Source: an uncultured Myxococcales bacterium
GTDB lineage: Bacteria; Myxococcota_A; UBA9042; DTJE01
NCBI GenBank assembly: GCA_903936705.1
Contig: CAIZWN010000083.1
Span: 156,346-220,345 of the forward strand
Direction of reading: 5' to 3'
Length of the DNA: 64,000 nt
Below are positions 1 through 64,000 of this stretch, piece after piece (positions within the stretch are counted from its first letter, which is position 1; each line of letters begins with the position of its first letter). The position numbers were made by a program, and so were the translations under genes. The notes beneath the pieces are model-generated. The model saw only the letters and a program-made list of their open reading frames with translations, had not been told where the DNA came from and ran no database searches.

Positions 1-741
1 GGCAAGGGCGCCTCCTGGTCGAAGGCGCTGCCATGCCTGTCTGGACAGCAGTTCCGTGTGCAAGGTGCCGCATGGCCCCGAGAACAGCGCCAGCGAAGGT
101 TCAAAATCCCTGGCACTTGCGTCCAGCAGGTTGCGCTCGTCCTCGGCCACGTACGGTGGGTTCGACACTACCATGTCGAGAACTGGTTCATCAGGTACTT
201 CTGCCAGCATGTCCGACAGGATGACCTTCACACGGTCGGACAATTCATGGGTCCTGACGTTTCGGGTTGCAACCTCGATCGCGGCCTCGGAAATGTCCAG
301 GGCCACGATATGCGCGGCTGGGCAGCCAACGGCAATGGCGCATGCTATCGCACCGCTGCCTGTTCCGACATCCACTACACGCGGGGCCTCACCCCCGTTC
401 GATAGCAGCCATGCCAGGGCAGCATCGACGATGGCCTCGGTCTCGGGTCGGGGAACAAGAACGGATGGAGATAACTCGAAGTCCAGTCCGTGAAATTCCT
501 TGCGTCCCCGCAGATAGGCCACCGGCTCGCCCTTTGCCCGTCGCAGCAACAGCTCTCGAAGGCGGTCCCTCTCGGCGGTCGAAAGGGGGCGATCAGGTGC
601 GAGGTAGAGGTCCAGGCGGCGGATTCCCATGACTTCGGCAGCCAGCAATTCGGTGTCCAGGCGGGCCGATTCAATGCCTTTCCCTCGCAACCAGCGTGCC
701 GAAAGATTCAATACCTCGCGTACGGTAAGGGGATCAGCCAA
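1..741 (-). CDS. prmC: Peptide chain release factor N5-glutamine methyltransferase (3' end cut by window edge)
   Basis: Methylates the glutamine of the GGQ motif in release factors RF1/RF2, using S-adenosylmethionine. On the minus strand 247 codons are open to the window edge. They show the helical N-terminal domain, the SAM-binding motif VVDVGTGSGAIACAIA and the glutamine-binding motif NPPYVAEDER near position 140-170. About 30 C-terminal residues lie outside the window, judged from the usual length near 280. The start is a TTG at 741 preceded by GGAGG, overlapping the end of thiE by 8 bases, so it is probably the last gene of the lipoprotein-dus-thiE-prmC run. Family assignment is firm; the TTG start is inferred from the ribosome binding site. 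Confidence 0.9.
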   Translation of the reverse strand, partial: MADPLTVREVLNLSARWLRGKGIESARLDTELLAAEVMGIRRLDLYLAPDRPLSTAERDRLRELLLRRAKGEPVAYLRGRKEFHGLDFELSPSVLVPRPETEAIVDAALAWLLSNGGEAPRVVDVGTGSGAIACAIAVGCPAAHIVALDISEAAIEVATRNVRTHELSDRVKVILSDMLAEVPDEPVLDMVVSNPPYVAEDERNLLDASARDFEPSLALFSGPCGTLHTELLSRQAWQRLRPGGALA

Positions 742-1408
742 TCGCGCCTCCGTCCGGTTCGCGGCGGCATCTTGCAAATGAATCTACTGCCATTCTGGCT
801 CGTGCCTCGAACTCGCCCGCGACCAGGAGTTCCGCGATCATGGCTATTCCTGAAGCCCCGGTTTGCCGGACGGCCGCTACGTCAGCAAGGCCGATGCCAC
901 CGATGGCGACAACCGGCAGACTTGTCGCCTCTACGGCGCGCCGCAGTCCAGCAAGCCCCAATTCGGGGCGGCCAGTGGACTTCGTTCGTGAGGAAAAGAT
1001 CGGGCCGACTCCTATGTAGTCGGGTGCCGAGAGTCCGGCTCGACCGGCTTCCTCCGGAGAGTGCGTTGATAATCCGACAAGGCGAGGGCCGCTTCTTTCG
1101 GTCGCAAGGACCATGCGTGCATCGGACACCAGGATGTCCTGGTCCCCCACGTGGACGCCGTCAGCGTCGGTTACGCGGGCCACATCCGCCCGATCGTTTA
1201 CCAGCAGCACGGCATCGTCGGGTAACGCCGCGCGGATTTCGCGCACCAGACGTGCCATCTCGCCTCCTGGAACCTCCTTGGCTCGGACCTGAAACATCCG
1301 TATGCCACCTGCGGCCAGGGCTGCAGCAGCGGCCGGTAAACTGGCGAGCGGCAGTGTTCCTGTGTCCAGGATCGCGTAGATTCCGATGGGCGACGGCATC
1401 CGGATCAC
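734..1408 (-). CDS. thiE: Thiamine-phosphate synthase
   Basis: Joins hydroxymethylpyrimidine diphosphate and thiazole phosphate to make thiamine phosphate in the cytoplasm. The 224-residue TIM barrel shows the family signatures in order: QVRAKEV near residue 41, VNDRADVA near 69, DGVHVGDQD, then DYIGVGPIFSSRTKS with the phosphate-binding loop, and VVAIGGIG near 165. Its ATG overlaps the stop of the upstream dihydrouridine synthase (ATGA), and its 3' end overlaps prmC, so translation of all three is likely coupled. No other thiamine gene and no TPP riboswitch is visible, so this is an isolated thiE in a translation-related operon. Confidence 0.93.
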   Translation of the reverse strand: MIRMPSPIGIYAILDTGTLPLASLPAAAAALAAGGIRMFQVRAKEVPGGEMARLVREIRAALPDDAVLLVNDRADVARVTDADGVHVGDQDILVSDARMVLATERSGPRLVGLSTHSPEEAGRAGLSAPDYIGVGPIFSSRTKSTGRPELGLAGLRRAVEATSLPVVAIGGIGLADVAAVRQTGASGIAMIAELLVAGEFEARARMAVDSFARCRREPDGGAIG

Positions 1409-2475
1409 GGTTCCTCCATCGGAATGTCGTCATCCGGTACGGGCCCTTCCAGGGGAGGCAGGCTCAACTCGTCCTCGACTACGCGGTGGATTGCTGCCAT
1501 AAGGGTCGCCCTGGAACCAACCTCGGCCAGGCTGCGTCGGAGGCCGACGGCACCCCTCATTCCTCGCGCATACCGTGCCAGATGCTTGCGAAACAGCTTT
1601 GCCGCGATGCGGTCGTCGCCGCCGAGGTCCTCGGACAGGAGGTCAAAGTGTCGCATGACCGTGCGCAGCCAGGTCTCCCCTCCCATCGGCCGGCTGACCG
1701 GCGGCTGCCCCTTCCAGGCTGCCATGAGGCCAGCAAAGATCCAGGGATTGCCGATTGCCCCGCGCCCGACCATTACCCCATCACAGGAAGTTGTCGTCAT
1801 CATCCGCATGCCGTCGGCTGCCGTGACAACGTCGCCGTTTCCGATCAGTGGAATCGACACCATCCCCTTGAGGCGGGTGATGTGCGACCATTCGGAGGAT
1901 CCGCGAAATCCTTGCGACCTGGTGCGGGGGTGCAGTGTCAGACCAGCCAGCCCGCAGTCGGAAGCAAGCTGCGCGATTTCCTCCAACACTATATGGCCGG
2001 CTGCCGGGCCTGACCTGACCTTCAGGGTCACCGGAATCGTGACCGAGGCGCGCACCGATTTCATGATCCGTTCAAGCGTTGCCAGATCCGATAGCAGAGC
2101 CGACCCGGCCCCGCCGTTTGTCACGCGTCGAGACGGGCATCCAGCGTTGACGTCCACGAAATCGGCCCCGGCTTCCTGCACCATTGCAGCCGCCCTGCCC
2201 ATGATTTCCGGATCCCGGCCCTCGATCTGGATGGCGATCGGGTGGTCCTCGGATCTGCACTTCACGCGGCGTCGGGCATCGTTCGCGCCGAACGTCAGGG
2301 CGATGGCCGGGATCATCTCCGAGAAGCACAGGCCCGCGCCGAATTCGCGGCACATGGATCGAAACGGCCAGTCGGAATAGCCGTCAAGCGGGGCTGCCAC
2401 AAATGGAGTTTTTTGCAGAATCGTACTGATGTCGAAGGGTGTCCTGCGAGACGATGCTGACGCATCGGGGCGCAT
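1405..2475 (-). CDS. dus: tRNA-dihydrouridine synthase (DusB-like)
   Basis: FMN enzyme that reduces uridine to dihydrouridine in tRNA. The barrel begins at FVAAPLDGYSDWPFRSMCRE and carries the catalytic cysteine in DVNAGCPSRRV, followed by GGAGSALL. The FMN phosphate site is seen in GNGDVVTAADG and DGVMVGRGAIGNPW. The start is uncertain. ATG at 2475 gives 356 residues, but a TTG directly after the upstream stop (2547) would add 24, and neither has a convincing ribosome binding site. The stop overlaps the thiE start. It follows the large lipoprotein gene on the same strand and is probably co-transcribed with it. The exact Dus subfamily cannot be settled by eye. Confidence 0.9.
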   Translation of the reverse strand: MRPDASASSRRTPFDISTILQKTPFVAAPLDGYSDWPFRSMCREFGAGLCFSEMIPAIALTFGANDARRRVKCRSEDHPIAIQIEGRDPEIMGRAAAMVQEAGADFVDVNAGCPSRRVTNGGAGSALLSDLATLERIMKSVRASVTIPVTLKVRSGPAAGHIVLEEIAQLASDCGLAGLTLHPRTRSQGFRGSSEWSHITRLKGMVSIPLIGNGDVVTAADGMRMMTTTSCDGVMVGRGAIGNPWIFAGLMAAWKGQPPVSRPMGGETWLRTVMRHFDLLSEDLGGDDRIAAKLFRKHLARYARGMRGAVGLRRSLAEVGSRATLMAAIHRVVEDELSLPPLEGPVPDDDIPMEEP

Positions 2476-2547
2476 TCGGGAGATTTGGGAGGACGTAGAA
2501 GGACTCCTTTCCGGGCGGGTCCCGCCTTCTCGCGGGTCCAGCCCCAA

Positions 2548-5091
2548 TCAGCGGCCTGTAGCGCCGCTAGCAGTGCATCCCTTTCCTGTGATCTTCACCC
2601 GGTCCACCAACCAACCTCTGAAGCCGTTGTTTGTTCCATCGACAGAGTCGAACCGGAATCGCAGTCGAATCGAGGTACCGGACCATGCAGACAAACTATA
2701 TCGGTACTCCCTCCAGGCAGGGGAGCGCCCTATCCCCTGAGATGACATTCCAACTGACCAGTTCGTTCCCGGAGCCGAGCTTTCGTCCTTCGGACTTCCG
2801 ACCAGACTCCAGGTGTTGGCCGATTCCATTGCCGGGGTCTGGACCTCAATCAACAGGCGGTCCGCTTTTGGATCGTACGATTCTACTTCCCAGGCGCTGG
2901 ACAATGATAGGGCAAGGTCTTGTACCCATCTTGTCGGGATCCATGGCGAAGTCAGGCTGCCCACGATTCGAGGCCCGGCCTCGTCGCAGACTTGTGAATC
3001 GGAAAGGTAGCAGGCCAGCATCGGGTTTCCGAACCACCAGGCACGCCTGCCGCTGACCGAGTTGGGTATGGTTCCCGAACCTGGTGGGCAGCCGGGAGCC
3101 GAAACGCTGGTACACAAGGCGCATCCAGGCGACCCGGGCAGACAGTCCTCCTCGCCAGGCAATGCGATGCACGCATCAAAAGACGCATCGTATTGGATGG
3201 CGTTGGTTCTCCATTGCCAGCCAACGCCCAGCACGGCAGCGTCGGCTGTCCAGGGTTCGCCAAGCGGAATGCCGGTGTCCATCCCGTCGCCGTCCGTGGA
3301 AGACTCGAAGTCGTCATCCAGACAAGCCGTCTCGGTTGTCGGAATGCCTGCAAGAGCAAAATCCGTGATGGCAATAGTGTTGGTCAACGGTAAAATGTCT
3401 ATGGTTTCAGGGATATTTCCTTCCTTCACGGCCTCGATGGTCGCCGAATATCCTGTTTGCGGATCGACTGCCCAGCCGGATACGCAGTAGAGGCCGTTCT
3501 GGTCGGTAACCGTCGAAAAGGTGGAAGAAACGGGATTCGTGTGTGAAGTTTTTGCTGTCACGAGTACGCCGGCCATGGGAGTTACCATCGAACCGGGTGC
3601 AGGCGCAGTCACGCGTCCGCATGACGTGCCTATCCAGGCAGTGGCTTGCGCAGGTGAAAGAACCGCTTCGATGGGGTAGTTCTCGCTCTCGCCAATACCG
3701 AAAACCTGGGAGTTGGAATCCTGGAATCCGCTTGCCTGGATGACCACGCACGTATCGCCGGGCAGGACTGCAATACGGAAGGAGCCGTCAAGTCCGGTAG
3801 TGGCTTCGAAAGAACCGTCGGTCGGAAAGGGGCTTGTCGCGCAGACGGCGCCTGAAGCAGCCAGGACCCTGGCTCCGGCAAGGGGCTGTTGTGCGGTGAC
3901 AGACCTGGTCATGGACGCCGAAACAGCTGCGATCCTCACCACTCCGCTTACCGTGGAGGAGCGTTCGCAGACCTGGTCCTCGTCGGTCAATCCGTCGCAA
4001 TTGTCATCGATGGGACCGCATACCTCCCGTGAAGGCTGCCGGCCCTCGCAGCGCGTGCCTTCCTGATCATCGCAGACAGTCATCCCCTGACAGGTCCCGA
4101 ACTCGTTCTGGATAAAGCATTCCTCGCCAACCAGACCTTCGTCCGTCAGGCCATCGCAATCGTCGTCCAGGAGATTGCACGTTTCGGCTGTGGGAATCTG
4201 GCCCAGACAGATGCGGGTACCGCCAGAAGCAGCGCAGGCCCATGTGCCGGGGCATGAACCGAGTTTGTTGGTATTGGCGCAATCGCCGCCGACAAGGTTT
4301 TCATCGGTCTTGCCGTCACAATCGTTGTCCTTCCTGTCGCACAAGGTTTCCGAGGCCTGCCAGTGCGGAATCGTCTCGTACAGACAGGCCCAGACTCCGC
4401 TTCGGCATTCGACGTCAGGGTCCACCCCGGGTGCCCCGCATACTCCCAGCCTGATGCATCCCCCCGATCCGGGATTCGGAAGAGGATCCTCGTCAGTCTG
4501 GCCGTCGCAGTCGTTGTCGAGGCCATCGCAGGTGATTTCTTCCAGCTCCCATCCCTTCACGGCCTGGTAATCGCATTGGATGATGACATTGACGCAGGTT
4601 GCTACAACGTGTTTTGGGTCGGTTCCGCAGACACCAACTTTCGTGCAACCCAGGCCTACCAGCAGGTTCGCGTCAAGTGTCGCTACGTCATTCTGTGGAT
4701 CGTACTCGTCCGGAATGCAGTCTCGGTCGGCGTCTGCCGATGGCAGGCGTGATTCCATGGCGTCGATCAGGCCGTCCCCGTCGATATCAAGCGGTCGGTT
4801 GGGATCTGGACCAACCTCGACGCCGTCCGGCACCCCGTCGAAATCGCTGTCAGCCAGCAGAAGGTTGGTGCCCGTAACGTTTCTTTCGATGCCATTCGCA
4901 AGTCCGTCCTTGTCAGCATCTGCTTCCGGGTCCATGCAAGTCTGTTCGGTACAAATGTCGCCTTCGCATTCAGCGTCTTCCCAGCAGGCGTCCCCGAAAA
5001 TCTTCCTGGGTTTGTCCGCAGAGCAACCCATGACGAGGCTCGTCGCGGCAAGCACGATAAGGATCTTTCGAGCGATTGTCCGGACGGGCAT
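2548..5091 (-). CDS. Large surface lipoprotein with TSP3-like and MopE-type DNDCDG repeats
   Basis: Predicted 847-residue lipoprotein. ATG at 5091 follows GGAGGGGGA and gives a short signal peptide ending in the lipobox LVMGC, with Ser at +2, which suggests the outer membrane. Then come a short Cys-rich motif, three TSP3-like calcium-binding segments (DADKDGLANGIE, DSDFDGVPDGVE, DIDGDGLIDAME) and four DNDCDG/DDDCDG/DDNCDG motifs, each followed by TDE, as in the Myxococcus protein MopE. Two carboxypeptidase-regulatory-like beta sandwiches follow (about residues 400-580). The C-terminal domain resembles a MAM/jelly-roll fold ending in GWLVDRVKITG. The function is unknown; the repeats argue for an extracellular, calcium- or copper-binding, disulfide-rich protein. 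It heads the dus-thiE-prmC run. Confidence 0.85.
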   Translation of the reverse strand: MPVRTIARKILIVLAATSLVMGCSADKPRKIFGDACWEDAECEGDICTEQTCMDPEADADKDGLANGIERNVTGTNLLLADSDFDGVPDGVEVGPDPNRPLDIDGDGLIDAMESRLPSADADRDCIPDEYDPQNDVATLDANLLVGLGCTKVGVCGTDPKHVVATCVNVIIQCDYQAVKGWELEEITCDGLDNDCDGQTDEDPLPNPGSGGCIRLGVCGAPGVDPDVECRSGVWACLYETIPHWQASETLCDRKDNDCDGKTDENLVGGDCANTNKLGSCPGTWACAASGGTRICLGQIPTAETCNLLDDDCDGLTDEGLVGEECFIQNEFGTCQGMTVCDDQEGTRCEGRQPSREVCGPIDDNCDGLTDEDQVCERSSTVSGVVRIAAVSASMTRSVTAQQPLAGARVLAASGAVCATSPFPTDGSFEATTGLDGSFRIAVLPGDTCVVIQASGFQDSNSQVFGIGESENYPIEAVLSPAQATAWIGTSCGRVTAPAPGSMVTPMAGVLVTAKTSHTNPVSSTFSTVTDQNGLYCVSGWAVDPQTGYSATIEAVKEGNIPETIDILPLTNTIAITDFALAGIPTTETACLDDDFESSTDGDGMDTGIPLGEPWTADAAVLGVGWQWRTNAIQYDASFDACIALPGEEDCLPGSPGCALCTSVSAPGCPPGSGTIPNSVSGRRAWWFGNPMLACYLSDSQVCDEAGPRIVGSLTSPWIPTRWVQDLALSLSSAWEVESYDPKADRLLIEVQTPAMESANTWSLVGSPKDESSAPGTNWSVGMSSQGIGRSPAWREYRYSLSAWSGTSIRLRFRFDSVDGTNNGFRGWLVDRVKITGKGCTASGATGR

Positions 5092-5155
5092 CCGAGCTCC
5101 CCCTCCGATCCGCCGGTCGCGGTCCACGGGAGGCACGTTTCGCCACGGCCGCCGT

Positions 5156-5395
5156 CTAGTCCACGATCGCGGCCAGATCCAGCCCACGCTTCCGCGCGTA
5201 GGCTACCAGTCCGACCTTCGTGATTGTACGGATGGCCCGGGTGGAAAGCGAGAGACGGACGTACCGCCCAAGCTCATCGACCCAGATGCGCTTGGACTGC
5301 ACGTTCGGGTGCTGCCAGCGCTTTGTGTGGTTATTCGCGTGCGACACGTTCATCGCTGGAATTCGTCGCTTGCCGGTGATCACGCACTGAGCCAT
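5156..5395 (-). CDS. rpmB: 50S ribosomal protein L28
   Basis: 79-residue L28 of the large ribosomal subunit. It begins with the typical MAQCVITGKRR and contains NNHTKRW, which fixes the start at 5395. Downstream are the rRNA-contacting stretch RIWVDELGRYVRLSLSTRAIR and TKVGLVAYARKRG. The Cys-pair zinc motif of some L28 proteins is absent, since only one cysteine is visible. GGGAGGACTACC precedes the ATG, and a strong sigma-70 promoter lies 29-57 bases upstream. The gene ends 64 bases before the large lipoprotein gene on the same strand, so read-through is possible. Confidence 0.97.
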   Translation of the reverse strand: MAQCVITGKRRIPAMNVSHANNHTKRWQHPNVQSKRIWVDELGRYVRLSLSTRAIRTITKVGLVAYARKRGLDLAAIVD

Positions 5396-5423
5396 GGTAG
5401 TCCTCCCGGGTCAAGGGCGGCGC

Positions 5424-5452
5424 AATATAACCGAAGGGCGTGGCCGCGTCAA
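5424..5452 (-). promoter_or_regulatory. Sigma-70 promoter of rpmB
   Basis: On the minus strand TTGACG (5447-5452) and TATATT (5424-5429) are separated by exactly 17 bases. The -10 lies 28 bases upstream of the rpmB ATG. It is one of the best housekeeping promoter matches in the window. Confidence 0.8.
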
Positions 5453-5524
5453 CAGGCGTCGCTCGGATGCGTTTCAAGTTGCCTGTGAACGTGGACGGCC
5501 CCATGCGTGCTACAATTCGCGGCC

Positions 5525-6301
5525 ATGTTGGGCCGGCTTCTAGGACTCGCCTTCGGGCGGGTGTTGGGTCTTGTGGAGGGGTTCGGCTCGTGCCTGATCC
5601 TGTTGGCAGAAAGCTTTGTCTGGCTGCTGCGCCCCCCGTTCCGCTGGCGTCTTTTCTTCCAGGCAATGGAGTTTACGGGCGTCGGTTCCCTGTTTATCGT
5701 GATTCTTACCGGCCTTTTCACCGGCATGGTTTTCGCCGTCCAGACCATCAACACGTTCAGGCTATTCAACGCCGAGACCCTGGTAGGGTCGGTTGTCTCA
5801 CTGGCCCTGATGCGGGAGCTGTCCCCGGTTCTTACTTCGCTGATGGTGACGGCTCGAGTCGGTTCTGCGATTGCGACCGAGCTTGGAACGATGCGAGTCA
5901 CCGAACAGGTTGATGCGCTTTACACGATGGCGGTTAACCCGATCCAGTACCTGGTAACGCCCCGTGTAATGGCTGCAATCCTGATGCTTCCGGTACTTAC
6001 CGGCTTTTGCGACCTGGTTGGTATCGGCGGCGCCTATTACGTCAGCGTGCATCTGATGGGCGTTGATGGTGGCATGTTCCTGGATAAAATCCGGATGTAC
6101 GCCGATTGGTGGGACGTCGTGTCAGGCATGATCAAGGCGTCCGTTTTCGGAATGATATTGGCGGTGGTAGGTTGTCACAAGGGTCTGAATGCGTCAGGAG
6201 GTGCCAGGGGAGTAGGTATGGCGACAACCGAAAGCGTGGTGGTGTCGTCGATCCTGATCCTCGTGGTCGATTACTTCCTGACCCTGCTGCTGTATCGCTG
6301 A
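5525..6301 (+). CDS. mlaE: MlaE-type ABC transporter permease
   Basis: Inner-membrane permease of the MlaE/YrbE family, which moves phospholipid between the inner membrane and periplasmic MCE proteins. The 258-residue product from ATG 5525 matches the usual length near 260 and shows five or six hydrophobic segments. The central family stretch LALMRELSPVLTSLMVTARVGSAIATELGTM is recognisable; the EQVDAL motif follows. A GTG 18 bases upstream is an alternative start. The partner genes usually beside it (ATPase mlaF, MCE protein mlaD) are not adjacent: rpmB is divergent upstream and a Cys-rich lipoprotein gene follows 82 bases downstream. Substrate is inferred from family only. Confidence 0.9.
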   Translation: MLGRLLGLAFGRVLGLVEGFGSCLILLAESFVWLLRPPFRWRLFFQAMEFTGVGSLFIVILTGLFTGMVFAVQTINTFRLFNAETLVGSVVSLALMRELSPVLTSLMVTARVGSAIATELGTMRVTEQVDALYTMAVNPIQYLVTPRVMAAILMLPVLTGFCDLVGIGGAYYVSVHLMGVDGGMFLDKIRMYADWWDVVSGMIKASVFGMILAVVGCHKGLNASGGARGVGMATTESVVVSSILILVVDYFLTLLLYR

Positions 6302-6326
6302 GGTTTTTGGCATGGGCTGAATGACC

Positions 6327-6356
6327 TTGGCAGTCCGGTGTACCAAAGGGTATTCT
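6327..6356 (+). promoter_or_regulatory. Probable sigma-70 promoter of the duplicated lipoprotein gene
   Basis: TTGGCA (6327-6332) and TATTCT (6351-6356) are separated by 18 bases in the gap after mlaE, 28 bases before the chosen ATG at 6384. The same -10 hexamer occurs before the Cys-rich lipoprotein gene at 34305. Confidence 0.55.
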
Positions 6357-6383
6357 GCCGTGGTGCGTGGTTTGGAGGTTTTC

Positions 6384-9300
6384 ATGGCCGTGTTTGCGAA
6401 GGCGTTTCGTTGGGTCGCATTTGTGGCTGTCGCGTTTTCGATTGCATGCGGTGGGGTTGATGGACCCACGGCGGACCTGTCGGATGTTCATGAGGTTATC
6501 GACACGGTCGATGTTGCAATTGATGTCGCGGTCGATCTGGCAGATTCATCGGATGCCGGTTCCGACGTCCTGGGCGAGGAGTTGGTTCAGCCGAAGTGCA
6601 GCCCGGAAACGGTTGGGACTGACTGCTCGGCCGAGTGCGCCGGCGCGGAAGCGTGCCAGTATTGCAGGTGCAACACCGAGCTGAACGGCGGCACATGCGA
6701 GGTGGTGGAACGGCCTGACGAGTTTGCCTGTGACGACGGCGACCCATGCAGCCAAGATGATCGATGCGCCTTGGGCGCCTGTGTGCCTGGCACTTCGGTC
6801 TGCGACTGCAGGAAGAGTGTTGACTGCGTACCGCTGGAGGATCGCGATCTTTGCAACGGGACGCTGGTGTGCAACCTGCAAAACTTTCCTTTCAAGTGCG
6901 AGGTGGATCCAGGAACCGTAGTTGTCTGTCCAACGGTGGCGAATTCGGCTTGCATGACCAGCCAGTGCGACCCTGCCACTGGTGCGTGTGCTATGGCTAG
7001 TGCCAACGAGGGACTATCGTGTCCGTTGACTGACAAATGTACTGCAACGGCACAGTGCATCCTGGGAAATTGCGTCAGGTCGACCGACAAGTTGTGCAAC
7101 CCCGACGACAATCCCTGCACCGACGCGATCTGCGACGAGATCAAGGGGTGTGTCCAGGTTGCAAATACGGCAGATTGCGATGATGGGAACAAGTGCACCG
7201 AGAATGATCACTGCGCACTTGGGGTCTGCAAGTCGGGGGCGGAACTGATTTGTGGCGACGGCAACTTCTGCAACGGCATCGAGACGTGCGACAGGGGCAT
7301 CGGGTGTGTCGCCGGGACCGCTGTCAATTGTGATGACAGCATTTCGTGCACCGACGATTCGTGCAGCAACGATCTTGGCAGGTGTGTTCATGCATGGAGG
7401 CTCGACGCGGTCGAGGGACCCAGAGGGGCGGCAAATTGCAGCGACGGCAATGACAACGACTGCGATGGTCTCAAGGACGCTGCCGACCCGGAGTGCCAGT
7501 TCGGCCTTGATTCGGTTAACCCGGTCAGTGGTCCGACAACCGGAGGCACTGTGGTGCAGTTGTTTGGCGCGTCGCTTGGTCTTGTGACGAAAGTGTTTGT
7601 CGATGGCGTCAGGGTCGACGAGTTCTCGTTGCAGTCGGCAAGCATCATAAAAATAGTCATGCCGGCGCATCTGGCGGGCTTCGTGGATTTCAGGGTCGAA
7701 TCGGACGACCTGTCTGTCGATTTGCATGCCGTGTTCCTGTACGTGACGCGCAGCGAGGACCCCGATGTAGTGGCGTCCCTGCTGGGTCCGACGGGTGATG
7801 CCGAGATCGTCGAGGGTACGCCGGGGCCGCTGTACGAGTCCCTGGTCTCGGTGCCTGGAGTGACTGACGTGGTCCCTGTTCCTGCCGGGGCGCTGCTGGG
7901 ACAAATTGGGTATGGCCCTCGCAATTCGGCACCGTGGGTCAATCCGTCATGGGTTTGGTCGAACGCGACCGGTGTCTCAACGGGTTTTGGCACGGTGAAA
8001 TTCTCGGGTTCATTCTCCCCGCAGGTTGGCGGTCTGATGGACGTTGCCGCGCGGTTCTCGATCGATGGCGGAGCGTCGTGGGTCTATGCGGATCAGGATG
8101 GAACCGCGAATGGCTACGCGGCAGCGCAGGCGCTGAAGCTTGTCGTGTTCGGGGCACCGCGGCCTGGCGCCATCGTTATCAACGAGTTGATGTGGATGGG
8201 TTCCTACCAGGACGACTACGACGAGTGGATCGAGCTTAGGAACATGACAGCGGCCCCCTACCGTCTGATTGGCTGGAAGATCACCGGAGCGAAGTACCCT
8301 TCCGGCGACATCGTTCTGGGCGACTCCCCACAGGTCGTGGGGAATGCTGTAATTCCGCCCAACGGGTATTTTCTGATTGCACAGTTCGAGAGATCCAAGT
8401 CGCAGGTCGATGCGCCCCCGGACATCGCGATCCAGCCTGCCAGTATGTCGCAGAAGGTGCTGTCCTTGAAGAACTCGGGGCCTTTTGTATACCAGTTGAA
8501 GGGAGCTGACGGCACTATTGTGGACGAGGTTCACTTCACTGCCTTGGTCGGTTTCCACGATCCGGCGGTCAATGGGCTGCCATCACGTTCCATGGAACGC
8601 AAGGCCGTTCCTGGCAGTGGCATGTTTGATTCGAACTGGCGGACGGCTGCCGTTGCGACCGGCTGGAAGGGCGACCCGTTCCAGGTAAAGAACTTCGGTA
8701 CGCCGCGAGGCCAGAACAGCGACATCCCGCAGTGTGCGAAGGATGACGAGTGCGCTGGGGCCTTTGCGCCGGGGGTTCTGGGACTGTGCCAGCGACCGTT
8801 CTGCCAACTGCCGGCTGGGCGTTGCGGCGGGACTTCGAAGCAGGATGGGGACTCATGTAACGACGGGGACTTGTGCAGCGAGGGAGATCTTTGCCAGTCG
8901 GGCACCTGCGTTGCCGGTGCCAACGTTTGCGGGTGTCGCAAGGATGCGGATTGCGGGCCGCTGGAGGACAACAACCTTTGCAACGGGACGCTGGTGTGCA
9001 ACCTCCTGGTATTCCCCTACGAGTGCGTCGTCGATGCCACAACGATAGTGGCGTGTCCGACGGATCTGGATGGCGATTGCATGACCAACCAGTGTGACCC
9101 GGCTGATGGTTCCTGTTCACAGAAGCCTGCCAATGAAGGGGGCTCATGCGTTCTGTTGGACAGTTGCACGTCGACGGCAGAGTGTTTTGACGGGGCTTGT
9201 ACCAGGAAGACATCAATCCAGTGTGCGGCCGATGAAAATCCTTGCACCGACGCGAGTTGCGACGAGTCGCTGGGTTGCGTCCAGGTCGCGAACACGGCAA

Positions 9301-10310
9301 CGTGCGATGACCTGAACGCATGCACCGAAAATGACTATTGCGACGCCAGCGAGTGCAAATCCGGGTCCCAGAAGGTTTGCATCGACAATCTGTTCTGCAA
9401 CGGTATCGAGACGTGCGATTCGTCAAGCGGGTGCGTCGCTGGCACCGATCAGCTTTGTGATGACAGTAATGCATGCACGGATGATTCGTGCAGCAACTCG
9501 CTTGGCAAGTGCGTGAACACCTGGAGGACCGATGCGGTAGAGGGACCGAGGGGATCGGCAAATTGTACCGACGGTCTGGACAACGATTGCGACAATCTGT
9601 TTGACGCGGTCGACCCCGAGTGTCTGTTCGGACTGGACTCGGTGACCCCTGCCGACGGTCCGACGACCGGAGGGACCATTGCAACGCTGATTGGAGCATC
9701 CCTGGACCTGGTGACTAAGGTCTTCGTGGATGGGGTCGAAGTCGCATTCGACTTCCAGTCATCGACGGCCATCAATGTGACGATGCCGGCACATGCTGCA
9801 GGTGCCGTGGGTTACCGGGTCGAGTCCACAGTCCTCTCTGCTTCGCTTGATGGGGCCTTTATGTACGTGACCCGCAGCGAGGATCCAAGCGTAGTTGCGT
9901 TCCTGCTGGGTCCCCTGGGCGATGCGGAAATTCTGGCAGGCCAGTCGGGGCCGACATACGAGGCGGAAGTTACTGTGGCCGGGCTGACTGACCTGGATCC
10001 TGTACCTGTCGACGCGGTCCTTGGCCAGATGGGATATGGCCCGCGTGATTCGCTGCCCTGGTTCGAGCCATCCTGGATCTGGTCGGATGCTGCAGGTTCA
10101 TCGACCGGGCTTGGTTCCCTGAAGTTCTCGGGCGCCTTCGATGTGCCGATTCCGGGCGTATTTGACGTCGTTGCGCGATTCTCGATCGACGGCGGAGCCT
10201 CATGGGTCTATGCTGACCTGGACGGAACCGCCAATGGCTACGATTCTGTCCAGGCGCTGAAACTTACGGTTCTTGGGACCGCAAGGCCCGGTGCAGTCGT
10301 CGTGAAATAG
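6384..10310 (+). CDS. Giant Cys-rich lipoprotein made of two tandem copies of one multidomain unit
   Basis: 1308 residues from ATG 6384, which follows GGAGGTTTTC. The signal peptide ends in the lipobox FSIAC and is followed by an Asp-rich linker (residues ~30-65). The body is an internal duplication with a period of about 709 residues; CDCRKSVDC at 140 matches CGCRKDADC at 849. Each copy holds CTxDxC/CNGIETCD slime-mould-type cysteine repeats, a DNDCD motif, an IPT/TIG-like domain opening GPTTGGT, and a beta domain with FSIDGGASWVYAD. Copy 1 continues into a lamin-tail-like domain (GAIVINELMW, ~595-710). Copy 2 stops exactly where that domain would begin. Function unknown; probably surface-exposed and disulfide-bonded. 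Confidence 0.85.
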   Translation: MAVFAKAFRWVAFVAVAFSIACGGVDGPTADLSDVHEVIDTVDVAIDVAVDLADSSDAGSDVLGEELVQPKCSPETVGTDCSAECAGAEACQYCRCNTELNGGTCEVVERPDEFACDDGDPCSQDDRCALGACVPGTSVCDCRKSVDCVPLEDRDLCNGTLVCNLQNFPFKCEVDPGTVVVCPTVANSACMTSQCDPATGACAMASANEGLSCPLTDKCTATAQCILGNCVRSTDKLCNPDDNPCTDAICDEIKGCVQVANTADCDDGNKCTENDHCALGVCKSGAELICGDGNFCNGIETCDRGIGCVAGTAVNCDDSISCTDDSCSNDLGRCVHAWRLDAVEGPRGAANCSDGNDNDCDGLKDAADPECQFGLDSVNPVSGPTTGGTVVQLFGASLGLVTKVFVDGVRVDEFSLQSASIIKIVMPAHLAGFVDFRVESDDLSVDLHAVFLYVTRSEDPDVVASLLGPTGDAEIVEGTPGPLYESLVSVPGVTDVVPVPAGALLGQIGYGPRNSAPWVNPSWVWSNATGVSTGFGTVKFSGSFSPQVGGLMDVAARFSIDGGASWVYADQDGTANGYAAAQALKLVVFGAPRPGAIVINELMWMGSYQDDYDEWIELRNMTAAPYRLIGWKITGAKYPSGDIVLGDSPQVVGNAVIPPNGYFLIAQFERSKSQVDAPPDIAIQPASMSQKVLSLKNSGPFVYQLKGADGTIVDEVHFTALVGFHDPAVNGLPSRSMERKAVPGSGMFDSNWRTAAVATGWKGDPFQVKNFGTPRGQNSDIPQCAKDDECAGAFAPGVLGLCQRPFCQLPAGRCGGTSKQDGDSCNDGDLCSEGDLCQSGTCVAGANVCGCRKDADCGPLEDNNLCNGTLVCNLLVFPYECVVDATTIVACPTDLDGDCMTNQCDPADGSCSQKPANEGGSCVLLDSCTSTAECFDGACTRKTSIQCAADENPCTDASCDESLGCVQVANTATCDDLNACTENDYCDASECKSGSQKVCIDNLFCNGIETCDSSSGCVAGTDQLCDDSNACTDDSCSNSLGKCVNTWRTDAVEGPRGSANCTDGLDNDCDNLFDAVDPECLFGLDSVTPADGPTTGGTIATLIGASLDLVTKVFVDGVEVAFDFQSSTAINVTMPAHAAGAVGYRVESTVLSASLDGAFMYVTRSEDPSVVAFLLGPLGDAEILAGQSGPTYEAEVTVAGLTDLDPVPVDAVLGQMGYGPRDSLPWFEPSWIWSDAAGSSTGLGSLKFSGAFDVPIPGVFDVVARFSIDGGASWVYADLDGTANGYDSVQALKLTVLGTARPGAVVVK

Positions 10311-10339
10311 TTCCTATTGATCACATCACAGGGGGCCTG

Positions 10340-11515
10340 ATGAGCAGCCGTTTCCTGCCGGCAGTGGCAGCAGTGCTGATCTCTCTATCCTTGAATTCAT
10401 CGGTGCCGGATCTTGCGGAAGGGCAGTGGGTCCCGGAGGCTGCCGGGGCCGCGCGGAAGAAGGCTTCGTCGAAGGCTCCACCGAAGGCTCCACGTCACGC
10501 ACATGCCGTCCGGTCGGCTGTTCCTTCACCTTCGTTGCCGGATGATCCATCGGTTCCCCTACCCCAGGCCTGGGGGCGTCGCGTTGACGCATTCCTGAAG
10601 GCGGCGCGTCCGGCCCATGGGGCCTTCGTGGCGCTGGACCCAGCTACCGGCAAGGTTCTGGTGTCGGCCGAGTACGCCGCCCCTGGTGCCAGATTCCAGC
10701 ATCCCGCCACCGACGCCGGCTTTCCGGCGGCTTCGGTGTTCAAGATTGTCACGTCCTCGGCTCTGCTGGAGAACACGACGGTTGGTCCGGGCACGACCAC
10801 GTGCTACCACGGCGGGTCGTCATGGCTGGACGTATCGAATATCGCCGACAGCAGGCGCGACAAGGCCTGCCGCACTCTCAGCGCGGCATTTGCCCACAGC
10901 ACAAATGCGATTTTCGGCAAGTTGGCAGTGAAGCATCTGGATGCGGATGTGCTGCTGCGCCAGGCCGAGTCGCTTGGATTCAACCACCAGATTTCGACGG
11001 ATGGGTTGCGTACACGTTCCGTCGCGCACAAGGCACTGGGGGATCTGGCCCTGGCCCGTATGGCGGCAGGCTTCATCAATGCGAACATGTCGCCGCTGGC
11101 CGGCGCGGTCATGGCAGCCATCATCGCGAATGACGGTGTTCGTCCAGCCGGGATTTCCCTGGACGGCGTTCCCGGGACCGAAATGCGTGTCCTGAAGCCC
11201 GAGACTGTCGAGCGTCTGCGTGGCATGATGGTCGAGACCAGCAGCGGCGGCACTGGAACCAAGTATTTTTCGGGCCTGCCTTCTCGATACGGAGGGGGGC
11301 GTGTCGCGGTGAAGTCCGGGACGTTGAACAGCCGCGATGGTTCAGGACTGCACAACACCTGGATGGTCGGCTTCTTTCCGGCCAGCAAGCCGGAATTGGC
11401 TTTTGCGGCGCTGGTTTCCAGCAATGGACCAGGGCCTGTCAAAGCCGGTCACCTGGCACGATGGGCTCTCGAGACATTCGTTACATTGAAGAAGAATCGA
11501 CTTCCCGGGTCCTAG
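10340..11515 (+). CDS. Penicillin-binding protein, transpeptidase domain only
   Basis: 391-residue exported protein with an N-terminal signal or anchor segment, a basic and Pro-rich linker, and a serine transpeptidase domain from about residue 75. All three catalytic motifs are present: SVFK (SxxK), STN (SxN) and KSGT (KTG-type). It lacks the dimerisation domain of class B division or elongation PBPs and any glycosyltransferase domain, so it may be a D,D-transpeptidase for wall modification or a beta-lactam-recognising enzyme. AGGGGGCC precedes the ATG. It lies 29 bases after the giant lipoprotein gene and may share its transcript. It ends 9 bases before the convergent rdgC half. Confidence 0.85.
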   Translation: MSSRFLPAVAAVLISLSLNSSVPDLAEGQWVPEAAGAARKKASSKAPPKAPRHAHAVRSAVPSPSLPDDPSVPLPQAWGRRVDAFLKAARPAHGAFVALDPATGKVLVSAEYAAPGARFQHPATDAGFPAASVFKIVTSSALLENTTVGPGTTTCYHGGSSWLDVSNIADSRRDKACRTLSAAFAHSTNAIFGKLAVKHLDADVLLRQAESLGFNHQISTDGLRTRSVAHKALGDLALARMAAGFINANMSPLAGAVMAAIIANDGVRPAGISLDGVPGTEMRVLKPETVERLRGMMVETSSGGTGTKYFSGLPSRYGGGRVAVKSGTLNSRDGSGLHNTWMVGFFPASKPELAFAALVSSNGPGPVKAGHLARWALETFVTLKKNRLPGS

Positions 11516-11524
11516 GTTTGTCCT

Positions 11525-12064
11525 TCAATGCACCTCCTGGGAGGTGCCATCGATCCATCGTGCTATTGGAGCAGCCTCGGTCGACCATGCATCGACGTCC
11601 AGGCGCAGTCGCATGAACCGTACGAACAGTTCGTGGACCGCGTCCTCCAGTTCGGTGCACAGGCCGGCCTTCTCGGCCATTGCCTCGACCGGATCCAGCG
11701 CCTGGGTTTCGGGCAGCTTTACAGAACGCAACCCCAGCCCGGCTGCATCCAGGACGAACGCGAACTCACGTCCATCCTTGATCAACTGGAGCCGTGCGCG
11801 ACTGACCTTCTTGCCAAGCCGCAGTGACAGCAGCACCTCCTCGGATTGCGTCGGGTCGTCAACTTTCAGGGCGCTCATCTCGCGGGCCGGATTTTCGCCG
11901 TCCAGGGTCAGCGCTCTCTCGAAGAAGACCTCGATTACTTCGCCGTTATCGAGACTGAAGACGCCTTCGTCCCGCGATGAACGGAACATAAGCCACGTCA
12001 GGAACTCGCGTCCCAAAAACGTAGTGCGCCGGATCTTGTCCGCCTGGCTCATTTCGACCATCAC
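11525..12064 (-). CDS. RdgC C-terminal half (split recombination-associated protein)
   Basis: 179-residue protein corresponding to the C-terminal part of RdgC. FLTWLMFRS, then an EEVLLSLRLGKKVSRARLQL segment and a FVLDAAGLGLRSVKLPE segment run in parallel with the LTEW...GKVVTKLAL...LKRLKF region of E. coli RdgC. RdgC is a ring-forming DNA-binding protein that modulates RecA. The start is a GTG at 12064, or the ATG directly after it, overlapping the stop of the N-half gene; GAGGAGG lies just upstream. The assignment is a by-eye family inference from both halves together. Confidence 0.7.
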   Translation of the reverse strand: MMVEMSQADKIRRTTFLGREFLTWLMFRSSRDEGVFSLDNGEVIEVFFERALTLDGENPAREMSALKVDDPTQSEEVLLSLRLGKKVSRARLQLIKDGREFAFVLDAAGLGLRSVKLPETQALDPVEAMAEKAGLCTELEDAVHELFVRFMRLRLDVDAWSTEAAPIARWIDGTSQEVH

Positions 12065-12705
12065 GCTTCCTCCTCGTCGTCCGTCAGCGATCCGCCGGTC
12101 CCGAAGCGGAACGGCAGCAGGTGGAGGGCCTCGATCAATTCGTGTTCGTCCAGGCGCGACTCAAGGACGCCAACGGTATCCAGGGCTCGCAGTTCCAGGC
12201 CCAGGAACTCGTGGCACCGCGTGACGAATTCCTCGCGCACCGCAGCAGACGTGGAGAACAGGCGCAGGCGCCCGGACGTCACGTCCCACACGACGTCAAA
12301 AGCAGATATGGCCGGAATAGCCCTTTTCAGCAGGTCGTGGCGCACCTGTTCGGTAAGCTCGTCCCGTTCCACCCGAGGCATCCTTTCGCGCCTTGTCGCA
12401 GCAAGGTTTTCCTGCAGTCGCTTGCGCACGTACAGCTTCAGCGTCGATGCCGGTACAGTTAATTTGTCCATGCGAAAACAGAACAGAACCAGGGGGTCGA
12501 AGAAGACGTTGCCCTCCAGAAAGGTGGTTTCGAGTGGGTCGTCGAAGACCGTGAAGCCGGCCGCACGGTCGCGACCCACGTCCACGTCGATACCGCCGAT
12601 GCGGCCGCGTACCAGGCCGTCCAGCAGGTCCTGCCGGTGTTCCGGAAGGGGCGATTGGATAACCTGCCAGGAGGAATAGGACATAGTGCTTGTTGCGAAT
12701 CCCAT
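12061..12705 (-). CDS. RdgC N-terminal half (split recombination-associated protein)
   Basis: 214 residues that match the layout of the N-terminal part of RdgC: a beta-rich opening, then the long charged helix region KLYVRKRLQENLAATRRERM and the family-typical LTEQVRHDLLKRAIPAISAF, followed by DVVWDVTSGRLRLFSTS. AAGGAGTTTCC precedes the ATG at 12705. The stop codon overlaps the start of the C-half gene, so the two are translationally coupled and probably form one functional unit. Canonical RdgC is a single chain of about 300 residues. The combined length here, near 390, is larger, with an extra acidic tail (DDEEEA) at the end of this half. Confidence 0.72.
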   Translation of the reverse strand: MGFATSTMSYSSWQVIQSPLPEHRQDLLDGLVRGRIGGIDVDVGRDRAAGFTVFDDPLETTFLEGNVFFDPLVLFCFRMDKLTVPASTLKLYVRKRLQENLAATRRERMPRVERDELTEQVRHDLLKRAIPAISAFDVVWDVTSGRLRLFSTSAAVREEFVTRCHEFLGLELRALDTVGVLESRLDEHELIEALHLLPFRFGTGGSLTDDEEEA

Positions 12706-12758
12706 GGAAACTCCTTTCTCGGACTACCGGACCAGCGCCGGCGAGACCGGCATGGATA

Positions 12759-13205
12759 TCACGAAAGTGGCAGGTCGTGGAGGGGAACTTCGCTTACGGT
12801 AATGATTCTTCGGTCTCCGGGGCCGTCGAACTCGATCTGCACCCACACTGTGACTTCCGCGCCGGCATCTGGAAAACGGTCGGCCCACTCGACCAGGGAC
12901 ACACCGTCCCCTCGTGCGAATTCGTGGAAGCCGATGCCGTCAAGTTCCGCCCCGCGGGCCAGGCGATACAGGTCGAAATGGAAGATGGGAATACTGGCCG
13001 AATAGACGTTCATCAGAGTAAAGGTGGGCGAGCGAACCTGGGCTGGGTCGCCACCAAGTTGCCGGACTGTACCGCGGACGAAGACGGTCTTGCCGGCGCC
13101 CAGAGGTCCAGCGAGACCGATTACGTCACCGGGCTTGAGGCCGGCTGCGACCTGGGCGCCGGCGGTCTCGGTTCCGGCCTCGTCCTGCGTGTGGATCGTG
13201 CGCAT
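12759..13205 (-). CDS. tsaE: tRNA threonylcarbamoyladenosine biosynthesis ATPase
   Basis: P-loop ATPase needed with TsaB and TsaD to make t6A37 in tRNA. The 148 residues carry Walker A GPLGAGKT (about 33-40), then SPTFTLMNVY, HFDLYRL and SLVEWADRF, all diagnostic of the TsaE/YjeE family. It sits 24 bases after greA on the same strand and upstream of the split rdgC, so a greA-tsaE-rdgC operon is likely. Length is normal for the family. Confidence 0.95.
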   Translation of the reverse strand: MRTIHTQDEAGTETAGAQVAAGLKPGDVIGLAGPLGAGKTVFVRGTVRQLGGDPAQVRSPTFTLMNVYSASIPIFHFDLYRLARGAELDGIGFHEFARGDGVSLVEWADRFPDAGAEVTVWVQIEFDGPGDRRIITVSEVPLHDLPLS

Positions 13206-13229
13206 GCTTCCCCCTGGGAAACCCTGAAT

Positions 13230-13709
13230 TCAGACGTAGGTGACTGTAGTGACCGACAAGTGGCGGATACCGCCGGGCGCCGTGAACTGGATGTCGTCGC
13301 CTTCCTCCTTGCCGATCAGGGCGCGTCCCAGCGGGGCAAGGACCGATATCTTGCCACGGTTGATGTCGGCTTCGGGGTCTCCGACTATCTGGTAGGTGAC
13401 CTCCTCCTGGCGCTCTTCGTCGAAAAGCGTGACAGTCGCCCCGAAGCGGATTTTCGGACCCTCGAAACGACGAGGGTCGATCACTTCGGCACGTCCCAGG
13501 ACGTCCTCCAGTTTGCGGACGTTTGCTTCGAGGATGCCTTGCCGCTCGCGTGCGGCGTGGTATTCGGCGTTCTCGGACAAATCCCCGTGGGCGCGAGCCT
13601 CGCCAATCGCCTTGATGACCAGGGGGCGCTCGTCCTTCCACTTCCTGAGTTCGGATTCCAGACGGACCAGCCCTTCCGGAGTCAATGGGACCCGAATGTC
13701 TTCGGACAT
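13230..13709 (-). CDS. greA: Transcription elongation factor GreA
   Basis: Stimulates RNA cleavage by backtracked RNA polymerase. The 159-residue product has the N-terminal coiled coil with the acidic tip, including ARAHGDLSENAEYHAARERQG, and the C-terminal FKBP-like domain with ISVLAPLGRALIGKEEGDD. AGGAGGCTCCC lies just before the ATG. A TATACT -10 hexamer at 13739-13744 (minus strand) is visible, but no clear -35. It is the first gene of the leftward greA-tsaE-rdgC group and diverges from the histidine kinase gene. Confidence 0.96.
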   Translation of the reverse strand: MSEDIRVPLTPEGLVRLESELRKWKDERPLVIKAIGEARAHGDLSENAEYHAARERQGILEANVRKLEDVLGRAEVIDPRRFEGPKIRFGATVTLFDEERQEEVTYQIVGDPEADINRGKISVLAPLGRALIGKEEGDDIQFTAPGGIRHLSVTTVTYV

Positions 13710-13794
13710 GGGAGCCTCCTGCGTGGCGACCGGCGGCTAGTATATCCGAACCTTCGTAACAGCGGGTTCGGGGGCTTCCTGGCTGGCTGGCAGG

Positions 13795-13822
13795 TTGACA
13801 CGTCGCAGGACCGTGGTAGTGT
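13795..13822 (+). promoter_or_regulatory. Probable sigma-70 promoter of the hybrid histidine kinase gene
   Basis: A perfect TTGACA at 13795-13800 is followed after 16 bases by TAGTGT (13817-13822) with an extended TG one base before the -10. It lies 10-22 bases upstream of the two candidate start codons, so the leader would be very short. Confidence 0.5.
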
Positions 13823-13844
13823 CTTGGACTTCATGGAGAACCTC

Positions 13845-15452
13845 ATGGCTAATGACGCTGGGTTGCACCTCCGCCTTCGTTGCGAGGAACCTGAAGTCGT
13901 ACTTAGGAGCCTGTTCCATGCTTCCCCGGTGGCTCTGGTTCTTGTGGATTCGGATGGATTTCTTGCCGGCTTCAACGATGCCTTTCTGGCAATGGTGGGT
14001 TTGACACCAGCTGCCCTCCTGGATGGTCAGGCTGTTAACGTTCGGCAGTTCATCCGGGCGTTCCAGCCCCACCTTGTTTCAGACCTGGAACGCGCATTGC
14101 GCGGCGAGATGGTGGATATTCCCGAGTTCTTCCTTAGGCTACCCGAGGGGGGTAGGGGGGGGCAGTCCTCTGAACGGTTGGCCAGGGGATTCCGGATCTG
14201 GGCCAGGGCGTGGCCGGTGCGGGATTCGACTGGCGTTGTCAAGCATGTTGCTGTTCTGCTGGACGACGTGTCCGACAGGCGCGAACTTGAGGCTCTGGTG
14301 GTCCAGGGTCAGAAGATGGAAGCCATCTCGACGATGGCTGGCGGACTGGCCCATGACGTCAATAACATCCTGTCGGGGGTCGTCGGGTATGCCTCCCTTC
14401 TGGCCAGTCGATTGCCCAGGGGATCCACGGACTACGACGCGGCGATGACCATTCTTGATTCGGCGGACCAGGCGGCGAATCTGGCCAGCCAGTTGATGAT
14501 TATTGCCAGGCGTTCGGCTCTCCAGTTGCAACCTGTTGATCTTGGAGACCTGCTTCCAAGGGTGGCGGCGCTTCTTGCCCGCACCCTTGGTTCGGCCCAC
14601 ACGTTGACGCTTGACTTGGCCTCGGACATTGGGCCTGTCGATGGGGATAGGCCGTTGCTCGAGCAGGTGCTGACGAATCTTTGCCTGAACGCAAGGGACG
14701 CCATGCCCGAAGGGGGTACGGTGAGCCTGCGTGCCCATGATCGCAAATTTGGCGAATGGGAACGTCGTCCTTTGGCCAGCATGCCTGCCGGTGACTACGT
14801 ACAGATTGACGTGGAGGATCTGGGAGTTGGCATGACGCCGGAAGTGTCCGGGCGGATCTTCGAGCCGTTCTTCACTACAAAGCCGATGGGGCCGGCCACT
14901 GGTCTTGGGCTTGCGGTCGTGCATGGCATCGTGAAGGCCCATCGGGGTTTTGTCGTGGCCGAAAGTCACCCTGGACGTGGCAGCGTCTTTTCGGTGTTCC
15001 TCCCGCATTGCCGCCCGATTCGCGAACAATTTGTGGTTGCCCCTGTAGTGCCCGAGTATCGCCCCGAGCCGATCGGCTCTCTGTCGGTTCTGGTTATTGA
15101 CGACGAACCGATTGTGCGTCGGGTGATGACCGAGATGCTGGCCCGCCTGGGCCATCTGGCCGTTGCCGTCGATGGGATGGAACCAGCGATGGACCTGCTG
15201 ATGCGGGATCGTTCCCGGTTTGACGTTCTGATCGTCGATGTCTTTCTTCCAGAGAAGTCAGGGCTGGAACTTGTCGAGACGCTGCGGCGAGCCGAGTTGA
15301 ACCTGCCTGCGCTGGTGTGTACCGGATATACATCGCCCGAGGTCCAGGCGCGGGTGCAGGCGTTGTCGGGCACGATGATCCTGCCCAAACCATTCAACGT
15401 TGATACGCTGAAGATTGCCTTGAGTCGTATCATCGGGTCGGTTTCGCCTTAG
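13845..15452 (+). CDS. Hybrid sensor histidine kinase (PAS - kinase - receiver)
   Basis: Cytoplasmic-looking 535-residue signalling protein with no membrane segment. It has an N-terminal PAS domain (about 15-150) opening with LFHASPVALVLVDSDG, and a dimerisation helix with phospho-accepting His near 170 (GGLAHDVNNILSG). The ATPase domain shows an N box (NLCLNARDAMPEGG), DLGVGMTPE, FEPFFTTK and GLGLAVVHGI. A C-terminal receiver has the acidic pair IDDEP, phospho-acceptor Asp near 465 (LIVDVFLP), CTGYTS and KPF. ATG 13845 is preceded by GGAG; ATG 13833 is an in-frame alternative. The reading frame stays open far upstream across greA and tsaE, but that part is antisense to them. No cognate regulator is adjacent. 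Confidence 0.9.
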   Translation: MANDAGLHLRLRCEEPEVVLRSLFHASPVALVLVDSDGFLAGFNDAFLAMVGLTPAALLDGQAVNVRQFIRAFQPHLVSDLERALRGEMVDIPEFFLRLPEGGRGGQSSERLARGFRIWARAWPVRDSTGVVKHVAVLLDDVSDRRELEALVVQGQKMEAISTMAGGLAHDVNNILSGVVGYASLLASRLPRGSTDYDAAMTILDSADQAANLASQLMIIARRSALQLQPVDLGDLLPRVAALLARTLGSAHTLTLDLASDIGPVDGDRPLLEQVLTNLCLNARDAMPEGGTVSLRAHDRKFGEWERRPLASMPAGDYVQIDVEDLGVGMTPEVSGRIFEPFFTTKPMGPATGLGLAVVHGIVKAHRGFVVAESHPGRGSVFSVFLPHCRPIREQFVVAPVVPEYRPEPIGSLSVLVIDDEPIVRRVMTEMLARLGHLAVAVDGMEPAMDLLMRDRSRFDVLIVDVFLPEKSGLELVETLRRAELNLPALVCTGYTSPEVQARVQALSGTMILPKPFNVDTLKIALSRIIGSVSP

Positions 15453-15484
15453 TTCGCAGCCTCGGGTTGCGTCCATGGCCAGAT

Positions 15485-18400
15485 TCAGCAGAAGTTTCTT
15501 CCTTCGTGCGGCGGGCCGCCTGACAGTGCGCGGAAACGCTCGGCGCGGATGCTTGTCACCCCTTCGCGGTTCTGGGCCACTCCCTCCACAAGAATGAACG
15601 GTTCAACAGACAGTAGGCGGCGGTTCGCGATGAAGAGATCGGGTGTCACCACCAGGTTGGAAAGGCCAGTTTCGTCCTCCAGGGTGGCGAAGAACATGCC
15701 CTTGGCCGTGTAGGGCCGTTGCCGCACGATGACCATGCCGGCCACGCGCACCCGGCGTCCGTCGGGCACACTGGGCAGGTCTGCGGATCGCAGGGCACCT
15801 GTTCGGTTCAGGCCTGCACGCAAGAAGGCTACAGGGTGGGCGCCGGTGGTTATGCCGGTGCGAGCAAAGTCGGCGGCCATCGCGTCGCGATCTTCCAGGA
15901 CGGGTAGTGCAGGCTCGGGTTCCTCGCGGATCGTCCCTGCCAGCAGGTCCTTTGTGGCCGGCAAAGCAAGGGCCTGCCACATGGCGTTTCGGCGGTCCGT
16001 TCCAAGGGCGCCTGCTTCGGCCAGACCGAAAAGTTCTGCCGACGTGGCGTCCGTGCGCCGTCCCAGGTCCGTGACTCCCAGGAATGGGCCGCTGTCACGT
16101 TCCTGAACGATGCGTTTTCCGGTGCGTTGCGACAGACCCTTGATGTACTTCAGGCCCAGGCGTACGGCCGGGCCCTTCGCTGCTGGCCGTTCAGGCCGAG
16201 CCGTTGCCCCTTCGTAGTCGCCTCCGGACTCCAGCGTGCAGTCCCAGGCCGACAGATTTGCGTCCACTGGTCGTACCTCCACACCGTGACGTACAGCGTC
16301 CCTGACAAGGGTGGACGGGTGGTAGAAGCCCATGGGCCACTGGTCCAGCAGTGCCGCCAGGAAGGCCGCTGGGTGGTGGTGCTTGAGGTACGCGCTGGCG
16401 TAGGCGATCAGGGCGAATGACGCCGAGTGGCTTTCCGGGAAGCCGTACAAGGCGAATGACGCGATGGACTCGACGATGCGATCCTGCGCATCTGGGGCGA
16501 TGCCCCGGGCCGTCATGCCTTCGCGCATCTGGACCACCATTCTTTCCATCTGTTCCTTCGACCGCCTGGAGCCCAGTGCGCGTCGCAGTTCCTCGGCCTG
16601 CCCGCCAGTGAAGCCTGCGACGGTCATTGCCATACGCATCAATTGCTCCTGGAACAGGGGTATTCCGAGTGTGCGGGCAAGAATAGGTTCCAGACACGGG
16701 TCGTCGTAGGTGACAGGCATCCGGCCGGCGCGGCGTGCGAGGTAGGGATGGACCATTTTCCCAACGATCGGGCCGGGACGGATCAGGGCGACCTCCACGA
16801 CCAGGTCATAGAAACGCCGGGGCTTCAGGCGTGGCAAAGTGGCCATCTGGGCTCGGGACTCGACCTGGAACACGCCGACAGTGTCGGCCCGGCGCAGCAT
16901 TTCGTAGGTACCAGGGTCGTCGGGCGGCAGGTGGGCCAGGTCCACATCGACGTGCTCGGCGTGTCGTACGAGTTCGATCGTCTCGCGTAGGACGGCCAGC
17001 ATCCCCAGGCCCAGCAGGTCCACCTTGATGATCCGCTGGTCGCAAAGGTCGTCCTTGTCCCACTGGACGCAGACGCGGCCGGGCATAGCGGCGGGCTCCA
17101 GTGGCACCACGCGGTCCAGGCGCCCCCCGCAAATCACCATGCCTCCGTTGTGTTGCGAGAGGTGCCGCGGCAGGTGCCGGACCGCGCCCCAGAGTTCCAG
17201 GAAGTTGCGAACGCGGGTGTCGGCCACGTCCAGGCCTGCCTCCTTGATGCGCGAGATACGTTCGGCCGGATCCTCGGGGAATTCGAAATGGCCGACCAGG
17301 CCAGCCAGGCGCCCGATGCGTTCCGGGTCAAGGCCCAGGACCTTGCCAATGTCCCTGGCGGCCCCGCGGCCGTGGTACGTGTTGACCGCAGCGGCCATGC
17401 CGACCGAGCGTTCGCCGTAGCGTCCGTACACGTACTGGATGACCTTTTCGCGGTCGTCACCCGAGGGAAGGTCGAGGTCGATGTCCGGCCACTCGCCGCG
17501 CTCCTCGGACAAAAAGCGTTCGAAGAGGAGATCGAAGGCGATGGGGTCAACGGCCGTGATGCCAAGGGAGTAGCAGACTGCGCTGTTGGCCGCGGACCCG
17601 CGTCCCTGGGCCAAAATGCCACTGTCTCGGCAGAAGCGGGCGATGTCGTGAACCAGCAGAAAGTAGCCCGCCAGGTCCAGTTTCTGGATCAAGTCCAGTT
17701 CGTGAGTGACCTGGTGCATAACCCGGGGTGTCACCGGGCGGTAGCGGTCCCGGACGCCCTGCTGGACCAGTTCATGCAGCAGGCTGAATTCGGTTTCACC
17801 GGATGGCGTGGGAAACCTGGGAAACGTGTAGCCAGGGTCGGCCAAGGTGAAGTCCAGGCGCGCAGCGAGACTTGTCGTGGCCGCCAGTACGCCGGGCAGG
17901 TCGGCGAAGCGTTCCGTCATGTCGGCGGCTGACGGGAGGTGGCGCAGGCGGTCGGCCGGCAGCAGGCGGCCGGCGGAGTCGAGGGAAACGTGGTGCCGCA
18001 GGGCCAGCAGGACGTCCAGGACCGGGGCCCGGTCGGGGGTGGCATAGCGGGTGTCGTTGGTGGCGATGCAGGCCAGCCCGAGTGACGATGCCAGGTCGTG
18101 CAGCAGGCGGTTTGCGTGTTCCTCGTCGCGACGGCCGTGGCGTTGCAAATCCAGGGCGACGTTCCGGCGGCCGAAGGTTCCAGCAAGCCGGTCCGCCACA
18201 TCCCGGGCGGCCTCGCGACCGGCCGCACGGGCGGCCGCGATCACAGGTCCGTCCAGGCCGCCGGCCACCGCTATCAGGCCGCCGGAGAAGCGTTCGAGAT
18301 GTTCCTGCGTGGCCAGACAGTCACCCTTTTCGCGGCCGCGGTGGGCCTCTGTCAACAGTTCGCACAGGTTTGCCCAGCCATCACGATCGCGGCACAGCAG

Positions 18401-18868
18401 CAGCAGCCTGGGGCGGCCGGCGCCAGGGGACGTTGGAGGCAGCGTGGCTGCCTGGTCGGGGCGGACGGGAGATCCGCCTAGCAGTGTTGGGGTTGGGCGG
18501 GCGCGTGAAGGGGAAGAATCCGGCGTGGTCAGGCCGGCTGATCTGCCCGAGCCGTCTGTACCTGCAGCCAACCGCGGGGCTCCAGTGCCACCAGAACCGG
18601 TTGCCGGACCTCCTCCACCAGCGCTCAGCATGTCGCCAAGATCCAGCGGAACGGTGGCGCCCAGCAGGGGGCGGATACCGGCGGCCCTGGCCGCCTTGAC
18701 GAACCGGGGTATCCCGTAAACCCCGCCGAGGTCCGCCAACGCCATGGTCGGGTGCCCCAGTTCGGCCGCTCGGGTTACCAGATCCTCGGGCAGGGACGCA
18801 GCCTCCAGGAACCTAAATGCGCTGGAGGCCCGCAGCTCAATCCATGGGGGAGTTCCGCCGTTTGCCAT
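15485..18868 (-). CDS. dnaE2: Error-prone DNA polymerase DnaE2 (ImuC)
   Basis: Catalytic subunit of the ImuA-ImuB-DnaE2 translesion mutasome. The 1127 residues begin with a PHP domain (LRASSAFRFLEAASLPEDLV, then MALADLGGVYGIPRFVKAA). A C-family polymerase core follows, with catalytic Asp residues in WPDIDLDLPSGDD near 462 and the helix-hairpin-helix region FLGVTDLGRRTDATSAELF. A C-terminal OB fold includes VRVAGMVIVRQRPYTAKGM. Residues ~80-150 are a Gly/Pro/Ser-rich low-complexity insertion, unusual for the PHP region. It starts 54 bases after imuB, and the whole run is under the SOS promoter at 21473-21501. It converges with the histidine kinase gene. Confidence 0.95.
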   Translation of the reverse strand: MANGGTPPWIELRASSAFRFLEAASLPEDLVTRAAELGHPTMALADLGGVYGIPRFVKAARAAGIRPLLGATVPLDLGDMLSAGGGGPATGSGGTGAPRLAAGTDGSGRSAGLTTPDSSPSRARPTPTLLGGSPVRPDQAATLPPTSPGAGRPRLLLLCRDRDGWANLCELLTEAHRGREKGDCLATQEHLERFSGGLIAVAGGLDGPVIAAARAAGREAARDVADRLAGTFGRRNVALDLQRHGRRDEEHANRLLHDLASSLGLACIATNDTRYATPDRAPVLDVLLALRHHVSLDSAGRLLPADRLRHLPSAADMTERFADLPGVLAATTSLAARLDFTLADPGYTFPRFPTPSGETEFSLLHELVQQGVRDRYRPVTPRVMHQVTHELDLIQKLDLAGYFLLVHDIARFCRDSGILAQGRGSAANSAVCYSLGITAVDPIAFDLLFERFLSEERGEWPDIDLDLPSGDDREKVIQYVYGRYGERSVGMAAAVNTYHGRGAARDIGKVLGLDPERIGRLAGLVGHFEFPEDPAERISRIKEAGLDVADTRVRNFLELWGAVRHLPRHLSQHNGGMVICGGRLDRVVPLEPAAMPGRVCVQWDKDDLCDQRIIKVDLLGLGMLAVLRETIELVRHAEHVDVDLAHLPPDDPGTYEMLRRADTVGVFQVESRAQMATLPRLKPRRFYDLVVEVALIRPGPIVGKMVHPYLARRAGRMPVTYDDPCLEPILARTLGIPLFQEQLMRMAMTVAGFTGGQAEELRRALGSRRSKEQMERMVVQMREGMTARGIAPDAQDRIVESIASFALYGFPESHSASFALIAYASAYLKHHHPAAFLAALLDQWPMGFYHPSTLVRDAVRHGVEVRPVDANLSAWDCTLESGGDYEGATARPERPAAKGPAVRLGLKYIKGLSQRTGKRIVQERDSGPFLGVTDLGRRTDATSAELFGLAEAGALGTDRRNAMWQALALPATKDLLAGTIREEPEPALPVLEDRDAMAADFARTGITTGAHPVAFLRAGLNRTGALRSADLPSVPDGRRVRVAGMVIVRQRPYTAKGMFFATLEDETGLSNLVVTPDLFIANRRLLSVEPFILVEGVAQNREGVTSIRAERFRALSGGPPHEGRNFC

Positions 18869-18922
18869 GATCGGATCTTGCTCCTTGCCAGGCGGGCGTA
18901 TTTCTGACCCCGCCTGGCAGCG

Positions 18923-20455
18923 TCAGTCGTACTGACCGTCCACGAACCAGCGGCCCGTCCCAAGCTCATGCCACAATCGGTACAGTCCGTGTCCCGGGAT
19001 CTCGATGTCCCAGCATGCTCCTGCTTCCGGTGTTTCCGTCCACCACCTTGCCTCGGCGTACCAGGGGCCCGCGGCTCGCGTCACGACGCCCGAGGGTCCG
19101 TCGCCCCGGACGTCGGCAGGCCGGCCCGCCCGCAGTCGGACCGCCACCTCCAGCGGGGGTCGGAATCGCCGAAGGGCGAGGGGGGGCGCCGTCTGGCCCT
19201 TACCGCCCGGCAGGGTGGGGCAGGGGGAACGGATTTCTGGGAGGGCCCGTGGCGCAAACGGGGCCAGGGAGGTCGGGTCGGCGCCGGCACCGTCAAGGAC
19301 CACGGGCGCGCCGACGTCGTTAGGTCCGGCCAGGGCGCCCAGACGACCTACCAGGATGGCCAGTCGTGACGGTGGCGTGACCGGCGGCCCGAACAGATGG
19401 CCTTGCCCGCCGGCCACACGACCGCCATCGGCCCGCAGTACGAAGCCCCGAACAGGGTGGGGCGGCGGGTCGGCCTCGATAGCCAGTCGGACCAGGGCCA
19501 GCAGGGATCGCAGATCGCCGGTTGGTGCCTGCGGCGATACTGGTACGGCGTGGGTGCCATCCGGGTCAAGGACCAGTTCCAGCCGCAGGGCTCGTGGCAC
19601 CATCCCCCTGTCCTGAAGGCGCGCGGACACTCGGTCAAGGGCCGCGGACAGCAGGAAGATCAGGGGTTCCACGCTGTCCAGGGTCCATTCCAGTTCCACT
19701 GCTTCCTCGAACGATTCCGAGGGAGGCAGAGGTGTGATCACCGATTCGTCGATCCCCCGGGCCAGTCGGTGACGGTCCATCCCCTCGGGACCCAGGCGGA
19801 TCCCAAGTCCTCGCTGGTCGATGCGGGCCAGGTCTCCGAGGGTGCACAGGCCCAGGTGGGCCAGTGTGTCCGCCAGGGCGGGAGATGGATCCAGTGCGGC
19901 AATCGGCAGGTCAGCTGCGGCCTCGGCCTCGCCTCCCGGGGGCAGGACCGTGACGCCCGGCCGGGCTCGTGCTGCTATTCGGGCCAGGCGCGGACCACGT
20001 GCGATACCGATCCTGACCCGGAGTGATGCCCTGGCACATGCGGCTTCCAGGGCGCATCCCAGAGCCTCGGGCGTGGGGTAGCGGCCCCTGGTCCCACGCG
20101 TGTCCAGCACCACGGCATCAGCATCCCGAGGTTCGACGTCGGGAGAAAAGGCGAGCGCCGCGTCCACCAGGGCCTGCCTGGCAGCCTCGACCACCGCTGG
20201 GGCGACGTGTCGCAGCACCACGGAAGGGGCAACCGATCTGGCCTGGGCAGGGGTCATGCCTGGCACAGCGCCCAGGGCAAGTGCGCCTCGGGAGGCGTGG
20301 ACCAGGACGGCCCTTGTTCCCTCGCCAGCCATCACGGCCAGGGGCAGGCCAGCGAGGTCTGGTTCGGACCGCAGCAGTGCCTGCAGTGGCAACGCCGTTG
20401 CCAGGACGCAGGCGTATTCGCGCGGCAGCACCCGTCTGTTAGCCGCCGGCTTCAT
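18923..20455 (-). CDS. imuB: ImuB, inactive Y-family polymerase-like scaffold of the mutasome
   Basis: Links ImuA and DnaE2 to the sliding clamp during SOS mutagenesis. The 510-residue protein keeps the Y-family fold (RVRIGIARGPRLARIAARA, LGLCTLGDLARI) but its first motif reads CVLATALPLQALL, without the metal-binding Asp of active polymerases. That is the hallmark of ImuB. QGHLFG near residue 348 resembles a beta-clamp binding peptide. The C-terminal region ends in WDIEIPGHGLYRLWHEL and GRWFVDGQYD, a typical ImuB tail. Its ATG overlaps the imuA stop (ATGA), so the two are translationally coupled. Confidence 0.93.
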   Translation of the reverse strand: MKPAANRRVLPREYACVLATALPLQALLRSEPDLAGLPLAVMAGEGTRAVLVHASRGALALGAVPGMTPAQARSVAPSVVLRHVAPAVVEAARQALVDAALAFSPDVEPRDADAVVLDTRGTRGRYPTPEALGCALEAACARASLRVRIGIARGPRLARIAARARPGVTVLPPGGEAEAAADLPIAALDPSPALADTLAHLGLCTLGDLARIDQRGLGIRLGPEGMDRHRLARGIDESVITPLPPSESFEEAVELEWTLDSVEPLIFLLSAALDRVSARLQDRGMVPRALRLELVLDPDGTHAVPVSPQAPTGDLRSLLALVRLAIEADPPPHPVRGFVLRADGGRVAGGQGHLFGPPVTPPSRLAILVGRLGALAGPNDVGAPVVLDGAGADPTSLAPFAPRALPEIRSPCPTLPGGKGQTAPPLALRRFRPPLEVAVRLRAGRPADVRGDGPSGVVTRAAGPWYAEARWWTETPEAGACWDIEIPGHGLYRLWHELGTGRWFVDGQYD

Positions 20456-21381
20456 GCCGAATCCTTCAAACTGCCGGGAGACTGGTCGTGGTGCGCCTGG
20501 GAAGCGCCCACGGAATTTGCACTTGAATGTGTTTTGGATGTGACTGCCTGGTACGTGTTGGGACGAGGTCGCGAACTGGCTGCCAGGTGAGCACTGGAAT
20601 GCGGTTGCGAATTGGCCGCCAGGTGTGCGTTGGAATGCGGTCGTGGCGAGACTGTGGCCCAGTCGCCGCGTTCCAGGGCATCAGCCACCGACAGGCAAAG
20701 GTTTGTGGAGCCTTCGTCGGCTTCCACAGCAACCTCGGCCCCCACCAGGAGGCAACCTGGCCCTGGCATGCCCGCCCAGCGGCCACGTAGTGTGCCCAGG
20801 TGGACCACGACGCCGCCGGCCGCCGCCGCCGTCCCGCCCCGATCCAGGACCAGCAGGACGGTGCGTCCCCGCTCGGCTCCCCGGGCCAGGCGAATCCAGC
20901 CTGCCGCCGCCCCATTCGAGCCTGCTGCCGGCCAAGCCGACCCCGTCCGTGTCGACCTGTCTGGCGGGCGGACCACTGTAACGGCGAAATCGCCAGCCCC
21001 CAGGACTTCCTCGGCGGCCGAGAGCGTTGCGTCCAGGGACAGTGGCCCCCGGACCCACAGGACCCTCGACAAGTCTGCTCCGGCCGCAGCCAGCGAGGCT
21101 GGGTCCAGCGAGGCGTCTCCATCGATCCACGCAGCCGTCCGTCCTTGTGCCGTGGTGGCAGCCACGGCCGCCATCGCCATGGTAGTCCTGCCGGCCGCGC
21201 CGGGTGCCCCAGCCCGCAAAACAGCCATTCGCCCCCTGGGCCAACCGCCGCCCAGCAACCCGTCCAGTGCCGGCATGCCAGTGGTTCGGCAGGGAAGCGT
21301 CTCGCGTGGCGCCGACGCTCGGCGAACCCAGCCCGACGGCAGGTCCTTCAGCACCCTCGCAACGGCCTCTTGTGAATTCAT
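20452..21381 (-). CDS. imuA: ImuA, RecA-like accessory protein of the mutasome
   Basis: RecA/SulA-like partner of ImuB. The 309-residue protein from ATG 21381 (AAGGCGGGAC upstream) has the family opening CRTTGMPALDGLLGGGWPRGR and the degenerate P-loop region GAPGAAGRTTMAMA. A strand with AAWIDGDASLDP follows, then a RecA-core remnant rich in LLVLDRGG. The last ~65 residues are an unusual low-complexity tail of imperfect repeats of the type HSSAHLAASSRP. First gene of the SOS operon; overlaps imuB by 4 bases. Confidence 0.9.
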   Translation of the reverse strand: MNSQEAVARVLKDLPSGWVRRASAPRETLPCRTTGMPALDGLLGGGWPRGRMAVLRAGAPGAAGRTTMAMAAVAATTAQGRTAAWIDGDASLDPASLAAAGADLSRVLWVRGPLSLDATLSAAEEVLGAGDFAVTVVRPPDRSTRTGSAWPAAGSNGAAAGWIRLARGAERGRTVLLVLDRGGTAAAAGGVVVHLGTLRGRWAGMPGPGCLLVGAEVAVEADEGSTNLCLSVADALERGDWATVSPRPHSNAHLAANSQPHSSAHLAASSRPRPNTYQAVTSKTHSSANSVGASQAHHDQSPGSLKDSA

Positions 21382-21472
21382 GTCCCGCCTTGCGCGACCG
21401 TCCCGTTTCGGGAGGTTGCTTCCTGGGCCTGGCAACGGCCAGCGTCGGACGAATCCGATTCAACCCAGGCTT

Positions 21473-21501
21473 AATCTACTAAACGGATGTTCAGTTGTCA
21501 A
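21473..21501 (-). promoter_or_regulatory. SOS promoter with LexA box for imuA-imuB-dnaE2
   Basis: On the minus strand a perfect TTGACA (21496-21501) and TAGATT (21473-21478) are 17 bases apart. The spacer contains CTGAACATCCGTTTAG (21479-21494), an inverted repeat CTGAAC-N4-GTTTAG. It matches the published Myxococcus LexA consensus CTRHAMRYBYGTTCAGS at 15 of 17 positions by eye. LexA bound here would block RNA polymerase directly. The imuA ATG is 92 bases downstream of the -10. Confidence 0.85.
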
Positions 21502-21575
21502 AGTGGTTGCTTTCGGTGGGCGCAAGACATTGTTGTTGATCACGGAATCAATGATGGTTGATTAACAGCAGGTCG

Positions 21576-23042
21576 TCATTCCACAGTGACCGCGAATGTC
21601 TCGGCAGTGCCAGCAACCTCATCGCCAATCGTATTCAGGCCGATCACGTTGATGTCGTAAATGCCTGGGGCCATAGCGTCGAGAAACTGGTGCTTGTACT
21701 CGTAGGTTGAGTAGGTGATGGTCGTTGGATTTGCGGTGTCGTAAATCCTGCCAAGGCTCAAGTCCTTCGTGACCGTATTGACCATCACGCCATCAAGGTT
21801 CACCGAATATTTCATCTGGGTTATGCGATCGTCGATTGTGTACTCGCCGTCATGAGCCCCCGCTGTGACCGACGATGGGATTGCTCGTACGACGCCGAAC
21901 AGACTGAACGAATCGGCAGTGGTCATGATGAACCCGTCGGATAGATCAAAATCGATAGCCTTTGGCGTCACGTCTGCGACGTTGTAGATGTTCTCCTGCG
22001 CGGCGCCGTCCTTCACCTGCACTTCGGCGCGTACCAGTACGTGCCTGTCGGCCTGCGCAAAATCCGAAATCCTGCCTTCGACCGATTTGGTGACGCCGTT
22101 TTCGTCGACGTAGTTGAGCGTCGGTTCACCAACGTCGTAGAAGTGCCACACGGTCGATGTGCTTTCCGTCAGCGCGTTCTTGACCAAAGCCGCGGTTTCT
22201 ACAAGGTTCGTTGCCGAAGTGGGCTTGACGTTGTAGACGAGCACGTCGTTACGGGCCGCGGCCACGTTGTCTATAGTCGTCCCTTCCAGATCATTTGCGA
22301 CCTCTATGGAATTGTTCGGCATCCAGCGGTTCTTGATCTCGTACAGGTTGCTTTTCCATGCGAAGTATCCTGGGAAATTATCCAGGTAGATGCGGTATCC
22401 CATCTCGTTTGCGAACGCCGTCAGCTTGGCCAGTGAGGCTGCAGGACTGAATCGCCCCAGTGAGGCGTGCGTCAAGCCGAAATGGACCTGCCGGGTTGCC
22501 ACCATGTGCTGCGTGTCGCACGAAAGACCGGTGACCTTTACGGTATAGGTGCCGGCTGTCAGGTCCTCCAGGGGGGTTCCATCGGGTCCTTCGTAGGTTG
22601 TGTCGAAGCTCTTCGTGGCTCCACCGAGGATGATTCCTGCGTAGTAAGTATCCGTCACGACAACCTTGTTGTTCGGGTCCAGCAAGCCGTTCGGCTCCTT
22701 GACTATGTCAGGTACCATCGTGACGCCGTAATTGCTGCCGCTTGCATAGGTCAGGTCCAGCGAGCTTTCGAGAGTGACGCAAGAGGTCGGGTCTACCTGG
22801 CTTTGGATCGTTCTGATCGGGGTGCCCGAAGCGGTTTCTCCCCGGAACAATTCCATCCTGATGTTCCCTGGCCGTGTGACGCCTTCAGGATATGAACCTA
22901 TGACATAGAAATCCCGCATTTCGGCATATGTGGTTTCCGAGGCACTGGGCTGGTCAATCACAAGCATTGCGCCAATTTCGTCGTTGGATGAACAGCCGGC
23001 AATCAAATACAGCGCGGTCAGCACCAGTCCCGTCGTTCTCAT
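21576..23042 (-). CDS. Lipoprotein of unknown function, 488 residues
   Basis: Signal peptide MRTTGLVLTALYLIAGC ends in lipobox LIAGC with Ser at +2, so probably anchored in the outer membrane. GGGGGATCGG precedes the ATG. The mature part is beta-rich, poor in cysteine and rich in Thr, Asn and Asp. It includes MLVIDQPSASETTYAEMRDF near the start and two similar strands near TYTVKVTGLSCD (mid-N) and GIYDINVIGLNTIGD (C-terminal), suggesting repeated Ig-like or Big-like folds. No catalytic motif was recognised. It is downstream of the metalloprotease lipoprotein on the same strand (145-base gap) and could be a partner or substrate, which is only inference. Confidence 0.8.
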   Translation of the reverse strand: MRTTGLVLTALYLIAGCSSNDEIGAMLVIDQPSASETTYAEMRDFYVIGSYPEGVTRPGNIRMELFRGETASGTPIRTIQSQVDPTSCVTLESSLDLTYASGSNYGVTMVPDIVKEPNGLLDPNNKVVVTDTYYAGIILGGATKSFDTTYEGPDGTPLEDLTAGTYTVKVTGLSCDTQHMVATRQVHFGLTHASLGRFSPAASLAKLTAFANEMGYRIYLDNFPGYFAWKSNLYEIKNRWMPNNSIEVANDLEGTTIDNVAAARNDVLVYNVKPTSATNLVETAALVKNALTESTSTVWHFYDVGEPTLNYVDENGVTKSVEGRISDFAQADRHVLVRAEVQVKDGAAQENIYNVADVTPKAIDFDLSDGFIMTTADSFSLFGVVRAIPSSVTAGAHDGEYTIDDRITQMKYSVNLDGVMVNTVTKDLSLGRIYDTANPTTITYSTYEYKHQFLDAMAPGIYDINVIGLNTIGDEVAGTAETFAVTVE

Positions 23043-23187
23043 CCGATCCCCCGCGTCAGTCGTGTGGAACAGTCAAGAATTCACTGAGCAGCACTATATC
23101 ACGGCGGGTTGAAGGGACGTTTGATGAGGGATCAATCGCTTGGGGCAGGAGTTTCCGACGATCGAGTCGGGAGCGTGTATTGCAAAG

Positions 23188-25287
23188 CTACAGGGGAGCG
23201 TTCGGGCACATGTAGTTCCACGTCGATGGGTCCTCGGCACCGTAGGCCTCGGCGTAGCTGATCGCCATGTTCCCGCACGTCTCGTCGCAGGATTGCTCGG
23301 GCGGGATGTTCGCGCAAATCTGGTTGATGGTGACCTTGTAGACCATGCAACCGTACTGCGGACCGGCCGACTTGCACCTGCACATCCAGTCCTGCGCGGC
23401 CTGGCACGCCTCCGACAGGTCCGATGTGCTGTAGGTCATTGTCACCGTGATTGTCGCGGGGCCGCCTCCGCCCTGGACCAACAGCACCTTCCCGTTCGTC
23501 CACTTCTGGGCGACGTCCTTCAGTTCCACCTCGGATCCGTCATAGCTGCCGATCCTGGCCTCGTCGGCACTTTCACCGTAGTTTTCGCCGAACACGAAGA
23601 TCGACACTTGTCCCTTGGAAGTTTCGGCCTTGAATTTAGCTTTAAGTGCGGCCTGTTGCATGCCAGTGGGCATCTGGTTCTTGTCCACCCAGTCGGCCAA
23701 CAGCACCCGCGCCGACAGCGGAGGGACGTCCTTCAGCGTGACCGTGCAGACGGCGTCTGTTTCCGACACCGTGCAGTCCGATCCTTTCAGGTCGTATGCT
23801 GACGGGAACAGGGACCGGGCCAGCATGTTGGCCTTGCCCGCGAACTCGGCGTCCGGTTCGTCCGTCCACACGTACCCTGCGGAGGTGCGGATATAGGCGC
23901 GGTCTGCGACGTAGGTGGCGTAGAACTCGTGGAATGTGGCCGGAAAGCCGATCGACGCGGTCTCGAGGGCGGTGGCGTATGGCTCCAGCGACTCGGCCAC
24001 GGAGGCCGGGGTGCCTACCGTCGCCAAGGCCAGCGCCTCCACGTACTGGCGGATCGTGTCCAGGCCGCTCATTCTCAGCAGGTACACGTAGAAATCCTGG
24101 TTCTGGTATGCAGCGGCGCTGTTCGCCGTATCGAACCAGCCGTGGGGCAACTCCAGGGTTGTTGCGGCTGGCGAGGGGCGCGGGACTGCTTGACCCTGCT
24201 CCAACTGGTACGCGACTGCCGTCGCCAGGCCCTCGTTGAACCCCGTGGTGCTTTCGTAGCACCACTGGACGCCGTTCTCGGTGTAGTTGAAGCACGTCCT
24301 GGGAACCTGGTACGCCTCGAAGACCGAGTGGAACAATTCATGGGCCACGATCGAGAACCCGCCGCCGTACGAATTCGTCGTAGGCTGCCGGACGTCATCA
24401 ACCGCCAGGTTGATGCGCCCCAGTTTGCGAGCTGCGTCGGCCGACTTCGTGTCCTCGGGCTGCTTGTAGTGGCTTCCGGTGGCGATCAGGTTCACGTGCC
24501 AGAACTGCATGCCATTGGTTTCCATCGCGTTGTACAGCAACGGCGCCTTGAACCCGGCGTCGCTGTAAATCCCGGCGGCCAGACTGCCCCAGGCCAGAAC
24601 GCTTTTCGCCTCGTCGTCGGTCAGCTTCTGGCTGTCGTAGTCGATTTGCCAATCGAGGGTCGGCCAGCCACCAAGGGCCGAAACCTTCTTGGCGAGGATG
24701 GCGAACAACGGGCCGCTGTCGGTGGATCGCAGTCGCACGATGTTAGGGTTGAAGCCTACGGAGAACGAAAAGACCGGGGGCACAGACAGTAGTTCCGCGA
24801 CGAACATGCCTGTGGTCTCCTCGTAAGTGCCGTCGATGGGCACGATGATCCCGCGGATGGCCACCAGCAACTGCAGGCCCGGGTGATCCATCGAGCCGGC
24901 CGGCGGCGTGATCGGGACCCTGATCTCCACGGGTGCGGACGGATCGACCGCCAGGTCGGATCGGGTCGCCCCAACGTCGAACCAGCCCGACACCTTCGAC
25001 CACCCAGATGGCATCGACGGCGCGTTGCCAGACGGGCGCAATCCCACTTCGGCCTCGGTGGAAAGGGTCCAGGCGGGTATCGTCAATGAAGGGCCTCCCT
25101 CAAGCTCGACCGAACCTCCAGTCGTGCCGACCGGACCCGACGATGCATACGAAGCGACATCGACGCCGGAGGTGCCGTCGCCCGGTGTTCCACCGTTTCC
25201 GCCTTGTCCGTTTCCGGCGCTGGAACAAGCCAGACCCAGGGCAACCAGGGTCCAGGCCAACCCAAGGTTCGCTGCAGGCATGCGCAT
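23188..25287 (-). CDS. Lipoprotein zinc metalloprotease (gluzincin-like)
   Basis: 699-residue lipoprotein. The ATG at 25287 is preceded by GGAG at ten bases; an ATG 15 bases upstream lacks a binding site. Lipobox LGLAC is followed by a Gly/Ser-rich linker. An N-terminal beta domain (about 55-190) resembles a ZU5 fold (GGSVELEGGPSLTIPAW). The catalytic domain has HELFH near residue 315 and the third ligand Glu in NEGLATAVAY about 35 residues later, the HExxH...E arrangement of gluzincins. The C-terminal ~70 residues contain eight cysteines (MCRCKSAG... QSCDETCG). Substrate unknown. Confidence 0.82.
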   Translation of the reverse strand: MRMPAANLGLAWTLVALGLACSSAGNGQGGNGGTPGDGTSGVDVASYASSGPVGTTGGSVELEGGPSLTIPAWTLSTEAEVGLRPSGNAPSMPSGWSKVSGWFDVGATRSDLAVDPSAPVEIRVPITPPAGSMDHPGLQLLVAIRGIIVPIDGTYEETTGMFVAELLSVPPVFSFSVGFNPNIVRLRSTDSGPLFAILAKKVSALGGWPTLDWQIDYDSQKLTDDEAKSVLAWGSLAAGIYSDAGFKAPLLYNAMETNGMQFWHVNLIATGSHYKQPEDTKSADAARKLGRINLAVDDVRQPTTNSYGGGFSIVAHELFHSVFEAYQVPRTCFNYTENGVQWCYESTTGFNEGLATAVAYQLEQGQAVPRPSPAATTLELPHGWFDTANSAAAYQNQDFYVYLLRMSGLDTIRQYVEALALATVGTPASVAESLEPYATALETASIGFPATFHEFYATYVADRAYIRTSAGYVWTDEPDAEFAGKANMLARSLFPSAYDLKGSDCTVSETDAVCTVTLKDVPPLSARVLLADWVDKNQMPTGMQQAALKAKFKAETSKGQVSIFVFGENYGESADEARIGSYDGSEVELKDVAQKWTNGKVLLVQGGGGPATITVTMTYSTSDLSEACQAAQDWMCRCKSAGPQYGCMVYKVTINQICANIPPEQSCDETCGNMAISYAEAYGAEDPSTWNYMCPNAPL

Positions 25288-25319
25288 TTGAATAGGCTCC
25301 ATTCGAATTGATTCATTCG

Positions 25320-25348
25320 AGGATGGCGGGTCTGCTGCCGCCTGTCAA
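25320..25348 (-). promoter_or_regulatory. Possible promoter of the metalloprotease lipoprotein gene
   Basis: On the minus strand a perfect TTGACA (25343-25348) is followed after 17 bases by CATCCT (25320-25325). The -35 is strong and the -10 weak. The ATG at 25287 is 33 bases downstream. Confidence 0.45.
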
Positions 25349-25584
25349 TCCTGCGTGTGCCATGGAATCGGTCAATGCCGAAGCCGGTTTCGTGGGAAGC
25401 CTCTCAGAAATCAATCTGTGTGATTTTGACCAGCGCAGGACCGCTGAATCATCTGAATTGCGCGCAGGAATTGTGAGGTGAAGCGCTGCAAGAAACCTGG
25501 CGTCTTGCAAACAGGACCAAGAATCACCAGTTTCTTCAGCGAGGGCGATTAGTGCCCCGTGTCATTGTGGTTTCGAGGACGAAC

Positions 25585-26676
25585 ATGAAACGCGCCGGGT
25601 TTCTGATGCTTGGGCTGTTGGTTGCGTTGGTCTTGGTTATTGCGGGGTTGGCGTGTGAACCATCGTCAGCGGTCGCCGGGGACCGTTCCGGTGGTCCGGA
25701 GGAAACACGGATGGGCTGGAAGATTCTGGATCCGGACGAAGAACAGGTCATTGTGCATAAGGGTACCGAGCGTCCTTTTTCCGGGAAGTATTGGCAAAAC
25801 CACGAGCCGGGAACGTACACCTGCAGGCGCTGTGGGTCGTCACTGTTCCCGTCGTCGTCGAAATTCGATTCCGGTACCGGATGGCCGTCATTCGATCAGG
25901 CGTTGCCGGGCGCCGTCAAGGAGGTTCATGATGCTGACGGGGCGCGCACCGAGATCGTCTGCGCAAGGTGCGGTGCCCACCTGGGCCACGTGTTTCGTGG
26001 CGAGGGCTTCACCGCTGCAGATACGCGCCACTGCGTGAACTCGATATCGCTGGGCTTTACTGCTGCCGGGCGGGACGGCATCCCCGGAGGGGAAGCCACG
26101 CTGGCAGGGCCGGTCGTGTCGCCAGCCGCCACAACCTCGGCAGGAACCTGCGCGCCTGGGGGCGGTTTTGGTCCGGCAGTCAAGGAGGACGCCGTGGCCT
26201 ACTTTGCCGGAGGCTGCTTCTGGGGCATCGAATACTGGTTCGACCGGGCGCGGGGCGTGATTCTGGCCGAGTCAGGTTACATGGGTGGTCACACCGACAA
26301 TCCGACCTACGAGAATGTGTGCGCCCACGATTCGGGCCACATCGAGACGGTTCGCGTTGTCTACGATTCGACGAAAACTACCTACGAGGAACTGGCCAAG
26401 CTGTTCTTCGAGATCCACGATCCTACGCAGGTGGATCGGCAGGGGCCGGACGTCGGCCAGCAGTACAGTTCGGTCGTGTTCTACTCGGATGACAAACAGA
26501 AGCGTGTAGCCGAGGCTCTGGTTGAAAGGCTTCGGCGTCGCGGCCTGGCGGTGGCCACCAGCTTGCGGCCAGCGGCGACCTTCTGGCGTGCCGAGGAGTA
26601 CCACCAGGATTTCCTGGTTCGGAATCACCGAGAAGGCCAATGCCATTCGAAAGTGAACCGCTTCGGGGATGAGTAA
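25585..26676 (+). CDS. msrBA: MsrB-MsrA fusion methionine sulfoxide reductase, exported as a lipoprotein
   Basis: Repairs both stereoisomers of methionine sulfoxide, here outside the cytoplasm. The 363-residue protein from ATG 25585 (GAGGACGAAC upstream) has a hydrophobic signal with lipobox IAGLAC. The MsrB domain follows (about 45-165) with two zinc CxxC pairs (CRRC, CARC) and catalytic Cys in RHCVNSISLGF. After a short linker comes MsrA (from ~195) with catalytic Cys in GGCFWGIEYWF, GYMGGHTDNPTYENV and a C-terminal EEYHQDF. A GTG 33 bases upstream is a weaker start. The B-A order is less common than A-B. The likely reductant, an exported thioredoxin-like protein, is not encoded nearby. Confidence 0.93.
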   Translation: MKRAGFLMLGLLVALVLVIAGLACEPSSAVAGDRSGGPEETRMGWKILDPDEEQVIVHKGTERPFSGKYWQNHEPGTYTCRRCGSSLFPSSSKFDSGTGWPSFDQALPGAVKEVHDADGARTEIVCARCGAHLGHVFRGEGFTAADTRHCVNSISLGFTAAGRDGIPGGEATLAGPVVSPAATTSAGTCAPGGGFGPAVKEDAVAYFAGGCFWGIEYWFDRARGVILAESGYMGGHTDNPTYENVCAHDSGHIETVRVVYDSTKTTYEELAKLFFEIHDPTQVDRQGPDVGQQYSSVVFYSDDKQKRVAEALVERLRRRGLAVATSLRPAATFWRAEEYHQDFLVRNHREGQCHSKVNRFGDE

Positions 26677-26790
26677 AGGGCAGCTTTTCGCATCAGGCGG
26701 CGATCCTGTCGCCATCCGCGTCTTCAGTTACTTCCGGGTGATGGCGCCGTTGCCCAGTTTGGAGTCGAAGGGCTGGGCAGACGCAGCAAT

Positions 26791-27690
26791 CTATTGCGAC
26801 CCAAGGTAAAGATCGCGCATCGCCTTTTGCTGGGAGGCATCGATGCCGAGGGCTTCGGAGAAGTAGTCTTCGATCGTGTGGTAATTCGTTGTCATCTCGT
26901 CGAAGGCGGCTTCCAGGTATTCCGCATGCACGCCCAGGATGGCCGGGGGAATCCTGGCTTGTCCGCCCGCTGCGACGAATTCGTCGATGATGCCCTGGTA
27001 CTTCGGGAGGATATAGTCGTTGCTGCGCAGGTAGTCCACCATGACGATTTCCTTCGATACGCCCATCAGCGTCAGGAAGGCGGCGGCGGCCCATCCGGTT
27101 CGGTCCTTGCCGGTGGTGCAGTGAAAAAGCGCTGGCAGTTGCTCCCGATCGCCCAGCGCAAGGAACAGTTGCCTGTACGACGCCTGCGCGCTTGGCAAGG
27201 ACACGAACTGCCGGTAGGTTGCGATGAAGTTGGCCTCGGCTTTGCCATCACCCAGAGCGGCATTGGCCGCGATCGGATTGCTCAGCAGTTTTTCCAGGTT
27301 GGCTGCTCCTGACTGTCCCGCGTCGGCCAGTACGTCCAGTCCAACATATTTCACGCCGGATGGCAGTTCGTCCGGGTGCAGTGCGATTTCCTCGGCGGTA
27401 CGCAGGTCGAAGTCAACCTTCAGGCCAAGGCTGGCAATGTGTTTCATGTCCTTTTCGGTAATGTCGCACAGTTGGTTGGATCGATAGACGAGCTTGCCGG
27501 CCACCTTCGCGCCATCGCTGTTCGCATAGCCCCCAAGTTCGCGCAGGTTCGGTACGGATTCGTTGCCAAGGCTCAAACCCGGCTGTGTTTCGTTGGTGTC
27601 TGCCGAGCTGCAGGCGTTCGGCAGGATGATGCACGAAACAAAAAGCCCGGAAAGTGCCATTCTGGATGCCATCTTCAAGACTGACCTCAT
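26791..27690 (-). CDS. Lipoprotein tyrosine phosphatase
   Basis: 299-residue protein with a signal peptide and lipobox LPNAC. The body matches the bacterial tyrosine/serine phosphatase family (Y_phosphatase3): NLRELGGYANSDG, LVYRSNQLCDIT, VDFDLRTAEEI and the P-loop HCTTGKDRTG with catalytic Cys near residue 205. ATG 27690 is preceded by AAGGTGAAATA; an ATG 21 bases upstream is possible. Acting as a lipoprotein it would dephosphorylate extracytoplasmic or host/prey phosphoproteins or phospholipids; the substrate is unknown. It converges with msrBA and is followed upstream by a 327-base gap to the MFS gene. Confidence 0.88.
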   Translation of the reverse strand: MRSVLKMASRMALSGLFVSCIILPNACSSADTNETQPGLSLGNESVPNLRELGGYANSDGAKVAGKLVYRSNQLCDITEKDMKHIASLGLKVDFDLRTAEEIALHPDELPSGVKYVGLDVLADAGQSGAANLEKLLSNPIAANAALGDGKAEANFIATYRQFVSLPSAQASYRQLFLALGDREQLPALFHCTTGKDRTGWAAAAFLTLMGVSKEIVMVDYLRSNDYILPKYQGIIDEFVAAGGQARIPPAILGVHAEYLEAAFDEMTTNYHTIEDYFSEALGIDASQQKAMRDLYLGSQ

Positions 27691-28017
27691 TATTTCACCT
27701 TGTTTTCGCATAATTCCGAATCGAAATCGCCTCGCCGTTTGAACAAATCACGGAAGCACGTTCTCCAATGGTTCGATCAATTCCTCCGGCGCCAGCCGAA
27801 CGCTACTACTGTCAGGGAAAAGGTCCATTGAAAAATCGTCATTACCTGCCTGCGAACAGGTACTTTCAAGTCAGTTGACATCAGCCTGACCAGTGGCGTA
27901 CGACAGTGTCGAAGGAGGGCGGCTGCCCGACGTGCCGCATACCAAGGTCAGCAAGGCAACTTACGCCACGGCCGATCGCAATCGTTGGGTCTTCATGGAA
28001 TCTCTTTTAAGAGCCGA
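27691..28017 (+). other. Intergenic gap between phosphatase and MFS transporter genes
   Basis: 327 bases with no credible gene. A 5-base stem CTCTT/AAGAG occurs near 28005 beside the MFS stop, too small to call a terminator. No convincing sigma-70 promoter for the phosphatase gene was found; only an isolated TTATGC near its start. Confidence 0.5.
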
Positions 28018-29415
28018 TTATCGAGTGCGGCAGGGCCTTTCCAGCCCGTAGTTCATCTTGCGGTCGTCCGCCTTCAGCATTGTCGCGAACACCATGGCCA
28101 GGACCCCGAAACCTACGAAGATGGCCATGGGAATCATGTAGTCGTAGTGGACGATCGTGACTTCCTGCGAGATACCATCAACCATCTGCTGCACCTGCTC
28201 GCGGCTGGTGACGCAGTACTCGTCAAGGACCCATCCGATCAGGTACGGGGCCCCCATCAGGGCCACGAGGTTCTGGAGGTAGAAAATCAGCGAGTACGCG
28301 GTGCCCAACTGGCGCTCGGGAATCAGTTTCGGCACGGAGGGCCACATGGCAGACGGGACCAGCGAGAAGCCAACTCCCAGCAGCAGCACAGCGAACAGGG
28401 CCACCAGCCAGTGCGAAAGGAACGGCAACGTGAACAGGACGTGCGCCGCCATTATAAGGGCAGATCCCAGGATCATGATTGTGGCGCCCTTGCCCTTCTT
28501 GTCGTAGAAGTTGCCGAAGACCGGCGTCAGCAGCATCGTGCCGAAGGGCAGCATCGCCGGAATCAGGCCCGACAGCCCCTCGTCGACCCCGAATTTTTGA
28601 ACCATCAGGTCAGGTGCGTACTTCAGGAATGGGAATACTGCGGAATAGAACAGCGCACAAAGGATGGCGATGTACCAGAATCCGCGGTTCGCGAGGATCG
28701 ACCCGATGTCCGACAAGCGGAAGGCGTCGTCAGGGTTTGCAGCTCCCTGTGCGGGTTCCGAGGCGTCCAGACGGCGATCCATCACGCAGTAGACCAGGAA
28801 GGCGACCAGTCCCACCGCCAGCAGCAGGGTGCCGAGGAGGATGGGCGTCGAGACCTTGAACGCCTTTGCGATCGGGGCGCTGCTGCCCAAGGCAAGGCCG
28901 GTTCCGATGCGTGCTACGGCCACCTGTAAACCCATTGCCAGCGCGACCTCATAGCCCTTGAACCATCGAACGATGATTTTCGTGGCGGTGATGCCGATCA
29001 GTTCCAGGCCCATGCCGAAGGTCGCGTAGCCCAGCGAGGCCATCATGACCTGCGCGTTTGCGCCCAGCATCGTCTGGCCGTCCAGCGAATGGGTGTTTAT
29101 GGCCCACCATTTCACGGCGCAACCCAGCAGCATCATGGCCGAGGCCAGGATCCCCGCAAACCGTGCTCCCCACTTGTCCAGGATGATGCCGCCCAGTACC
29201 AGCATGCCCAGGAAAACATTGAACCAGCCGTAGGCGCTGGTGAAGAAACCGTACTCGGAACTGGTCCAGTGCAGTTGCTGTTCCATGAACGGCTTCAATG
29301 GCGACGCAACGTCTGCCACGAAGTACCCGCACAGCATCGCGAACGACACCAGAAACATCGCGGCCCATCGAGCCGCCTTTGAATCGCGCAGGGTCTTCCG
29401 GACGGCATCGACCAT
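28018..29415 (-). CDS. Major facilitator superfamily transporter (MFSD1-like)
   Basis: Twelve-helix inner-membrane transporter of 465 residues. The ATG at 29415 is preceded by AGGTGCGAAC; longer in-frame starts run into the promoter region and are rejected. The loop 2-3 signature reads GIILDKWGARFAG, and helix 1 has FLVSFAMLCGYFVADVASPLKPF. A second conserved turn after helix 7 reads FGNFYDKKGKGA. The architecture recalls the MFSD1/dipeptide-type branch more than drug exporters, but substrate cannot be read from sequence. A promoter lies at 29489-29517. Confidence 0.88.
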   Translation of the reverse strand: MVDAVRKTLRDSKAARWAAMFLVSFAMLCGYFVADVASPLKPFMEQQLHWTSSEYGFFTSAYGWFNVFLGMLVLGGIILDKWGARFAGILASAMMLLGCAVKWWAINTHSLDGQTMLGANAQVMMASLGYATFGMGLELIGITATKIIVRWFKGYEVALAMGLQVAVARIGTGLALGSSAPIAKAFKVSTPILLGTLLLAVGLVAFLVYCVMDRRLDASEPAQGAANPDDAFRLSDIGSILANRGFWYIAILCALFYSAVFPFLKYAPDLMVQKFGVDEGLSGLIPAMLPFGTMLLTPVFGNFYDKKGKGATIMILGSALIMAAHVLFTLPFLSHWLVALFAVLLLGVGFSLVPSAMWPSVPKLIPERQLGTAYSLIFYLQNLVALMGAPYLIGWVLDEYCVTSREQVQQMVDGISQEVTIVHYDYMIPMAIFVGFGVLAMVFATMLKADDRKMNYGLERPCRTR

Positions 29416-29488
29416 GTTCGCACCTGTTAAAAGTGGAATCGGACGCGCGTCCCGGAAGATCCCGCAGGCGCTTTCGTCCGCCGGGGCC

Positions 29489-29517
29489 AGTGTATTCGGG
29501 CATCGCGACTCAGGCAA
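29489..29517 (-). promoter_or_regulatory. Sigma-70 promoter of the MFS transporter gene
   Basis: On the minus strand TTGCCT (29512-29517) and TACACT (29489-29494) are 17 bases apart, 74 bases upstream of the ATG at 29415. It lies back to back with a plus-strand promoter about 30 bases away. Confidence 0.6.
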
Positions 29518-29546
29518 GGCTGTCGGAGGGAGCCGGTCCCATTCCC

Positions 29547-29576
29547 TTGGACGTCCGGCAAGGCACGTCCTAGAAT
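29547..29576 (+). promoter_or_regulatory. Probable sigma-70 promoter of the propeller lipoprotein gene
   Basis: TTGGAC (29547-29552), an 18-base spacer and TAGAAT (29571-29576) lie 28 bases before the GTG start at 29604. Confidence 0.55.
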
Positions 29577-29603
29577 GCATGGGAATGTTCGAGGGGTAAG
29601 CCA

Positions 29604-31535
29604 GTGACTTCCAGGTTCCCGTTCGTATCGCTTGTTCTTGTTCTGGCTGCCGGTGGATGCGGGGCAGGTGGCGGCCACGGGTCGGACGACCTGCTCGATG
29701 CGCGGGATGCAGGCGCTGACGGTGAAATTTTGGCGGACGTCCCAGACACCAGGGATTTCATTGACGGCCGCGATCAGCCAGAAGAATCGACCGAAGTCCT
29801 GGATGTTCGGTCCGATGCAGCAGCCGATGTACCGGACGCTGCCGTGCCTGATCCCGCTTTCAGGCGCATCGACCTGACTGCCGTCGGAGATGTCATGGGC
29901 ATGTGGTCGGCGCCTGGCGGGACCGCTTGGGCCGTGGGTAAGGCCGGACTGGTGCTTCGGTCCGATGGCGACGCATTCCTCCCGGTATTTCCAAGGCCTC
30001 CTGGTGATGCGGATCTGTTCGGCATATCGGGTGATGGCGACACGATATTCGTTGTCGGGGCTGGCGGCGTCGTCATGCGGCTCAATCCCGTCGACGGCTG
30101 GACGGTGTTGCGCCAGGCCGACGGGTCAGACCTTTACGGCGTGTCGGCAGTTTCGGCAACCGAGGCGTGGATGGTAGGGAAGGGCGGTCGGATCCTGAAA
30201 TTCAAGGATGGCGAATTTACCGCCGAGACTACCGGCATTACCCATGATTTATATGGAATCAACGCATCGGCAGCAGGCGGCGTAAGGGCGGTTGGTGCGT
30301 TTGGTACGCTTCTCGAACGTGGATCGGCGGCCTGGGTTCGATCGGATATCGCAGGCCCGGCCACGACGCTGCGCGCCATCTGGCGCGCTCCCGACGGACG
30401 GATGGTTGCCGTCGGAAGTCGCGGTTCCGTCGCCCTTTTCGATGGCATGACATGGTTGCTGCAGGTTACGAACGATCCCGAGGAACCGGGGCGAGATCTT
30501 TTTGCAATCGGCGGGACGGCATCGAACGACGTTACGGCCGTAGGTGATCGGGGGGCGCTGGTGCACTTCGACGGCGAGCGTTGGTCCATGATGACCGTGG
30601 CCGGTCCATATAACGGACAGGCCGATTTGCGGGGTATCGCGTCGAGGATCGGGTCAGCCGGGAAAGCTGTTTCAGTAGCTGCCGGCCTGGGGTCGACAGC
30701 CTTGGAGTTGCAGGACGATGCCTGGTATGACCGTATGCTGGGGGTCACGACGGACCTGCGCGGAGTCGCCGTGGACGGCGGAGGATCCCTGGTCATTGTC
30801 GGTGCGGGCGGGTTGATCCTTCGCGGTCCAGCCGATCGCCTGGGCGCCATCAGGCAATCGGTACCGGGGGCTTTGAACGCCGTGTCCCTGCCATGGGTCG
30901 TTGGCGATGGTGGCGCGGTGGTCGATCTGTCCGGAGAATTCCCAACCCTGCTTTCGGCGTCTACCGACGAGGACCTTCTGGACGTGTGGGCCGACAAGGG
31001 CGGTGCCTGGATTGTAGGCGCGCGCGGCTCGGTGTTCCGCCTTGCCGCAGGCGCGTTGACCCTGAACGCCAGCAGATCCTCGCCCTTGTACGCCACGTGT
31101 TCAGACGGCGAAATGGTGTGGATAGCGGGCGATGGCGGCATCGTTGAAGTGGATGCCGGCGAAGGTTTTCGGGCGCTGACCTCGGGCACGTCGTCAACTT
31201 TGCGGGATATGATGCCGCTGGCCGGTGGAGGTGTGGTGGTGGCCGGGGACCACGGCCTGATCCTTGAGTGTGACGTGTCAGGTTGCCAGCGCGTGGTGGA
31301 AGAGCCCGGGACATTCTTATACGGGCTGGGCGACATGGCCGGCAGCGGCATGGCGGTGGGGTGGGCTGGCACGGTGCTGCGGCGCGCCTCAGGTGGCGGC
31401 TGGTACCACCTTGATTCGGGGACGAAACGGGTGTTCAACGCGGTCGCAGGTTCTGCCGATGGGACCTTCGCTGCCCTGGCCGGGTCGGACGGCGTATTGT
31501 TCATATACTCCAACGCTGCGGTGACCGCCGAATGA
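29604..31535 (+). CDS. Beta-propeller-like lipoprotein with Asp-rich linker
   Basis: 643 residues; GTG start preceded by GAGGGGTAAGCCA. Signal peptide ends at lipobox AAGGC, then an Asp-rich linker (about 25-80). The body is built of roughly a dozen repeats near 40 residues long of the form DLxGVS...AVGxxGxVLRxDG..W, as in YCF48/BNR-type propellers (for example IFVVGAGGVVMRL, AWMVGKGGRILKF, WIVGARGSVFRLA). Only two cysteines appear late in the chain. Its TGA overlaps the ATG of the next gene, so the two are coupled. Function unknown; a surface binding scaffold is plausible. Confidence 0.82.
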   Translation: MTSRFPFVSLVLVLAAGGCGAGGGHGSDDLLDARDAGADGEILADVPDTRDFIDGRDQPEESTEVLDVRSDAAADVPDAAVPDPAFRRIDLTAVGDVMGMWSAPGGTAWAVGKAGLVLRSDGDAFLPVFPRPPGDADLFGISGDGDTIFVVGAGGVVMRLNPVDGWTVLRQADGSDLYGVSAVSATEAWMVGKGGRILKFKDGEFTAETTGITHDLYGINASAAGGVRAVGAFGTLLERGSAAWVRSDIAGPATTLRAIWRAPDGRMVAVGSRGSVALFDGMTWLLQVTNDPEEPGRDLFAIGGTASNDVTAVGDRGALVHFDGERWSMMTVAGPYNGQADLRGIASRIGSAGKAVSVAAGLGSTALELQDDAWYDRMLGVTTDLRGVAVDGGGSLVIVGAGGLILRGPADRLGAIRQSVPGALNAVSLPWVVGDGGAVVDLSGEFPTLLSASTDEDLLDVWADKGGAWIVGARGSVFRLAAGALTLNASRSSPLYATCSDGEMVWIAGDGGIVEVDAGEGFRALTSGTSSTLRDMMPLAGGGVVVAGDHGLILECDVSGCQRVVEEPGTFLYGLGDMAGSGMAVGWAGTVLRRASGGGWYHLDSGTKRVFNAVAGSADGTFAALAGSDGVLFIYSNAAVTAE

Positions 31536-32884
31536 CCCTCCACTTCCCGCTGTCACTGTTTCTTGCAGGCCTTCTGTTCCCGGTAATGGCGATATCGCAA
31601 GTGGCAAGGGTGCCTGTTCCGCCACCTCCGCCGTTTGTGGCCCGGTTCCTGTCGCAGGACGAGGCATCGATCGTTGCCGTGAGGATCCTTGGTGCCAGGT
31701 CAAATGTCGTGACCCGGGAGCCGAAAGGATTCGCCTTCGAGACTGACGGGTTTCGCGACGGGCGCCTCTGTCCTCTGGAAGGCGCCAGGGACCTGCGTTG
31801 CGGTTCGTTCGCTTTCAGCCCGTCACGTGTGTTCGTGTTCGGGCAGGTGCTTTCCGGCGCCATCTCGGGGCATCTTGGCCAGAATCTTCTTGTTCGAGTC
31901 GAGATGCTTTCTGACGAGGCAACCGTCGCCTTCGGTACTCTCCACGGTGTTCTGGTATTCTCCGGACCTACGGTGGATCCAGGCGATCACCCTGCTTTTG
32001 CCTGGTATCCCGGTCGCGATGCGCATGCCCTGTCGGTAGACCTTCTGGACGTGGATCGCGACGGCACCCTGGATGTCATCTATACCTATTCCCAGCGATT
32101 GCCCGGTGGGCGCAGGGTCGTGGCGCGTGACGTGTGGACGTTCGTGGGGCTGAAGGCCGAAAAACTGATTTCATCGGGGGAAAAACTGTCGGGAGTCGGC
32201 ACCAGCACCTTCGACGGCGTGCCGTTGCACGAGGACGGTCCCGATATGGCCGTCAGGGGACAGTTTCGGTTTGAACCTATGGTCCCGGGCAAGCCACTCG
32301 CAGGCGTGTTCGAGCGTGCTCGCCTGGCCGGGATGGGTTCCGGATGGGACCTGCGCCTGATTGCCGACCTGGGCGACGGTTGGCGCGAAGTTCTGGCAGG
32401 AACTGGCCCTCAGGAAAACGAGGATTCTGAAACAGCGGCCGAGTCCTCGTGCCATCCTGCCGATGTGCCGGTTGATGCTGATGTCGGCGTACGCCGTCGT
32501 CTGCTGGACATCGAGACTGCATGCAGGGCAGTCCTGATCGCATTTTCGGATGCGCGGACGCCTCCCTGGCGCGCCCCGCTCCGACTGTGGGTCTCGTTGG
32601 GACTGTCGGCAGTGGGCCTGCCAATGGCAGCCTTGAGCCTGCGCGAGCGGGTCGCGAACGACATCGCCGCGATTTCTCCTCGGGCGTGGTTGGTGGCGGC
32701 AATATTGTCGGTGTCGGCCGCCTTGCCGGCCGATTGCGCATTGGCAGATGCCCTTGGCCCCGGTTCCGCCGCACGGCGCTGGGACGCCCTGGATGCCTTC
32801 CAGGTTCTGTGGCCGCTGACACAGCCAGTCAACTGGATGCTGCGTCTGTTGTGGATCCTGGAATCCTGGTTGATGCCGAATTGA
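31532..32884 (+). CDS. Exported protein with FG-GAP-like motif and C-terminal hydrophobic segments
   Basis: 450 residues, start ATG overlapping the preceding stop (ATGA). An N-terminal signal peptide (LSLFLAGLLFPVMA) is followed by a Pro run (PPPPP) and a beta-rich region containing LDVDRDGTLDVIYTY, an FG-GAP/calcium-loop-like stretch. The C-terminal quarter has three hydrophobic segments (near LGLSAVGLPMAAL, WLVAAILSVSAALPA and WMLRLLWILESW), so the protein is probably anchored by its C-terminus. No family was recognised. Coupling with the propeller lipoprotein suggests a common surface complex. Confidence 0.75.
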   Translation: MTLHFPLSLFLAGLLFPVMAISQVARVPVPPPPPFVARFLSQDEASIVAVRILGARSNVVTREPKGFAFETDGFRDGRLCPLEGARDLRCGSFAFSPSRVFVFGQVLSGAISGHLGQNLLVRVEMLSDEATVAFGTLHGVLVFSGPTVDPGDHPAFAWYPGRDAHALSVDLLDVDRDGTLDVIYTYSQRLPGGRRVVARDVWTFVGLKAEKLISSGEKLSGVGTSTFDGVPLHEDGPDMAVRGQFRFEPMVPGKPLAGVFERARLAGMGSGWDLRLIADLGDGWREVLAGTGPQENEDSETAAESSCHPADVPVDADVGVRRRLLDIETACRAVLIAFSDARTPPWRAPLRLWVSLGLSAVGLPMAALSLRERVANDIAAISPRAWLVAAILSVSAALPADCALADALGPGSAARRWDALDAFQVLWPLTQPVNWMLRLLWILESWLMPN

Positions 32885-32901
32885 TGCCTTTCGGGGGGTG
32901 T

Positions 32902-32930
32902 TTGACTTCGATATCCCCTTGGGGCACACT
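32902..32930 (+). promoter_or_regulatory. Possible promoter of the ribbon-helix-helix gene
   Basis: TTGACT (32902-32907), 17-base spacer, CACACT (32925-32930), 32 bases before the GTG start at 32962. Good -35, modest -10. Confidence 0.4.
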
Positions 32931-32961
32931 GGCCCCCTCGCGCGGGCCACCGGAGGGTTTC

Positions 32962-33177
32962 GTGGGCGGACGGAAAGTTGCCACCACTGTGTATCTGACG
33001 CCCGAGCAGGACTCGCTCTTGAAAGTGGTCCATCAACATACGCGTCTGGCGGTGGCTGAACTGGTCAGGCAGGGCGTGGATCTTGTCCTGGAGCGGTATT
33101 CCGACGCGATGGCCGAGGTTTCCAACGGCAGGCTAGTGGCGCCGTTCCCTCCGCCGCCAAGGGTCCGCAAGACTTGA
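32962..33177 (+). CDS. Small ribbon-helix-helix DNA-binding protein
   Basis: 71 residues from GTG 32962, which follows GGAGGGTTTC; the frame is open far upstream but overlaps the previous gene and lacks signals there. [19 protein letters not shown] and [20 protein letters not shown] form the strand-helix-helix of a CopG/Arc-type domain, followed by a Pro-rich, basic tail ([11 protein letters not shown]). Such proteins act as dimeric repressors or antitoxins. No toxin-like gene follows; the next gene is UDP-xylose synthase 61 bases on. Its target is unknown. Confidence 0.78.
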
Positions 33178-33238
33178 GCCCTCCCGCCACCTGACGTTTT
33201 TCCGGCGCCTGGCTGCGCGAACGGGCAAGGAGGATGCA

Positions 33239-34174
33239 ATGAGAGTTCTGATTACAGGTGGGGCCGGGTTCATCGGTTCGCACCTCTGCGAACGATTCCT
33301 GAACGACGGTTACGATGTAATTGCCATGGACAACCTGCTGACCGGGAAGCTCGAGAACATCGCGCACCTGTTCGGGCGTGACGGGTTCGTCTTCGTCAAG
33401 CAGGATGTGACGAATTATATTCATGTTTCGGGGCCGCTGGACGCGGTGCTTCACTTTGCCTCTCCGGCCAGTCCGGTCGATTACATGCGTTGTCCGATCC
33501 AGACCCTGAAGGTGGGTTCGTTGGGCACGCACAAGGCGCTGGGTGTCGCCAAGGAAAAGGGCGCGACCTTCCTGCTGGCCTCGACCTCCGAAGTCTATGG
33601 GGATCCTCTGGTACATCCGCAGCCCGAGTCCTACTGGGGTAACGTGAATCCCATCGGTCCTCGCGGCGTCTACGACGAGGCCAAGCGTTTTGCGGAAGCA
33701 ATAACCATGGCCTACCATCGGTATCATGGTCTGGATACCCGAATTGTCCGTATATTCAATACGTTCGGTCCGCGCATGCGAATTGGCGACGGCCGAGTGG
33801 TGCCGGCGTTCCTGTCCCAGGTCCTTCGTGGCGAACCGCTGACCGTTTACGGAGACGGCTCTCAGACGCGTTCGTTCTGCTATGTGACCGACCTGGTCGA
33901 GGGCGTCGTGCGTTTGTTGGGTTCGACGTGCAGCGACCCGGTCAACATCGGCAACCCGGAAGAACGCACGATTCGCGACTTTGCCCAGACGATTCTTCGC
34001 CAGTTCGACAGCAAGGTTGGAATGACGTTCCTGCCGCTGCCCCAGGACGACCCCAAGGTCCGTCGCCCGGATATTTCGCAGGCCCAGGAGCTCCTCGGGT
34101 GGGCGCCTAAGGTGTTACTTGAGGATGGCTTGAAGGCGACATGCGACTACTTCCGCAACGAGATCAACCGCTAG
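33239..34174 (+). CDS. uxs: UDP-glucuronate decarboxylase (UDP-xylose synthase)
   Basis: Short-chain dehydrogenase-like enzyme of 311 residues converting UDP-glucuronate to UDP-xylose for polysaccharide synthesis. It has the NAD site GGAGFIGSH (7-15), STSEVYGDP, and the family-specific [21 protein letters not shown] with the Tyr-x-x-x-Lys pair. [10 protein letters not shown] and [16 protein letters not shown] complete the signature. AAGGAGGATGCA precedes the ATG, a near-perfect site. No UDP-glucose dehydrogenase or glycosyltransferase is adjacent, so the precursor must come from elsewhere. Confidence 0.93.
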
Positions 34175-34241
34175 ACTTTTATTGTCGGCCCGAAAAGTTG
34201 GTCCAGCCGGGGATTGGCCCTGACTGGTTCAGGTCAGACCG

Positions 34242-34270
34242 TTGAACGGGTCGCAACTAGAGTCTATTCT
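34242..34270 (+). promoter_or_regulatory. Sigma-70 promoter of the Cys-rich lipoprotein gene
   Basis: TTGAAC (34242-34247), exactly 17 bases, TATTCT (34265-34270); the ATG is at 34305 with GGAGG between. Confidence 0.7.
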
Positions 34271-34304
34271 CTCGGTGATCGCGGAAGACTTGGAGGCTGA
34301 TTTC

Positions 34305-35966
34305 ATGCAACTCGGGCGGTTTGACTTCCCTGGTCTGGTTGCGATTTGTACGAGCCTCTTGTTGTCAGTCGGGTTGGCGGCATGCAGAACCGGCGGGTCA
34401 GCATCGGCAGACGATCTTCCGGTAGTGTTTCTCGATACCCACCATGCGGATATCTCCCGGACCGATACGGCAGCGGACGGGGGCGATGCCGGCCGCGACC
34501 AGGGCCACGAGGGTGATGCCGTGTTCGATACAGTGGCTGACGAGGGTGCGGATCCATTGACGGTGCTGGATGTTGCAGACGACCCAGGACCGTTCGACCA
34601 GGGACCATCGGATCCTGGCAGCCACGATCCGGGACTGGATCCCGGGGCGTCGGATCCTGGCGCGGAAGCGGCCGGTTGCGGTACCGGACCGGCATGTGCC
34701 CAGGGGACAACATGTATCAACGCGATTTGCGAGTCCTGCCGGTTCCAGTTTGCTTGCGGCCAGGATTGCGTGGAATGCACGGGTACTGCCACACCGTTTT
34801 GCCTGGACGGCAGTTGCGTGCGTTGCCGGGTCGGCTCGGACTGTGCGGACGGGTTCTGGTGTGACGGGGCGACACACGCCTGCCGGCAATGCGGCGTGGA
34901 TGACCCGGTACATTGCGGTGCTGAATGCAAGACCTGCCCGGCCGACCTGCCGGTGTGCCTGGGCGGTGCCTGCCTGTGCAACCAGACGTCCTGCGGCGCC
35001 CTGTTCTGCGTGGAAGGGGCCTGTCAGGGCTGCGACAACGACCTGGCTTGTGGACCGTCCTGCGCTGCCTGTCCGATTGAAACCCCGCGGTGCGTTGGAG
35101 GGACCTGCCTGACCTGCCGTGATCCGGGCGACTGCCCCGCGGACCAGTGGTGCAGCGCTGGAACCTGCAGACCGTGCACTGCAGACGACCCGGCACACTG
35201 CGGTTCTGCTTGTGTCAAATGCAGCGGGGACATGCCGGCGTGTTCGGCAGGTTCTTGTGTTTGCGATGGATTTTCATGTGGAGAGGGACGTCGCTGCACG
35301 GCCGGTACCTGCGAGAACTGCAACCTTGACGAGGCCTGCGGCCCTGCTTGTGTGAAGTGCGAAGGCGCAACCAAGTTCTGCATTTCCGGTTCGTGCCGAC
35401 AGTGCCGCAGCGCCACCGACTGCCCGGCAGACTGGGCCTGCGGTGCCGACGGCGCATGCATTGACCCGTGCGCTGGCACGCTGGGCTGTGCGAACGATTT
35501 TGCACCGGATGGCAGGAAATGCGGCACCGCCCGAGTGCTGGGGCGCACCGTCCTGAACGCCGGGACCACGGTTGCCGGGGACACTACCGACGAAGGAAAC
35601 GATGACGACCTGCCGTCTATTGGAGGTCCCGATTGCTGGGATGCCGTCGATGACGTCATGTACAAGGTCTGGATGCGGAACGGGGACACGATTCGGGTCA
35701 CCGCCGATCCCATCCCATCGGTATTCGACTTGTCGCTGAAGCTGTATCGAGGTACGACCTGCAAGAGCGCCTGGAAGACCGACTTGATCGTCTGCCAGCA
35801 CGCCGGTTCCAGTGGCGCACCCGAGTCGGTCCAGTATACGGCGACCGCCGACGGTTGGCTGACGATCGTGGTAGATGGCGAGTCCGGGACGGACATAGAC
35901 GATTTTGGCCCGTTCAGCATGACGGCCAGCCTGGCCTGTGCCGATACCGGCTGCTGTTGCCGCTGA
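34305..35966 (+). CDS. Cys-rich lipoprotein with C-terminal PPC-like domain
   Basis: 553 residues from ATG 34305. Signal peptide ends in lipobox GLAAC, followed by a long Asp/Pro/Gly linker (about 25-125) with DPG repeats. Residues ~128-420 hold some 55-60 cysteines in short units such as CxxGxCxxCRxxxDCPADxWC and HCGxxCxxC, probably all disulfide-bonded. The last ~130 residues form a beta domain with DDVMYKVWMRNGDTIRVTAD and FDLSLKLYRGTTC, resembling bacterial pre-peptidase C-terminal domains, and the chain ends in CCCR. Surface adhesin or matrix role is a guess. Composition resembles the insertion in the permease at 41040. Confidence 0.82.
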   Translation: MQLGRFDFPGLVAICTSLLLSVGLAACRTGGSASADDLPVVFLDTHHADISRTDTAADGGDAGRDQGHEGDAVFDTVADEGADPLTVLDVADDPGPFDQGPSDPGSHDPGLDPGASDPGAEAAGCGTGPACAQGTTCINAICESCRFQFACGQDCVECTGTATPFCLDGSCVRCRVGSDCADGFWCDGATHACRQCGVDDPVHCGAECKTCPADLPVCLGGACLCNQTSCGALFCVEGACQGCDNDLACGPSCAACPIETPRCVGGTCLTCRDPGDCPADQWCSAGTCRPCTADDPAHCGSACVKCSGDMPACSAGSCVCDGFSCGEGRRCTAGTCENCNLDEACGPACVKCEGATKFCISGSCRQCRSATDCPADWACGADGACIDPCAGTLGCANDFAPDGRKCGTARVLGRTVLNAGTTVAGDTTDEGNDDDLPSIGGPDCWDAVDDVMYKVWMRNGDTIRVTADPIPSVFDLSLKLYRGTTCKSAWKTDLIVCQHAGSSGAPESVQYTATADGWLTIVVDGESGTDIDDFGPFSMTASLACADTGCCCR

Positions 35967-35983
35967 CTTTTCCCGAAAGTCAG
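35963..35983 (+). terminator. Hairpin at the end of the Cys-rich lipoprotein gene
   Basis: CTGACTTT and AAAGTCAG form a perfect 8-base stem around a TCCCG loop, overlapping the stop codon. No T-run follows on either strand, so it is at best a weak or factor-assisted terminator between two convergent genes. Confidence 0.4.
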
Positions 35984-36053
35984 TGGGTTGTGGTTGCCGG
36001 TACAGGTGGGTCGTCGCGATCAGGTGTGAAGGGTCGGTCTCTTCCAGGCAATT

Positions 36054-37067
36054 TCAACGCCGCAGCACCTGTGCCTGCACGAAGTCGTCGCCCAGTTCCT
36101 TCTTCAGGAACTCGCGGAACTGCTTCTTGATTCGTTCTTCCAGTTGGCGGGAGCGCTCGCGGCTGACACCGAACTTCTCGCCGACCTCCTGCAGGGTCAC
36201 GGGGTCGTCGGACAGCAGCCGTTTTTCCCAGATATAGCGGTCGCGCTCGGATTCGATTCCCTTGCCAAACTCGGCGATCTTCAGTTTCAAGCGCAGGCCG
36301 ACCTCGTTCTGAGCGGTCTCCTCTTCCGGGTTCGAGTTGCCGGCCATGGTGCTGAGGTAGGTGCTCTTGTCGTCGCCGGATCCGCGCGGCGCGTCGAGGT
36401 ACAGGTCGGGCTGGTCCATGCGCTCCATCATCTCCTTCACCGTGTCCTCCGGGACGGACAGGTTCTGGGCGATCAGGCGCGCAGTGGGGTCGAAGCCCAT
36501 GTTGATCAGGCGCTGGCGCTCGCGGCGCAGGTTGAAAAATATCTTCCGCTGGGCCTGGGTGGTCCCCAGCTTCACCATCCTGTGGTTGTTCAACAGGTAG
36601 TAGATGATGTACGACCTGATCCAGTACTGGGCATAGTGCGACAGGCGGACGCCACGCAGCGGATCATAGTGGTTCACCGCCTGCACCAGACCAATGTTAC
36701 CCTCCTGTATCAAATCAAGTACTTGTGACGTGAAGGTTCTGTATTCCATCGCGATCTTGATGACCAACCGCAGGTTCGCGGAAATCAGGTGAGACCCCAC
36801 CTTGGGGTCTTTCGTGGTCGCAAACTGGCGGGTAAGTCGCAGTTCCTCCTCGGGGGTCAGCAGCGGATGCCTCTGTATGTCTCGGATGTACCTGTACAGC
36901 AGATCAACGCGGGTTTCGCTGCCACCTGACGTGGCCGGAAGCCGTGAGTTTATGACCGGCTCCATCGCCGTATCGACAGCTTCCTCGTCCGGTCTTGGTG
37001 CGTCTTCCTGGGTTTCGTCGTCGGACAAGGTGTCTCCCTTGTTGGCAGTAGATTCTTGCGACGTCAT
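36054..37067 (-). CDS. rpoH: RNA polymerase sigma-32 family factor
   Basis: Heat-shock type sigma factor of 337 residues from ATG 37067. Region 1.2/2.1 reads YIRDIQRHPLLTPEEELRLTRQF, and region 2 contains DLIQEGNIGLVQAVNHYDP and LSHYAQYWIRSYIIYYLLNNHRMVKLG. The RpoH box is visible as QRKIFFNLRRERQRL, which separates it from RpoD. Region 4 ends with VTLQEVGEKFGVSRERSRQLEERI, a helix-turn-helix for the -35 element. An acidic N-terminal extension of ~50 residues precedes the core. It starts 23 bases after degP and is probably transcribed from the sigma-32-like promoter upstream of degP. Confidence 0.92.
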   Translation of the reverse strand: MTSQESTANKGDTLSDDETQEDAPRPDEEAVDTAMEPVINSRLPATSGGSETRVDLLYRYIRDIQRHPLLTPEEELRLTRQFATTKDPKVGSHLISANLRLVIKIAMEYRTFTSQVLDLIQEGNIGLVQAVNHYDPLRGVRLSHYAQYWIRSYIIYYLLNNHRMVKLGTTQAQRKIFFNLRRERQRLINMGFDPTARLIAQNLSVPEDTVKEMMERMDQPDLYLDAPRGSGDDKSTYLSTMAGNSNPEEETAQNEVGLRLKLKIAEFGKGIESERDRYIWEKRLLSDDPVTLQEVGEKFGVSRERSRQLEERIKKQFREFLKKELGDDFVQAQVLRR

Positions 37068-37090
37068 GATACGCCGCGGGTGCCGGATGG

Positions 37091-38677
37091 TCAACGCGAA
37101 GGGCTGCCCTTGCGACCACGTTGGGGGGGCTCGCTGTTCTGCCCAGACTGGTCCGGCCCGGGCTTCTTGACCACGACGTAGAAGAAGTTCTGGCCCCTCA
37201 GCAGCAGCAGGAGGATCGAATCGCCGGGTTTGATCTTCGACACAGCGTCGGCGAACTCGGCTGGCGAACCTACGGGTGCGCGATTGACCTCCATCACGAC
37301 GTCCCCGGGTCTGACGCCGGTGTTTGCCGCGGCGCCCTCGGAATCGACATCCTCGACCTTCACGCCCTGTCCTCGTTTCAGTTGTAGGCGTTCGGTATCC
37401 TTCGTAGTCAGAGGGGCCAATTCCAGACCCAGATTCGATTGAAGTGAACCGCTGTCGTCGCTTGAGTCGAGACCATCCTTGCGCTCGAACGCGCCTCCCT
37501 TTTCGTCTCGCTCGACCACCCGGACTTTCAGGATTGTGTCGCGGCCGTCGCGTACCACCTTGAGATCATAGTCGCGGTCCGTTTCCGACAGCCCGACGGT
37601 TCTGGTCAGGCCGGCAGAGTCCTGTATGGGCTTGCCAGCAAACGAGATGACCACGTCCCCGCGCCGCACGCCTGCCTTCTCGGCCGGGCTGCCCGGGAAG
37701 ACCTGCGACACAATCACGCCCTGGCGGTCGCCAAGACCCATGCCCTGTGCAAGTTCCGGGGTCAGTTCCTGGATGCCTACGCCCAGCCAACCGCGGCTGA
37801 CCCGCCCCTTCTGCAGGACGTCGCGAATGAACTGCTTGGCCATGTTGACAGGTACCGCGAACCCGATGCCCTGCGCCGCGGCGTGGATGGCGGTGTTGAT
37901 TCCGACGACGTTTCCCGAGGCGTCGAACAAAGGGCCCCCGGAATTACCTGGGTTGATGCTGGCGTCCGTCTGGATGAAGTCGTCAAACGGTCCAGCGCCG
38001 ATAACGCGGTCCTTGGCCGACACGATGCCGGCTGTGACCGTGTGCGCGAGACCGAACGGGCTGCCGATGGCGATTACCCAGTCGCCGACCTCCAGCAAGT
38101 CCGAGTCACCCAGCAACGCGACCGGCAGGGGTTCCTTCGAGTCCACCTTTATCAGTGCGAGGTCGTACTTCTCGTCGCGACCCACGATCTTGGCCTTGAG
38201 TTCGCGCTCGGGTTCAGTCAGGCGCACATTGATCTCGGTGGCGCCTTCGACTACGTGGTTGTTTGTCAGGATGTACCCCTCGGCGTTGACAATAAAGCCG
38301 GAACCCAGCGAGTTGCGCCGTTGGGCCGGGACGTCCATTCCTTCACGGTCACCGAAAAAGTGGCGGAACATGTCATCCATGGGATCCCGGGAATCTCTCT
38401 GCCCGCCACCCGGATTCCGCCGGAATGATTTGTGTCCCTGGACCTCGATCGAAGTCGCGATGTTGACTACGCTTGGTTGGAGGCGTTTCACGAGGGGCGC
38501 AAACGAGCGGGCCGGCTGGAAATCAGGACCCACCGCAGGTGCCACCGGGGCGCTGTCCGACCAGATCTTCCACTGCTTTTCGATGGCGGCCGGACTTTCG
38601 GACGGTCGGCAGAACGTGACGAGACCCAGGAGCATCGTGCCACCGGTAATGGCGGCAATCTTAACGAGGCGGCTCAT
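37091..38677 (-). CDS. degP: Periplasmic serine protease of the Do/HtrA family
   Basis: 528-residue envelope protease-chaperone. ATG 38677 follows GGAGGATCTG. A signal peptide is followed by a trypsin-like domain with catalytic His near 140 (TNNHVV), Asp near 171 (YDLALIKV) and Ser near 245 (NPGNSGGPLFD). Two PDZ domains follow, with carboxylate-binding loops seen in RGWLGVGIQEL and SNLGLELAPL. The C-terminus is basic (RGRKGSPSR). In an operon with rpoH, which suggests the heat-shock sigma factor controls envelope proteolysis directly. Confidence 0.95.
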   Translation of the reverse strand: MSRLVKIAAITGGTMLLGLVTFCRPSESPAAIEKQWKIWSDSAPVAPAVGPDFQPARSFAPLVKRLQPSVVNIATSIEVQGHKSFRRNPGGGQRDSRDPMDDMFRHFFGDREGMDVPAQRRNSLGSGFIVNAEGYILTNNHVVEGATEINVRLTEPERELKAKIVGRDEKYDLALIKVDSKEPLPVALLGDSDLLEVGDWVIAIGSPFGLAHTVTAGIVSAKDRVIGAGPFDDFIQTDASINPGNSGGPLFDASGNVVGINTAIHAAAQGIGFAVPVNMAKQFIRDVLQKGRVSRGWLGVGIQELTPELAQGMGLGDRQGVIVSQVFPGSPAEKAGVRRGDVVISFAGKPIQDSAGLTRTVGLSETDRDYDLKVVRDGRDTILKVRVVERDEKGGAFERKDGLDSSDDSGSLQSNLGLELAPLTTKDTERLQLKRGQGVKVEDVDSEGAAANTGVRPGDVVMEVNRAPVGSPAEFADAVSKIKPGDSILLLLLRGQNFFYVVVKKPGPDQSGQNSEPPQRGRKGSPSR

Positions 38678-38738
38678 CAGATCCTCCGTATTGGCAATGT
38701 GCGCCGGGGACCGGCGACGCCCCATGGCAACCCGAATG

Positions 38739-38765
38739 ATGGGGTTGTATTCCCCCCGGGGCAAG
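38739..38765 (-). promoter_or_regulatory. Sigma-32-like promoter of degP-rpoH
   Basis: On the minus strand CTTGCCC (38759-38765), a 14-base spacer and CCCCAT followed by CAT (-10 core 38739-38744) resemble the heat-shock consensus CTTGAAA-N13/14-CCCCATNT. The degP ATG is 62 bases downstream. It implies that RpoH drives its own operon. Confidence 0.6.
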
Positions 38766-38847
38766 AGGCTGGCGTCCAACCTGACGGCCTTGTGCTAATC
38801 TCGCCCGCACCGGGGTGCCTGGTGAAAGGTTGGGGGGTTGATTCCAG

Positions 38848-40332
38848 GTGAAAAGGACTGCTTGTCCAGCGGTGGTCGCGTCGCTGTTCGTTCTTGCAGC
38901 ATGCGCCGGGCCGCGTCTGGATCCTGTGCGGGCGCTGCCGGTTGATGTCGATGCGATTGCAGTGCTGCGGCCGGCAGGAGATCTGGCCGATCGGACGACG
39001 GCATTGTTCCAGCGATTGCCCGAGGCGGTCGGGGCGGCAGACCTTCTGCGTTCGGTTACCGGGTTCGACCTGCGTTCCGCCGAAGCGACCCGCCAGCAGG
39101 GGCTGGACCCGCAGCGTTCGCTGGCCATAGCCTGGTGGAAGGGCGCCTTGGTGGTGGCGATTCCGGTCGACGATCGGGATATCGCATCGCGGCGTCTGGG
39201 ACTGAGGATGGCGCGCCTTGGATTCGTGGAGGAAACGACCGGCGAAACCCAGATCCGCCGTTTCCATGACCTGCGCGACAAGGGGCGTGGTGCCCTGCTG
39301 CGGGTGGATAAGGACGTTGCGCTGGCCTGTGTCGGCCCGACGAAGTCGTGCGCCGGCCTTCAGACGCTTGCACCTGCTGCTGCGGGCGGTGGTGCCGGTG
39401 ATCTGGCTGTGGCGGCGGCGGTTGAGGCTGGCCTGGCCGATGGTGACCTGTCTGTATGGGTTGGCAACGACCTGCTTATGGCGCTGGCCAAGCGGCAGTT
39501 CGGCCTGGTGCCGCCCGGCGGGGCGGCTGGCATCCTCCTGCGAGCCGCCATCGGGGATTTGCGTCTGGTTGCCTCGTTGGACCAGGGGCTTCAGGTCCGG
39601 GCAGTTTTCGGGCCAAATGGCGACCCGCTGGCTTGCCCGTCGGCCCCCGCCACGCTGCAGTCCGGCGTTCTGGCGCGAGCCGACGTGGACCTGGGGTCGC
39701 TGCCGGACGGTCTGATGAACGGCTTGCTGGACGCCTGTGGCCCTGCTTGTCGTGCCGATGGCCTTGGCGATACGTCGGCTATTCTGAAGGCATGGGATGG
39801 CCGTGCAACCGTCGCGCTTCTTGTTGCCAGTGACCCTGCTGCCGGTCCAGTGACCGGAGTGCGTGCGTTCCTGCGCCGTGCGGTGGCCGTCGCGGGGGCC
39901 GGATTGCGCCCCTCGAATGGAGCCAGCGTGGGGCTATCGGCAGCGGCGCTTCTGGCCTCCAGACTTGGGGTATCAACGCTTCCATGGGCTGACAGTGATC
40001 TCGAGGGACTGGCCGGAGTTGCCCAGGACGGTCTTGAGGTGGCTGCGGCGACCAGGGGCGACATCCTGGTTGGCGCAGCAGGCCGCGGTGCCGAGGCTGC
40101 CGGGAGGAATCTGGCCCTGGGTCGCCTGGCTGGGCTTGCCGGGGTGCCGCCGGTGCTGGCCTCCGGGAAACTGGTTCGTGTTGCAGTCGATCCCAGCGGA
40201 TGGGTTGAGGCTTTGGGCGGTCTTGGGATCGAATTCGTGCGGCACCTGGCATCGGCGGTGCGGATTGTCGGGGTCGAGGCGTCACTTGCGGACGGGCGCC
40301 TGACTGTTGATGCGATCATCCGGTTGCGGTGA
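38848..40332 (+). CDS. Lipoprotein of unknown function in an ABC transporter operon
   Basis: 494 residues from GTG 38848. Lipobox LAAC with Ala at +2 predicts outer-membrane anchoring. The mature protein is Ala/Gly/Leu-rich with alternating hydrophobic helices and strands and opens with VDVDAIAVLRPAGDL. It resembles DUF3352-like bacterial proteins in composition, but I cannot confirm the family. Four cysteines lie in the middle. It is followed after 7 bases by the ABC ATPase gene and then the permease, so it is probably the lipoprotein partner or cargo of that transporter. Confidence 0.75.
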   Translation: MKRTACPAVVASLFVLAACAGPRLDPVRALPVDVDAIAVLRPAGDLADRTTALFQRLPEAVGAADLLRSVTGFDLRSAEATRQQGLDPQRSLAIAWWKGALVVAIPVDDRDIASRRLGLRMARLGFVEETTGETQIRRFHDLRDKGRGALLRVDKDVALACVGPTKSCAGLQTLAPAAAGGGAGDLAVAAAVEAGLADGDLSVWVGNDLLMALAKRQFGLVPPGGAAGILLRAAIGDLRLVASLDQGLQVRAVFGPNGDPLACPSAPATLQSGVLARADVDLGSLPDGLMNGLLDACGPACRADGLGDTSAILKAWDGRATVALLVASDPAAGPVTGVRAFLRRAVAVAGAGLRPSNGASVGLSAAALLASRLGVSTLPWADSDLEGLAGVAQDGLEVAAATRGDILVGAAGRGAEAAGRNLALGRLAGLAGVPPVLASGKLVRVAVDPSGWVEALGGLGIEFVRHLASAVRIVGVEASLADGRLTVDAIIRLR

Positions 40333-40339
40333 GGAAGTC

Positions 40340-41032
40340 TTGATTCGCGTGGAACATCTTGTGAAGGCGTACCCTGGTCAGGCTGCTGGCGATGCTGCCC
40401 GTGTTTTGCCGCCGGCACTGTCGGACGTGTCTCTGTCGGTTGCCAGGGGCGAATTCCTGGCCGTTGTGGGTCGATCCGGTTCCGGAAAGACCACGCTTCT
40501 GAATATTCTCGGCGGACTTGACAGGGAATGGACGGGCCGGGTCGAGGTGAACGGGCAGGACCTTGCCCGCCTGCATGATCGCGATCTTTCGATGCTGCGT
40601 AACAAGACGATTGGTTTCGTGTTCCAGGCATTCCATCTGCTGCCGCACCTGACTGTAATCGAGAACGTGACGCTTCCAGCCTGGTTTGGCAACCAGGACC
40701 GTGACCGGGCCGAGGCTGAAGGGCGTGCCATGCAGGCGCTGGATCGCGTCGGTCTGGCAAACCGGGCCACCGACCGGCCGACTCGGCTGTCGGCGGGAGA
40801 GCGGCAGCGTGTCGCGGTTGCCAGGGCGCTGCTGAACCGGCCGATGCTGCTGTTGTGCGACGAACCTACCGGTAATCTCGATGCGGCAACAGGCGCAGCG
40901 GTGCTGGACATCTTTCTGGAACTGAACCGCAGGGACAATACGACACTGGTCATCGCGACGCACGAGTCCAGGGTCAGCGAGGCAGCGAGCCGGCAGATAG
41001 TCCTTGAGACCGGCCGGATCGTGGAGGCATAG
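40340..41032 (+). CDS. ABC transporter ATP-binding protein (LolD/MacB-like)
   Basis: 230-residue ATPase. The TTG start at 40340 is preceded by GAGGAAG; upstream in-frame codons overlap the lipoprotein gene. Walker A GRSGSGKTT, Q-loop FVFQAFHLLPHLTVIENV, signature LSAGERQRVAVARALL and Walker B LLLCDEPTGNLD are all intact. The signature reads LSAGE in place of the usual LSGGQ, as in some LolD proteins. The length and the VEHLVKAYPG opening fit the LolD/MacB/FtsE group. It forms an operon with the lipoprotein upstream and the permease 7 bases downstream. Confidence 0.92.
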   Translation: MIRVEHLVKAYPGQAAGDAARVLPPALSDVSLSVARGEFLAVVGRSGSGKTTLLNILGGLDREWTGRVEVNGQDLARLHDRDLSMLRNKTIGFVFQAFHLLPHLTVIENVTLPAWFGNQDRDRAEAEGRAMQALDRVGLANRATDRPTRLSAGERQRVAVARALLNRPMLLLCDEPTGNLDAATGAAVLDIFLELNRRDNTTLVIATHESRVSEAASRQIVLETGRIVEA

Positions 41033-41039
41033 GCAGCAG

Positions 41040-42809
41040 ATGACTGCGCGGGCACAAGTCGGCCTGATTGCACGCTTCCTGGTGCGCAGCAGGGGGCATT
41101 TCGCCTTTGCGCTGGTCGGTCTGGTGGTCGGCAGCGCCACGCTGGCATTTTTCCTGGCCCTGTCCCTTGGCATCCGCGAACGGGTACTGAACCGGTTGTA
41201 CCCCGTCAATCAGGCCGAGTTGCAGATTGAAACGGTGCGCCTGTTCGGGCTGGGGATCGAGGTGCCGTCACGCCTGGACCAGGCATCGCTGGCTGCGCTG
41301 AGGTCCCTGCCTGGAGTGACCGGCGTCTATCCCAAGCAGCGCTCTCGATTCCAGGCGCGATTATGGGGCGGACGCGAGGTAATCGGGCATGAGGCCCGCG
41401 TCGAATCCTTCTTCGATGGGCTGGAACCCGAGTTGCTTGGCAACGAGTTGCGACTTTCCGAGGCCGAGGTGCTTGGTCCCGAGATGGGTGCCGTGATCTG
41501 TTCGGCTGATGCCGATTGCGGGATTGGCGGTCGTTGTAACGAAGGTGCCTGCCACAGGCGCGTCTGGTGGGACTCCTTCCGCGACCCAGGCGGAAGACTT
41601 CCGTGCCGTGCGGATTCGGGCTGCCTGCCAGGGCAGGCCTGTTTCGATGGCCAGTGCATGATTTCGTGCGCCGAACCGTGCACGGCCGGCGCAGCCTGCA
41701 TCCAGGGGGCTTGTCTGCGAACCTGCACCGGGAATGCGTCCTGCGACCCCGGGGAAACCTGTGTGCAAGCGGCAGCCCTAGGCGTTTGCCGGCGACTGGC
41801 CTGTCGCCTGGACGACCCACGCGACGGGGCTGGCGACGATCCCGAAAAAATCCGCGGGCGCCTGACTTCGCGTGCTGGCATGCCAACACCTGGAGGCGGC
41901 GAAAGGTGTCCCGATGGTACCTACTGTGCGACCGATAACATCCTGACGGCGTCCGGCGCCTGCGAGGCGCCAATCCCGGTCCTGGTCTCGCCGTTCCTGC
42001 TGGAGGTCTACAACCGTGTCGCGGCCACGGCGCTTGACTTGCGTCGCCTGTCGGGCCTTGAAGTGCTGCTTGGCGTGTCGTTTGCGATGTTGTACGGCGA
42101 GTCGTATTTCGTCGCCGACGCTGCGTTCGATCAACGCACGATCAGGCGATGTCGTATTGTGGGCTTCTCGCAGAAGGCCATGGATTTCGGTGTAACGATG
42201 CCTCTGGCTGCCGTCCAGAGGGCCAACGCGATGCTGCGTGGACGTGATGCTGCCTCCGAATTTACTAGTGTCGTGCTGACGACCGCCAGAAACGAGCAGC
42301 TTCCTCAGGTTATCGAGGACGCGAAGATTCTTGGCCTTGTACCGGCGCCGCGCAGCGAGGACGCGCGCAAGGCATCCAGCATGCTGCTGGTCCTTACCCT
42401 GGTGTTTGCACTGGTCAGTCTGGTGATACTGGGTATTTCGGCCATCAACATCACCCACACGTTCCTGATGCTGGTGACCGAGCGCCGCATCGAGATTGCG
42501 GTCTATCGTGCGGTGGGCGCCCGGCTGCTGGATGTGCGCATGCTGGTCCTGGGCGAAGCGGCCGTCATGGGAGCGATCGGCGGGATTGCTGGCTGCGCGG
42601 GTGCATGGGTTTTGGGCCGCCTGGTGAATGTGGGGGCCAGCCGCGTGCTGGGCGGAGTTCCTGGTATGCCAGCGGATTTGTTCCTGTTTTCACCAGTCGT
42701 ATTGCTGGTTGGATTCTCGTGCGCGGTGCTGTTTGCCGTGATCGGGGCGTGGGTTCCATCCGGCCGTGCTGCGCGAACCGACCCCGCAACGGTCCTTACC
42801 CAGGGCTGA
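41040..42809 (+). CDS. LolC/E or MacB-type permease with a 20-cysteine periplasmic insertion
   Basis: 589 residues. One N-terminal membrane helix (about 20-45) is followed by a large periplasmic domain and three C-terminal helices within an FtsX-like core (LVLTLVFALVSLVILGISAIN and VTERRIEIAVYRAVGARLLDV). That is the type VII ABC permease topology of LolCE and MacB. Between residues 154 and 308 the periplasmic domain contains 20 cysteines in motifs such as DADCGIGGRCNEGAC and SGCLPGQACFDGQC, like those in the window's surface lipoproteins. I know of no such insertion in characterised LolC, LolE or MacB. Probably acts on lipoproteins; substrate unproven. Confidence 0.85.
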   Translation: MTARAQVGLIARFLVRSRGHFAFALVGLVVGSATLAFFLALSLGIRERVLNRLYPVNQAELQIETVRLFGLGIEVPSRLDQASLAALRSLPGVTGVYPKQRSRFQARLWGGREVIGHEARVESFFDGLEPELLGNELRLSEAEVLGPEMGAVICSADADCGIGGRCNEGACHRRVWWDSFRDPGGRLPCRADSGCLPGQACFDGQCMISCAEPCTAGAACIQGACLRTCTGNASCDPGETCVQAAALGVCRRLACRLDDPRDGAGDDPEKIRGRLTSRAGMPTPGGGERCPDGTYCATDNILTASGACEAPIPVLVSPFLLEVYNRVAATALDLRRLSGLEVLLGVSFAMLYGESYFVADAAFDQRTIRRCRIVGFSQKAMDFGVTMPLAAVQRANAMLRGRDAASEFTSVVLTTARNEQLPQVIEDAKILGLVPAPRSEDARKASSMLLVLTLVFALVSLVILGISAINITHTFLMLVTERRIEIAVYRAVGARLLDVRMLVLGEAAVMGAIGGIAGCAGAWVLGRLVNVGASRVLGGVPGMPADLFLFSPVVLLVGFSCAVLFAVIGAWVPSGRAARTDPATVLTQG

Positions 42810-43092
42810 AATCTTTTCCGGTTTTTCTCCATTTCCAGCCATGCCAGGAACGTTATTTTCTTGACTCCACACCATCGACTGTCCCTGGGGGGATGTCGCA
42901 GTGATTGTTTATATGTAATTACCAGTGGTTGAACGTACGATTGAACACCCTGCGACGAAGGTATGCGGGGATCCGCTGTCCGGAAATCATTCAACTACCG
43001 GAAATCATGAGATACATTTACAAACTAGACAGGCAAATTTGCGCGATGGAATCGGTCAGGCGCCGACACCAAGGAGACGTCTAAGTGGCTGT
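42810..43092 (+). other. Leader region upstream of the division cluster
   Basis: 283 bases, more AT-rich than the flanks, with no credible gene. It contains an 11-base direct repeat CCGGAAATCAT at 42980-42990 and 42998-43008 (18-base period), two TTGAAC hexamers near 42929 and 42940, and a weak promoter-like pair TTCAAC-N17-TACATT (42990-43018). The main mraZ promoter could not be fixed with confidence. Confidence 0.5.
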
Positions 43093-43130
43093 AATGACGT
43101 GAAATGGATCTAAATGGTTGGTAATGGGTG
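43093..43130 (+). promoter_or_regulatory. MraZ-type operator: four direct repeats at 10-base period
   Basis: AATGA at 43093 and AATGG at 43103, 43113 and 43123 recur at exactly 10-base spacing, 54-91 bases before the mraZ start. MraZ regulators elsewhere bind three or four short direct repeats of this spacing in front of their own operon (TGGG-N6 type in E. coli), so this is probably the autoregulatory site of the division cluster. Confidence 0.7.
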
Positions 43131-43183
43131 GCCTTGTCTCGATTCTAGGATTAAATTCGATCCGTTGAGGTGAGGTTTGGATC

Positions 43184-43696
43184 TTGGCTGATGGCGACGA
43201 TATCCAGGGGCTGTTCGGGACCTTCGACGCGAAGGTTGACCTGAACTCGGGTCGTGTGACCCTGTCCACCGATCTGACGTTGCTGAAGGGCAAGCAGGTC
43301 ATGATCACCACCGAACCCCTGAAGCGCTACCTGGAGGTGCGCAGCCTCCCAACCTTCAACCGTTTCCAGGAGAGGCTGCTGGCAAAGGCCGACGAGCTTC
43401 CCATCCACCTGGCGAACGCGCTGCGGTCCAATTATCTGGGCAGCGCCGCCCTGGCGCAAGTAGACAACAATTTCCGCCTGGTTCTCCCGAAGAGGACTCG
43501 GGATTTCCTGGGGAACCGAGGCGACGTGTTCATCATTGGCGTCGGGGATTGCCTGCAAGTGTGGCCCGCCGACCGCTGGGCTGCCGTGCAGGCGGACCTG
43601 GAAAAGGCGCTGGTCGAGAACTACGAGGCCTACGCGACAGAGATTCACCGGACAGGCCGGCGCGACATCGCGCCCGCTACCCAGGGGGCCATATAG
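43184..43696 (+). CDS. mraZ: Transcriptional regulator MraZ
   Basis: First gene of the division cluster; a DNA-binding ring protein that represses the cluster. The 170 residues comprise two SpoVT/AbrB-like halves: LFGTFDAKVDLNSGRVTL at the start and NFRLVLPKRTRDFLG after the middle, with a DxxGR-like element in the first. The start is a TTG at 43184 after GAGGTTTGGATC. Length is slightly above the usual ~150. The stop overlaps the rsmH GTG by one base (TAGTG). The operator repeats lie just upstream. Confidence 0.9.
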   Translation: MADGDDIQGLFGTFDAKVDLNSGRVTLSTDLTLLKGKQVMITTEPLKRYLEVRSLPTFNRFQERLLAKADELPIHLANALRSNYLGSAALAQVDNNFRLVLPKRTRDFLGNRGDVFIIGVGDCLQVWPADRWAAVQADLEKALVENYEAYATEIHRTGRRDIAPATQGAI

Positions 43697-44592
43697 TGGA
43701 TGGCGTGCATGTCACGGTCCTCCTCGAGGAGGTTGCCGCGGCGTGCGCTGACCTCACTTCTGGTTGGGTGGTGGACGGGACCGTCGGCCAGGGGGGGCAT
43801 GCCGAGGCCATTCTCGCCCGTACTCCCCCTGCCGTACAACTGATTGGACTTGATCGTGATCCCCAGGCTCTGGAGGCCTCCTCCCGGCGCCTGGCTGTTT
43901 TCGGGGACCGGTTCCATCCGGTCCATCGGGGGTACGATTCAATGCGCGAGGTTCTGGACGAGAAGGGGATCGCGATGGTGGACCGGGTCGTCCTGGACCT
44001 GGGCCTTTCGACGACCCAGCTCGATTCGGACCGGGGTTTCAGCTTCGAGGGCGATCAGCCCCTGGACATGCGCTTCGACCCCACCGAGGGGCGCACCGCA
44101 GCACAGGCTATTCGCGAGACATCCGAGAACGAACTGGCCCAGGTGCTTTTCTTTTTCGGGGAAGTGCCGGCATCCCGCAGGCTGGCGAGGCGCCTGAAGG
44201 AGGAGTCGCGCGTAAACCGCATGGAGACTACCTCCGACCTGGTGCGGGTGTGTCGCGAGGTGCTTGGGCCCAACGTGCGAAAGATGCCCAGCCCTGTGTT
44301 GCCGGCGCAGGCTCTGAGAATCCTGGTGAATCGTGAGCTTGAACGCCTGGACGGCTTCCTGGCGTCCATTCCGACGTTCCTGGCGCCTCTGGGCAGGGTC
44401 TCGGTGATCTCGTTCCACAGCGGCGAGGACCGACGGGTCAAGCTGGGATTCAGGTCCCTGGCGTTGACCCGCGAATTTACCCTGCCGCACCGAAAACCCC
44501 AGTCGGCGGGACCCGAAGAGCAGCGTCGCAACCGGCGATCCCGGGCGGCGCATCTGCGGGTCATCGAGCGGATTCCGGAGGACGAGGCATGA
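43696..44592 (+). CDS. rsmH: 16S rRNA (cytosine(1402)-N4)-methyltransferase
   Basis: Methylates C1402 of 16S rRNA with SAM. The 298-residue protein from GTG 43696 opens with VHVTVLLEEV and has the SAM motif VVDGTVGQGGHAEAIL, then DLGLSTTQLDSDRGFSF and the family signature PLDMRFDP. VISFHSGEDRRVK occurs near the end. The usual reading is SFHSLEDR, so Gly replaces Leu here. ATGA overlap with ftsL. Confidence 0.96.
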   Translation: MDGVHVTVLLEEVAAACADLTSGWVVDGTVGQGGHAEAILARTPPAVQLIGLDRDPQALEASSRRLAVFGDRFHPVHRGYDSMREVLDEKGIAMVDRVVLDLGLSTTQLDSDRGFSFEGDQPLDMRFDPTEGRTAAQAIRETSENELAQVLFFFGEVPASRRLARRLKEESRVNRMETTSDLVRVCREVLGPNVRKMPSPVLPAQALRILVNRELERLDGFLASIPTFLAPLGRVSVISFHSGEDRRVKLGFRSLALTREFTLPHRKPQSAGPEEQRRNRRSRAAHLRVIERIPEDEA

Positions 44593-44909
44593 GAGCCCCA
44601 GAAACATCCGTCAGGCGCGGCGGGAATGTTCGGTCGGTTCTTTGGATCGTCGTTGCGACGGTCGTGCTGACGTCTGCCGGCGTTTTCCACGTCTGGAATG
44701 CCCAGCAGTCTCTGGCGATCAGGCGCGCAATCTGGGTGCAGATTCAGCGGTCCAGGGAACTGGACGCCGAGCGTACGGATCTTCGTCGCGAGGAGGCAGG
44801 GGTCACCGCGGTGCCACGTGCCACCGTCAAGGCTGCGGCGATGGGACTGCACCCGCCGCGGGCCGACCAGGTGATTCGAGTCGGCGGGAACGAGGAGGCT
44901 GCGCAGTGA
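44589..44909 (+). CDS. ftsL: Cell division protein FtsL
   Basis: 106-residue bitopic membrane protein of the divisome (FtsQLB). A basic cytoplasmic stub is followed by one membrane helix (about 15-36) and a periplasmic coiled-coil region (RAIWVQIQRSRELDAERTDL) ending with a segment like AAAMGLHPPRADQV, typical of FtsL. Identification rests on position between rsmH and ftsI plus this architecture. Start overlaps the rsmH stop (ATGA). Confidence 0.85.
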   Translation: MRAPETSVRRGGNVRSVLWIVVATVVLTSAGVFHVWNAQQSLAIRRAIWVQIQRSRELDAERTDLRREEAGVTAVPRATVKAAAMGLHPPRADQVIRVGGNEEAAQ

Positions 44910-44920
44910 GGAGTGACGGG

Positions 44921-45655
44921 ATGCTGATGGCCCGATGGGTCTGTGCGGCGCTGGCACTGGCCGCTGCCTGCAGTTCAGGTCCGACCCAGGACGACACGGC
45001 AAAGTCCGACTTCCACTACCGCCTGGCCCGCAACTACTACAACGACCCGAACATCGCGATGGTCCAGCGCGAGCTGCACGAGGCGTTGAAGCTGGACCCC
45101 CGGAACCACGAGGCCCTTCATCTTCGCGGTTTTGTCCGTATGGGCCTTAACGACCTGCTGGGCGCCGAGGCCGACTACAAGGCCGCGCTGGGTATCAAAC
45201 CGGATTTCCAGGAATGCCGGAACAATCTTGGGACGGCGTTGCTGGCCCTTGGTCGCTTTGAGGAGGCCATCGAGGTTTTCAAGCCGCTGCTTGAGGATCC
45301 TCTTTACCCCACGCCGTCCTTCGCGCAGGGAAACATTGGGTTCGCATACATGAACCTGAAGAACTTCGAGGCGGCGCGCCGTCACATGGAGATGGCGGTG
45401 TTCCTGAACCCCCGATTCTGCGTTGGATACAACAATCTTGGAAAGCTGTTCCTGGAGACAAGAAATCCAAGGGCTGCCCGGGACGCTTTCGAACGTGCGA
45501 CACGGACGTGCCCTACGTATGCCGAGCCCTGGTATCACCTTGGCGTGATGCTGCAAGAGTCGGGCGAGTCGGCGAAGGCCGCCGAGGCCTTCCTGAAGTG
45601 CAACGAGGCGTCTCCGGAAACGGCAATTGGGCAGCGCTGCGCTGCGCGGCGCTAG
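44921..45655 (+). CDS. TPR lipoprotein inserted in the division cluster
   Basis: 244 residues from ATG 44921 (GAGGAG at eight bases; a GTG at 44906 is an alternative). Signal peptide with lipobox AAAC. The mature part is about five tetratricopeptide repeats, for example HEALHLRGFVRMGLNDLLGA and PWYHLGVMLQESGESAKAAE. It resembles the PilF/PilW pilotins of type IV pili or NlpI. Standing between ftsL and ftsI, it may be a scaffold linking the divisome or wall synthesis enzymes to the outer membrane; that role is inference from position. Confidence 0.85.
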   Translation: MLMARWVCAALALAAACSSGPTQDDTAKSDFHYRLARNYYNDPNIAMVQRELHEALKLDPRNHEALHLRGFVRMGLNDLLGAEADYKAALGIKPDFQECRNNLGTALLALGRFEEAIEVFKPLLEDPLYPTPSFAQGNIGFAYMNLKNFEAARRHMEMAVFLNPRFCVGYNNLGKLFLETRNPRAARDAFERATRTCPTYAEPWYHLGVMLQESGESAKAAEAFLKCNEASPETAIGQRCAARR

Positions 45656-45740
45656 ACGGGCTGGCGAACGGGGTGCGCGACCGGTCGGTTTCGATCCAGC
45701 TGCGGATTCGACGGGCATTGCCCGGTTCGGGAGGGGAGTA

Positions 45741-47600
45741 ATGGACCTTCGGGGGACGTGGGTGCGCATATCACGCGTCGTCACCGGGACGGATGACACC
45801 GCCGGCGGCGGGGTGGTTCTGCGCATGGCCTTCGTCACTGCAATCATGCTGGGCGGCCTGGGCTGGGTCGTTGGTCAGGCAGGGTGGTACCAGTTCGATG
45901 CAGAAGGGGTGCGAACGGCGCGCCATCTGTCCGCCTCGGTGGGATCAGAGGAGGTCCAGGGCAGGCGTGGAGAGATAAGGGACCGGACTGGACGGCGCGT
46001 CCTGGCAATGACGGTCCCTGACCCCGAAGTGGTCTACATCGGGGCGCCGTGGGACGTGGATCGTATCGAGTTGTCGTACACGTTGGCATCCGCGCTGAAC
46101 CTGGAGCCGGGTGATGTCATCTCGTCGATCGTCACGGCTGGAGAGTTCGCGCGCATCAAGTCGCATGTAACGCCCGAGCAGATCCAGGCGCTTGGAGTGA
46201 TGAAGGTCGACGGGATTCGGATCGACACGAAACCCAGGCGTTTTTATCCAAATGGAGATTCGCTTGGTCCGGTGCTGGGGTTCGTCAGTCAAGCCGACAA
46301 GACCGAGGAAGCCAGGGGGCTGCACTTCCTTGGACGCATGGGTGTGGAAGCCCAGTACGACGCGATTCTGCGCGGCGAGGTCCGGGACGTGACGCTGCTG
46401 CGCAGCAAGGATCGCGACGGCTATTACAAGGACGCGTTGGGCGTCGCCTGGGATCTGGACGGCGCGGACCTCGTGCTGAACGTGGATGCGCAGTTGCAGG
46501 AGATCCTTGACGGCGAGTTGCTTGCCCAGATGGACGCCGAGAGTGCACCGGCGGCGATGGGGGTGATCCTGGATGCCCGCACGGCCGAGGTGCTGGCCAT
46601 GTCGTCGTTGCCGGCAGTGGACCCGAACCGGTTCGAGAGCGCCTGCAAGGAGGATAAAGCAAAAGTTGCCGAGTCCGGCCTGCCGGCCTTGCTGCTGAAC
46701 CCGTGTGCCAACAAGGTTGTCGGGTATCCCTTCGAGCCCGGGAGCATCGGGAAGATTGTGACGGTCGCCACGGCTATCGAGGACGGCATCGCAACACTGG
46801 ATACCATTCTTGAAGGTCACGGAGGGAGCTGTCAACTAGGTGGGCGAACGGTCAAGGATGTCCACGCCGTCGGCCAAGTGACGCTGGCCGAGGCGTTCAA
46901 GTTCTCGTCGAACTGTGCGCATCTGGACCTTGCGATGAAGATTGGCCCCGATCGAATGTTCGAGGGCCTGAAGCGTTTACGCATTGGGAGGACAACCGGG
47001 GTAGATCTTCCGGGCGAGGTCGGAAGCTCATTCCAGGAGTCGGGTGACTGGAAGAAGACCGGATACCGGACGGCGGGCTATGGATATGGATACACGGCGA
47101 CACTCCTGGAAATGGCAAACGCAGTAGCGACGATCACCAACGATGGAGTCAGGCTGGCGCCCAGGATCGCCCGCGAATTGCGTTCATCGGACGGCCGCCT
47201 GCTGCGGCGATTCGAGTCGGGAGAATCCAAGCGTGTGCTGTCAATTGCGACTGCGCAGCAGGTTCGCGACGTCATGCGACTGGTAGTGATGGACGAGCGG
47301 GGCACCGGAAAAAGGGGGCGCCCGATAGGCTACAGCGCGGCGGGAAAAACGGGCACCGCGCGCCTGCTGATTCCTGGACAGGGGTATTCGGAAGACAAGT
47401 ACCTGTGCAGCTTCATAGGATTTGCACCAGCCGAAAACCCGCGGATCGTGGTCGCGCTGACGATGGTCAACCCGCGGGTGCACAAACTGGCTGGCGCCGT
47501 CGCGGCCCCGGTTTTCAAGAACGTGGTCCAGAGGAGTCTTCCAATCCTTGGGCTGATGCCCGAAACGACAGCGGAAGACACACAGGTGGCCAAACGATGA
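45741..47600 (+). CDS. ftsI: Septal peptidoglycan transpeptidase FtsI (PBP3)
   Basis: Class B penicillin-binding protein of 619 residues. GGGAGGGGAGTA precedes the ATG at 45741. One N-terminal membrane helix (about 30-48) is followed by the pedestal opening RRGEIRDRTGRRVLAM and the transpeptidase domain. Catalytic motifs are SIGK (within FEPGSIGK; most FtsI have STFK/STMK), SSN and KTGT. No PASTA domain follows. The stop overlaps the murE start (ATGA). Confidence 0.95.
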   Translation: MDLRGTWVRISRVVTGTDDTAGGGVVLRMAFVTAIMLGGLGWVVGQAGWYQFDAEGVRTARHLSASVGSEEVQGRRGEIRDRTGRRVLAMTVPDPEVVYIGAPWDVDRIELSYTLASALNLEPGDVISSIVTAGEFARIKSHVTPEQIQALGVMKVDGIRIDTKPRRFYPNGDSLGPVLGFVSQADKTEEARGLHFLGRMGVEAQYDAILRGEVRDVTLLRSKDRDGYYKDALGVAWDLDGADLVLNVDAQLQEILDGELLAQMDAESAPAAMGVILDARTAEVLAMSSLPAVDPNRFESACKEDKAKVAESGLPALLLNPCANKVVGYPFEPGSIGKIVTVATAIEDGIATLDTILEGHGGSCQLGGRTVKDVHAVGQVTLAEAFKFSSNCAHLDLAMKIGPDRMFEGLKRLRIGRTTGVDLPGEVGSSFQESGDWKKTGYRTAGYGYGYTATLLEMANAVATITNDGVRLAPRIARELRSSDGRLLRRFESGESKRVLSIATAQQVRDVMRLVVMDERGTGKRGRPIGYSAAGKTGTARLLIPGQGYSEDKYLCSFIGFAPAENPRIVVALTMVNPRVHKLAGAVAAPVFKNVVQRSLPILGLMPETTAEDTQVAKR

Positions 47601-49096
47601 GCAGTTTCGTCCTCGACGAGGCCCTCAGGATCGGCATCGGCGCTGTCGCCTGGAACGATGGCGCCATTGATGCCGGCTGGTCCAGGGTCACGTCGGACTC
47701 GCGCAGCGCAGGCCCTGGGGTCGCGTTCGTTGCAGTTCGCGGCGAGAAGGCCGACGGGCATGATTTCGTGAGCGCTGCGTTTGAGGCTGGCTCCCCCGTT
47801 GTCATTGTCCAGGACGAACGGTCGCTTGAAGGCGCACCCGTAATGCGGGTCGCAAACAGCCGCCGCGCTCTTGCCGTGCTGGCTGCCCGTGTCCAGAACG
47901 ATCCGTCATCTGGTTTCCTGCTGGCCGCCGTTACCGGGACCGACGGCAAGACATCCACGGCGATGTTGCTGGAGGCCGGGTTTGCCGCATGCGGCCTGGT
48001 TCCCGGGCTGGTCGGTACTGTCGAATACCGATACGGGGGCGTGCGTGAGCCTTCGGAAATGACAACGCCCGGCCCTATAGAGCTCCAGGCGCTGTTTGCG
48101 CGAATGCGGGATCGGGGCGTGAATGCCGTCGCGATTGAAGTCTCCTCGCATGCATTGGACCAGGGTCGCGTTGAGGCGTTGGACTTCACGGTAGCGGTGG
48201 AAACGGTTCTGACGCGGGATCACCTGGATTACCACAAGACGATCGAAAACTACCGCGCCGCCAAGGAGAGGCTGTTCCTTGAACTTCTGCCGGCCAGTCC
48301 GCGTGCGAAGGGAGCGGTCGTAAACGGGGACGAGCCGTTCGGGCAGCATCTTGCCAGGACTTGCCCTGTGCCAACGGTCACCTTTTCCACGCGTGAGGGT
48401 GGCGGCGATCTGTGTCCTCAGATGGCGACGTACGATCTCGAAGGGATCAGGGCGCGCATTCGGACGCCCTGGGGATTCTTTGATATTGCAAGCCCTCTGG
48501 TGGGTCCGCACAACCTTGCGAACCTCCTTGCCGCGATCGCGGCCGCTGGCATGGCGGGGTTGGACCTGCCGCGGTTCGTCGAGGGGGTCTGTGGTCTAGC
48601 CTGCATCCCCGGACGTTTGGAGCGGGTCCGTGGCCGGCGCAATGTGCGGGTCTACGTCGATTACGCGCATACCCCCAAGGCCATCGAAAACGTGCTGACG
48701 GTGCTGAGGCCGATGGTCGGTTCGTCTCGCCTGACGATTGTGATGGGTGCAGGCGGCGATCGTGATCGCGGAAAGCGCCCCTTGATGGGACGTGCGTCTG
48801 CTTTGCTGGCGGACCGGGTTGTTGTGACATCGGACAATCCGCGCAGCGAGCAGCCTGACGCGATCATCGCCGAGATCCTGGAAGGCATTCGGGCGGTTGA
48901 GGCCGAAGGTCAAACCTTGCCGCCCTTCGAGGTCCAGCCGGATCGTCGCGCGGCCATTGATCAAGCCATTCGGAATGCAAGGGATGGCGATGTTGTCGTG
49001 ATCGCCGGTAAGGGCCACGAGGATTACCAGATTCTGGGTAGTCATCGGATTCACTTCAGCGACGTGGAAACGGCAAGGGAGATCCTTGACGCATGA
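47597..49096 (+). CDS. murE: UDP-MurNAc-L-Ala-D-Glu:meso-DAP ligase
   Basis: Adds the third amino acid of the wall peptide. The 499 residues carry SDSRSAGPGVAFVAVRG, the ATP loop VTGTDGKTS, TTPGPIELQ, the HALDQGR motif and VYVDYAHTPKAIENVL. The substrate motif DNPR (within VTSDNPRSEQPD) indicates meso-diaminopimelate, as expected for a Gram-negative. Both ends overlap neighbours by 4 bases. Confidence 0.96.
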   Translation: MSSFVLDEALRIGIGAVAWNDGAIDAGWSRVTSDSRSAGPGVAFVAVRGEKADGHDFVSAAFEAGSPVVIVQDERSLEGAPVMRVANSRRALAVLAARVQNDPSSGFLLAAVTGTDGKTSTAMLLEAGFAACGLVPGLVGTVEYRYGGVREPSEMTTPGPIELQALFARMRDRGVNAVAIEVSSHALDQGRVEALDFTVAVETVLTRDHLDYHKTIENYRAAKERLFLELLPASPRAKGAVVNGDEPFGQHLARTCPVPTVTFSTREGGGDLCPQMATYDLEGIRARIRTPWGFFDIASPLVGPHNLANLLAAIAAAGMAGLDLPRFVEGVCGLACIPGRLERVRGRRNVRVYVDYAHTPKAIENVLTVLRPMVGSSRLTIVMGAGGDRDRGKRPLMGRASALLADRVVVTSDNPRSEQPDAIIAEILEGIRAVEAEGQTLPPFEVQPDRRAAIDQAIRNARDGDVVVIAGKGHEDYQILGSHRIHFSDVETAREILDA

Positions 49097-50538
49097 CTAG
49101 AACTTCGATGTTCCGCCTGTCCGGAGAGTTCATAGCCGAGTCGACCGGGGGAACCCTTGTGCTTGGGCACGGCTTGTGCGCGGATGCTGGAGCCTCCATC
49201 GATTCGCGCTCGGCTGGGGCGGGCGAGGTGTTCTACGCCATTGTCGGGGACAGATTCGACGGACACGACTTTCTTGCGCAAACGGTTGAGAAAGGAGTAG
49301 CCGGACTGGTTGTACAGCGAGGCAGGGAGACCGACGCGCTGCGCGCCGTCATGGCATCGCCCGGACACGTTTTCGTGGTGACGGTGGAAGACACCGAAGC
49401 TGCCCTGGTCAGGACTGCTGCGGCCTGGGTGGAGGTGCTGTCGCCTGTCGTGATCGCAGTTACAGGTTCGGTCGGAAAGACCACTACCAAGGACCTCGTG
49501 AGGGCAATTGTCTCGTCAGGTCGGGAAACTCATGCAACCGCAGGAAACAGGAACAACCGGTTGGGACTTTCGCTGACCTGCCTGCGCCTGCTGCCGCGCC
49601 ACGAGGTTCTGGTTGTCGAGATGGGAATGAACCACGCAGGTGAAATCGCTGATCTGTGCCACATAGCGGCGCCGCGAATCGGCGTGGTCACGACCGTGGC
49701 GCCCGTTCACCTCGAAGGTCTGGGAACCCTGGAGGCCGTGGCCATGGCCAAGGCTGAGTTGGTCCTGGCATTGCCTCCGCACGGCACTGCTGTGCTGAAT
49801 TGCGATGACGTGCGTGTTGCGGCCATGCGGGATTTATCGCGCGCCCATGTCTCAACCTTTGGGACGGCCCAGGGTGCGGACGTCAGGATTATTGACGTCG
49901 TGCTGGATGCCGACGGCCGGCCTGCCGTGACGTTCGAGATCGCAGGGTTGCGCCATGTTGCGCAGTTGTCGCTGGTCGGCGGGCATCATGCAATGAATGC
50001 GGCTGCAGCGTTGGCAGTCGGTCTGGTTGTTGGAATCGAACCGTCGGCGGCTTGCGAGGCAATGGGCTCGGTGCTGCCTGGCCGTCATCGTATGGAGGCC
50101 CTGGCGGCCGGAACCATCCGGATCCTGGATGACTGCTACAACGCATCGCCAAAGTCGGTGGCTGCCGCATTGGACGTCCTGGCCGTCATGGCCGGCGGGC
50201 GGCGAGTGGCCGTGCTTGGGGACATGCTGGAACTGGGAGACGCCAGCGCCGATGCCCATCTCGAGGCTGGACGAGCGGCCGCAGCAGCGGGCGTCGCCCT
50301 GCTGATTGCGGTTGGAAAATCGAGCCTCCTGGTGCGGCAGGGAGCCATCGGTGCCGGCATGTCAGCGCATCAAGTGTTCGAGGCCCCCGATGCAATCGCG
50401 GCCGCCACGGTTGCGATGGCGGTCGTGCAGCCTCGTGACACGGTGCTGGTAAAGGGCAGCCGGGGGATAGGACTGGAACTGGTTGTCGAAAACCTGGCCA
50501 CGCGGTTCAAGGCCGGTGTTTCGGAGTCGGGAAACTAG
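49093..50538 (+). CDS. murF: UDP-MurNAc-tripeptide D-Ala-D-Ala ligase
   Basis: Completes the pentapeptide precursor. The 481 residues show SIDSRSAGAGEVFYAIVG, the ATP loop VTGSVGKTTTKDL, GNRNNRLGLSLTCL, VEMGMNHAGEIADL and the C-terminal LDDCYNASPKSVAAALDVL. GDMLELGD is also present. Start overlaps the murE stop; a 50-base gap separates it from mraY. Confidence 0.97.
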   Translation: MTRTSMFRLSGEFIAESTGGTLVLGHGLCADAGASIDSRSAGAGEVFYAIVGDRFDGHDFLAQTVEKGVAGLVVQRGRETDALRAVMASPGHVFVVTVEDTEAALVRTAAAWVEVLSPVVIAVTGSVGKTTTKDLVRAIVSSGRETHATAGNRNNRLGLSLTCLRLLPRHEVLVVEMGMNHAGEIADLCHIAAPRIGVVTTVAPVHLEGLGTLEAVAMAKAELVLALPPHGTAVLNCDDVRVAAMRDLSRAHVSTFGTAQGADVRIIDVVLDADGRPAVTFEIAGLRHVAQLSLVGGHHAMNAAAALAVGLVVGIEPSAACEAMGSVLPGRHRMEALAAGTIRILDDCYNASPKSVAAALDVLAVMAGGRRVAVLGDMLELGDASADAHLEAGRAAAAAGVALLIAVGKSSLLVRQGAIGAGMSAHQVFEAPDAIAAATVAMAVVQPRDTVLVKGSRGIGLELVVENLATRFKAGVSESGN

Positions 50539-50588
50539 GGTTACTGGAGCCCGGGCGCCGCGCCTGGCGGCCTGACGCAGGAGGCCTG

Positions 50589-51698
50589 ATGCTGTTCCAC
50601 CTGGCCGAGTTGTTGAGGGATCAACTGGGCTTTCTGAACGTCGTGCGCTACGTGTCGTTTCGCGTAATGGCAGCGTTCATTACGTCGCTGGTCATCTGCC
50701 TTGTACTGTTTCCCTGGCTTATCCAGACCTTGAAACAGAAGGACGTCGGTCAGGTCATCCGTGACGACGGGCCGATCTCGCACCACTCCAAGGCAGGTAC
50801 GCCAACGATGGGAGGCGTTCTTATCCTGCTGTCGATCCTGGTGTCATCCGTCTTGTGGTGTCAGCTCACGAACCGTCTGGTCGTGATAACCCTGGGTCTG
50901 GGTGCGGCTTTTGCGACCGTGGGTTTCGTCGATGACATTCGCAAGTTGCGCGAGAAGTCTTCGCGGGGGGTGCCTGGGAAGGTCAGGTTGGCCCTCGAGT
51001 TCGCCGTTACATCCGCGGTGCTGGGCGTGTTCATCTGGTGGTTCGGCGCGAGCGTCAGATACGATCTGCGCCTGTTCATTCCATTCATGTCGGCCGAGCG
51101 CTACTGGTTCGATCTGCCTTTCCTGGTCTATCTGGGCCTGGGATCCTTCGTAGTTGTAGGGACCGCAAATGCCACGAATCTGACAGATGGCCTTGACGGC
51201 CTGGCCGCGGGGCCGATAGCGATTGCGTCGGCTGCGCTGTTGATCCTGTCATACGTGTCTGGCGCCCGCCTGGGATCGCTGGATCTGTCCCGCTATCTGC
51301 TGATCCCGAATGTCGTTGGTGGCCAGGAGCTTTCGGTCATTTGCAGTGCAATGATGGGGGCCACGATCGGGTTCCTGTTCTACAACTCGTATCCCGCAGA
51401 GATCTTCATGGGTGACACCGGCAGCCTGGGGCTGGGTGCGCTGCTGGGGTCCATGGCTGTCCTTACAAAAAACGAGCTGCTTTCAGTGGTCATCTTCGGG
51501 GTCTTCGTGTTCGAGGCACTCAGCGTCATAGCGCAGACGACGTCGTTCAAGCTGACTGGGAAGCGAATCTTGCCAATGGCACCAGTCCATCATTCGTTCG
51601 AAAAGATGGGTTGGAAGGAACCAAAGATAGTCGTTCGATTCTGGATAGCGTCACTGTTGCTGGCGATGGTCGCGCTGGCATCGATCAAGGTGAGGTAG
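50589..51698 (+). CDS. mraY: Phospho-MurNAc-pentapeptide transferase
   Basis: Inner-membrane enzyme that makes lipid I. 369 residues with about ten membrane helices. Signature elements: KAGTPTMGGVLIL, the Asp pair in VGFVDDIRKL, ATNLTDGLDGLAAGP, and the last Asp/His loops GDTGSLGLGALLG and PVHHSFE. ACGCAGGAGGCCTG precedes the ATG. In most clusters murD follows; here ftsW follows after 4 bases. Confidence 0.97.
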   Translation: MLFHLAELLRDQLGFLNVVRYVSFRVMAAFITSLVICLVLFPWLIQTLKQKDVGQVIRDDGPISHHSKAGTPTMGGVLILLSILVSSVLWCQLTNRLVVITLGLGAAFATVGFVDDIRKLREKSSRGVPGKVRLALEFAVTSAVLGVFIWWFGASVRYDLRLFIPFMSAERYWFDLPFLVYLGLGSFVVVGTANATNLTDGLDGLAAGPIAIASAALLILSYVSGARLGSLDLSRYLLIPNVVGGQELSVICSAMMGATIGFLFYNSYPAEIFMGDTGSLGLGALLGSMAVLTKNELLSVVIFGVFVFEALSVIAQTTSFKLTGKRILPMAPVHHSFEKMGWKEPKIVVRFWIASLLLAMVALASIKVR

Positions 51699-51702
51699 GC
51701 CG

Positions 51703-52914
51703 ATGGGTATCCGGGCGGTGCGCTTCATGTCGTCGATTCGGCGTCTGCGTCATGCGAGACCGTGGGCCCCATTGCCGGCCGGGGGCAGATTCGACCTTGC
51801 CTTGTTCGGAGCGGCGTCGGCACTTATGGGTGTCGGGACGATGGTGGTCTTTTCGGCCACTATTCACATGGGTTCGGAAGGCACCGAAGAAGTCCTGCAT
51901 ACCGGCTCGCTTCTCAGGCACGTCATTTCCATCGGTGGCGGTGCGATCGTCTTTTTTCTGGCGCTGCATGCATCGCGGAATGTCATCAGGTGGACTTCAA
52001 AGTGGCTGGTGTGGATGGCGGTCCCGTTGCTGCTGGCCGTCTGGCTGCCGGGAATGGGACGGCAGGAACTTGGGGCATCGCGCTGGATAAACCTCGGGTT
52101 CATGACGATCCAGCCGTCCGAGGTCGCCAAGGTTGGCGTGGCGTTGTTCCTGGCGCGCTATCTTGCCAACAGGAAGTCGGTTCTGAGGGACTGGAAGATC
52201 GGGCTGCTGCCCGGGGCCGGAGTGCTTGCCGTGGTGCTGGGGCTGTTGCTGCTGCAGCCGGATGTCGGATCCGTGGTGCTGATCGCCGGGCTGGCCGTGA
52301 TGATGGTGATGGTTGGCGGGACTCGTCTGCGCTACATAGCCTATCTGGCTCTGACCGGAGCCGCGGGTCTTGGCGGAATCCTCATTTTCAACCGCGTGAA
52401 ATTTGCCCGTCTTGTCGGGTGGTTGTACCCGAACCTGACCTTCCTGGGGGTCGGGCATCATCCGCATTTCGCCATGCGGCTTACAACCGCAGGCGGTCCC
52501 ATCGGCCAGGGGTTGGGCGAGGGCCAGGGGCATTCGTTGGGCTTCCTGACTCAATCCAGTACGGACTTCATCTTCACGGTGCTCAGCGAGGAACTGGGCT
52601 TTGTCGGGGTGGCCTGCGTGGTGATGCTGTACATGGTTATTGCCATCCGGGGGTTTGCCCTGGTCAGGCGATGCCGCGAGGATTTTGTGCGCTTCGCGGC
52701 GTTCGCGCTGACGCTGCTGCTGGTGTTGCCTACGCTGATTCACATGATGGTCAACCTGGGCATGCTGCCTACAAAGGGTATTGCTTGCCCGTTCCTCAGC
52801 TTTGGTGGCACGTCCATGCTCGTGACTCTTGGGACACTGGGGTTGCTGCAGCGGATTCACCTGGAAGAAACAGCCAGGGACGCGCAGAACGTTCGGGCCG
52901 AGGCGGGTGGATGA
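51703..52914 (+). CDS. ftsW: Septal peptidoglycan glycosyltransferase FtsW
   Basis: SEDS polymerase of the divisome, 403 residues with about ten membrane helices. GASRWINLGFMTIQPSEVAKVG and the C-terminal GGTSMLVTLGTLGLLQRI are diagnostic. The large extracellular loop with HFAMRLTTAGGPIGQGLGEG precedes SSTDFIFTVLSEELGF, which matches the FtsW/RodA family. An in-frame ATG at 51727 is an alternative start. Stop overlaps murG (ATGA). Confidence 0.95.
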   Translation: MGIRAVRFMSSIRRLRHARPWAPLPAGGRFDLALFGAASALMGVGTMVVFSATIHMGSEGTEEVLHTGSLLRHVISIGGGAIVFFLALHASRNVIRWTSKWLVWMAVPLLLAVWLPGMGRQELGASRWINLGFMTIQPSEVAKVGVALFLARYLANRKSVLRDWKIGLLPGAGVLAVVLGLLLLQPDVGSVVLIAGLAVMMVMVGGTRLRYIAYLALTGAAGLGGILIFNRVKFARLVGWLYPNLTFLGVGHHPHFAMRLTTAGGPIGQGLGEGQGHSLGFLTQSSTDFIFTVLSEELGFVGVACVVMLYMVIAIRGFALVRRCREDFVRFAAFALTLLLVLPTLIHMMVNLGMLPTKGIACPFLSFGGTSMLVTLGTLGLLQRIHLEETARDAQNVRAEAGG

Positions 52915-54038
52915 TGGCGAACGGACATAACCAGCGCATCCTGCTGACCGGCGCGCAGACTGGCGGGCACCTGTATCCCGCGGTTGCACTGGGCGAGTGG
53001 TTGCAGGCGAGGGGACTCGAGGTTGTGCTGGTCACTTCTGGCGAGGCGGCCGAGGCGGACGTTTTGAAATCGGTTTCGATCGAAACAAGGACCTTGAAGG
53101 TCGGGCGTCTGAAAGGCATGGGATTGTCGGCAAAGTTGAAGGGTATCGGGACCCTCCCGGTTGGCCTGCTGCGGGCGCTGATCATGGTGCGCCAGCTTTC
53201 TCCTGCCGCCGTGGTCGGCTTCGGGGGGTTCACCAGCGGGCCCGTTGTTCTGGCAGCAGCCGCGCTGGGTATTCCGACCGCAATTTGCGAGGAGAACTCG
53301 ATACCCGGGCTGACCAACCGGTTGCTTGCCCGTGTCGCCGGCAAGGTGTTCGTGGCCTATGAGGAAGCGGCCATCAGGATGAAGGCGTCCGGGGCAATCA
53401 GGACCGGTGTGCCAGTCAGGCCAGCCATCATTGGCGTGCCAGCCAAGGCCTATAAGGGGCGTGGACGTCGCATTCTGGTGCTTGGAGGCTCCCAGGGGTC
53501 GAGATTCCTGAACAGGCAATTGCCTCCAGTCCTGAAGGAGGTGGCTGCCAGCGCTGAAGGCATCGAGATTCTTCATCAAACCGGCCGCGGTAACGGGAGC
53601 GAGGTTCGCGCGGCCTATGACGGGCTTGGGGTCGTTGCCGATGTTCGCGAATACCTTGACGACGTGGCGGCGGCGTATTCGTGGGCGGACATTGTGGTTG
53701 CAAGGTCAGGGGCCGGGACCGTGTCCGAGATAGCTGCCATTGGGTTGCCTGCGCTGTTCGTGCCTTTCGCTGCGGCGACGGACGACCATCAGGCCGCAAA
53801 TGCGAAGCCCCTGGTGGATGCCGGGGCGGCGTTGATGATTCGGGAAGGGGACTTCGTGCCAGGTTCGGTTGCGACCTCGCTGATCGCTGTCCTGTCGGAC
53901 GCAACTCGCCTGCAGGCCATGGCCTTGGCGAGTCGTGGTCAAGGAAGACGTGATTCGCTGGCCGTAATGGGAGCCGAGGTGTTGGCGCTGGTATCGAATG
54001 ATCGGATTCAACGGAATGTTCCTGGGGCGGGAGGTTGA
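52911..54038 (+). CDS. murG: UDP-GlcNAc:lipid I GlcNAc transferase
   Basis: Makes lipid II on the inner face of the membrane. 375 residues: the first G loop reads TGAQTGGHLYPAVALGEWL (GTGGH is usual), the second VVGFGGFTSGPVVLAAAAL. The family motif usually written HEQN appears as CEENSIPGLTNRLLA. The UDP-GlcNAc site is ILVLGGSQGSRFLN, then VARSGAGTVSEIAAIGLPAL with the DDHQAANA motif. Start overlaps the ftsW stop. murC, normally next, is missing. Confidence 0.95.
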   Translation: MMANGHNQRILLTGAQTGGHLYPAVALGEWLQARGLEVVLVTSGEAAEADVLKSVSIETRTLKVGRLKGMGLSAKLKGIGTLPVGLLRALIMVRQLSPAAVVGFGGFTSGPVVLAAAALGIPTAICEENSIPGLTNRLLARVAGKVFVAYEEAAIRMKASGAIRTGVPVRPAIIGVPAKAYKGRGRRILVLGGSQGSRFLNRQLPPVLKEVAASAEGIEILHQTGRGNGSEVRAAYDGLGVVADVREYLDDVAAAYSWADIVVARSGAGTVSEIAAIGLPALFVPFAAATDDHQAANAKPLVDAGAALMIREGDFVPGSVATSLIAVLSDATRLQAMALASRGQGRRDSLAVMGAEVLALVSNDRIQRNVPGAGG

Positions 54039-54043
54039 TTCAA

Positions 54044-54916
54044 ATGGCACTCTGGGGTGGAAATCGGAAGCGCAAGACGATCGCGCAGCGGTGGGCCTGC
54101 TCATGCACGTCCGTGCGGCAAGGTGTGCGGCGCGCGGTCGGCCCCACCCTGGCAATGCTGGCCGGATTCGGCCTGGTCGTCGGAGGCGACGGCGCCTGGA
54201 AGATCATTGGCGACAGCCCGCATTTTCGTCTGCAACGGACAGATGTTACGGGTGCCAGCACGATGGGGCGGGAAGAGGTGATGGCCGCCTGCGGGCTGGT
54301 GCCGGGTTTCACCCGTCTGATGGGCCTGGATTCCATGGACGTCGCAGCGACTTGCGAGGCTGATTCGAGGATCCGATCGGCAAGGGTCGAGACCATGTTG
54401 CCCGACGAGGTCCGCATCGTTATCGAGGAGCAGCATCCCGAGTTGGTCGTTGCCACGGACAAGGGGCTGTGGCTGGTGAATTCCTATGCCGAGGCGTACG
54501 CGCCCTGGGATCTGGACCAGATCTCGACGTTACCTCTTCTTGTCGGATCACCCGAGACATCAAGCGCGGTCGAGCGGGCGCCGCTGCTGCGACAAGCGGT
54601 TGATCTGTTGCGAACGGTTCGACGTGACTCTGGGCCGTGGCAGGATTCAGACCTTGTTATCGAACATGACCCGCATCTGGGTTTCAGGGTGATCCCTGTG
54701 TCTCGGGGGATTGCGGCGCGCTTTGGAGGCGGCCCGTTCCCGGCCAAGATGAAGCGCTTGAAATTCGCACTTGAGGCCGTCAGGCCAAGGGGACTCCCAG
54801 TGGCCGAGGCTTTTCTGGATGACGCAATTCGTCCCGACCGTGTGACCCTGAGGCTGGGCGGCTTCGGACCCTTCGCCGAGGTGGAACGCGATGGAACGGC
54901 GTGGAGGGTTCCATGA
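54044..54916 (+). CDS. ftsQ: Cell division protein FtsQ
   Basis: Bitopic divisome protein of 290 residues. A basic cytoplasmic segment is followed by one membrane helix (about 35-52) and a POTRA domain (FRLQRTDVTGASTMGREEVM), then the FtsQ beta domain with VRIVIEEQHPELVVATDKGLWLV. ATG 54044 was chosen because GGGAGG lies ten bases upstream; a TTG at 54035 overlapping the murG stop is adjacent to that site and less likely. Identity rests on architecture plus position before ftsA. Confidence 0.88.
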   Translation: MALWGGNRKRKTIAQRWACSCTSVRQGVRRAVGPTLAMLAGFGLVVGGDGAWKIIGDSPHFRLQRTDVTGASTMGREEVMAACGLVPGFTRLMGLDSMDVAATCEADSRIRSARVETMLPDEVRIVIEEQHPELVVATDKGLWLVNSYAEAYAPWDLDQISTLPLLVGSPETSSAVERAPLLRQAVDLLRTVRRDSGPWQDSDLVIEHDPHLGFRVIPVSRGIAARFGGGPFPAKMKRLKFALEAVRPRGLPVAEAFLDDAIRPDRVTLRLGGFGPFAEVERDGTAWRVP

Positions 54917-56145
54917 AGAACCGCAGCGAGATTGTCGCGGCAGTCGATTTCGGGACCACCAAGATATCGGTTCTGGTGGCGCAAATCGACGAGACAGGAA
55001 TGACGGTTCTTGGAGTCGGTACCGCCGAGTGCGAGGAGGGGCTGCGCAAGGGAATGGTGATAGCCATCGGAAAGGTGGTCGAGGCGATCCGGCAGGCGCG
55101 GCATGATGCCGAACAGATGTCGGGCTGCATCGTCTCGGACATTCTGGTCGGCGTTGGTGGCACCCATATCGTAGGCGTCAACAACCAGGCGATGGTGTCG
55201 CCCAAGTCTCGCGAAATCAACGAGATGGACGTTTCCAGGGTTCTCGAAATGGCTCGTGCTCTGTCGATGCCGGTCGATCGGCAGGTGATTACCGTGTTGC
55301 CCAAGCAGTACGCGGTTGATGAACACGACGGAATAAAGGACCCCGTCGGGATGGCAGGCGTGCGATTGGACGCCGAGGTTCACCTTGTCACTGCGGCGCG
55401 CTCGGCGCTGGACAACCTGCGTCGTTGCTGCGAGCGCTCGGGTCTGCATGTCGTGCAGTTTGTCGCCAACCCGGTCGCATCGGCTTTGGCTGTGCTGGAG
55501 GACCACGAGAAGGAATTGGGTGTGGTGGTTCTGGACCTGGGCGGTGGAACCGGCGACCTCACGATCTGGCATGGCGGAAGGCTTGTTCATACAGGCGTCA
55601 TAGGGGTCGGCGCCGAATTGATAACCCGCGATATTGCGACAGGCCTGCGAATGCCAATGTCGCGTGCCGAGGAACTGAAGGTCAAGTTCGGATGTGCCTG
55701 GGGCGAGTTGGTTGGCGCCGGCGAGCAGATCGAGGTACCGGGGGTCGGCGGACGCGAGGACAAGCCCATGTCCCGCCGCGTATTGACGGAAATAATCGAG
55801 CCGCGCGTCATCGAGATCTACAGCCTCGTCAAACGGGAGATCCAGAAGACGCAGTACGACGACAACCTGGCCGGCGGCCTTGTACTGACAGGAGGGGCGT
55901 CCCGGATGCCCGGGATGGTCGAGCTGGGAGACGAGATCCTGAACTTGCCAGTGCGCCTGGGTCAGCCGCGCGGAATCCAGGGGCTGAAGAGCATTCTGGA
56001 AAGCCCAGGTCTTGCGTCCGTATACGGCCTTGCTGTGTTCGCGTCCCTTTCATGGAGGCCGGATCTGCCGAAGTCGATGTTGCCGGTGACTGACATGCAG
56101 CCGTCAGGCGGAATACGAGGGTTCCTGAAACGGATCGGGTGGTGA
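54913..56145 (+). CDS. ftsA: Cell division protein FtsA
   Basis: Actin-like membrane anchor of the Z ring. 410 residues: phosphate 1 loop VAAVDFGTTKISVLVAQ, the 1C domain with VGVGGTHIVGVN, phosphate 2 loop VVVLDLGGGTGDLTIW, and the adenosine motif LVLTGGASRMPGM. The C-terminal GIRGFLKRIGW is a typical amphipathic membrane-targeting tip. GGAGGGTTCC precedes ATG 54913, which overlaps the ftsQ stop. Confidence 0.96.
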   Translation: MKNRSEIVAAVDFGTTKISVLVAQIDETGMTVLGVGTAECEEGLRKGMVIAIGKVVEAIRQARHDAEQMSGCIVSDILVGVGGTHIVGVNNQAMVSPKSREINEMDVSRVLEMARALSMPVDRQVITVLPKQYAVDEHDGIKDPVGMAGVRLDAEVHLVTAARSALDNLRRCCERSGLHVVQFVANPVASALAVLEDHEKELGVVVLDLGGGTGDLTIWHGGRLVHTGVIGVGAELITRDIATGLRMPMSRAEELKVKFGCAWGELVGAGEQIEVPGVGGREDKPMSRRVLTEIIEPRVIEIYSLVKREIQKTQYDDNLAGGLVLTGGASRMPGMVELGDEILNLPVRLGQPRGIQGLKSILESPGLASVYGLAVFASLSWRPDLPKSMLPVTDMQPSGGIRGFLKRIGW

Positions 56146-56222
56146 TTCTGGCGTTATCCGTTCCGGCCCAAGGGGGGGCGGGACGGTTGGCACGGTGATC
56201 GAAGTTACGAGGGGGGGGCACG

Positions 56223-57512
56223 ATGGAGCGACTGTTCGAAGTTGTGAACGAAGTTGACGAGCTGGCAGACTTCCAGGTCGAAGAGGCGGTAATCAAAATC
56301 GTGGGCGTCGGCAGCGGCGGCGGCAACGCGATCAACTCGATGATCGACCACAAGGTGGCCGGCGTGCAGTATGTCGCGATAAATACCGACCTGCAGGCAC
56401 TGCGGCAGTCGCGGGCCGAGGTTCGCATACTGCTGAAGGGACCGACAAAGGGGCGGGGTGCAGGTGGTGACCCACAGGTGGCCAAGGAGGCGGCCGTGGC
56501 CGACCGCCAGCGGCTGGACCTGCTGTTGGAGGGGACAGACATGGTGGTTCTGGCCACCGGTCTAGGTGGGGGAACTGGCACCGGCGCCACGCCTGTCATA
56601 GCCGAGATCGCCCGCAGCAAGGGGATTTTGACGGTTGCGGTCGTGACGCTTCCGTTTGCGTGGGAAGGTCGTGCAAAGGGCCAGAAGGCTTGGGATGGCC
56701 TGGAGGCACTTCGCAAGGTTGTCGATGCCTACATTGTGATTCCGAACGATAAGCTGTCGCGTGTCGCCCCCGAAAACCTGCCGACCATGCAGGCATTTCA
56801 GATGATCGATCAGGTGCTTTGCGATTCGGTGACAGGTGTAGTTGACCTGATATCCCGCCCGGGATTCATCAACCGGGACTTTCGTGATGTGAAGGCGGTT
56901 CTGTCCGGTTGCGGCCAGTGCGTGATGGGTACCGGTGTCGCGTCGGGCGAGGGCAGGGCGCTGACGGCCCTGACGCAGGCGATCAGCAATCCGCTGCTTG
57001 AGGACACACCTATCGATGGCGCCAGGTCCATCCTGGTCAACGTGGTCCAGGGACCTGACGGGACAAACGCCGAGAACGGGCTGATCGGCGAACGTGTGAA
57101 CGAGTTGCTGGCGAGCGACGGGAACCTCACCTTCGGGCTGGCCTTCGACGGCTCGCTGGGCGACCGCATCAAGGTCACCGTCATCGCGTCGGGACTTGAG
57201 GACATCGAGGTCATCCGGGCCGAAGTCGACCTGCAGGAGCAGGTTGTCGGGGGATTGGTCAAGCAGGTCTCGTCCAAGTTCGACAGGTTCTCGGCGCGTC
57301 CAAGTCTGGCCGAGAACGAGGAACCTCACGCAAGAGGATATCGGACATCTCCCCTGAACCCGACCCAGTTGAACGAGGCAATGCTGCCCTCGCCCTTCGG
57401 GACCCAGGTTTTCAATCCACTTGAGGGCGAAAGCGAACTCGAGCAGACCCCCGCCTACCGCCGGATTGCCCCGTGGTCGCGCCCCTTCGCTTCGAAGGTG
57501 GATCAGCCCTAG
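56223..57512 (+). CDS. ftsZ: Cell division GTPase FtsZ
   Basis: Tubulin homologue forming the division ring. 429 residues with IVGVGSGGGNAINSMI, the tubulin signature GGGTGTGATPV, NDKL, and the synergy loop near the end of the GTPase core. A ~75-residue linker follows. The C-terminal peptide that binds FtsA/ZipA is diverged: TPAYRR (409-414) stands where IPAFLR-type sequence is expected, followed by about 15 more residues. GAGGGGGGGGCACG precedes the ATG. Last gene of the cluster; the 77-base gap after ftsA shows no clear promoter. Confidence 0.97.
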   Translation: MERLFEVVNEVDELADFQVEEAVIKIVGVGSGGGNAINSMIDHKVAGVQYVAINTDLQALRQSRAEVRILLKGPTKGRGAGGDPQVAKEAAVADRQRLDLLLEGTDMVVLATGLGGGTGTGATPVIAEIARSKGILTVAVVTLPFAWEGRAKGQKAWDGLEALRKVVDAYIVIPNDKLSRVAPENLPTMQAFQMIDQVLCDSVTGVVDLISRPGFINRDFRDVKAVLSGCGQCVMGTGVASGEGRALTALTQAISNPLLEDTPIDGARSILVNVVQGPDGTNAENGLIGERVNELLASDGNLTFGLAFDGSLGDRIKVTVIASGLEDIEVIRAEVDLQEQVVGGLVKQVSSKFDRFSARPSLAENEEPHARGYRTSPLNPTQLNEAMLPSPFGTQVFNPLEGESELEQTPAYRRIAPWSRPFASKVDQP

Positions 57513-57608
57513 ATTCGGGCCGGGCGCCTTGACGTCATCGGAAAAAAAGGCCACTTTTGCGCGGGTGCTTTTCGACGCCGACTTGCGTTCAGCGAGGGCC
57601 GAGGCTGG

Positions 57609-58547
57609 ATGGACCGTCCGGGAATCAATTATCTGCGGATGTCGATCACGGACCGGTGCAACCTGCGGTGCGCCTACTGCTCGCCATGGCAGGACCGTGT
57701 CCGCGCGGGGCGCGACGATTTGCTGACCTTGGAGGAGTTCGGAACAGTGGCCCGGGAGGCCGCTCACCTGGGCATCACGAAATTGAGGGTTACTGGTGGA
57801 GAGCCTCTGGCCAGACCGGGCGTTGGGAGGCTGCTGTCCGATCTGTCAGACATCGGCGGGATCGCCGATCTTGCCCTTACCACCAACGGGACGCTTCTGC
57901 TGGCCAGGCTTCCGGACTTGATCGCGTCGCGATTCCGTCGCGTGAACGTGCACTTGGATACCCTTGACGAGGCCAGGTACGCCGAAGTGTGCGGGGCGGC
58001 TGAACTTCCTGCGGTGATAGCTGGAATCGATGCGGCGATATCCGCTGGCATGCGGATGAAGCTGAATGCGGTTTGCGATGCTGGCATGACTGTGGATGGG
58101 GCCTCCAGCCTGGCACGGTTCGGTATGCAGCGCGGGATCGACGTCCGCTTCATCGAGGCGATGCCCGTTGCCGGTGCGGGCGACGTCTGTCATCCGGATG
58201 TGGTGGGAGGCGTCGAGGAGTTCCTGCGCGACGCGCTGGGCCTGGTGCCGGACGGCCAGGATGGTGTTGCGCGGCAGTACCAGGTCCCAGGTCAAGCGTC
58301 ACGCATTGGATTCATAACACCATCGCACAAGCAGTTTTGTGTCGGTTGCGGCAAGCTGCGCGTTTCCAGTCGCGGGGTGCTTAGGACCTGTCTTTTCGCC
58401 GGTTCCGGAACCGATCTGCTGCCGATGCTGCGAAGCGGGGATCTGGTTGGCGTGCGCGAGGCCTTGGTTGGGGCCATCGAGCGCAAGACCAGTTGCAACG
58501 GCCGTGAGGGGTGCGAAATTTCCACGATGGTCGGAATCGGGGGATAG
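57609..58547 (+). CDS. moaA: GTP 3',8-cyclase (molybdenum cofactor biosynthesis)
   Basis: Radical SAM enzyme for the first step of molybdopterin synthesis. 312 residues: SAM cluster motif CNLRCAYC (19-26), LRVTGGEPL, TTNG, and the second 4Fe-4S site in FCVGCGKLRVSSRGVLRTCLF. The chain ends in the functional Gly-Gly (MVGIGG). CGAGGCTGG lies just before the ATG. Four bases separate it from the MOSC-MobA gene, so the two form an operon serving the oxidoreductase downstream. The upstream gap holds a lone TTGACG at 57528. Confidence 0.95.
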   Translation: MDRPGINYLRMSITDRCNLRCAYCSPWQDRVRAGRDDLLTLEEFGTVAREAAHLGITKLRVTGGEPLARPGVGRLLSDLSDIGGIADLALTTNGTLLLARLPDLIASRFRRVNVHLDTLDEARYAEVCGAAELPAVIAGIDAAISAGMRMKLNAVCDAGMTVDGASSLARFGMQRGIDVRFIEAMPVAGAGDVCHPDVVGGVEEFLRDALGLVPDGQDGVARQYQVPGQASRIGFITPSHKQFCVGCGKLRVSSRGVLRTCLFAGSGTDLLPMLRSGDLVGVREALVGAIERKTSCNGREGCEISTMVGIGG

Positions 58548-58551
58548 GCGC

Positions 58552-59586
58552 ATGGCGCTTTTCGAAACCGCAGTGGCTGCCGTCGCCGTGTCTCGGGAAA
58601 AGGGCACGCCCAAGATATCGGTTGATTCCGCGGTGCTGCGGCGCGATCACGGCCTGGTGGGGGATGCCCACGCTGGTCCCGGCGATCGACAGGTGTCGAT
58701 CCTGGCCCTTCCCGGCATTCGCGACATGGAGGCCAGGTTTGGATCTCCGTTGGGCTTCGGGCGTTTCGGCGAGAACCTCGTGCTGACCGACGCCATTTTG
58801 GGCTGCCGCCTTGGTGATCTGCTGTCTGTGGGCGAGCGAGTCGTCCTGGAAGTCACGGCCATCGGCAAGGAATGTCATCTGGGATGCGCCATTCGCCAGC
58901 AGACGGGCGACTGCATCATGCCGCGTGAAGGGGTGTTTGCCAGGGTGGTTGCCGGTGGGACCGTAGTGCCTGGCGACAAGGTGCGATCCCTGTGCCCCGC
59001 GGACGATCTGACTGTTGCAATTCTGGCTGGTGGGCGTTCGGGGCGCTTCGGGTCGGACAAGCGATTGGCGCAGGTGGACGGTCGCTCGATGTTCGAATGG
59101 TGCGCTGAGGTGGCGCGGCTGGTATCTCCGAACGTGCTGGTGTCCCTGGCGGCTGGCGACAGGTTCCAGTTGCCGCCGGGGTTCGTGCCGGTCTTCGATG
59201 CCGAACCTGATATCGGTCCGCTTGCCGGGATCCTGGCGTGTCTTCGAGCGGCAAGGACGGGTCGTGTGGTTTTCATCCCGGTAGATATGCCCATGGTGTC
59301 AGTCGATCACATCAAATTTCTGGCAGCGCGCTGCGATGGCGCTGGCGTTGCCTTTCGCAATGGTGATCGAATGCTTCCACTGCCGGCCTGCTACGACCGC
59401 GGTGCGCTGGGTGATCTGGAATCGGCGTTGGCGAATGGCGATAGATCGCTTGGCGTGGCTTCGGCGCGTGCTGGCGTGTCGTTCCTGGATGCATCCCGTT
59501 TCCGGGACGAGGGTGTTTCCGACCGTTGGTTGTGCAACGTCAACACCCCTGCCGACCTGGCAGCCGTTTCTTCCTCGCAGACGTGA
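58552..59586 (+). CDS. MOSC domain - MobA fusion protein
   Basis: 344 residues. The N-terminal half (about 1-155) is a MOSC sulfur-carrier domain: GLVGDAHAGPGDRQVS, GRFGENL and the conserved Cys region ECHLGCAIRQQTGDCIMPREG. The C-terminal half (about 160-344) is molybdenum cofactor guanylyltransferase MobA: LAGGRSGRFGSDK, DIGPLAGILACL and the metal-binding PVDMPMV. MobA makes the MGD form used by DMSO-reductase family enzymes such as the one encoded at 60051. MOSC domains are thought to transfer sulfur to cofactors. GGGGGATAGGCGC precedes ATG 58552; upstream in-frame sequence overlaps moaA. Confidence 0.9.
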   Translation: MALFETAVAAVAVSREKGTPKISVDSAVLRRDHGLVGDAHAGPGDRQVSILALPGIRDMEARFGSPLGFGRFGENLVLTDAILGCRLGDLLSVGERVVLEVTAIGKECHLGCAIRQQTGDCIMPREGVFARVVAGGTVVPGDKVRSLCPADDLTVAILAGGRSGRFGSDKRLAQVDGRSMFEWCAEVARLVSPNVLVSLAAGDRFQLPPGFVPVFDAEPDIGPLAGILACLRAARTGRVVFIPVDMPMVSVDHIKFLAARCDGAGVAFRNGDRMLPLPACYDRGALGDLESALANGDRSLGVASARAGVSFLDASRFRDEGVSDRWLCNVNTPADLAAVSSSQT

Positions 59587-59645
59587 AGATCTTGTTTCAG
59601 AATTATGTCGTTTCCCACAGTTTCAGTCAGATTGGTTTGTAAATA

Positions 59646-59685
59646 TCCAGATATCACGATATGGCGGAATTTGAAGATATCTGGA
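59646..59685 (+). promoter_or_regulatory. Inverted repeat operator upstream of the ArsR-family gene
   Basis: TCCAGATATC (59646-59655) and GATATCTGGA (59676-59685) are perfect 10-base arms separated by 20 bases, with another GATAT at 59659. The repeat lies in an AT-rich stretch ending 15 bases before the GTG start of the regulator and is the obvious candidate binding site. Confidence 0.65.
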
Positions 59686-59700
59686 ATCAAGGCGTAACTG

Positions 59701-60033
59701 GTGGCTGACTTGGAAAACTCGACGGTTGATCATGTCCTGGACGACGACCGCAAGGCCGAACGGGCTGCCGGACTGCTGAAGGCCTTGGGCCACCCGGCCC
59801 GACTTCGGATCGTGGCGGGGCTGAGCCGCCTGGGCGAGAGGTCGGTAGGTGACCTGGGGCGGGATCTTGGCCTGCCCCAGGCGGCGCTGTCGCAGCAGCT
59901 AGGGATTTTGCGGATGCACGGCCTGGTCGCCGTGCGTCGTGCCAATGGATTCCGGTACTACTCTCTGGCGCTGCCACAAACTACCCAGTTGCTTCACTGC
60001 GTCTCGACGTGTGCCCTGGTCACGGAAGCCTGA
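59701..60033 (+). CDS. ArsR-family transcriptional regulator
   Basis: 110-residue winged-helix repressor. The domain runs from LLKALGHPARLRIVAGLSRLG through SVGDLGRDLGLPQAALSQQLGILRMHGLV to the wing VAVRRANGFRYYSL. The only two cysteines form CVSTC in the last helix (about 100-104). The classical ELCVCDL arsenic site of ArsR is absent. This Cys pair could sense sulfide, persulfide or a metal, but other solutions exist. GTG start; 17 bases before the oxidoreductase gene and behind the inverted repeat, so it probably controls psrABC. Confidence 0.9.
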   Translation: MADLENSTVDHVLDDDRKAERAAGLLKALGHPARLRIVAGLSRLGERSVGDLGRDLGLPQAALSQQLGILRMHGLVAVRRANGFRYYSLALPQTTQLLHCVSTCALVTEA

Positions 60034-60050
60034 CGGGCGGGGAGGTGTTC

Positions 60051-62261
60051 ATGTCCGGCCTGACGCGAAGGCAGTTCATCAAGATCGGCGCTGCTACCGC
60101 GGGTGCCGCGGCTGCGGGATCCGGACTCGTTACCCGCTGGTGGGGACTGGACGACGACCCGGTTCACAACCCTGGCACTGACGGCGATCGTGTCGTGCCG
60201 ACCTTCTGCGAACTGTGCTTCTGGAAGTGCGGCGTCCTGGCGCACGTCCGTGACGGGCGGGTCACCAAGATCACCGGCAATCCGGCGCACCCGCTGTCCC
60301 GTGGTCGCTTGTGCCCGCGCGGCACCGGGGGCACCGGCCTTCTGTACGACCCTGACCGCCTGAAGAAGCCCTTGATGCGGCGCGACAAGCGCGGGGGTGA
60401 ACAGGTCTTCGAGGAAGTGTCCTGGAACGAGGCGCTGGACTTCACCGCCCAGCACCTTATTGGCCTGAAGGACAAATACGGCCCCGAGGCGCTGGCTCTT
60501 TATTCGCACGGCTACGGAGGATCGTGGTTCAAGCACCTGATGCAGGCCTACGGGTCCAAGAACATCGCGGCCCCTTCGTATGCGCAGTGTCGTGGTCCTC
60601 GCGAGGTGGCTTTCCAGTTGACGTTCGGGGCATCCCTGGGGTCTCCCGAAGTGCTGGACCTCGAGAACTCCCGGGTCATCACCCTGATCGGATCCCACCT
60701 GGGCGAGAACATGCACAACACCCAGGTGCAGGATTTTGCTTCGGCCATCGATAAGGGCGCGCAGTTGATCGTCGTGGACCCCAGATTTTCCACTGCCGCA
60801 GGCAAGGCCAGGTACTGGCTGCCCATCAAGCCGGGGACCGACATCGCGTTGCTGCTGGCGTGGATGCACGTCCTGATCAACGAGGGTCTGTACGACCGCG
60901 AGTACGTTGAAAAGTACGCGATCGGTTTCGATGCCCTGCGCGAGCACGTCAAGGACAAGACCCCCGAATGGGCCTACACCCATACGACGATCGCGCCCGA
61001 CGTGATTGTCGAAACAGCTCGCGTAATGGCGGGCGGGCGACCGGCTTCGCTGGTGCATCCCGGTCGCCACGTGGTCTGGTACGGTGACGATACCCAGCGC
61101 AGTCGAGCCATCGCGATCCTGAACGCCCTGCTGGGATCCTACGCGCGCAAAGGGGGCATCTTCGTTCCCTCGCAGTTGAAGCTGCCGAAGTTCCCCTACA
61201 AGGCGTACGAACACCACCCCAAGGCCCCGCCCGATACGCCGAAGGGCAGTTCATACCCGTTGGCGGACGAGACTCTTGCCCACGGCCTTTGCATGGCTAC
61301 GATTCCCGGCACGGCCAACTACGATATCAAGGGCTGGCTGGTGTATGGCACCAACCTTCTGATGGCGTTGCCACAGCCCGAAGAGGTAAAGCGGGCGATC
61401 CAGGCCCTGGACTTCATGGCCGTGGTTGATGTCCTGCCCGCCGAGATCACGGGATGGGCGGATGTGGTGCTGCCCGAGGCCACCTACCTTGAGCGCTGCG
61501 ACGAGATTGACAACCCGCCCTGGAAGGTGCCCTTTGCCGCGGTCAGGCAGCCGGTTGTCGAGCCCATGTACGACTCGAAGCCCGGTTGGTGGATCGCCCG
61601 AGAGATTGCGCAGCGCCTGGGCCTGTCGGACTTCTTCCCGTGGAAGGACAGCCTGGAGTACGCGATCCATCGCGTCCACGAGGCGGGCTACGACTGCGAG
61701 CAACTTCGGACGACGGGTGTGGTTTTAGGCAAGGCAAAGCCCACGACGATCGAGGACGGCCTGGAGCCAGTTTTTGCCACACCGTCAGGAAAGATCGAGC
61801 TGTTCTCGCAGCGGATTGCGGATGCCGGATTCGACCCGATACCCTGTTTTACGCCGCCCGAAGAACCCCCCTCCGGCCAGTTCCGCCTGTTGTTCGGCCG
61901 GGCGCCGACGCATACCTTCGCTCGCACCACGAACAACCGTATGCTGGGCGAGATCATGTCCGAGAACGAGTTGTGGGTGAACGCGACGGTCGTCGCCGAA
62001 CTGGGGCTGCAGCACGGCGAGAAGGTCGTTGCGATCAACCAGGATGGCGTCCGGTCGCAACCGATCCGCCTGAAGGCGACCCAGCGCATACGCACCGATT
62101 GCGTCTACATGGTCCACGGCTTTGGGCACGATGCAAAAGGGCTGACTTTTGCTCGTAATCGCGGGGCCGATGACGCCCGCCTGGTGACGCGCGTGAAGGT
62201 TGATCCCCTGATGGGCGGCACCGGCATGAATGTGAACTTCGTCCGGGTGGAGAAGGCATGA
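60051..62261 (+). CDS. Molybdopterin oxidoreductase catalytic subunit (PsrA/PhsA-like)
   Basis: 736-residue member of the DMSO reductase family, exported by Tat (TRRQFIK at the N-terminus). The N-terminal 4Fe-4S site is CELCFWKCG...CPRG. The probable Mo ligand is Cys in YAQCRGPREV near residue 180. MGD contacts are seen in GSHLGENMHN, VVDPRFSTAAG and the C-terminal domain. With a B-type FeS subunit and an NrfD subunit next, it is a periplasmic complex that transfers electrons between quinone and a sulfur compound, most likely polysulfide or thiosulfate reductase. Arsenate or other oxyanion specificity cannot be excluded. GGGGAGGTGTTC precedes the ATG. Confidence 0.88.
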   Translation: MSGLTRRQFIKIGAATAGAAAAGSGLVTRWWGLDDDPVHNPGTDGDRVVPTFCELCFWKCGVLAHVRDGRVTKITGNPAHPLSRGRLCPRGTGGTGLLYDPDRLKKPLMRRDKRGGEQVFEEVSWNEALDFTAQHLIGLKDKYGPEALALYSHGYGGSWFKHLMQAYGSKNIAAPSYAQCRGPREVAFQLTFGASLGSPEVLDLENSRVITLIGSHLGENMHNTQVQDFASAIDKGAQLIVVDPRFSTAAGKARYWLPIKPGTDIALLLAWMHVLINEGLYDREYVEKYAIGFDALREHVKDKTPEWAYTHTTIAPDVIVETARVMAGGRPASLVHPGRHVVWYGDDTQRSRAIAILNALLGSYARKGGIFVPSQLKLPKFPYKAYEHHPKAPPDTPKGSSYPLADETLAHGLCMATIPGTANYDIKGWLVYGTNLLMALPQPEEVKRAIQALDFMAVVDVLPAEITGWADVVLPEATYLERCDEIDNPPWKVPFAAVRQPVVEPMYDSKPGWWIAREIAQRLGLSDFFPWKDSLEYAIHRVHEAGYDCEQLRTTGVVLGKAKPTTIEDGLEPVFATPSGKIELFSQRIADAGFDPIPCFTPPEEPPSGQFRLLFGRAPTHTFARTTNNRMLGEIMSENELWVNATVVAELGLQHGEKVVAINQDGVRSQPIRLKATQRIRTDCVYMVHGFGHDAKGLTFARNRGADDARLVTRVKVDPLMGGTGMNVNFVRVEKA

Positions 62262-62806
62262 GCAACAGCATCCAGAGGTTCGCGATGGTGGTCGATACGC
62301 GGCTGTGCGTCGCATGCAAGGCATGCGTCCTGGCCTGCAAGGCCGAGAACGCGGTTCCGGACGGATACGCCCGGGATTGGCTGATCGAGGAGGTGCGCGG
62401 TCAGTTCCCGCACCTTGCGGCCGAGAACCGTTCCGAACGCTGCAATCACTGTTCGCGCCCGCCGTGCGTGGCGTCCTGCCCGACCGGAGCAAGCCACCTG
62501 GCCCAGGGGGGCGCGGTCCTGGTGACGCACGGGAAGTGCACGGGCTGCAAGGCGTGTATCGCGTCCTGCCCTTACGACGCCAGGTATCCGCATCCTGCCG
62601 GCTACGTGGACAAGTGCACGTTCTGCCTGCACCGCGTCGAAGCCGGGAAACTGCCGGCGTGCGTCGAGGTTTGCCCGACGTCCTGCCTGCATTTCGGGGA
62701 CCTGTCCAACCAGGACTCCGACGTATCGCGGTTGTTGCGATCGCGCCAGGGGAAGGTGCTGCACCCCGAGACCGGTTGCCGGCCGAACGTGTATTTCCTG
62801 GCGTGA
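62258..62806 (+). CDS. Four-cluster iron-sulfur subunit (PsrB/PhsB-like)
   Basis: 182 residues with cysteine motifs for four 4Fe-4S clusters: CVACKACVLAC, CNHCSRPPCVASCP, CTGCKACIASCPYDAR and CTFC...CVEVCP. It passes electrons from the membrane subunit to the catalytic subunit. No signal peptide is seen, as usual for subunits carried through the membrane with the Tat partner. Its ATG overlaps the stop of the catalytic gene (ATGA). Confidence 0.93.
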   Translation: MSNSIQRFAMVVDTRLCVACKACVLACKAENAVPDGYARDWLIEEVRGQFPHLAAENRSERCNHCSRPPCVASCPTGASHLAQGGAVLVTHGKCTGCKACIASCPYDARYPHPAGYVDKCTFCLHRVEAGKLPACVEVCPTSCLHFGDLSNQDSDVSRLLRSRQGKVLHPETGCRPNVYFLA

Positions 62807-62817
62807 AGGAGGTCCGA

Positions 62818-63789
62818 ATGAACGACGCGATGCTGGAAGTCGTCCACGGACGGCACAACGCGCTGATCGACCCGTCGTTGACGATCTGGAACTGGGAGAT
62901 ACCGGTGTACCTGTTCCTGGGGGGCCTGGCAGCCGGTCTGCTGATCCTGCCGGCCCTGCTGGAACTGCGTGCCGGCGACAGACTCCGTTCGGCCGCCCTG
63001 CGATGGGCGCCATGGATTTCGGCCGGCCTGCTTTCCCTGGGCATGCTGGCGTTGTTCCTGGACCTGTCATACAAGGCGCACGTCTACCGGTTCTACCTTG
63101 CGTTCGAGCCTACGTCACCGATGTCATGGGGATCGTGGATCCTGATGCTGGCATATCCCGTGGCGATCCTGCTGGGGCTTGGCGGGCTGTCGAGTGGCGA
63201 GCGCGAACGCCTGTCAGCGTGGCTGGGTCGATTCTGGCTGAAGGCCCCTCTGACGTTCGCAATCGGGCTTGCAGACTCGATGCGGCGTTCCCTGTTGTGG
63301 GCTGCGATCGCCGTTGGCGCCGGACTTGGCATCTACACCGGCGTCCTGCTGGGCGCGATGTCGGCCAGGCTTGCGTGGAATTCAGGCGTGCTGGGTCCGT
63401 TGTTCCTGACGTCGGGACTTTCGACCGGTGCGGCACTGCTGCTGCTGCTGCGCCTGGACCACTCCGAGCGCCATTCGGTGATGCTTTTCGATGCGGGCGC
63501 GATTGTCGCCGAGATGCTGCTGATCGCTGTACTGCTGATCGGTTTCGCATCGGGCGACCGCACGGCCCAGCACGCCTTCTGGCAGTTGACTTCCGGTCCG
63601 TGGGGCGCGGCCTTCTGGGCGCTGGTAGTCGTAACCGGCCTGGCGGTGCCTCTGGTGATGGAGGCCATTGAGTTCAGGCGGCGGCTTCCCATGGTGGCGT
63701 TGACGCCGGTGCTGGTGCTGGTGGGAGGCCTGGCGCTGAGGTTTGTCCTGCTGGCGGCGGGCCAGGCGTCTGGCTTCCGGGATTTCTAG
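62818..63789 (+). CDS. NrfD/PsrC-type membrane subunit
   Basis: Quinone-interacting membrane anchor, 323 residues with eight or nine helices. ATG 62818 follows a perfect AAGGAGGTCCGA. Signature elements: IWNWEIPVYLFLGGLAAG, SPMSWGSWILMLAYP and GIYTGVLLGAM. It completes the three-subunit A-B-C complex with the two preceding genes. Confidence 0.92.
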   Translation: MNDAMLEVVHGRHNALIDPSLTIWNWEIPVYLFLGGLAAGLLILPALLELRAGDRLRSAALRWAPWISAGLLSLGMLALFLDLSYKAHVYRFYLAFEPTSPMSWGSWILMLAYPVAILLGLGGLSSGERERLSAWLGRFWLKAPLTFAIGLADSMRRSLLWAAIAVGAGLGIYTGVLLGAMSARLAWNSGVLGPLFLTSGLSTGAALLLLLRLDHSERHSVMLFDAGAIVAEMLLIAVLLIGFASGDRTAQHAFWQLTSGPWGAAFWALVVVTGLAVPLVMEAIEFRRRLPMVALTPVLVLVGGLALRFVLLAAGQASGFRDF

Positions 63790-63837
63790 GTGCCAGACGG
63801 TTGGCATTCTTGACTGACCCCGTTCGGGAGGTGCGTG

Positions 63838-64000
63838 ATGCAGGAACCACGTCCGTTCTGGAATCCCTACGTGGGAGGTGTTGTCCTGGGCCTGGTGCTG
63901 CTGGGATCATTTCTGATCGTTGGCAACGGGCTGGGCGCCTCGGGGGCAGCCAACCGGCTGGGAATTGGCGCGGCATCCGTGGTCGCACACGACGCGGTTG
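63838..64000 (+). CDS. YeeE/YedE-family transporter (5' part only)
   Basis: Runs off the right edge after 54 codons. GGGAGGTGCGTG precedes ATG 63838. FWNPYVGGVVLGLVLLGSF and NGLGASGAAN match the first helix and following GLGASG motif of YeeE/YedE (TsuA-like) membrane proteins, which import thiosulfate or related sulfur compounds. Only one membrane helix is in view. Its place after the psrABC-like genes supports a sulfur substrate for the whole operon. Confidence 0.75.
   Translation, partial: MQEPRPFWNPYVGGVVLGLVLLGSFLIVGNGLGASGAANRLGIGAASVVAHDAV

Follow-up and report, generated by a model that had tools for sequence, protein, structure and literature searches.

Introduction

RdgC of Escherichia coli is a single-chain, DNA-encircling protein whose canonical form is a homodimeric ring with a DNA-sized pore. 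It binds DNA non-specifically and inhibits RecA, according to two papers (PMC9713433, PMC11077077). In the second of these, the protein is divided into a base domain and a centre domain, the latter carrying an inserted tip of two helices; base and tip form the two contacts of the ring. The same two-domain scaffold is found in lambda RexA and in Iml3-Chl4 (CENP-L/CENP-N), the latter being a heterodimer that holds DNA (PMC11077077). A likewise divergent, non-canonical RdgC fold is described in PMC11390915 for the RdgC-like proteins of RdgC-histone operons of Bacillus and Halobacteria; each is a single chain extended by small additional domains at the termini, and its gene has those of a histone and a membrane protein as neighbours.

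We analysed a gene pair in a 64,000-nt stretch of DNA from an uncultured Myxococcales bacterium (the window), which a preliminary description made from the sequence had read as a natural RdgC of two subunits. The results support this reading, the break being conserved and the two products being RdgC-like, A by Pfam and B by profile comparison and fold. We consider, with a probability of about 0.86, that the products of genes A and B constitute an RdgC of two subunits, probably forming an A2B2 ring around DNA. In RexA and Iml3-Chl4 both domains reside in each subunit, whereas here the two domains of RdgC are carried by separate chains (comparison with PMC11077077).

Results

Organization of the gene pair

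The features of the locus are as follows.

11525..12061, minus strand: gene B, candidate RdgC base-domain subunit (C-terminal half), ORF of 178 aa from ATG
11525..12064, minus strand: gene B from the alternative start GTG at 12064, ORF of 179 aa
12061..12064, minus strand: stop/start overlap, with A's TGA at 12063-12061 and B's ATG at 12061, read from the sequence
12061..12705, minus strand: gene A, candidate RdgC centre and tip subunit (N-terminal half), ORF of 214 aa from ATG
12069..12075, minus strand: putative Shine-Dalgarno-like GAGGAGG of gene B, within the 3' end of A, read from the sequence
12711..12717, minus strand: putative Shine-Dalgarno-like AAAGGAG of gene A, read from the sequence
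12759..13205, minus strand: tsaE (Pfam TsaE, 112.5 bits), upstream of A in the same direction with a gap of 53 nt, not in the complex
13230..13709, minus strand: greA (Pfam GreA_GreB domains), upstream neighbour in the same direction, not in the complex

Two minus-strand genes overlapping at stop and start, each with its own ribosome binding site, had been reported, and we indeed found both ORFs, meeting at TGATG, and both putative sites. The junction reads GTGATG, and one base is common to the TGA of A and the ATG of B. The motif AAAGGAG (12717-12711) lies 5 nt 5' of the ATG of gene A. Upstream of gene B, GAGGAGG (12075-12069) precedes the ATG at 12061 by 7 nt and the GTG at 12064 by only 4 nt, and this spacing makes the ATG the likelier start.

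The greA-tsaE setting had been regarded as unusual for rdgC. It is real, since these genes lie upstream of A in 11/11 loci of the window's family, but it is limited to that family (0/69 other loci); it is thus a family trait and no guide to function. On the other side of the pair, a gene for a protein with a penicillin-binding transpeptidase domain (10340-11515, plus strand) converges on gene B; in 7 of the 11 loci of the family, a relative is encoded downstream of A and B.

Gene A corresponds to the N-terminal half of RdgC

We compared the product of gene A with the RdgC models of Pfam and NCBIfam. It belongs to Pfam RdgC (PF04381) with 34.2 bits for a cut-off of 25, and the match covers profile positions 62-157 of 298, that is, the N-terminal half only, in agreement with the region first proposed for this gene. 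A phmmer comparison with 2owl gave E = 5.7e-4 and, when profiles were compared, the A profile aligned to the N-half of the full RdgC profile with P = 3.4e-16. Gene A is the sole RdgC match in its genome. With the NCBIfam RdgC models, whose cut-offs range from 227 to 501 bits, A falls far below the threshold (34.4 bits against 227 for PRK00321), suggesting that its function may have diverged.

Gene B is a previously unrecognised C-terminal half

Gene B matches no family in Pfam or NCBIfam, and its 76 aligned relatives gave no consistent Pfam match in any of them. We therefore relied on a deeper-profile comparison and a fold search to place it. A profile built from 136 B sequences aligned colinearly with the C-half of RdgC (P = 3.8e-5, hhalign probability 71%). 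A shallower B profile reached a probability of only 0.8% against the lone E. coli RdgC sequence, and a profile search of the PDB sequences with B retrieved 0 chains; the sequence link is weak by itself. For the window's B, AlphaFold2 gave a model with a pLDDT of 92.6, whose top Foldseek match among solved structures is RdgC (2owl, E = 4e-4). With a second aligner the Z scores are 9.5 for 2owy (residues 170-306) and 8.4 for 2owl (167-302), the next row being at 3.7. The predicted fold of B is therefore that of the C-terminal base domain of RdgC, and the earlier assignment of the second gene to the C-terminal region stands on profile and fold, the Pfam search of B being negative.

B is a defined family without earlier description, present in many genomes of Myxococcota, Desulfobacterota and Planctomycetota. 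A scan with the B alignment, one genome per species, gave 177 relatives; the best 80 of the 177, which were kept, fall in Myxococcota, Desulfobacterota, Planctomycetota, Bdellovibrionota and candidate division BRC1 according to record titles, which are fallible for metagenome bins. The titles of three loci, L141 (Klebsiella pneumoniae), L129 (Anaeromyxobacter dehalogenans) and L194 (Betaproteobacteria), do not fit the placement of their sequences, and these look like mislabelled metagenome bins.

In a plasmid record of Nitratidesulfovibrio vulgaris (pDsulf-L2-2), A carries the name RdgC, while B is entered as a hypothetical protein. In the split pair, half of the protein may be overlooked when only A is annotated as RdgC, and purifying or deleting only the annotated gene would amount to studying the ring minus its base. 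On this plasmid the split genes are flanked on one side by a DNA cytosine methyltransferase and on the other by a SAVED / Mov34 / ThiF set, which resembles a defence island.

The whole protein folds as RdgC

We also modelled a natural A-B fusion of 369 aa (L190), a distant relative that stands here for the whole fold in place of the window's own pair. The model, made from a 54-row alignment, has a pLDDT of 92.2 and a pTM of 0.88. Foldseek matched it to 2owl and 2owy with E values of 6e-17 and 1.3e-15, and the second comparison gave Z scores of 21.6 and 21.5 over 288 residues, model residues 4-348 lying on RdgC 1-302, with the next best at 6.9. Structural rows with Z below 8 (kinetochore proteins and others) were not counted as relatives; CENP-L, for example, has Z = 6.9 with the fusion model, in a range possible for a common arrangement. 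The centre-tip-base fold of 2OWL and 2OWY is thus found in the natural fusion and, for the base, in the window's B. The A/B boundary of the fusion lies near residue 200 of 369 and falls at the junction of centre and base, so that A corresponds to centre and tip and B to the base; a break between the domains had been postulated, and this is where it is placed.

The pair therefore belongs to the RdgC superfamily by Pfam and fold. Compared with RdgC of E. coli and Pseudomonas aeruginosa (2OWL, 2OWY; PF04381), fold and order are the same over 288 residues and A is above the Pfam cut-off. The differences are that the pair consists of two polypeptides, with about 17% identity, scores below the NCBIfam cut-offs (for the natural fusion, 42.8 against 227 bits) and, for the A half, a separate clade. 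Since the NCBIfam cut-offs are not reached, the protein is not a single chain and the canonical clade stands apart, we regard the pair as a two-subunit RdgC variant and not as canonical RdgC.

The break is conserved and both genes are under selection

If a single RdgC gene had been broken by a frameshift arising in sequencing or assembly, two ORFs in order and almost touching could result, and one-ORF forms do exist in other lineages. Among related genomes, gene A was found in 47/52 and gene B in 48/52; 36 of 38 loci have both genes, always as separate ORFs with A preceding B on the same strand (alignment A1 is without L022, alignment A2 without L004 and L025). Persistence of the break in relatives had been set beforehand as a test of the proposal, and here the proposal held. 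Within the genus, dN/dS values of about 0.1 (A) and 0.06-0.08 (B) indicate purifying selection on both. This conservation across the class, together with the selection, is beyond chance. The same break thus occurs in independent genomes (and, in the wider set described below, 101 loci are split and 20 fused out of 121), B has its own start and a putative ribosome-binding site, and both ORFs are maintained by selection. We consider the probability of a frameshift negligible, this explanation being ruled out by the conserved break.

At the level of the phylum, 282 genomes were surveyed. A is present in 164 and B in 165; 164 have both, none has A only and one has B only. Neither gene was found in 117 of the 282, so the pair is dispensable. 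The matches listed cover at least 149 of the 165 genomes with B and at least 149 of the 164 with A, and 135 genomes for both genes; among them, A and B are adjacent, A then B on one strand, in 133 of the 135, and lie on different contigs in the two others (G020 and G145). Among the matches listed, 14 genomes appear with A only and 14 with B only; counted over the full genomes, these have both genes except G010. A search of the 282 genomes with Pfam RdgC matched 108, always inside profile positions 5-176, showing that the Pfam model sees only the N-terminal half.

We then examined 110 loci, of which 30 were chosen by A (B adjoins in 30/30, L122 being partial) and 80 by B (A adjoins in 74). In 104 of the loci A is followed by B on the same strand, and in four of these the two form one ORF. 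In the six loci with B away from A, A is elsewhere in the genome for five; in genome G287, B is present and no A was found.

Split and fused forms interchange

One continuous gene in related genomes had been named as the observation that would speak against a natural split. Such genes do exist, but as repeated natural fusions in other phyla, and they do not count against it. Among Desulfobacterota, 90/198 genomes matched; 53 places cover both halves in one frame, 25 of them stop-free. Among Planctomycetota, 41/199 genomes matched, with split and fused forms. By record titles, A-B fusions occur in at least three phyla. Phage records searched with the fused protein gave no match.

From 131 loci (L001, L123-L202, L270-L319), we retained the 121 in which both halves are long enough; 101 are split and 20 fused. 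The tree of these loci (fasttree, unrooted, with long branches) requires at least six changes of state, three of which are forced by well-supported branches. The recurrence of fused genes in other phyla thus indicates that split and fused forms interchange, which favours the two-subunit reading, and the pair shows repeated switching between two states of one machine. A second tree, limited to the A half (55 selected loci, together with 14 of the 31 canonical sequences; quick search, unrooted, long branches), separates canonical RdgC, as a clade with good support, from every A-B protein, whether split or fused.

A protein annotated as RdgC on plasmid pGSUB1 of Geoalkalibacter subterraneus (Desulfobacterota) belongs to the same family, a single ORF containing both A and B; it is fused, unlike the pair in the window, and its B part had not been recognised as a separate family. 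A search of the open-access literature yielded no paper describing an RdgC that is split or made of two subunits. The split is common to many bacteria, and the two-subunit form of the known RdgC is apparently undescribed.

Two genomes carry more than one copy. G032 (Myxococcota) has a split pair (L146, contig C189) and a divergent fused copy (L195, contig C33). G428, found in the Desulfobacterota search, has nine separate A-B profile matches, several of which are divergent and lie on different contigs; the family is expanded there.

It could also be proposed that A is an RdgC-like protein acting alone, B being a neighbour that shares the fold and has another job. B matches no family, the presence of greA and tsaE nearby points to a mixed operon, and RexA and CENP-L/N have the RdgC scaffold without the function of RdgC (PMC11077077). 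This explanation is nevertheless difficult to reconcile with the near-perfect co-occurrence of the genes (164 and 165 of 282), which is kept where they are unlinked, and with the natural A-B fusions; moreover, A by itself lacks the base, which in the known ring holds the structure together. We judge it improbable, and B as an unrelated neighbour is disfavoured by co-occurrence, fusions and fold.

A proposed two-subunit ring

Joint inheritance, halves that fold as the halves of RdgC and fusions in the same order elsewhere are all computed here. On the two-subunit reading, A would bind B by the contact that is internal to the single chain of E. coli RdgC, as suggested by the packing in the fusion model. 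Two B subunits would join at the base and two A subunits at the tips, closing the A2B2 ring; DNA would sit in its pore, and the ring may restrict the access of RecA as E. coli RdgC does.

The overlap had also been taken as a sign of translational coupling. In the window this is plausible because of the TGATG junction, and ribosomes finishing A probably aid the translation of B. It is not a general rule: only 13 of the 101 split pairs overlap, the genes being separated by 0-30 nt in 57, by 31-100 nt in 22 and by more than 100 nt in 9, and in some genomes they are unlinked.

As the seam between centre and base is non-covalent, it would offer an extra possible opening point in the ring. A further and rather doubtful proposal is that the heterotetrameric RdgC ring opens at this seam between A and B, so that the arms formed by A part from the B2 base and rejoin it around DNA without free ends, and that the two-part form is the older one, E. 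coli RdgC being one of several later fusions. Since base and arms can be supplied separately, the split form also gives direct experimental access to the loading of a closed ring onto circular DNA.

A two-subunit complex with the RdgC fold could instead have a role besides RecA control, for example in countering restriction, in excluding phages in the manner of RexA, or in packing the nucleoid like the RdgC-like proteins encoded with histones. The A-B family forms a clade separate from canonical RdgC on a long branch, the plasmid copy adjoins the DNA methyltransferase and the SAVED/Mov34/ThiF genes, and RexA and the RdgC-like proteins occur in other settings. The copy in the window, in contrast, is chromosomal, single and beside housekeeping genes, which suits a core role in DNA maintenance, and we estimate such a different role to be unlikely, at perhaps one chance in four.

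Other features of the window

Close to the RdgC pair, the region 15485-21435 (minus strand) encodes a DnaE-type polymerase (Pfam) after two ORFs, 18923-20455 and 20452-21435. These two resemble a Y-family ImuB-like and an ImuA-like protein, respectively, and the region would then be a possible ImuA-ImuB-DnaE2 mutagenesis cassette. On the plus strand, 6321-10310 encodes a secreted-looking protein of 1329 aa with two long similar halves and with TIG and lamin-tail domains.

Follow-up and report, generated by a model that had tools for sequence, protein, structure and literature searches.

What a LolCDE- or MacB-like transporter would do with a dense block of cysteines in its periplasmic domain, and whether such a block belongs to one bacterial lineage, are the questions raised by a permease gene in a 64,000-nucleotide stretch of DNA from an uncultured Myxococcales bacterium that belongs to a poorly known Myxococcota group (the whole stretch is hereafter called the window). 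Known members of the LolCDE/MacB class transport lipoproteins, drugs or cell-wall enzymes. A sequence-only reading of the window had considered the cysteine block a placement made by this lineage, and had proposed that it perhaps recognises Cys-rich lipoprotein cargo or a periplasmic partner.

A type VII ABC permease with five four-cysteine units

The permease gene (41040-42809, plus strand) starts 7 bases past the stop codon of an ABC ATPase gene, and its frame of 589 aa contains no internal stop. The C-terminal part of the protein (residues 458-582; 42411-42785, plus strand) matches the FtsX-like permease C-terminal domain PF02687 (E = 1.1e-15; 58.2 bits, above the Pfam cut-off of 25.5), and MacB_PCD was detected in 50 of 58 permease homologues. 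An AlphaFold2 model built with 58 sequences (pLDDT 92.2, pTM 0.84) was used for a Foldseek search, which returned LolE, MacB, LolC and YtrF, each with a probability of 1.00 (E = 5e-17 for LolE and 2e-15 for MacB). In the model, a helix at residues 18-53 is followed by a domain and by helices at residues 437-481, 496-537 and 552-578, giving the topology TM1, periplasmic domain and TM2 to TM4. The permease is accordingly modelled as a four-TM protein of the type VII ABC fold (LolC/LolE/MacB), and the Pfam and Foldseek results agree with its earlier assignment to the LolCE/MacB type. The window genome has a single copy of this permease, and the other FtsX-type permeases examined in it are cysteine-poor (0 to 5 Cys per frame).

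Twenty of the 23 cysteines lie within residues 154-308 (41499-41963, plus strand), exactly as the sequence-only reading had stated; the other three are at residues 371, 519 and 561. They form five tandem groups of four with one CxxGxxC motif per group (five motifs against 0.33 expected in shuffles of the same residues; p = 5e-5), which also confirms the description of the insert as short CxxGxxC-like units. On the plus strand, unit A (41499-41552; Cys 154, 160, 166 and 171), which lies upstream of an ancestral F-x-D motif, is followed by unit B (41604-41657; Cys 189, 195, 201 and 206), unit C (41667-41714; Cys 210, 214, 220 and 225), unit D (41724-41789; Cys 229, 235, 241 and 250) and unit E (41802-41963; Cys 255, 290, 296 and 308). 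Unit E contains the sequence CPxGTYC, and its C290, C296 and C308 are nearly invariant in the homologue alignment. The AlphaFold2 model has one beta-hairpin for every four-cysteine unit, with pLDDT values in the insert mostly between 85 and 96 and a dip to 75 around residues 281-290.

The insert is bounded in the model by a helix (residues 130-145) and a strand (312-316), and on either side of the middle region there are beta-alpha-beta elements (residues 58-101 and 410-435). The periplasmic domain of MacB has the order Porter-Sabre-Porter, with two Porter halves around the Sabre (PMC5985334). Since the flanking beta-alpha-beta elements parallel these Porter halves, the insert is most likely located in the Sabre subdomain, a placement based on the order of secondary structures and not on superposition. 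Characterised LolC, LolE and MacB have no such insertion in the periplasmic domain, as had been claimed.

Two genomes of the same genus encode the same 20-Cys insert (75-76% identity), and the permease was matched in 52 of the 53 relatives' genomes searched, so the insert is due neither to chance nor to an assembly error. The latter had been named beforehand as an outcome that would overturn the finding. A frameshift is likewise rejected, the frame being open and the insert common to relatives.

A graded series of inserts across Myxococcota

We aligned the permease with homologues from the phylum; the counts and the tree, which was computed without the insert columns, include 94 rows with the window permease among them. 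The insert site holds 0, 4, 8, 14 or 18-30 cysteines and ranges in length from 8 to about 230 aa. It has about 8 residues and no cysteine in families f14 and f15, about 35-45 residues and 4 Cys in f18, f34 and f36, about 55-70 residues and 8 Cys in f19, f48 and most of f30, about 130 residues and 14 Cys in most of f6, and 145-232 residues and 18-30 Cys in most of the window's family and several others of its class. The insert is therefore not unique to the window lineage, and the idea of a lineage-specific placement has to be given up: at this one site the permease family shows a graded series across the phylum, and the window permease represents one point of it.

In the four-cysteine forms, the single unit corresponds to unit E of the window (CPxGTYC...C), and a short F-x-D motif precedes the cysteines. 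As unit A lies before this motif in the window (WWDSFRD) and units B-E after it, modules were added on both sides. The alignment indicates that a loop present in the insert-less relatives is filled by repeated four-cysteine modules, of which the window has five. The size classes are strongly clustered on the tree, yet at least 11 changes are needed to explain them. Two permeases of the window's own family have shrunken inserts, one with 4 Cys in 71 residues (locus L068) and the other with 8 Cys (L072). The CPxGTYC sequence of unit E is kept across the window's class, including L068, where the other units are gone.

The same site has also gained extra sequence in f28 (L096 and L112). In f8 (L053, L124 and L125), inserts of about 220 aa have only 13 Cys and contain an extra Cys-free stretch of about 100 residues that resembles a separate folded domain.

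Of 91 inserts, 86 have an even number of cysteines, whereas outside the insert the same proteins have an even number in 40 of 94 cases; these counts come from related sequences that are not independent, and several size classes each show even counts. The number is a multiple of four in 62 of the 91 inserts, and five residues separate the second from the third cysteine in 133 of 152 units. Because of the even counts, disulfides are favoured, and the insert cysteines are probably paired in this way. The window genome encodes two VKOR-family proteins.

By the Nei-Gojobori method, dN/dS of the insert was 0.09-0.48 (only for pairs with measurable synonymous change), and its dN exceeded that of the remaining periplasmic domain about 2- to 10-fold. 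The insert is under purifying selection but changes several times as fast as the domain around it.

The three-gene unit and its genomic context

The permease gene is the last of three. A gene for a DUF3352-related lipoprotein (38848-40332, plus strand; 494 aa, lipobox LAAC) is overlapped at its end by that of a LolD-like ABC ATPase (40307-41032, plus strand, with an ATG at 40310; PF00005, E = 1.6e-34), and the 7-base gap before the permease follows. The lipobox supports the earlier naming of the operon partner at 38848 as a lipoprotein, and the pairing is conserved: an iterated profile search of the loci gave 56 homologues, each of them lying immediately upstream on the same strand.

Because the loci had been chosen by the permease, the partner profile was also run against whole genomes. 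Thirteen of 24 genomes matched; 12 matches were strong, and in all 12 the best match was the operon copy. Among the 12 sampled genomes lacking an operon partner, 11 gave no partner match and one (G059) gave a weak distant match. DUF3352 (PF11832) was matched by 6 of 44 aligned partner homologues (best E = 2.8e-7), the window protein being unmatched. The predicted fold of the partner (pLDDT 91) had no convincing relative in a fold search against solved structures in the PDB, and a literature search on DUF3352 returned no papers. The N-terminus of the f6 partner resembles an uncleaved membrane anchor rather than a lipobox, which suggests that the partner works at the inner membrane.

Insert size and partner can be separated in both directions. 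L068 has a permease with 4 Cys together with the partner, and a Cys insert occurs in the absence of the partner in L075 and L128 (16 Cys) and in the f30 loci (8 Cys). Paired comparisons on the tree showed no association of insert size with partner presence. Dependence of the insert on the DUF3352-related partner is thus not supported, and the insert does not appear to be simply or obviously the partner's binding site.

The flanks of the unit vary between families, and only the three genes themselves are constant. Loci of the window's family often have, on one side of the unit, genes for an RpoH-like sigma factor and a protease of the HtrA/DegP type (above cut-off for TIGR02037); in the window these lie at 36054-38779 on the minus strand, divergent from the ABC unit. 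The other flank has mraZ (by Pfam), rsmH and a penicillin-binding protein gene, the latter two named by sequence only. In f6 (about ten loci, L046-L055 and related), lnt, encoding apolipoprotein N-acyltransferase, is upstream of the unit on the same strand (TIGR00546, 205 bits in L055, above cut-off), as are genes for a pseudouridine synthase and a UDP-GlcNAc-epimerase-like protein, both of which owe their names to sequence alone. The divergent arrangement of sigma factor and protease is retained in most loci of the window's family.

Comparison with known systems

The ATPase of the unit is most similar to LolD, at 233.5 bits against the LolD model TIGR02211 (cut-off 307.75), and the permease scores 40.3 bits against the LolCE model TIGR02212 (cut-off 362.45) and 16.4 bits against the FtsX model TIGR00439 of FtsEX (cut-off 255); all three scores are below the cut-offs. 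In the window genome, contig 71 (locus L139) has, in order, lysS, a gene for a LolC/E-like permease (524-aa frame), and the genes for LolD and BamA, and this is presumed to be the housekeeping lipoprotein locus. Its permease (224 bits against TIGR02212) and LolD (284 bits against TIGR02211) are also under the cut-offs, so a shortfall against these models is by itself weak evidence, as a presumed true lol permease misses the cut-off as well. Although the LolD-like ATPase and the LolE/LolC fold would suit a role of the unit as the lineage's housekeeping LolCDE, the L139 locus fits the Lol models far better (224 and 284 bits versus 40 and 233), two LolA genes exist in the genome away from the unit, and every score of the unit falls below the Lol cut-offs; we therefore reject such a role as hardly tenable.

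The unit shares with LolCDE the whole-length permease fold and topology, a LolD-type ATPase and a location at the membrane and periplasm. It differs in having a single permease gene where LolCDE has both LolC and LolE, a 155-aa Cys insertion and a DUF3352-related operon partner, with the canonical Lol genes elsewhere. At the expected place of the LolA-binding Hook hairpin of LolC, the window permease has a short turn only, as judged from the sequence. MacB has the same type VII fold, Porter-Sabre-Porter order and FtsX C-terminal domain. However, the ATPase of MacB is fused to the N-terminus of the permease, whereas that of the window is a separate gene (40307, with the permease at 41040), and the window permease bears the Cys insertion in the Sabre region. 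A MacA-like adaptor is absent from the window operon, which holds the lipoprotein, ATPase and permease only. In YbbAP-TesA, YbbP has 10 TM helices and the partner is an esterase (PMC12646458), in contrast to the four TM helices and the DUF3352-related, membrane-anchored partner of the window unit.

The short Cys-rich extracytoplasmic repeats of myxobacteria described by TIGR04201 (Myxo_Cys_RPT) occur in TraA of Myxococcus xanthus (PMC3325183). This model weakly matches 6 of 58 permeases, and the window insert scores 13.4 bits, below the cut-off of 25. The repeats of TraA are in a surface receptor, whereas the units described here are inside an ABC permease. Fold, ATPase and repeat type are each already known, and the combination is without description in the literature searched; a search on this permease or its Cys insert found no report.

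Possible role of the insert

In known type VII ABC systems, ATP moves the periplasmic domains, and partner proteins set the task (PMC12646458, PMC8333309) and define the system (PMC12646458); task-specific adaptation of the Sabre is considered possible (PMC5985334). We give an even chance to the proposal that the unit is a Myxococcota-specific type VII ABC (mechanotransmission) complex whose Sabre carries a rigid, disulfide-rich arm, which probably docks periplasmic partners. With a single permease gene, the permease is assumed to be a homodimer with two ATPases, and from its fold and the adjacent ATPase gene, ATP binding and hydrolysis would drive movements of TM1/TM2 and of the periplasmic domains like those in LolCDE and MacB. 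The modules, if their cysteines are paired as disulfides, would form a compact, rigid arm on the Sabre, and by the logic of the known type VII systems this arm may dock a periplasmic partner. An envelope or lipoprotein context is indicated since the ATPase is closest to LolD and lnt precedes the unit in f6, and the substrate may be a lipid or a lipoprotein. More tentatively, the unit is possibly a distinct type VII ABC system in which permease and ATPase are specific to Myxococcota and have a DUF3352-related, membrane-anchored partner of their own; the disulfide-bonded modules on the Sabre, variable in number, would then be an extensible arm reaching a client in the periplasm or outer membrane, and the task would be unlike those of Lol, Mac, Fts and YbbAP. 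The permeases provide a natural series in which one periplasmic-domain site has 0 to about 7 disulfide modules, with near-deletions within one bacterial family, accompanied by a conserved partner without a convincing solved-structure relative. They also extend, by one uncharacterised system, the envelope machinery of a phylum already noted for its unusual surface proteins.

The wide variation of insert length could also mean tolerance instead of function. The insert might be a surface loop that an easily multiplying module has expanded almost neutrally, with no task beyond folding; the range from 8 to about 230 aa, the losses in one family (L068 and L072), the 11 or more size-class changes on the tree, a dN 2 to 10 times as high as elsewhere in the periplasmic domain and the unrelated extra sequence taken up at the same site by f8 and f28 all suit this explanation. 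We nevertheless consider it somewhat unlikely, given dN/dS values well under 1, the near-strict even parity of the cysteines and the conservation of the CPxGTYC unit E in the window's class, L068 included. It is much less probable that the cysteines act as a redox or metal sensor gating the transporter. Four-Cys units could in principle bind metal, and even counts suit metal sites too, but the spacing is C-x5-C-x5-C and not that of CxxC knuckles, the site is extracytoplasmic in an organism with VKOR-type oxidases, and the number of units varies freely.

The remaining explanation, in which the module recognises Cys-rich lipoprotein cargo and the transporter is a dedicated exporter of that class of surface lipoproteins, draws on the general four-Cys unit type common to permease and lipoproteins, the LolD-like ATPase and the lnt gene adjoining the unit in f6. 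If the insert recognised these lipoproteins, insert size would be expected to rise and fall with their numbers, and genomes that keep them should also keep the insert. The number of strict TIGR04201 hits per Mb did not correlate with insert size in 38 genomes (rho = -0.18, p = 0.27, relatedness uncorrected), although looser Cys-repeat candidates gave a weak positive correlation (rho = +0.34, p = 0.04, also uncorrected for relatedness). Moreover, repeat proteins are numerous in genomes with zero-Cys permeases, with at least 11 hits in G053 and at least 20 in G059 as compared with at least 2 in the window genome, and they are retained (at least 12 hits) in G007, the genome of the near-deletion L068 from the window's family, in which the permease is reduced to 4 Cys; all these numbers are lower bounds, as at most 150 candidates per genome were scored. 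The co-occurrence survey that had been suggested thus gave no consistent signal, the cargo claim finds no consistent support, and we regard this explanation as improbable. Recognition of one particular lipoprotein may still be compatible with the repeat counts.

The Cys-rich lipoprotein of the window itself (34305-35966) has a repeat region that matches NF033759, the model for TraA outer-membrane exchange, at 46.5 bits, far short of the cut-off of 750; a weak PPC-like domain follows this region. Units of the form C-x5-C-x5-C-x4-C are found in both this protein and the permease insert, in line with the earlier view that the two modules are of the same general kind. The gene is not syntenic in relatives: about 1 kb separates the flanking epimerase and sigma-factor genes at locus L056 of the same genus, which leaves no room for it, and its homologues in sister genomes are on other contigs, away from the ABC unit, so a linkage of the unit to this lipoprotein is rejected. 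Elsewhere in the window, two adjacent ORFs without a Pfam match (29604-32884) encode proteins of 643 aa and 450 aa, the former with propeller-like repeats.
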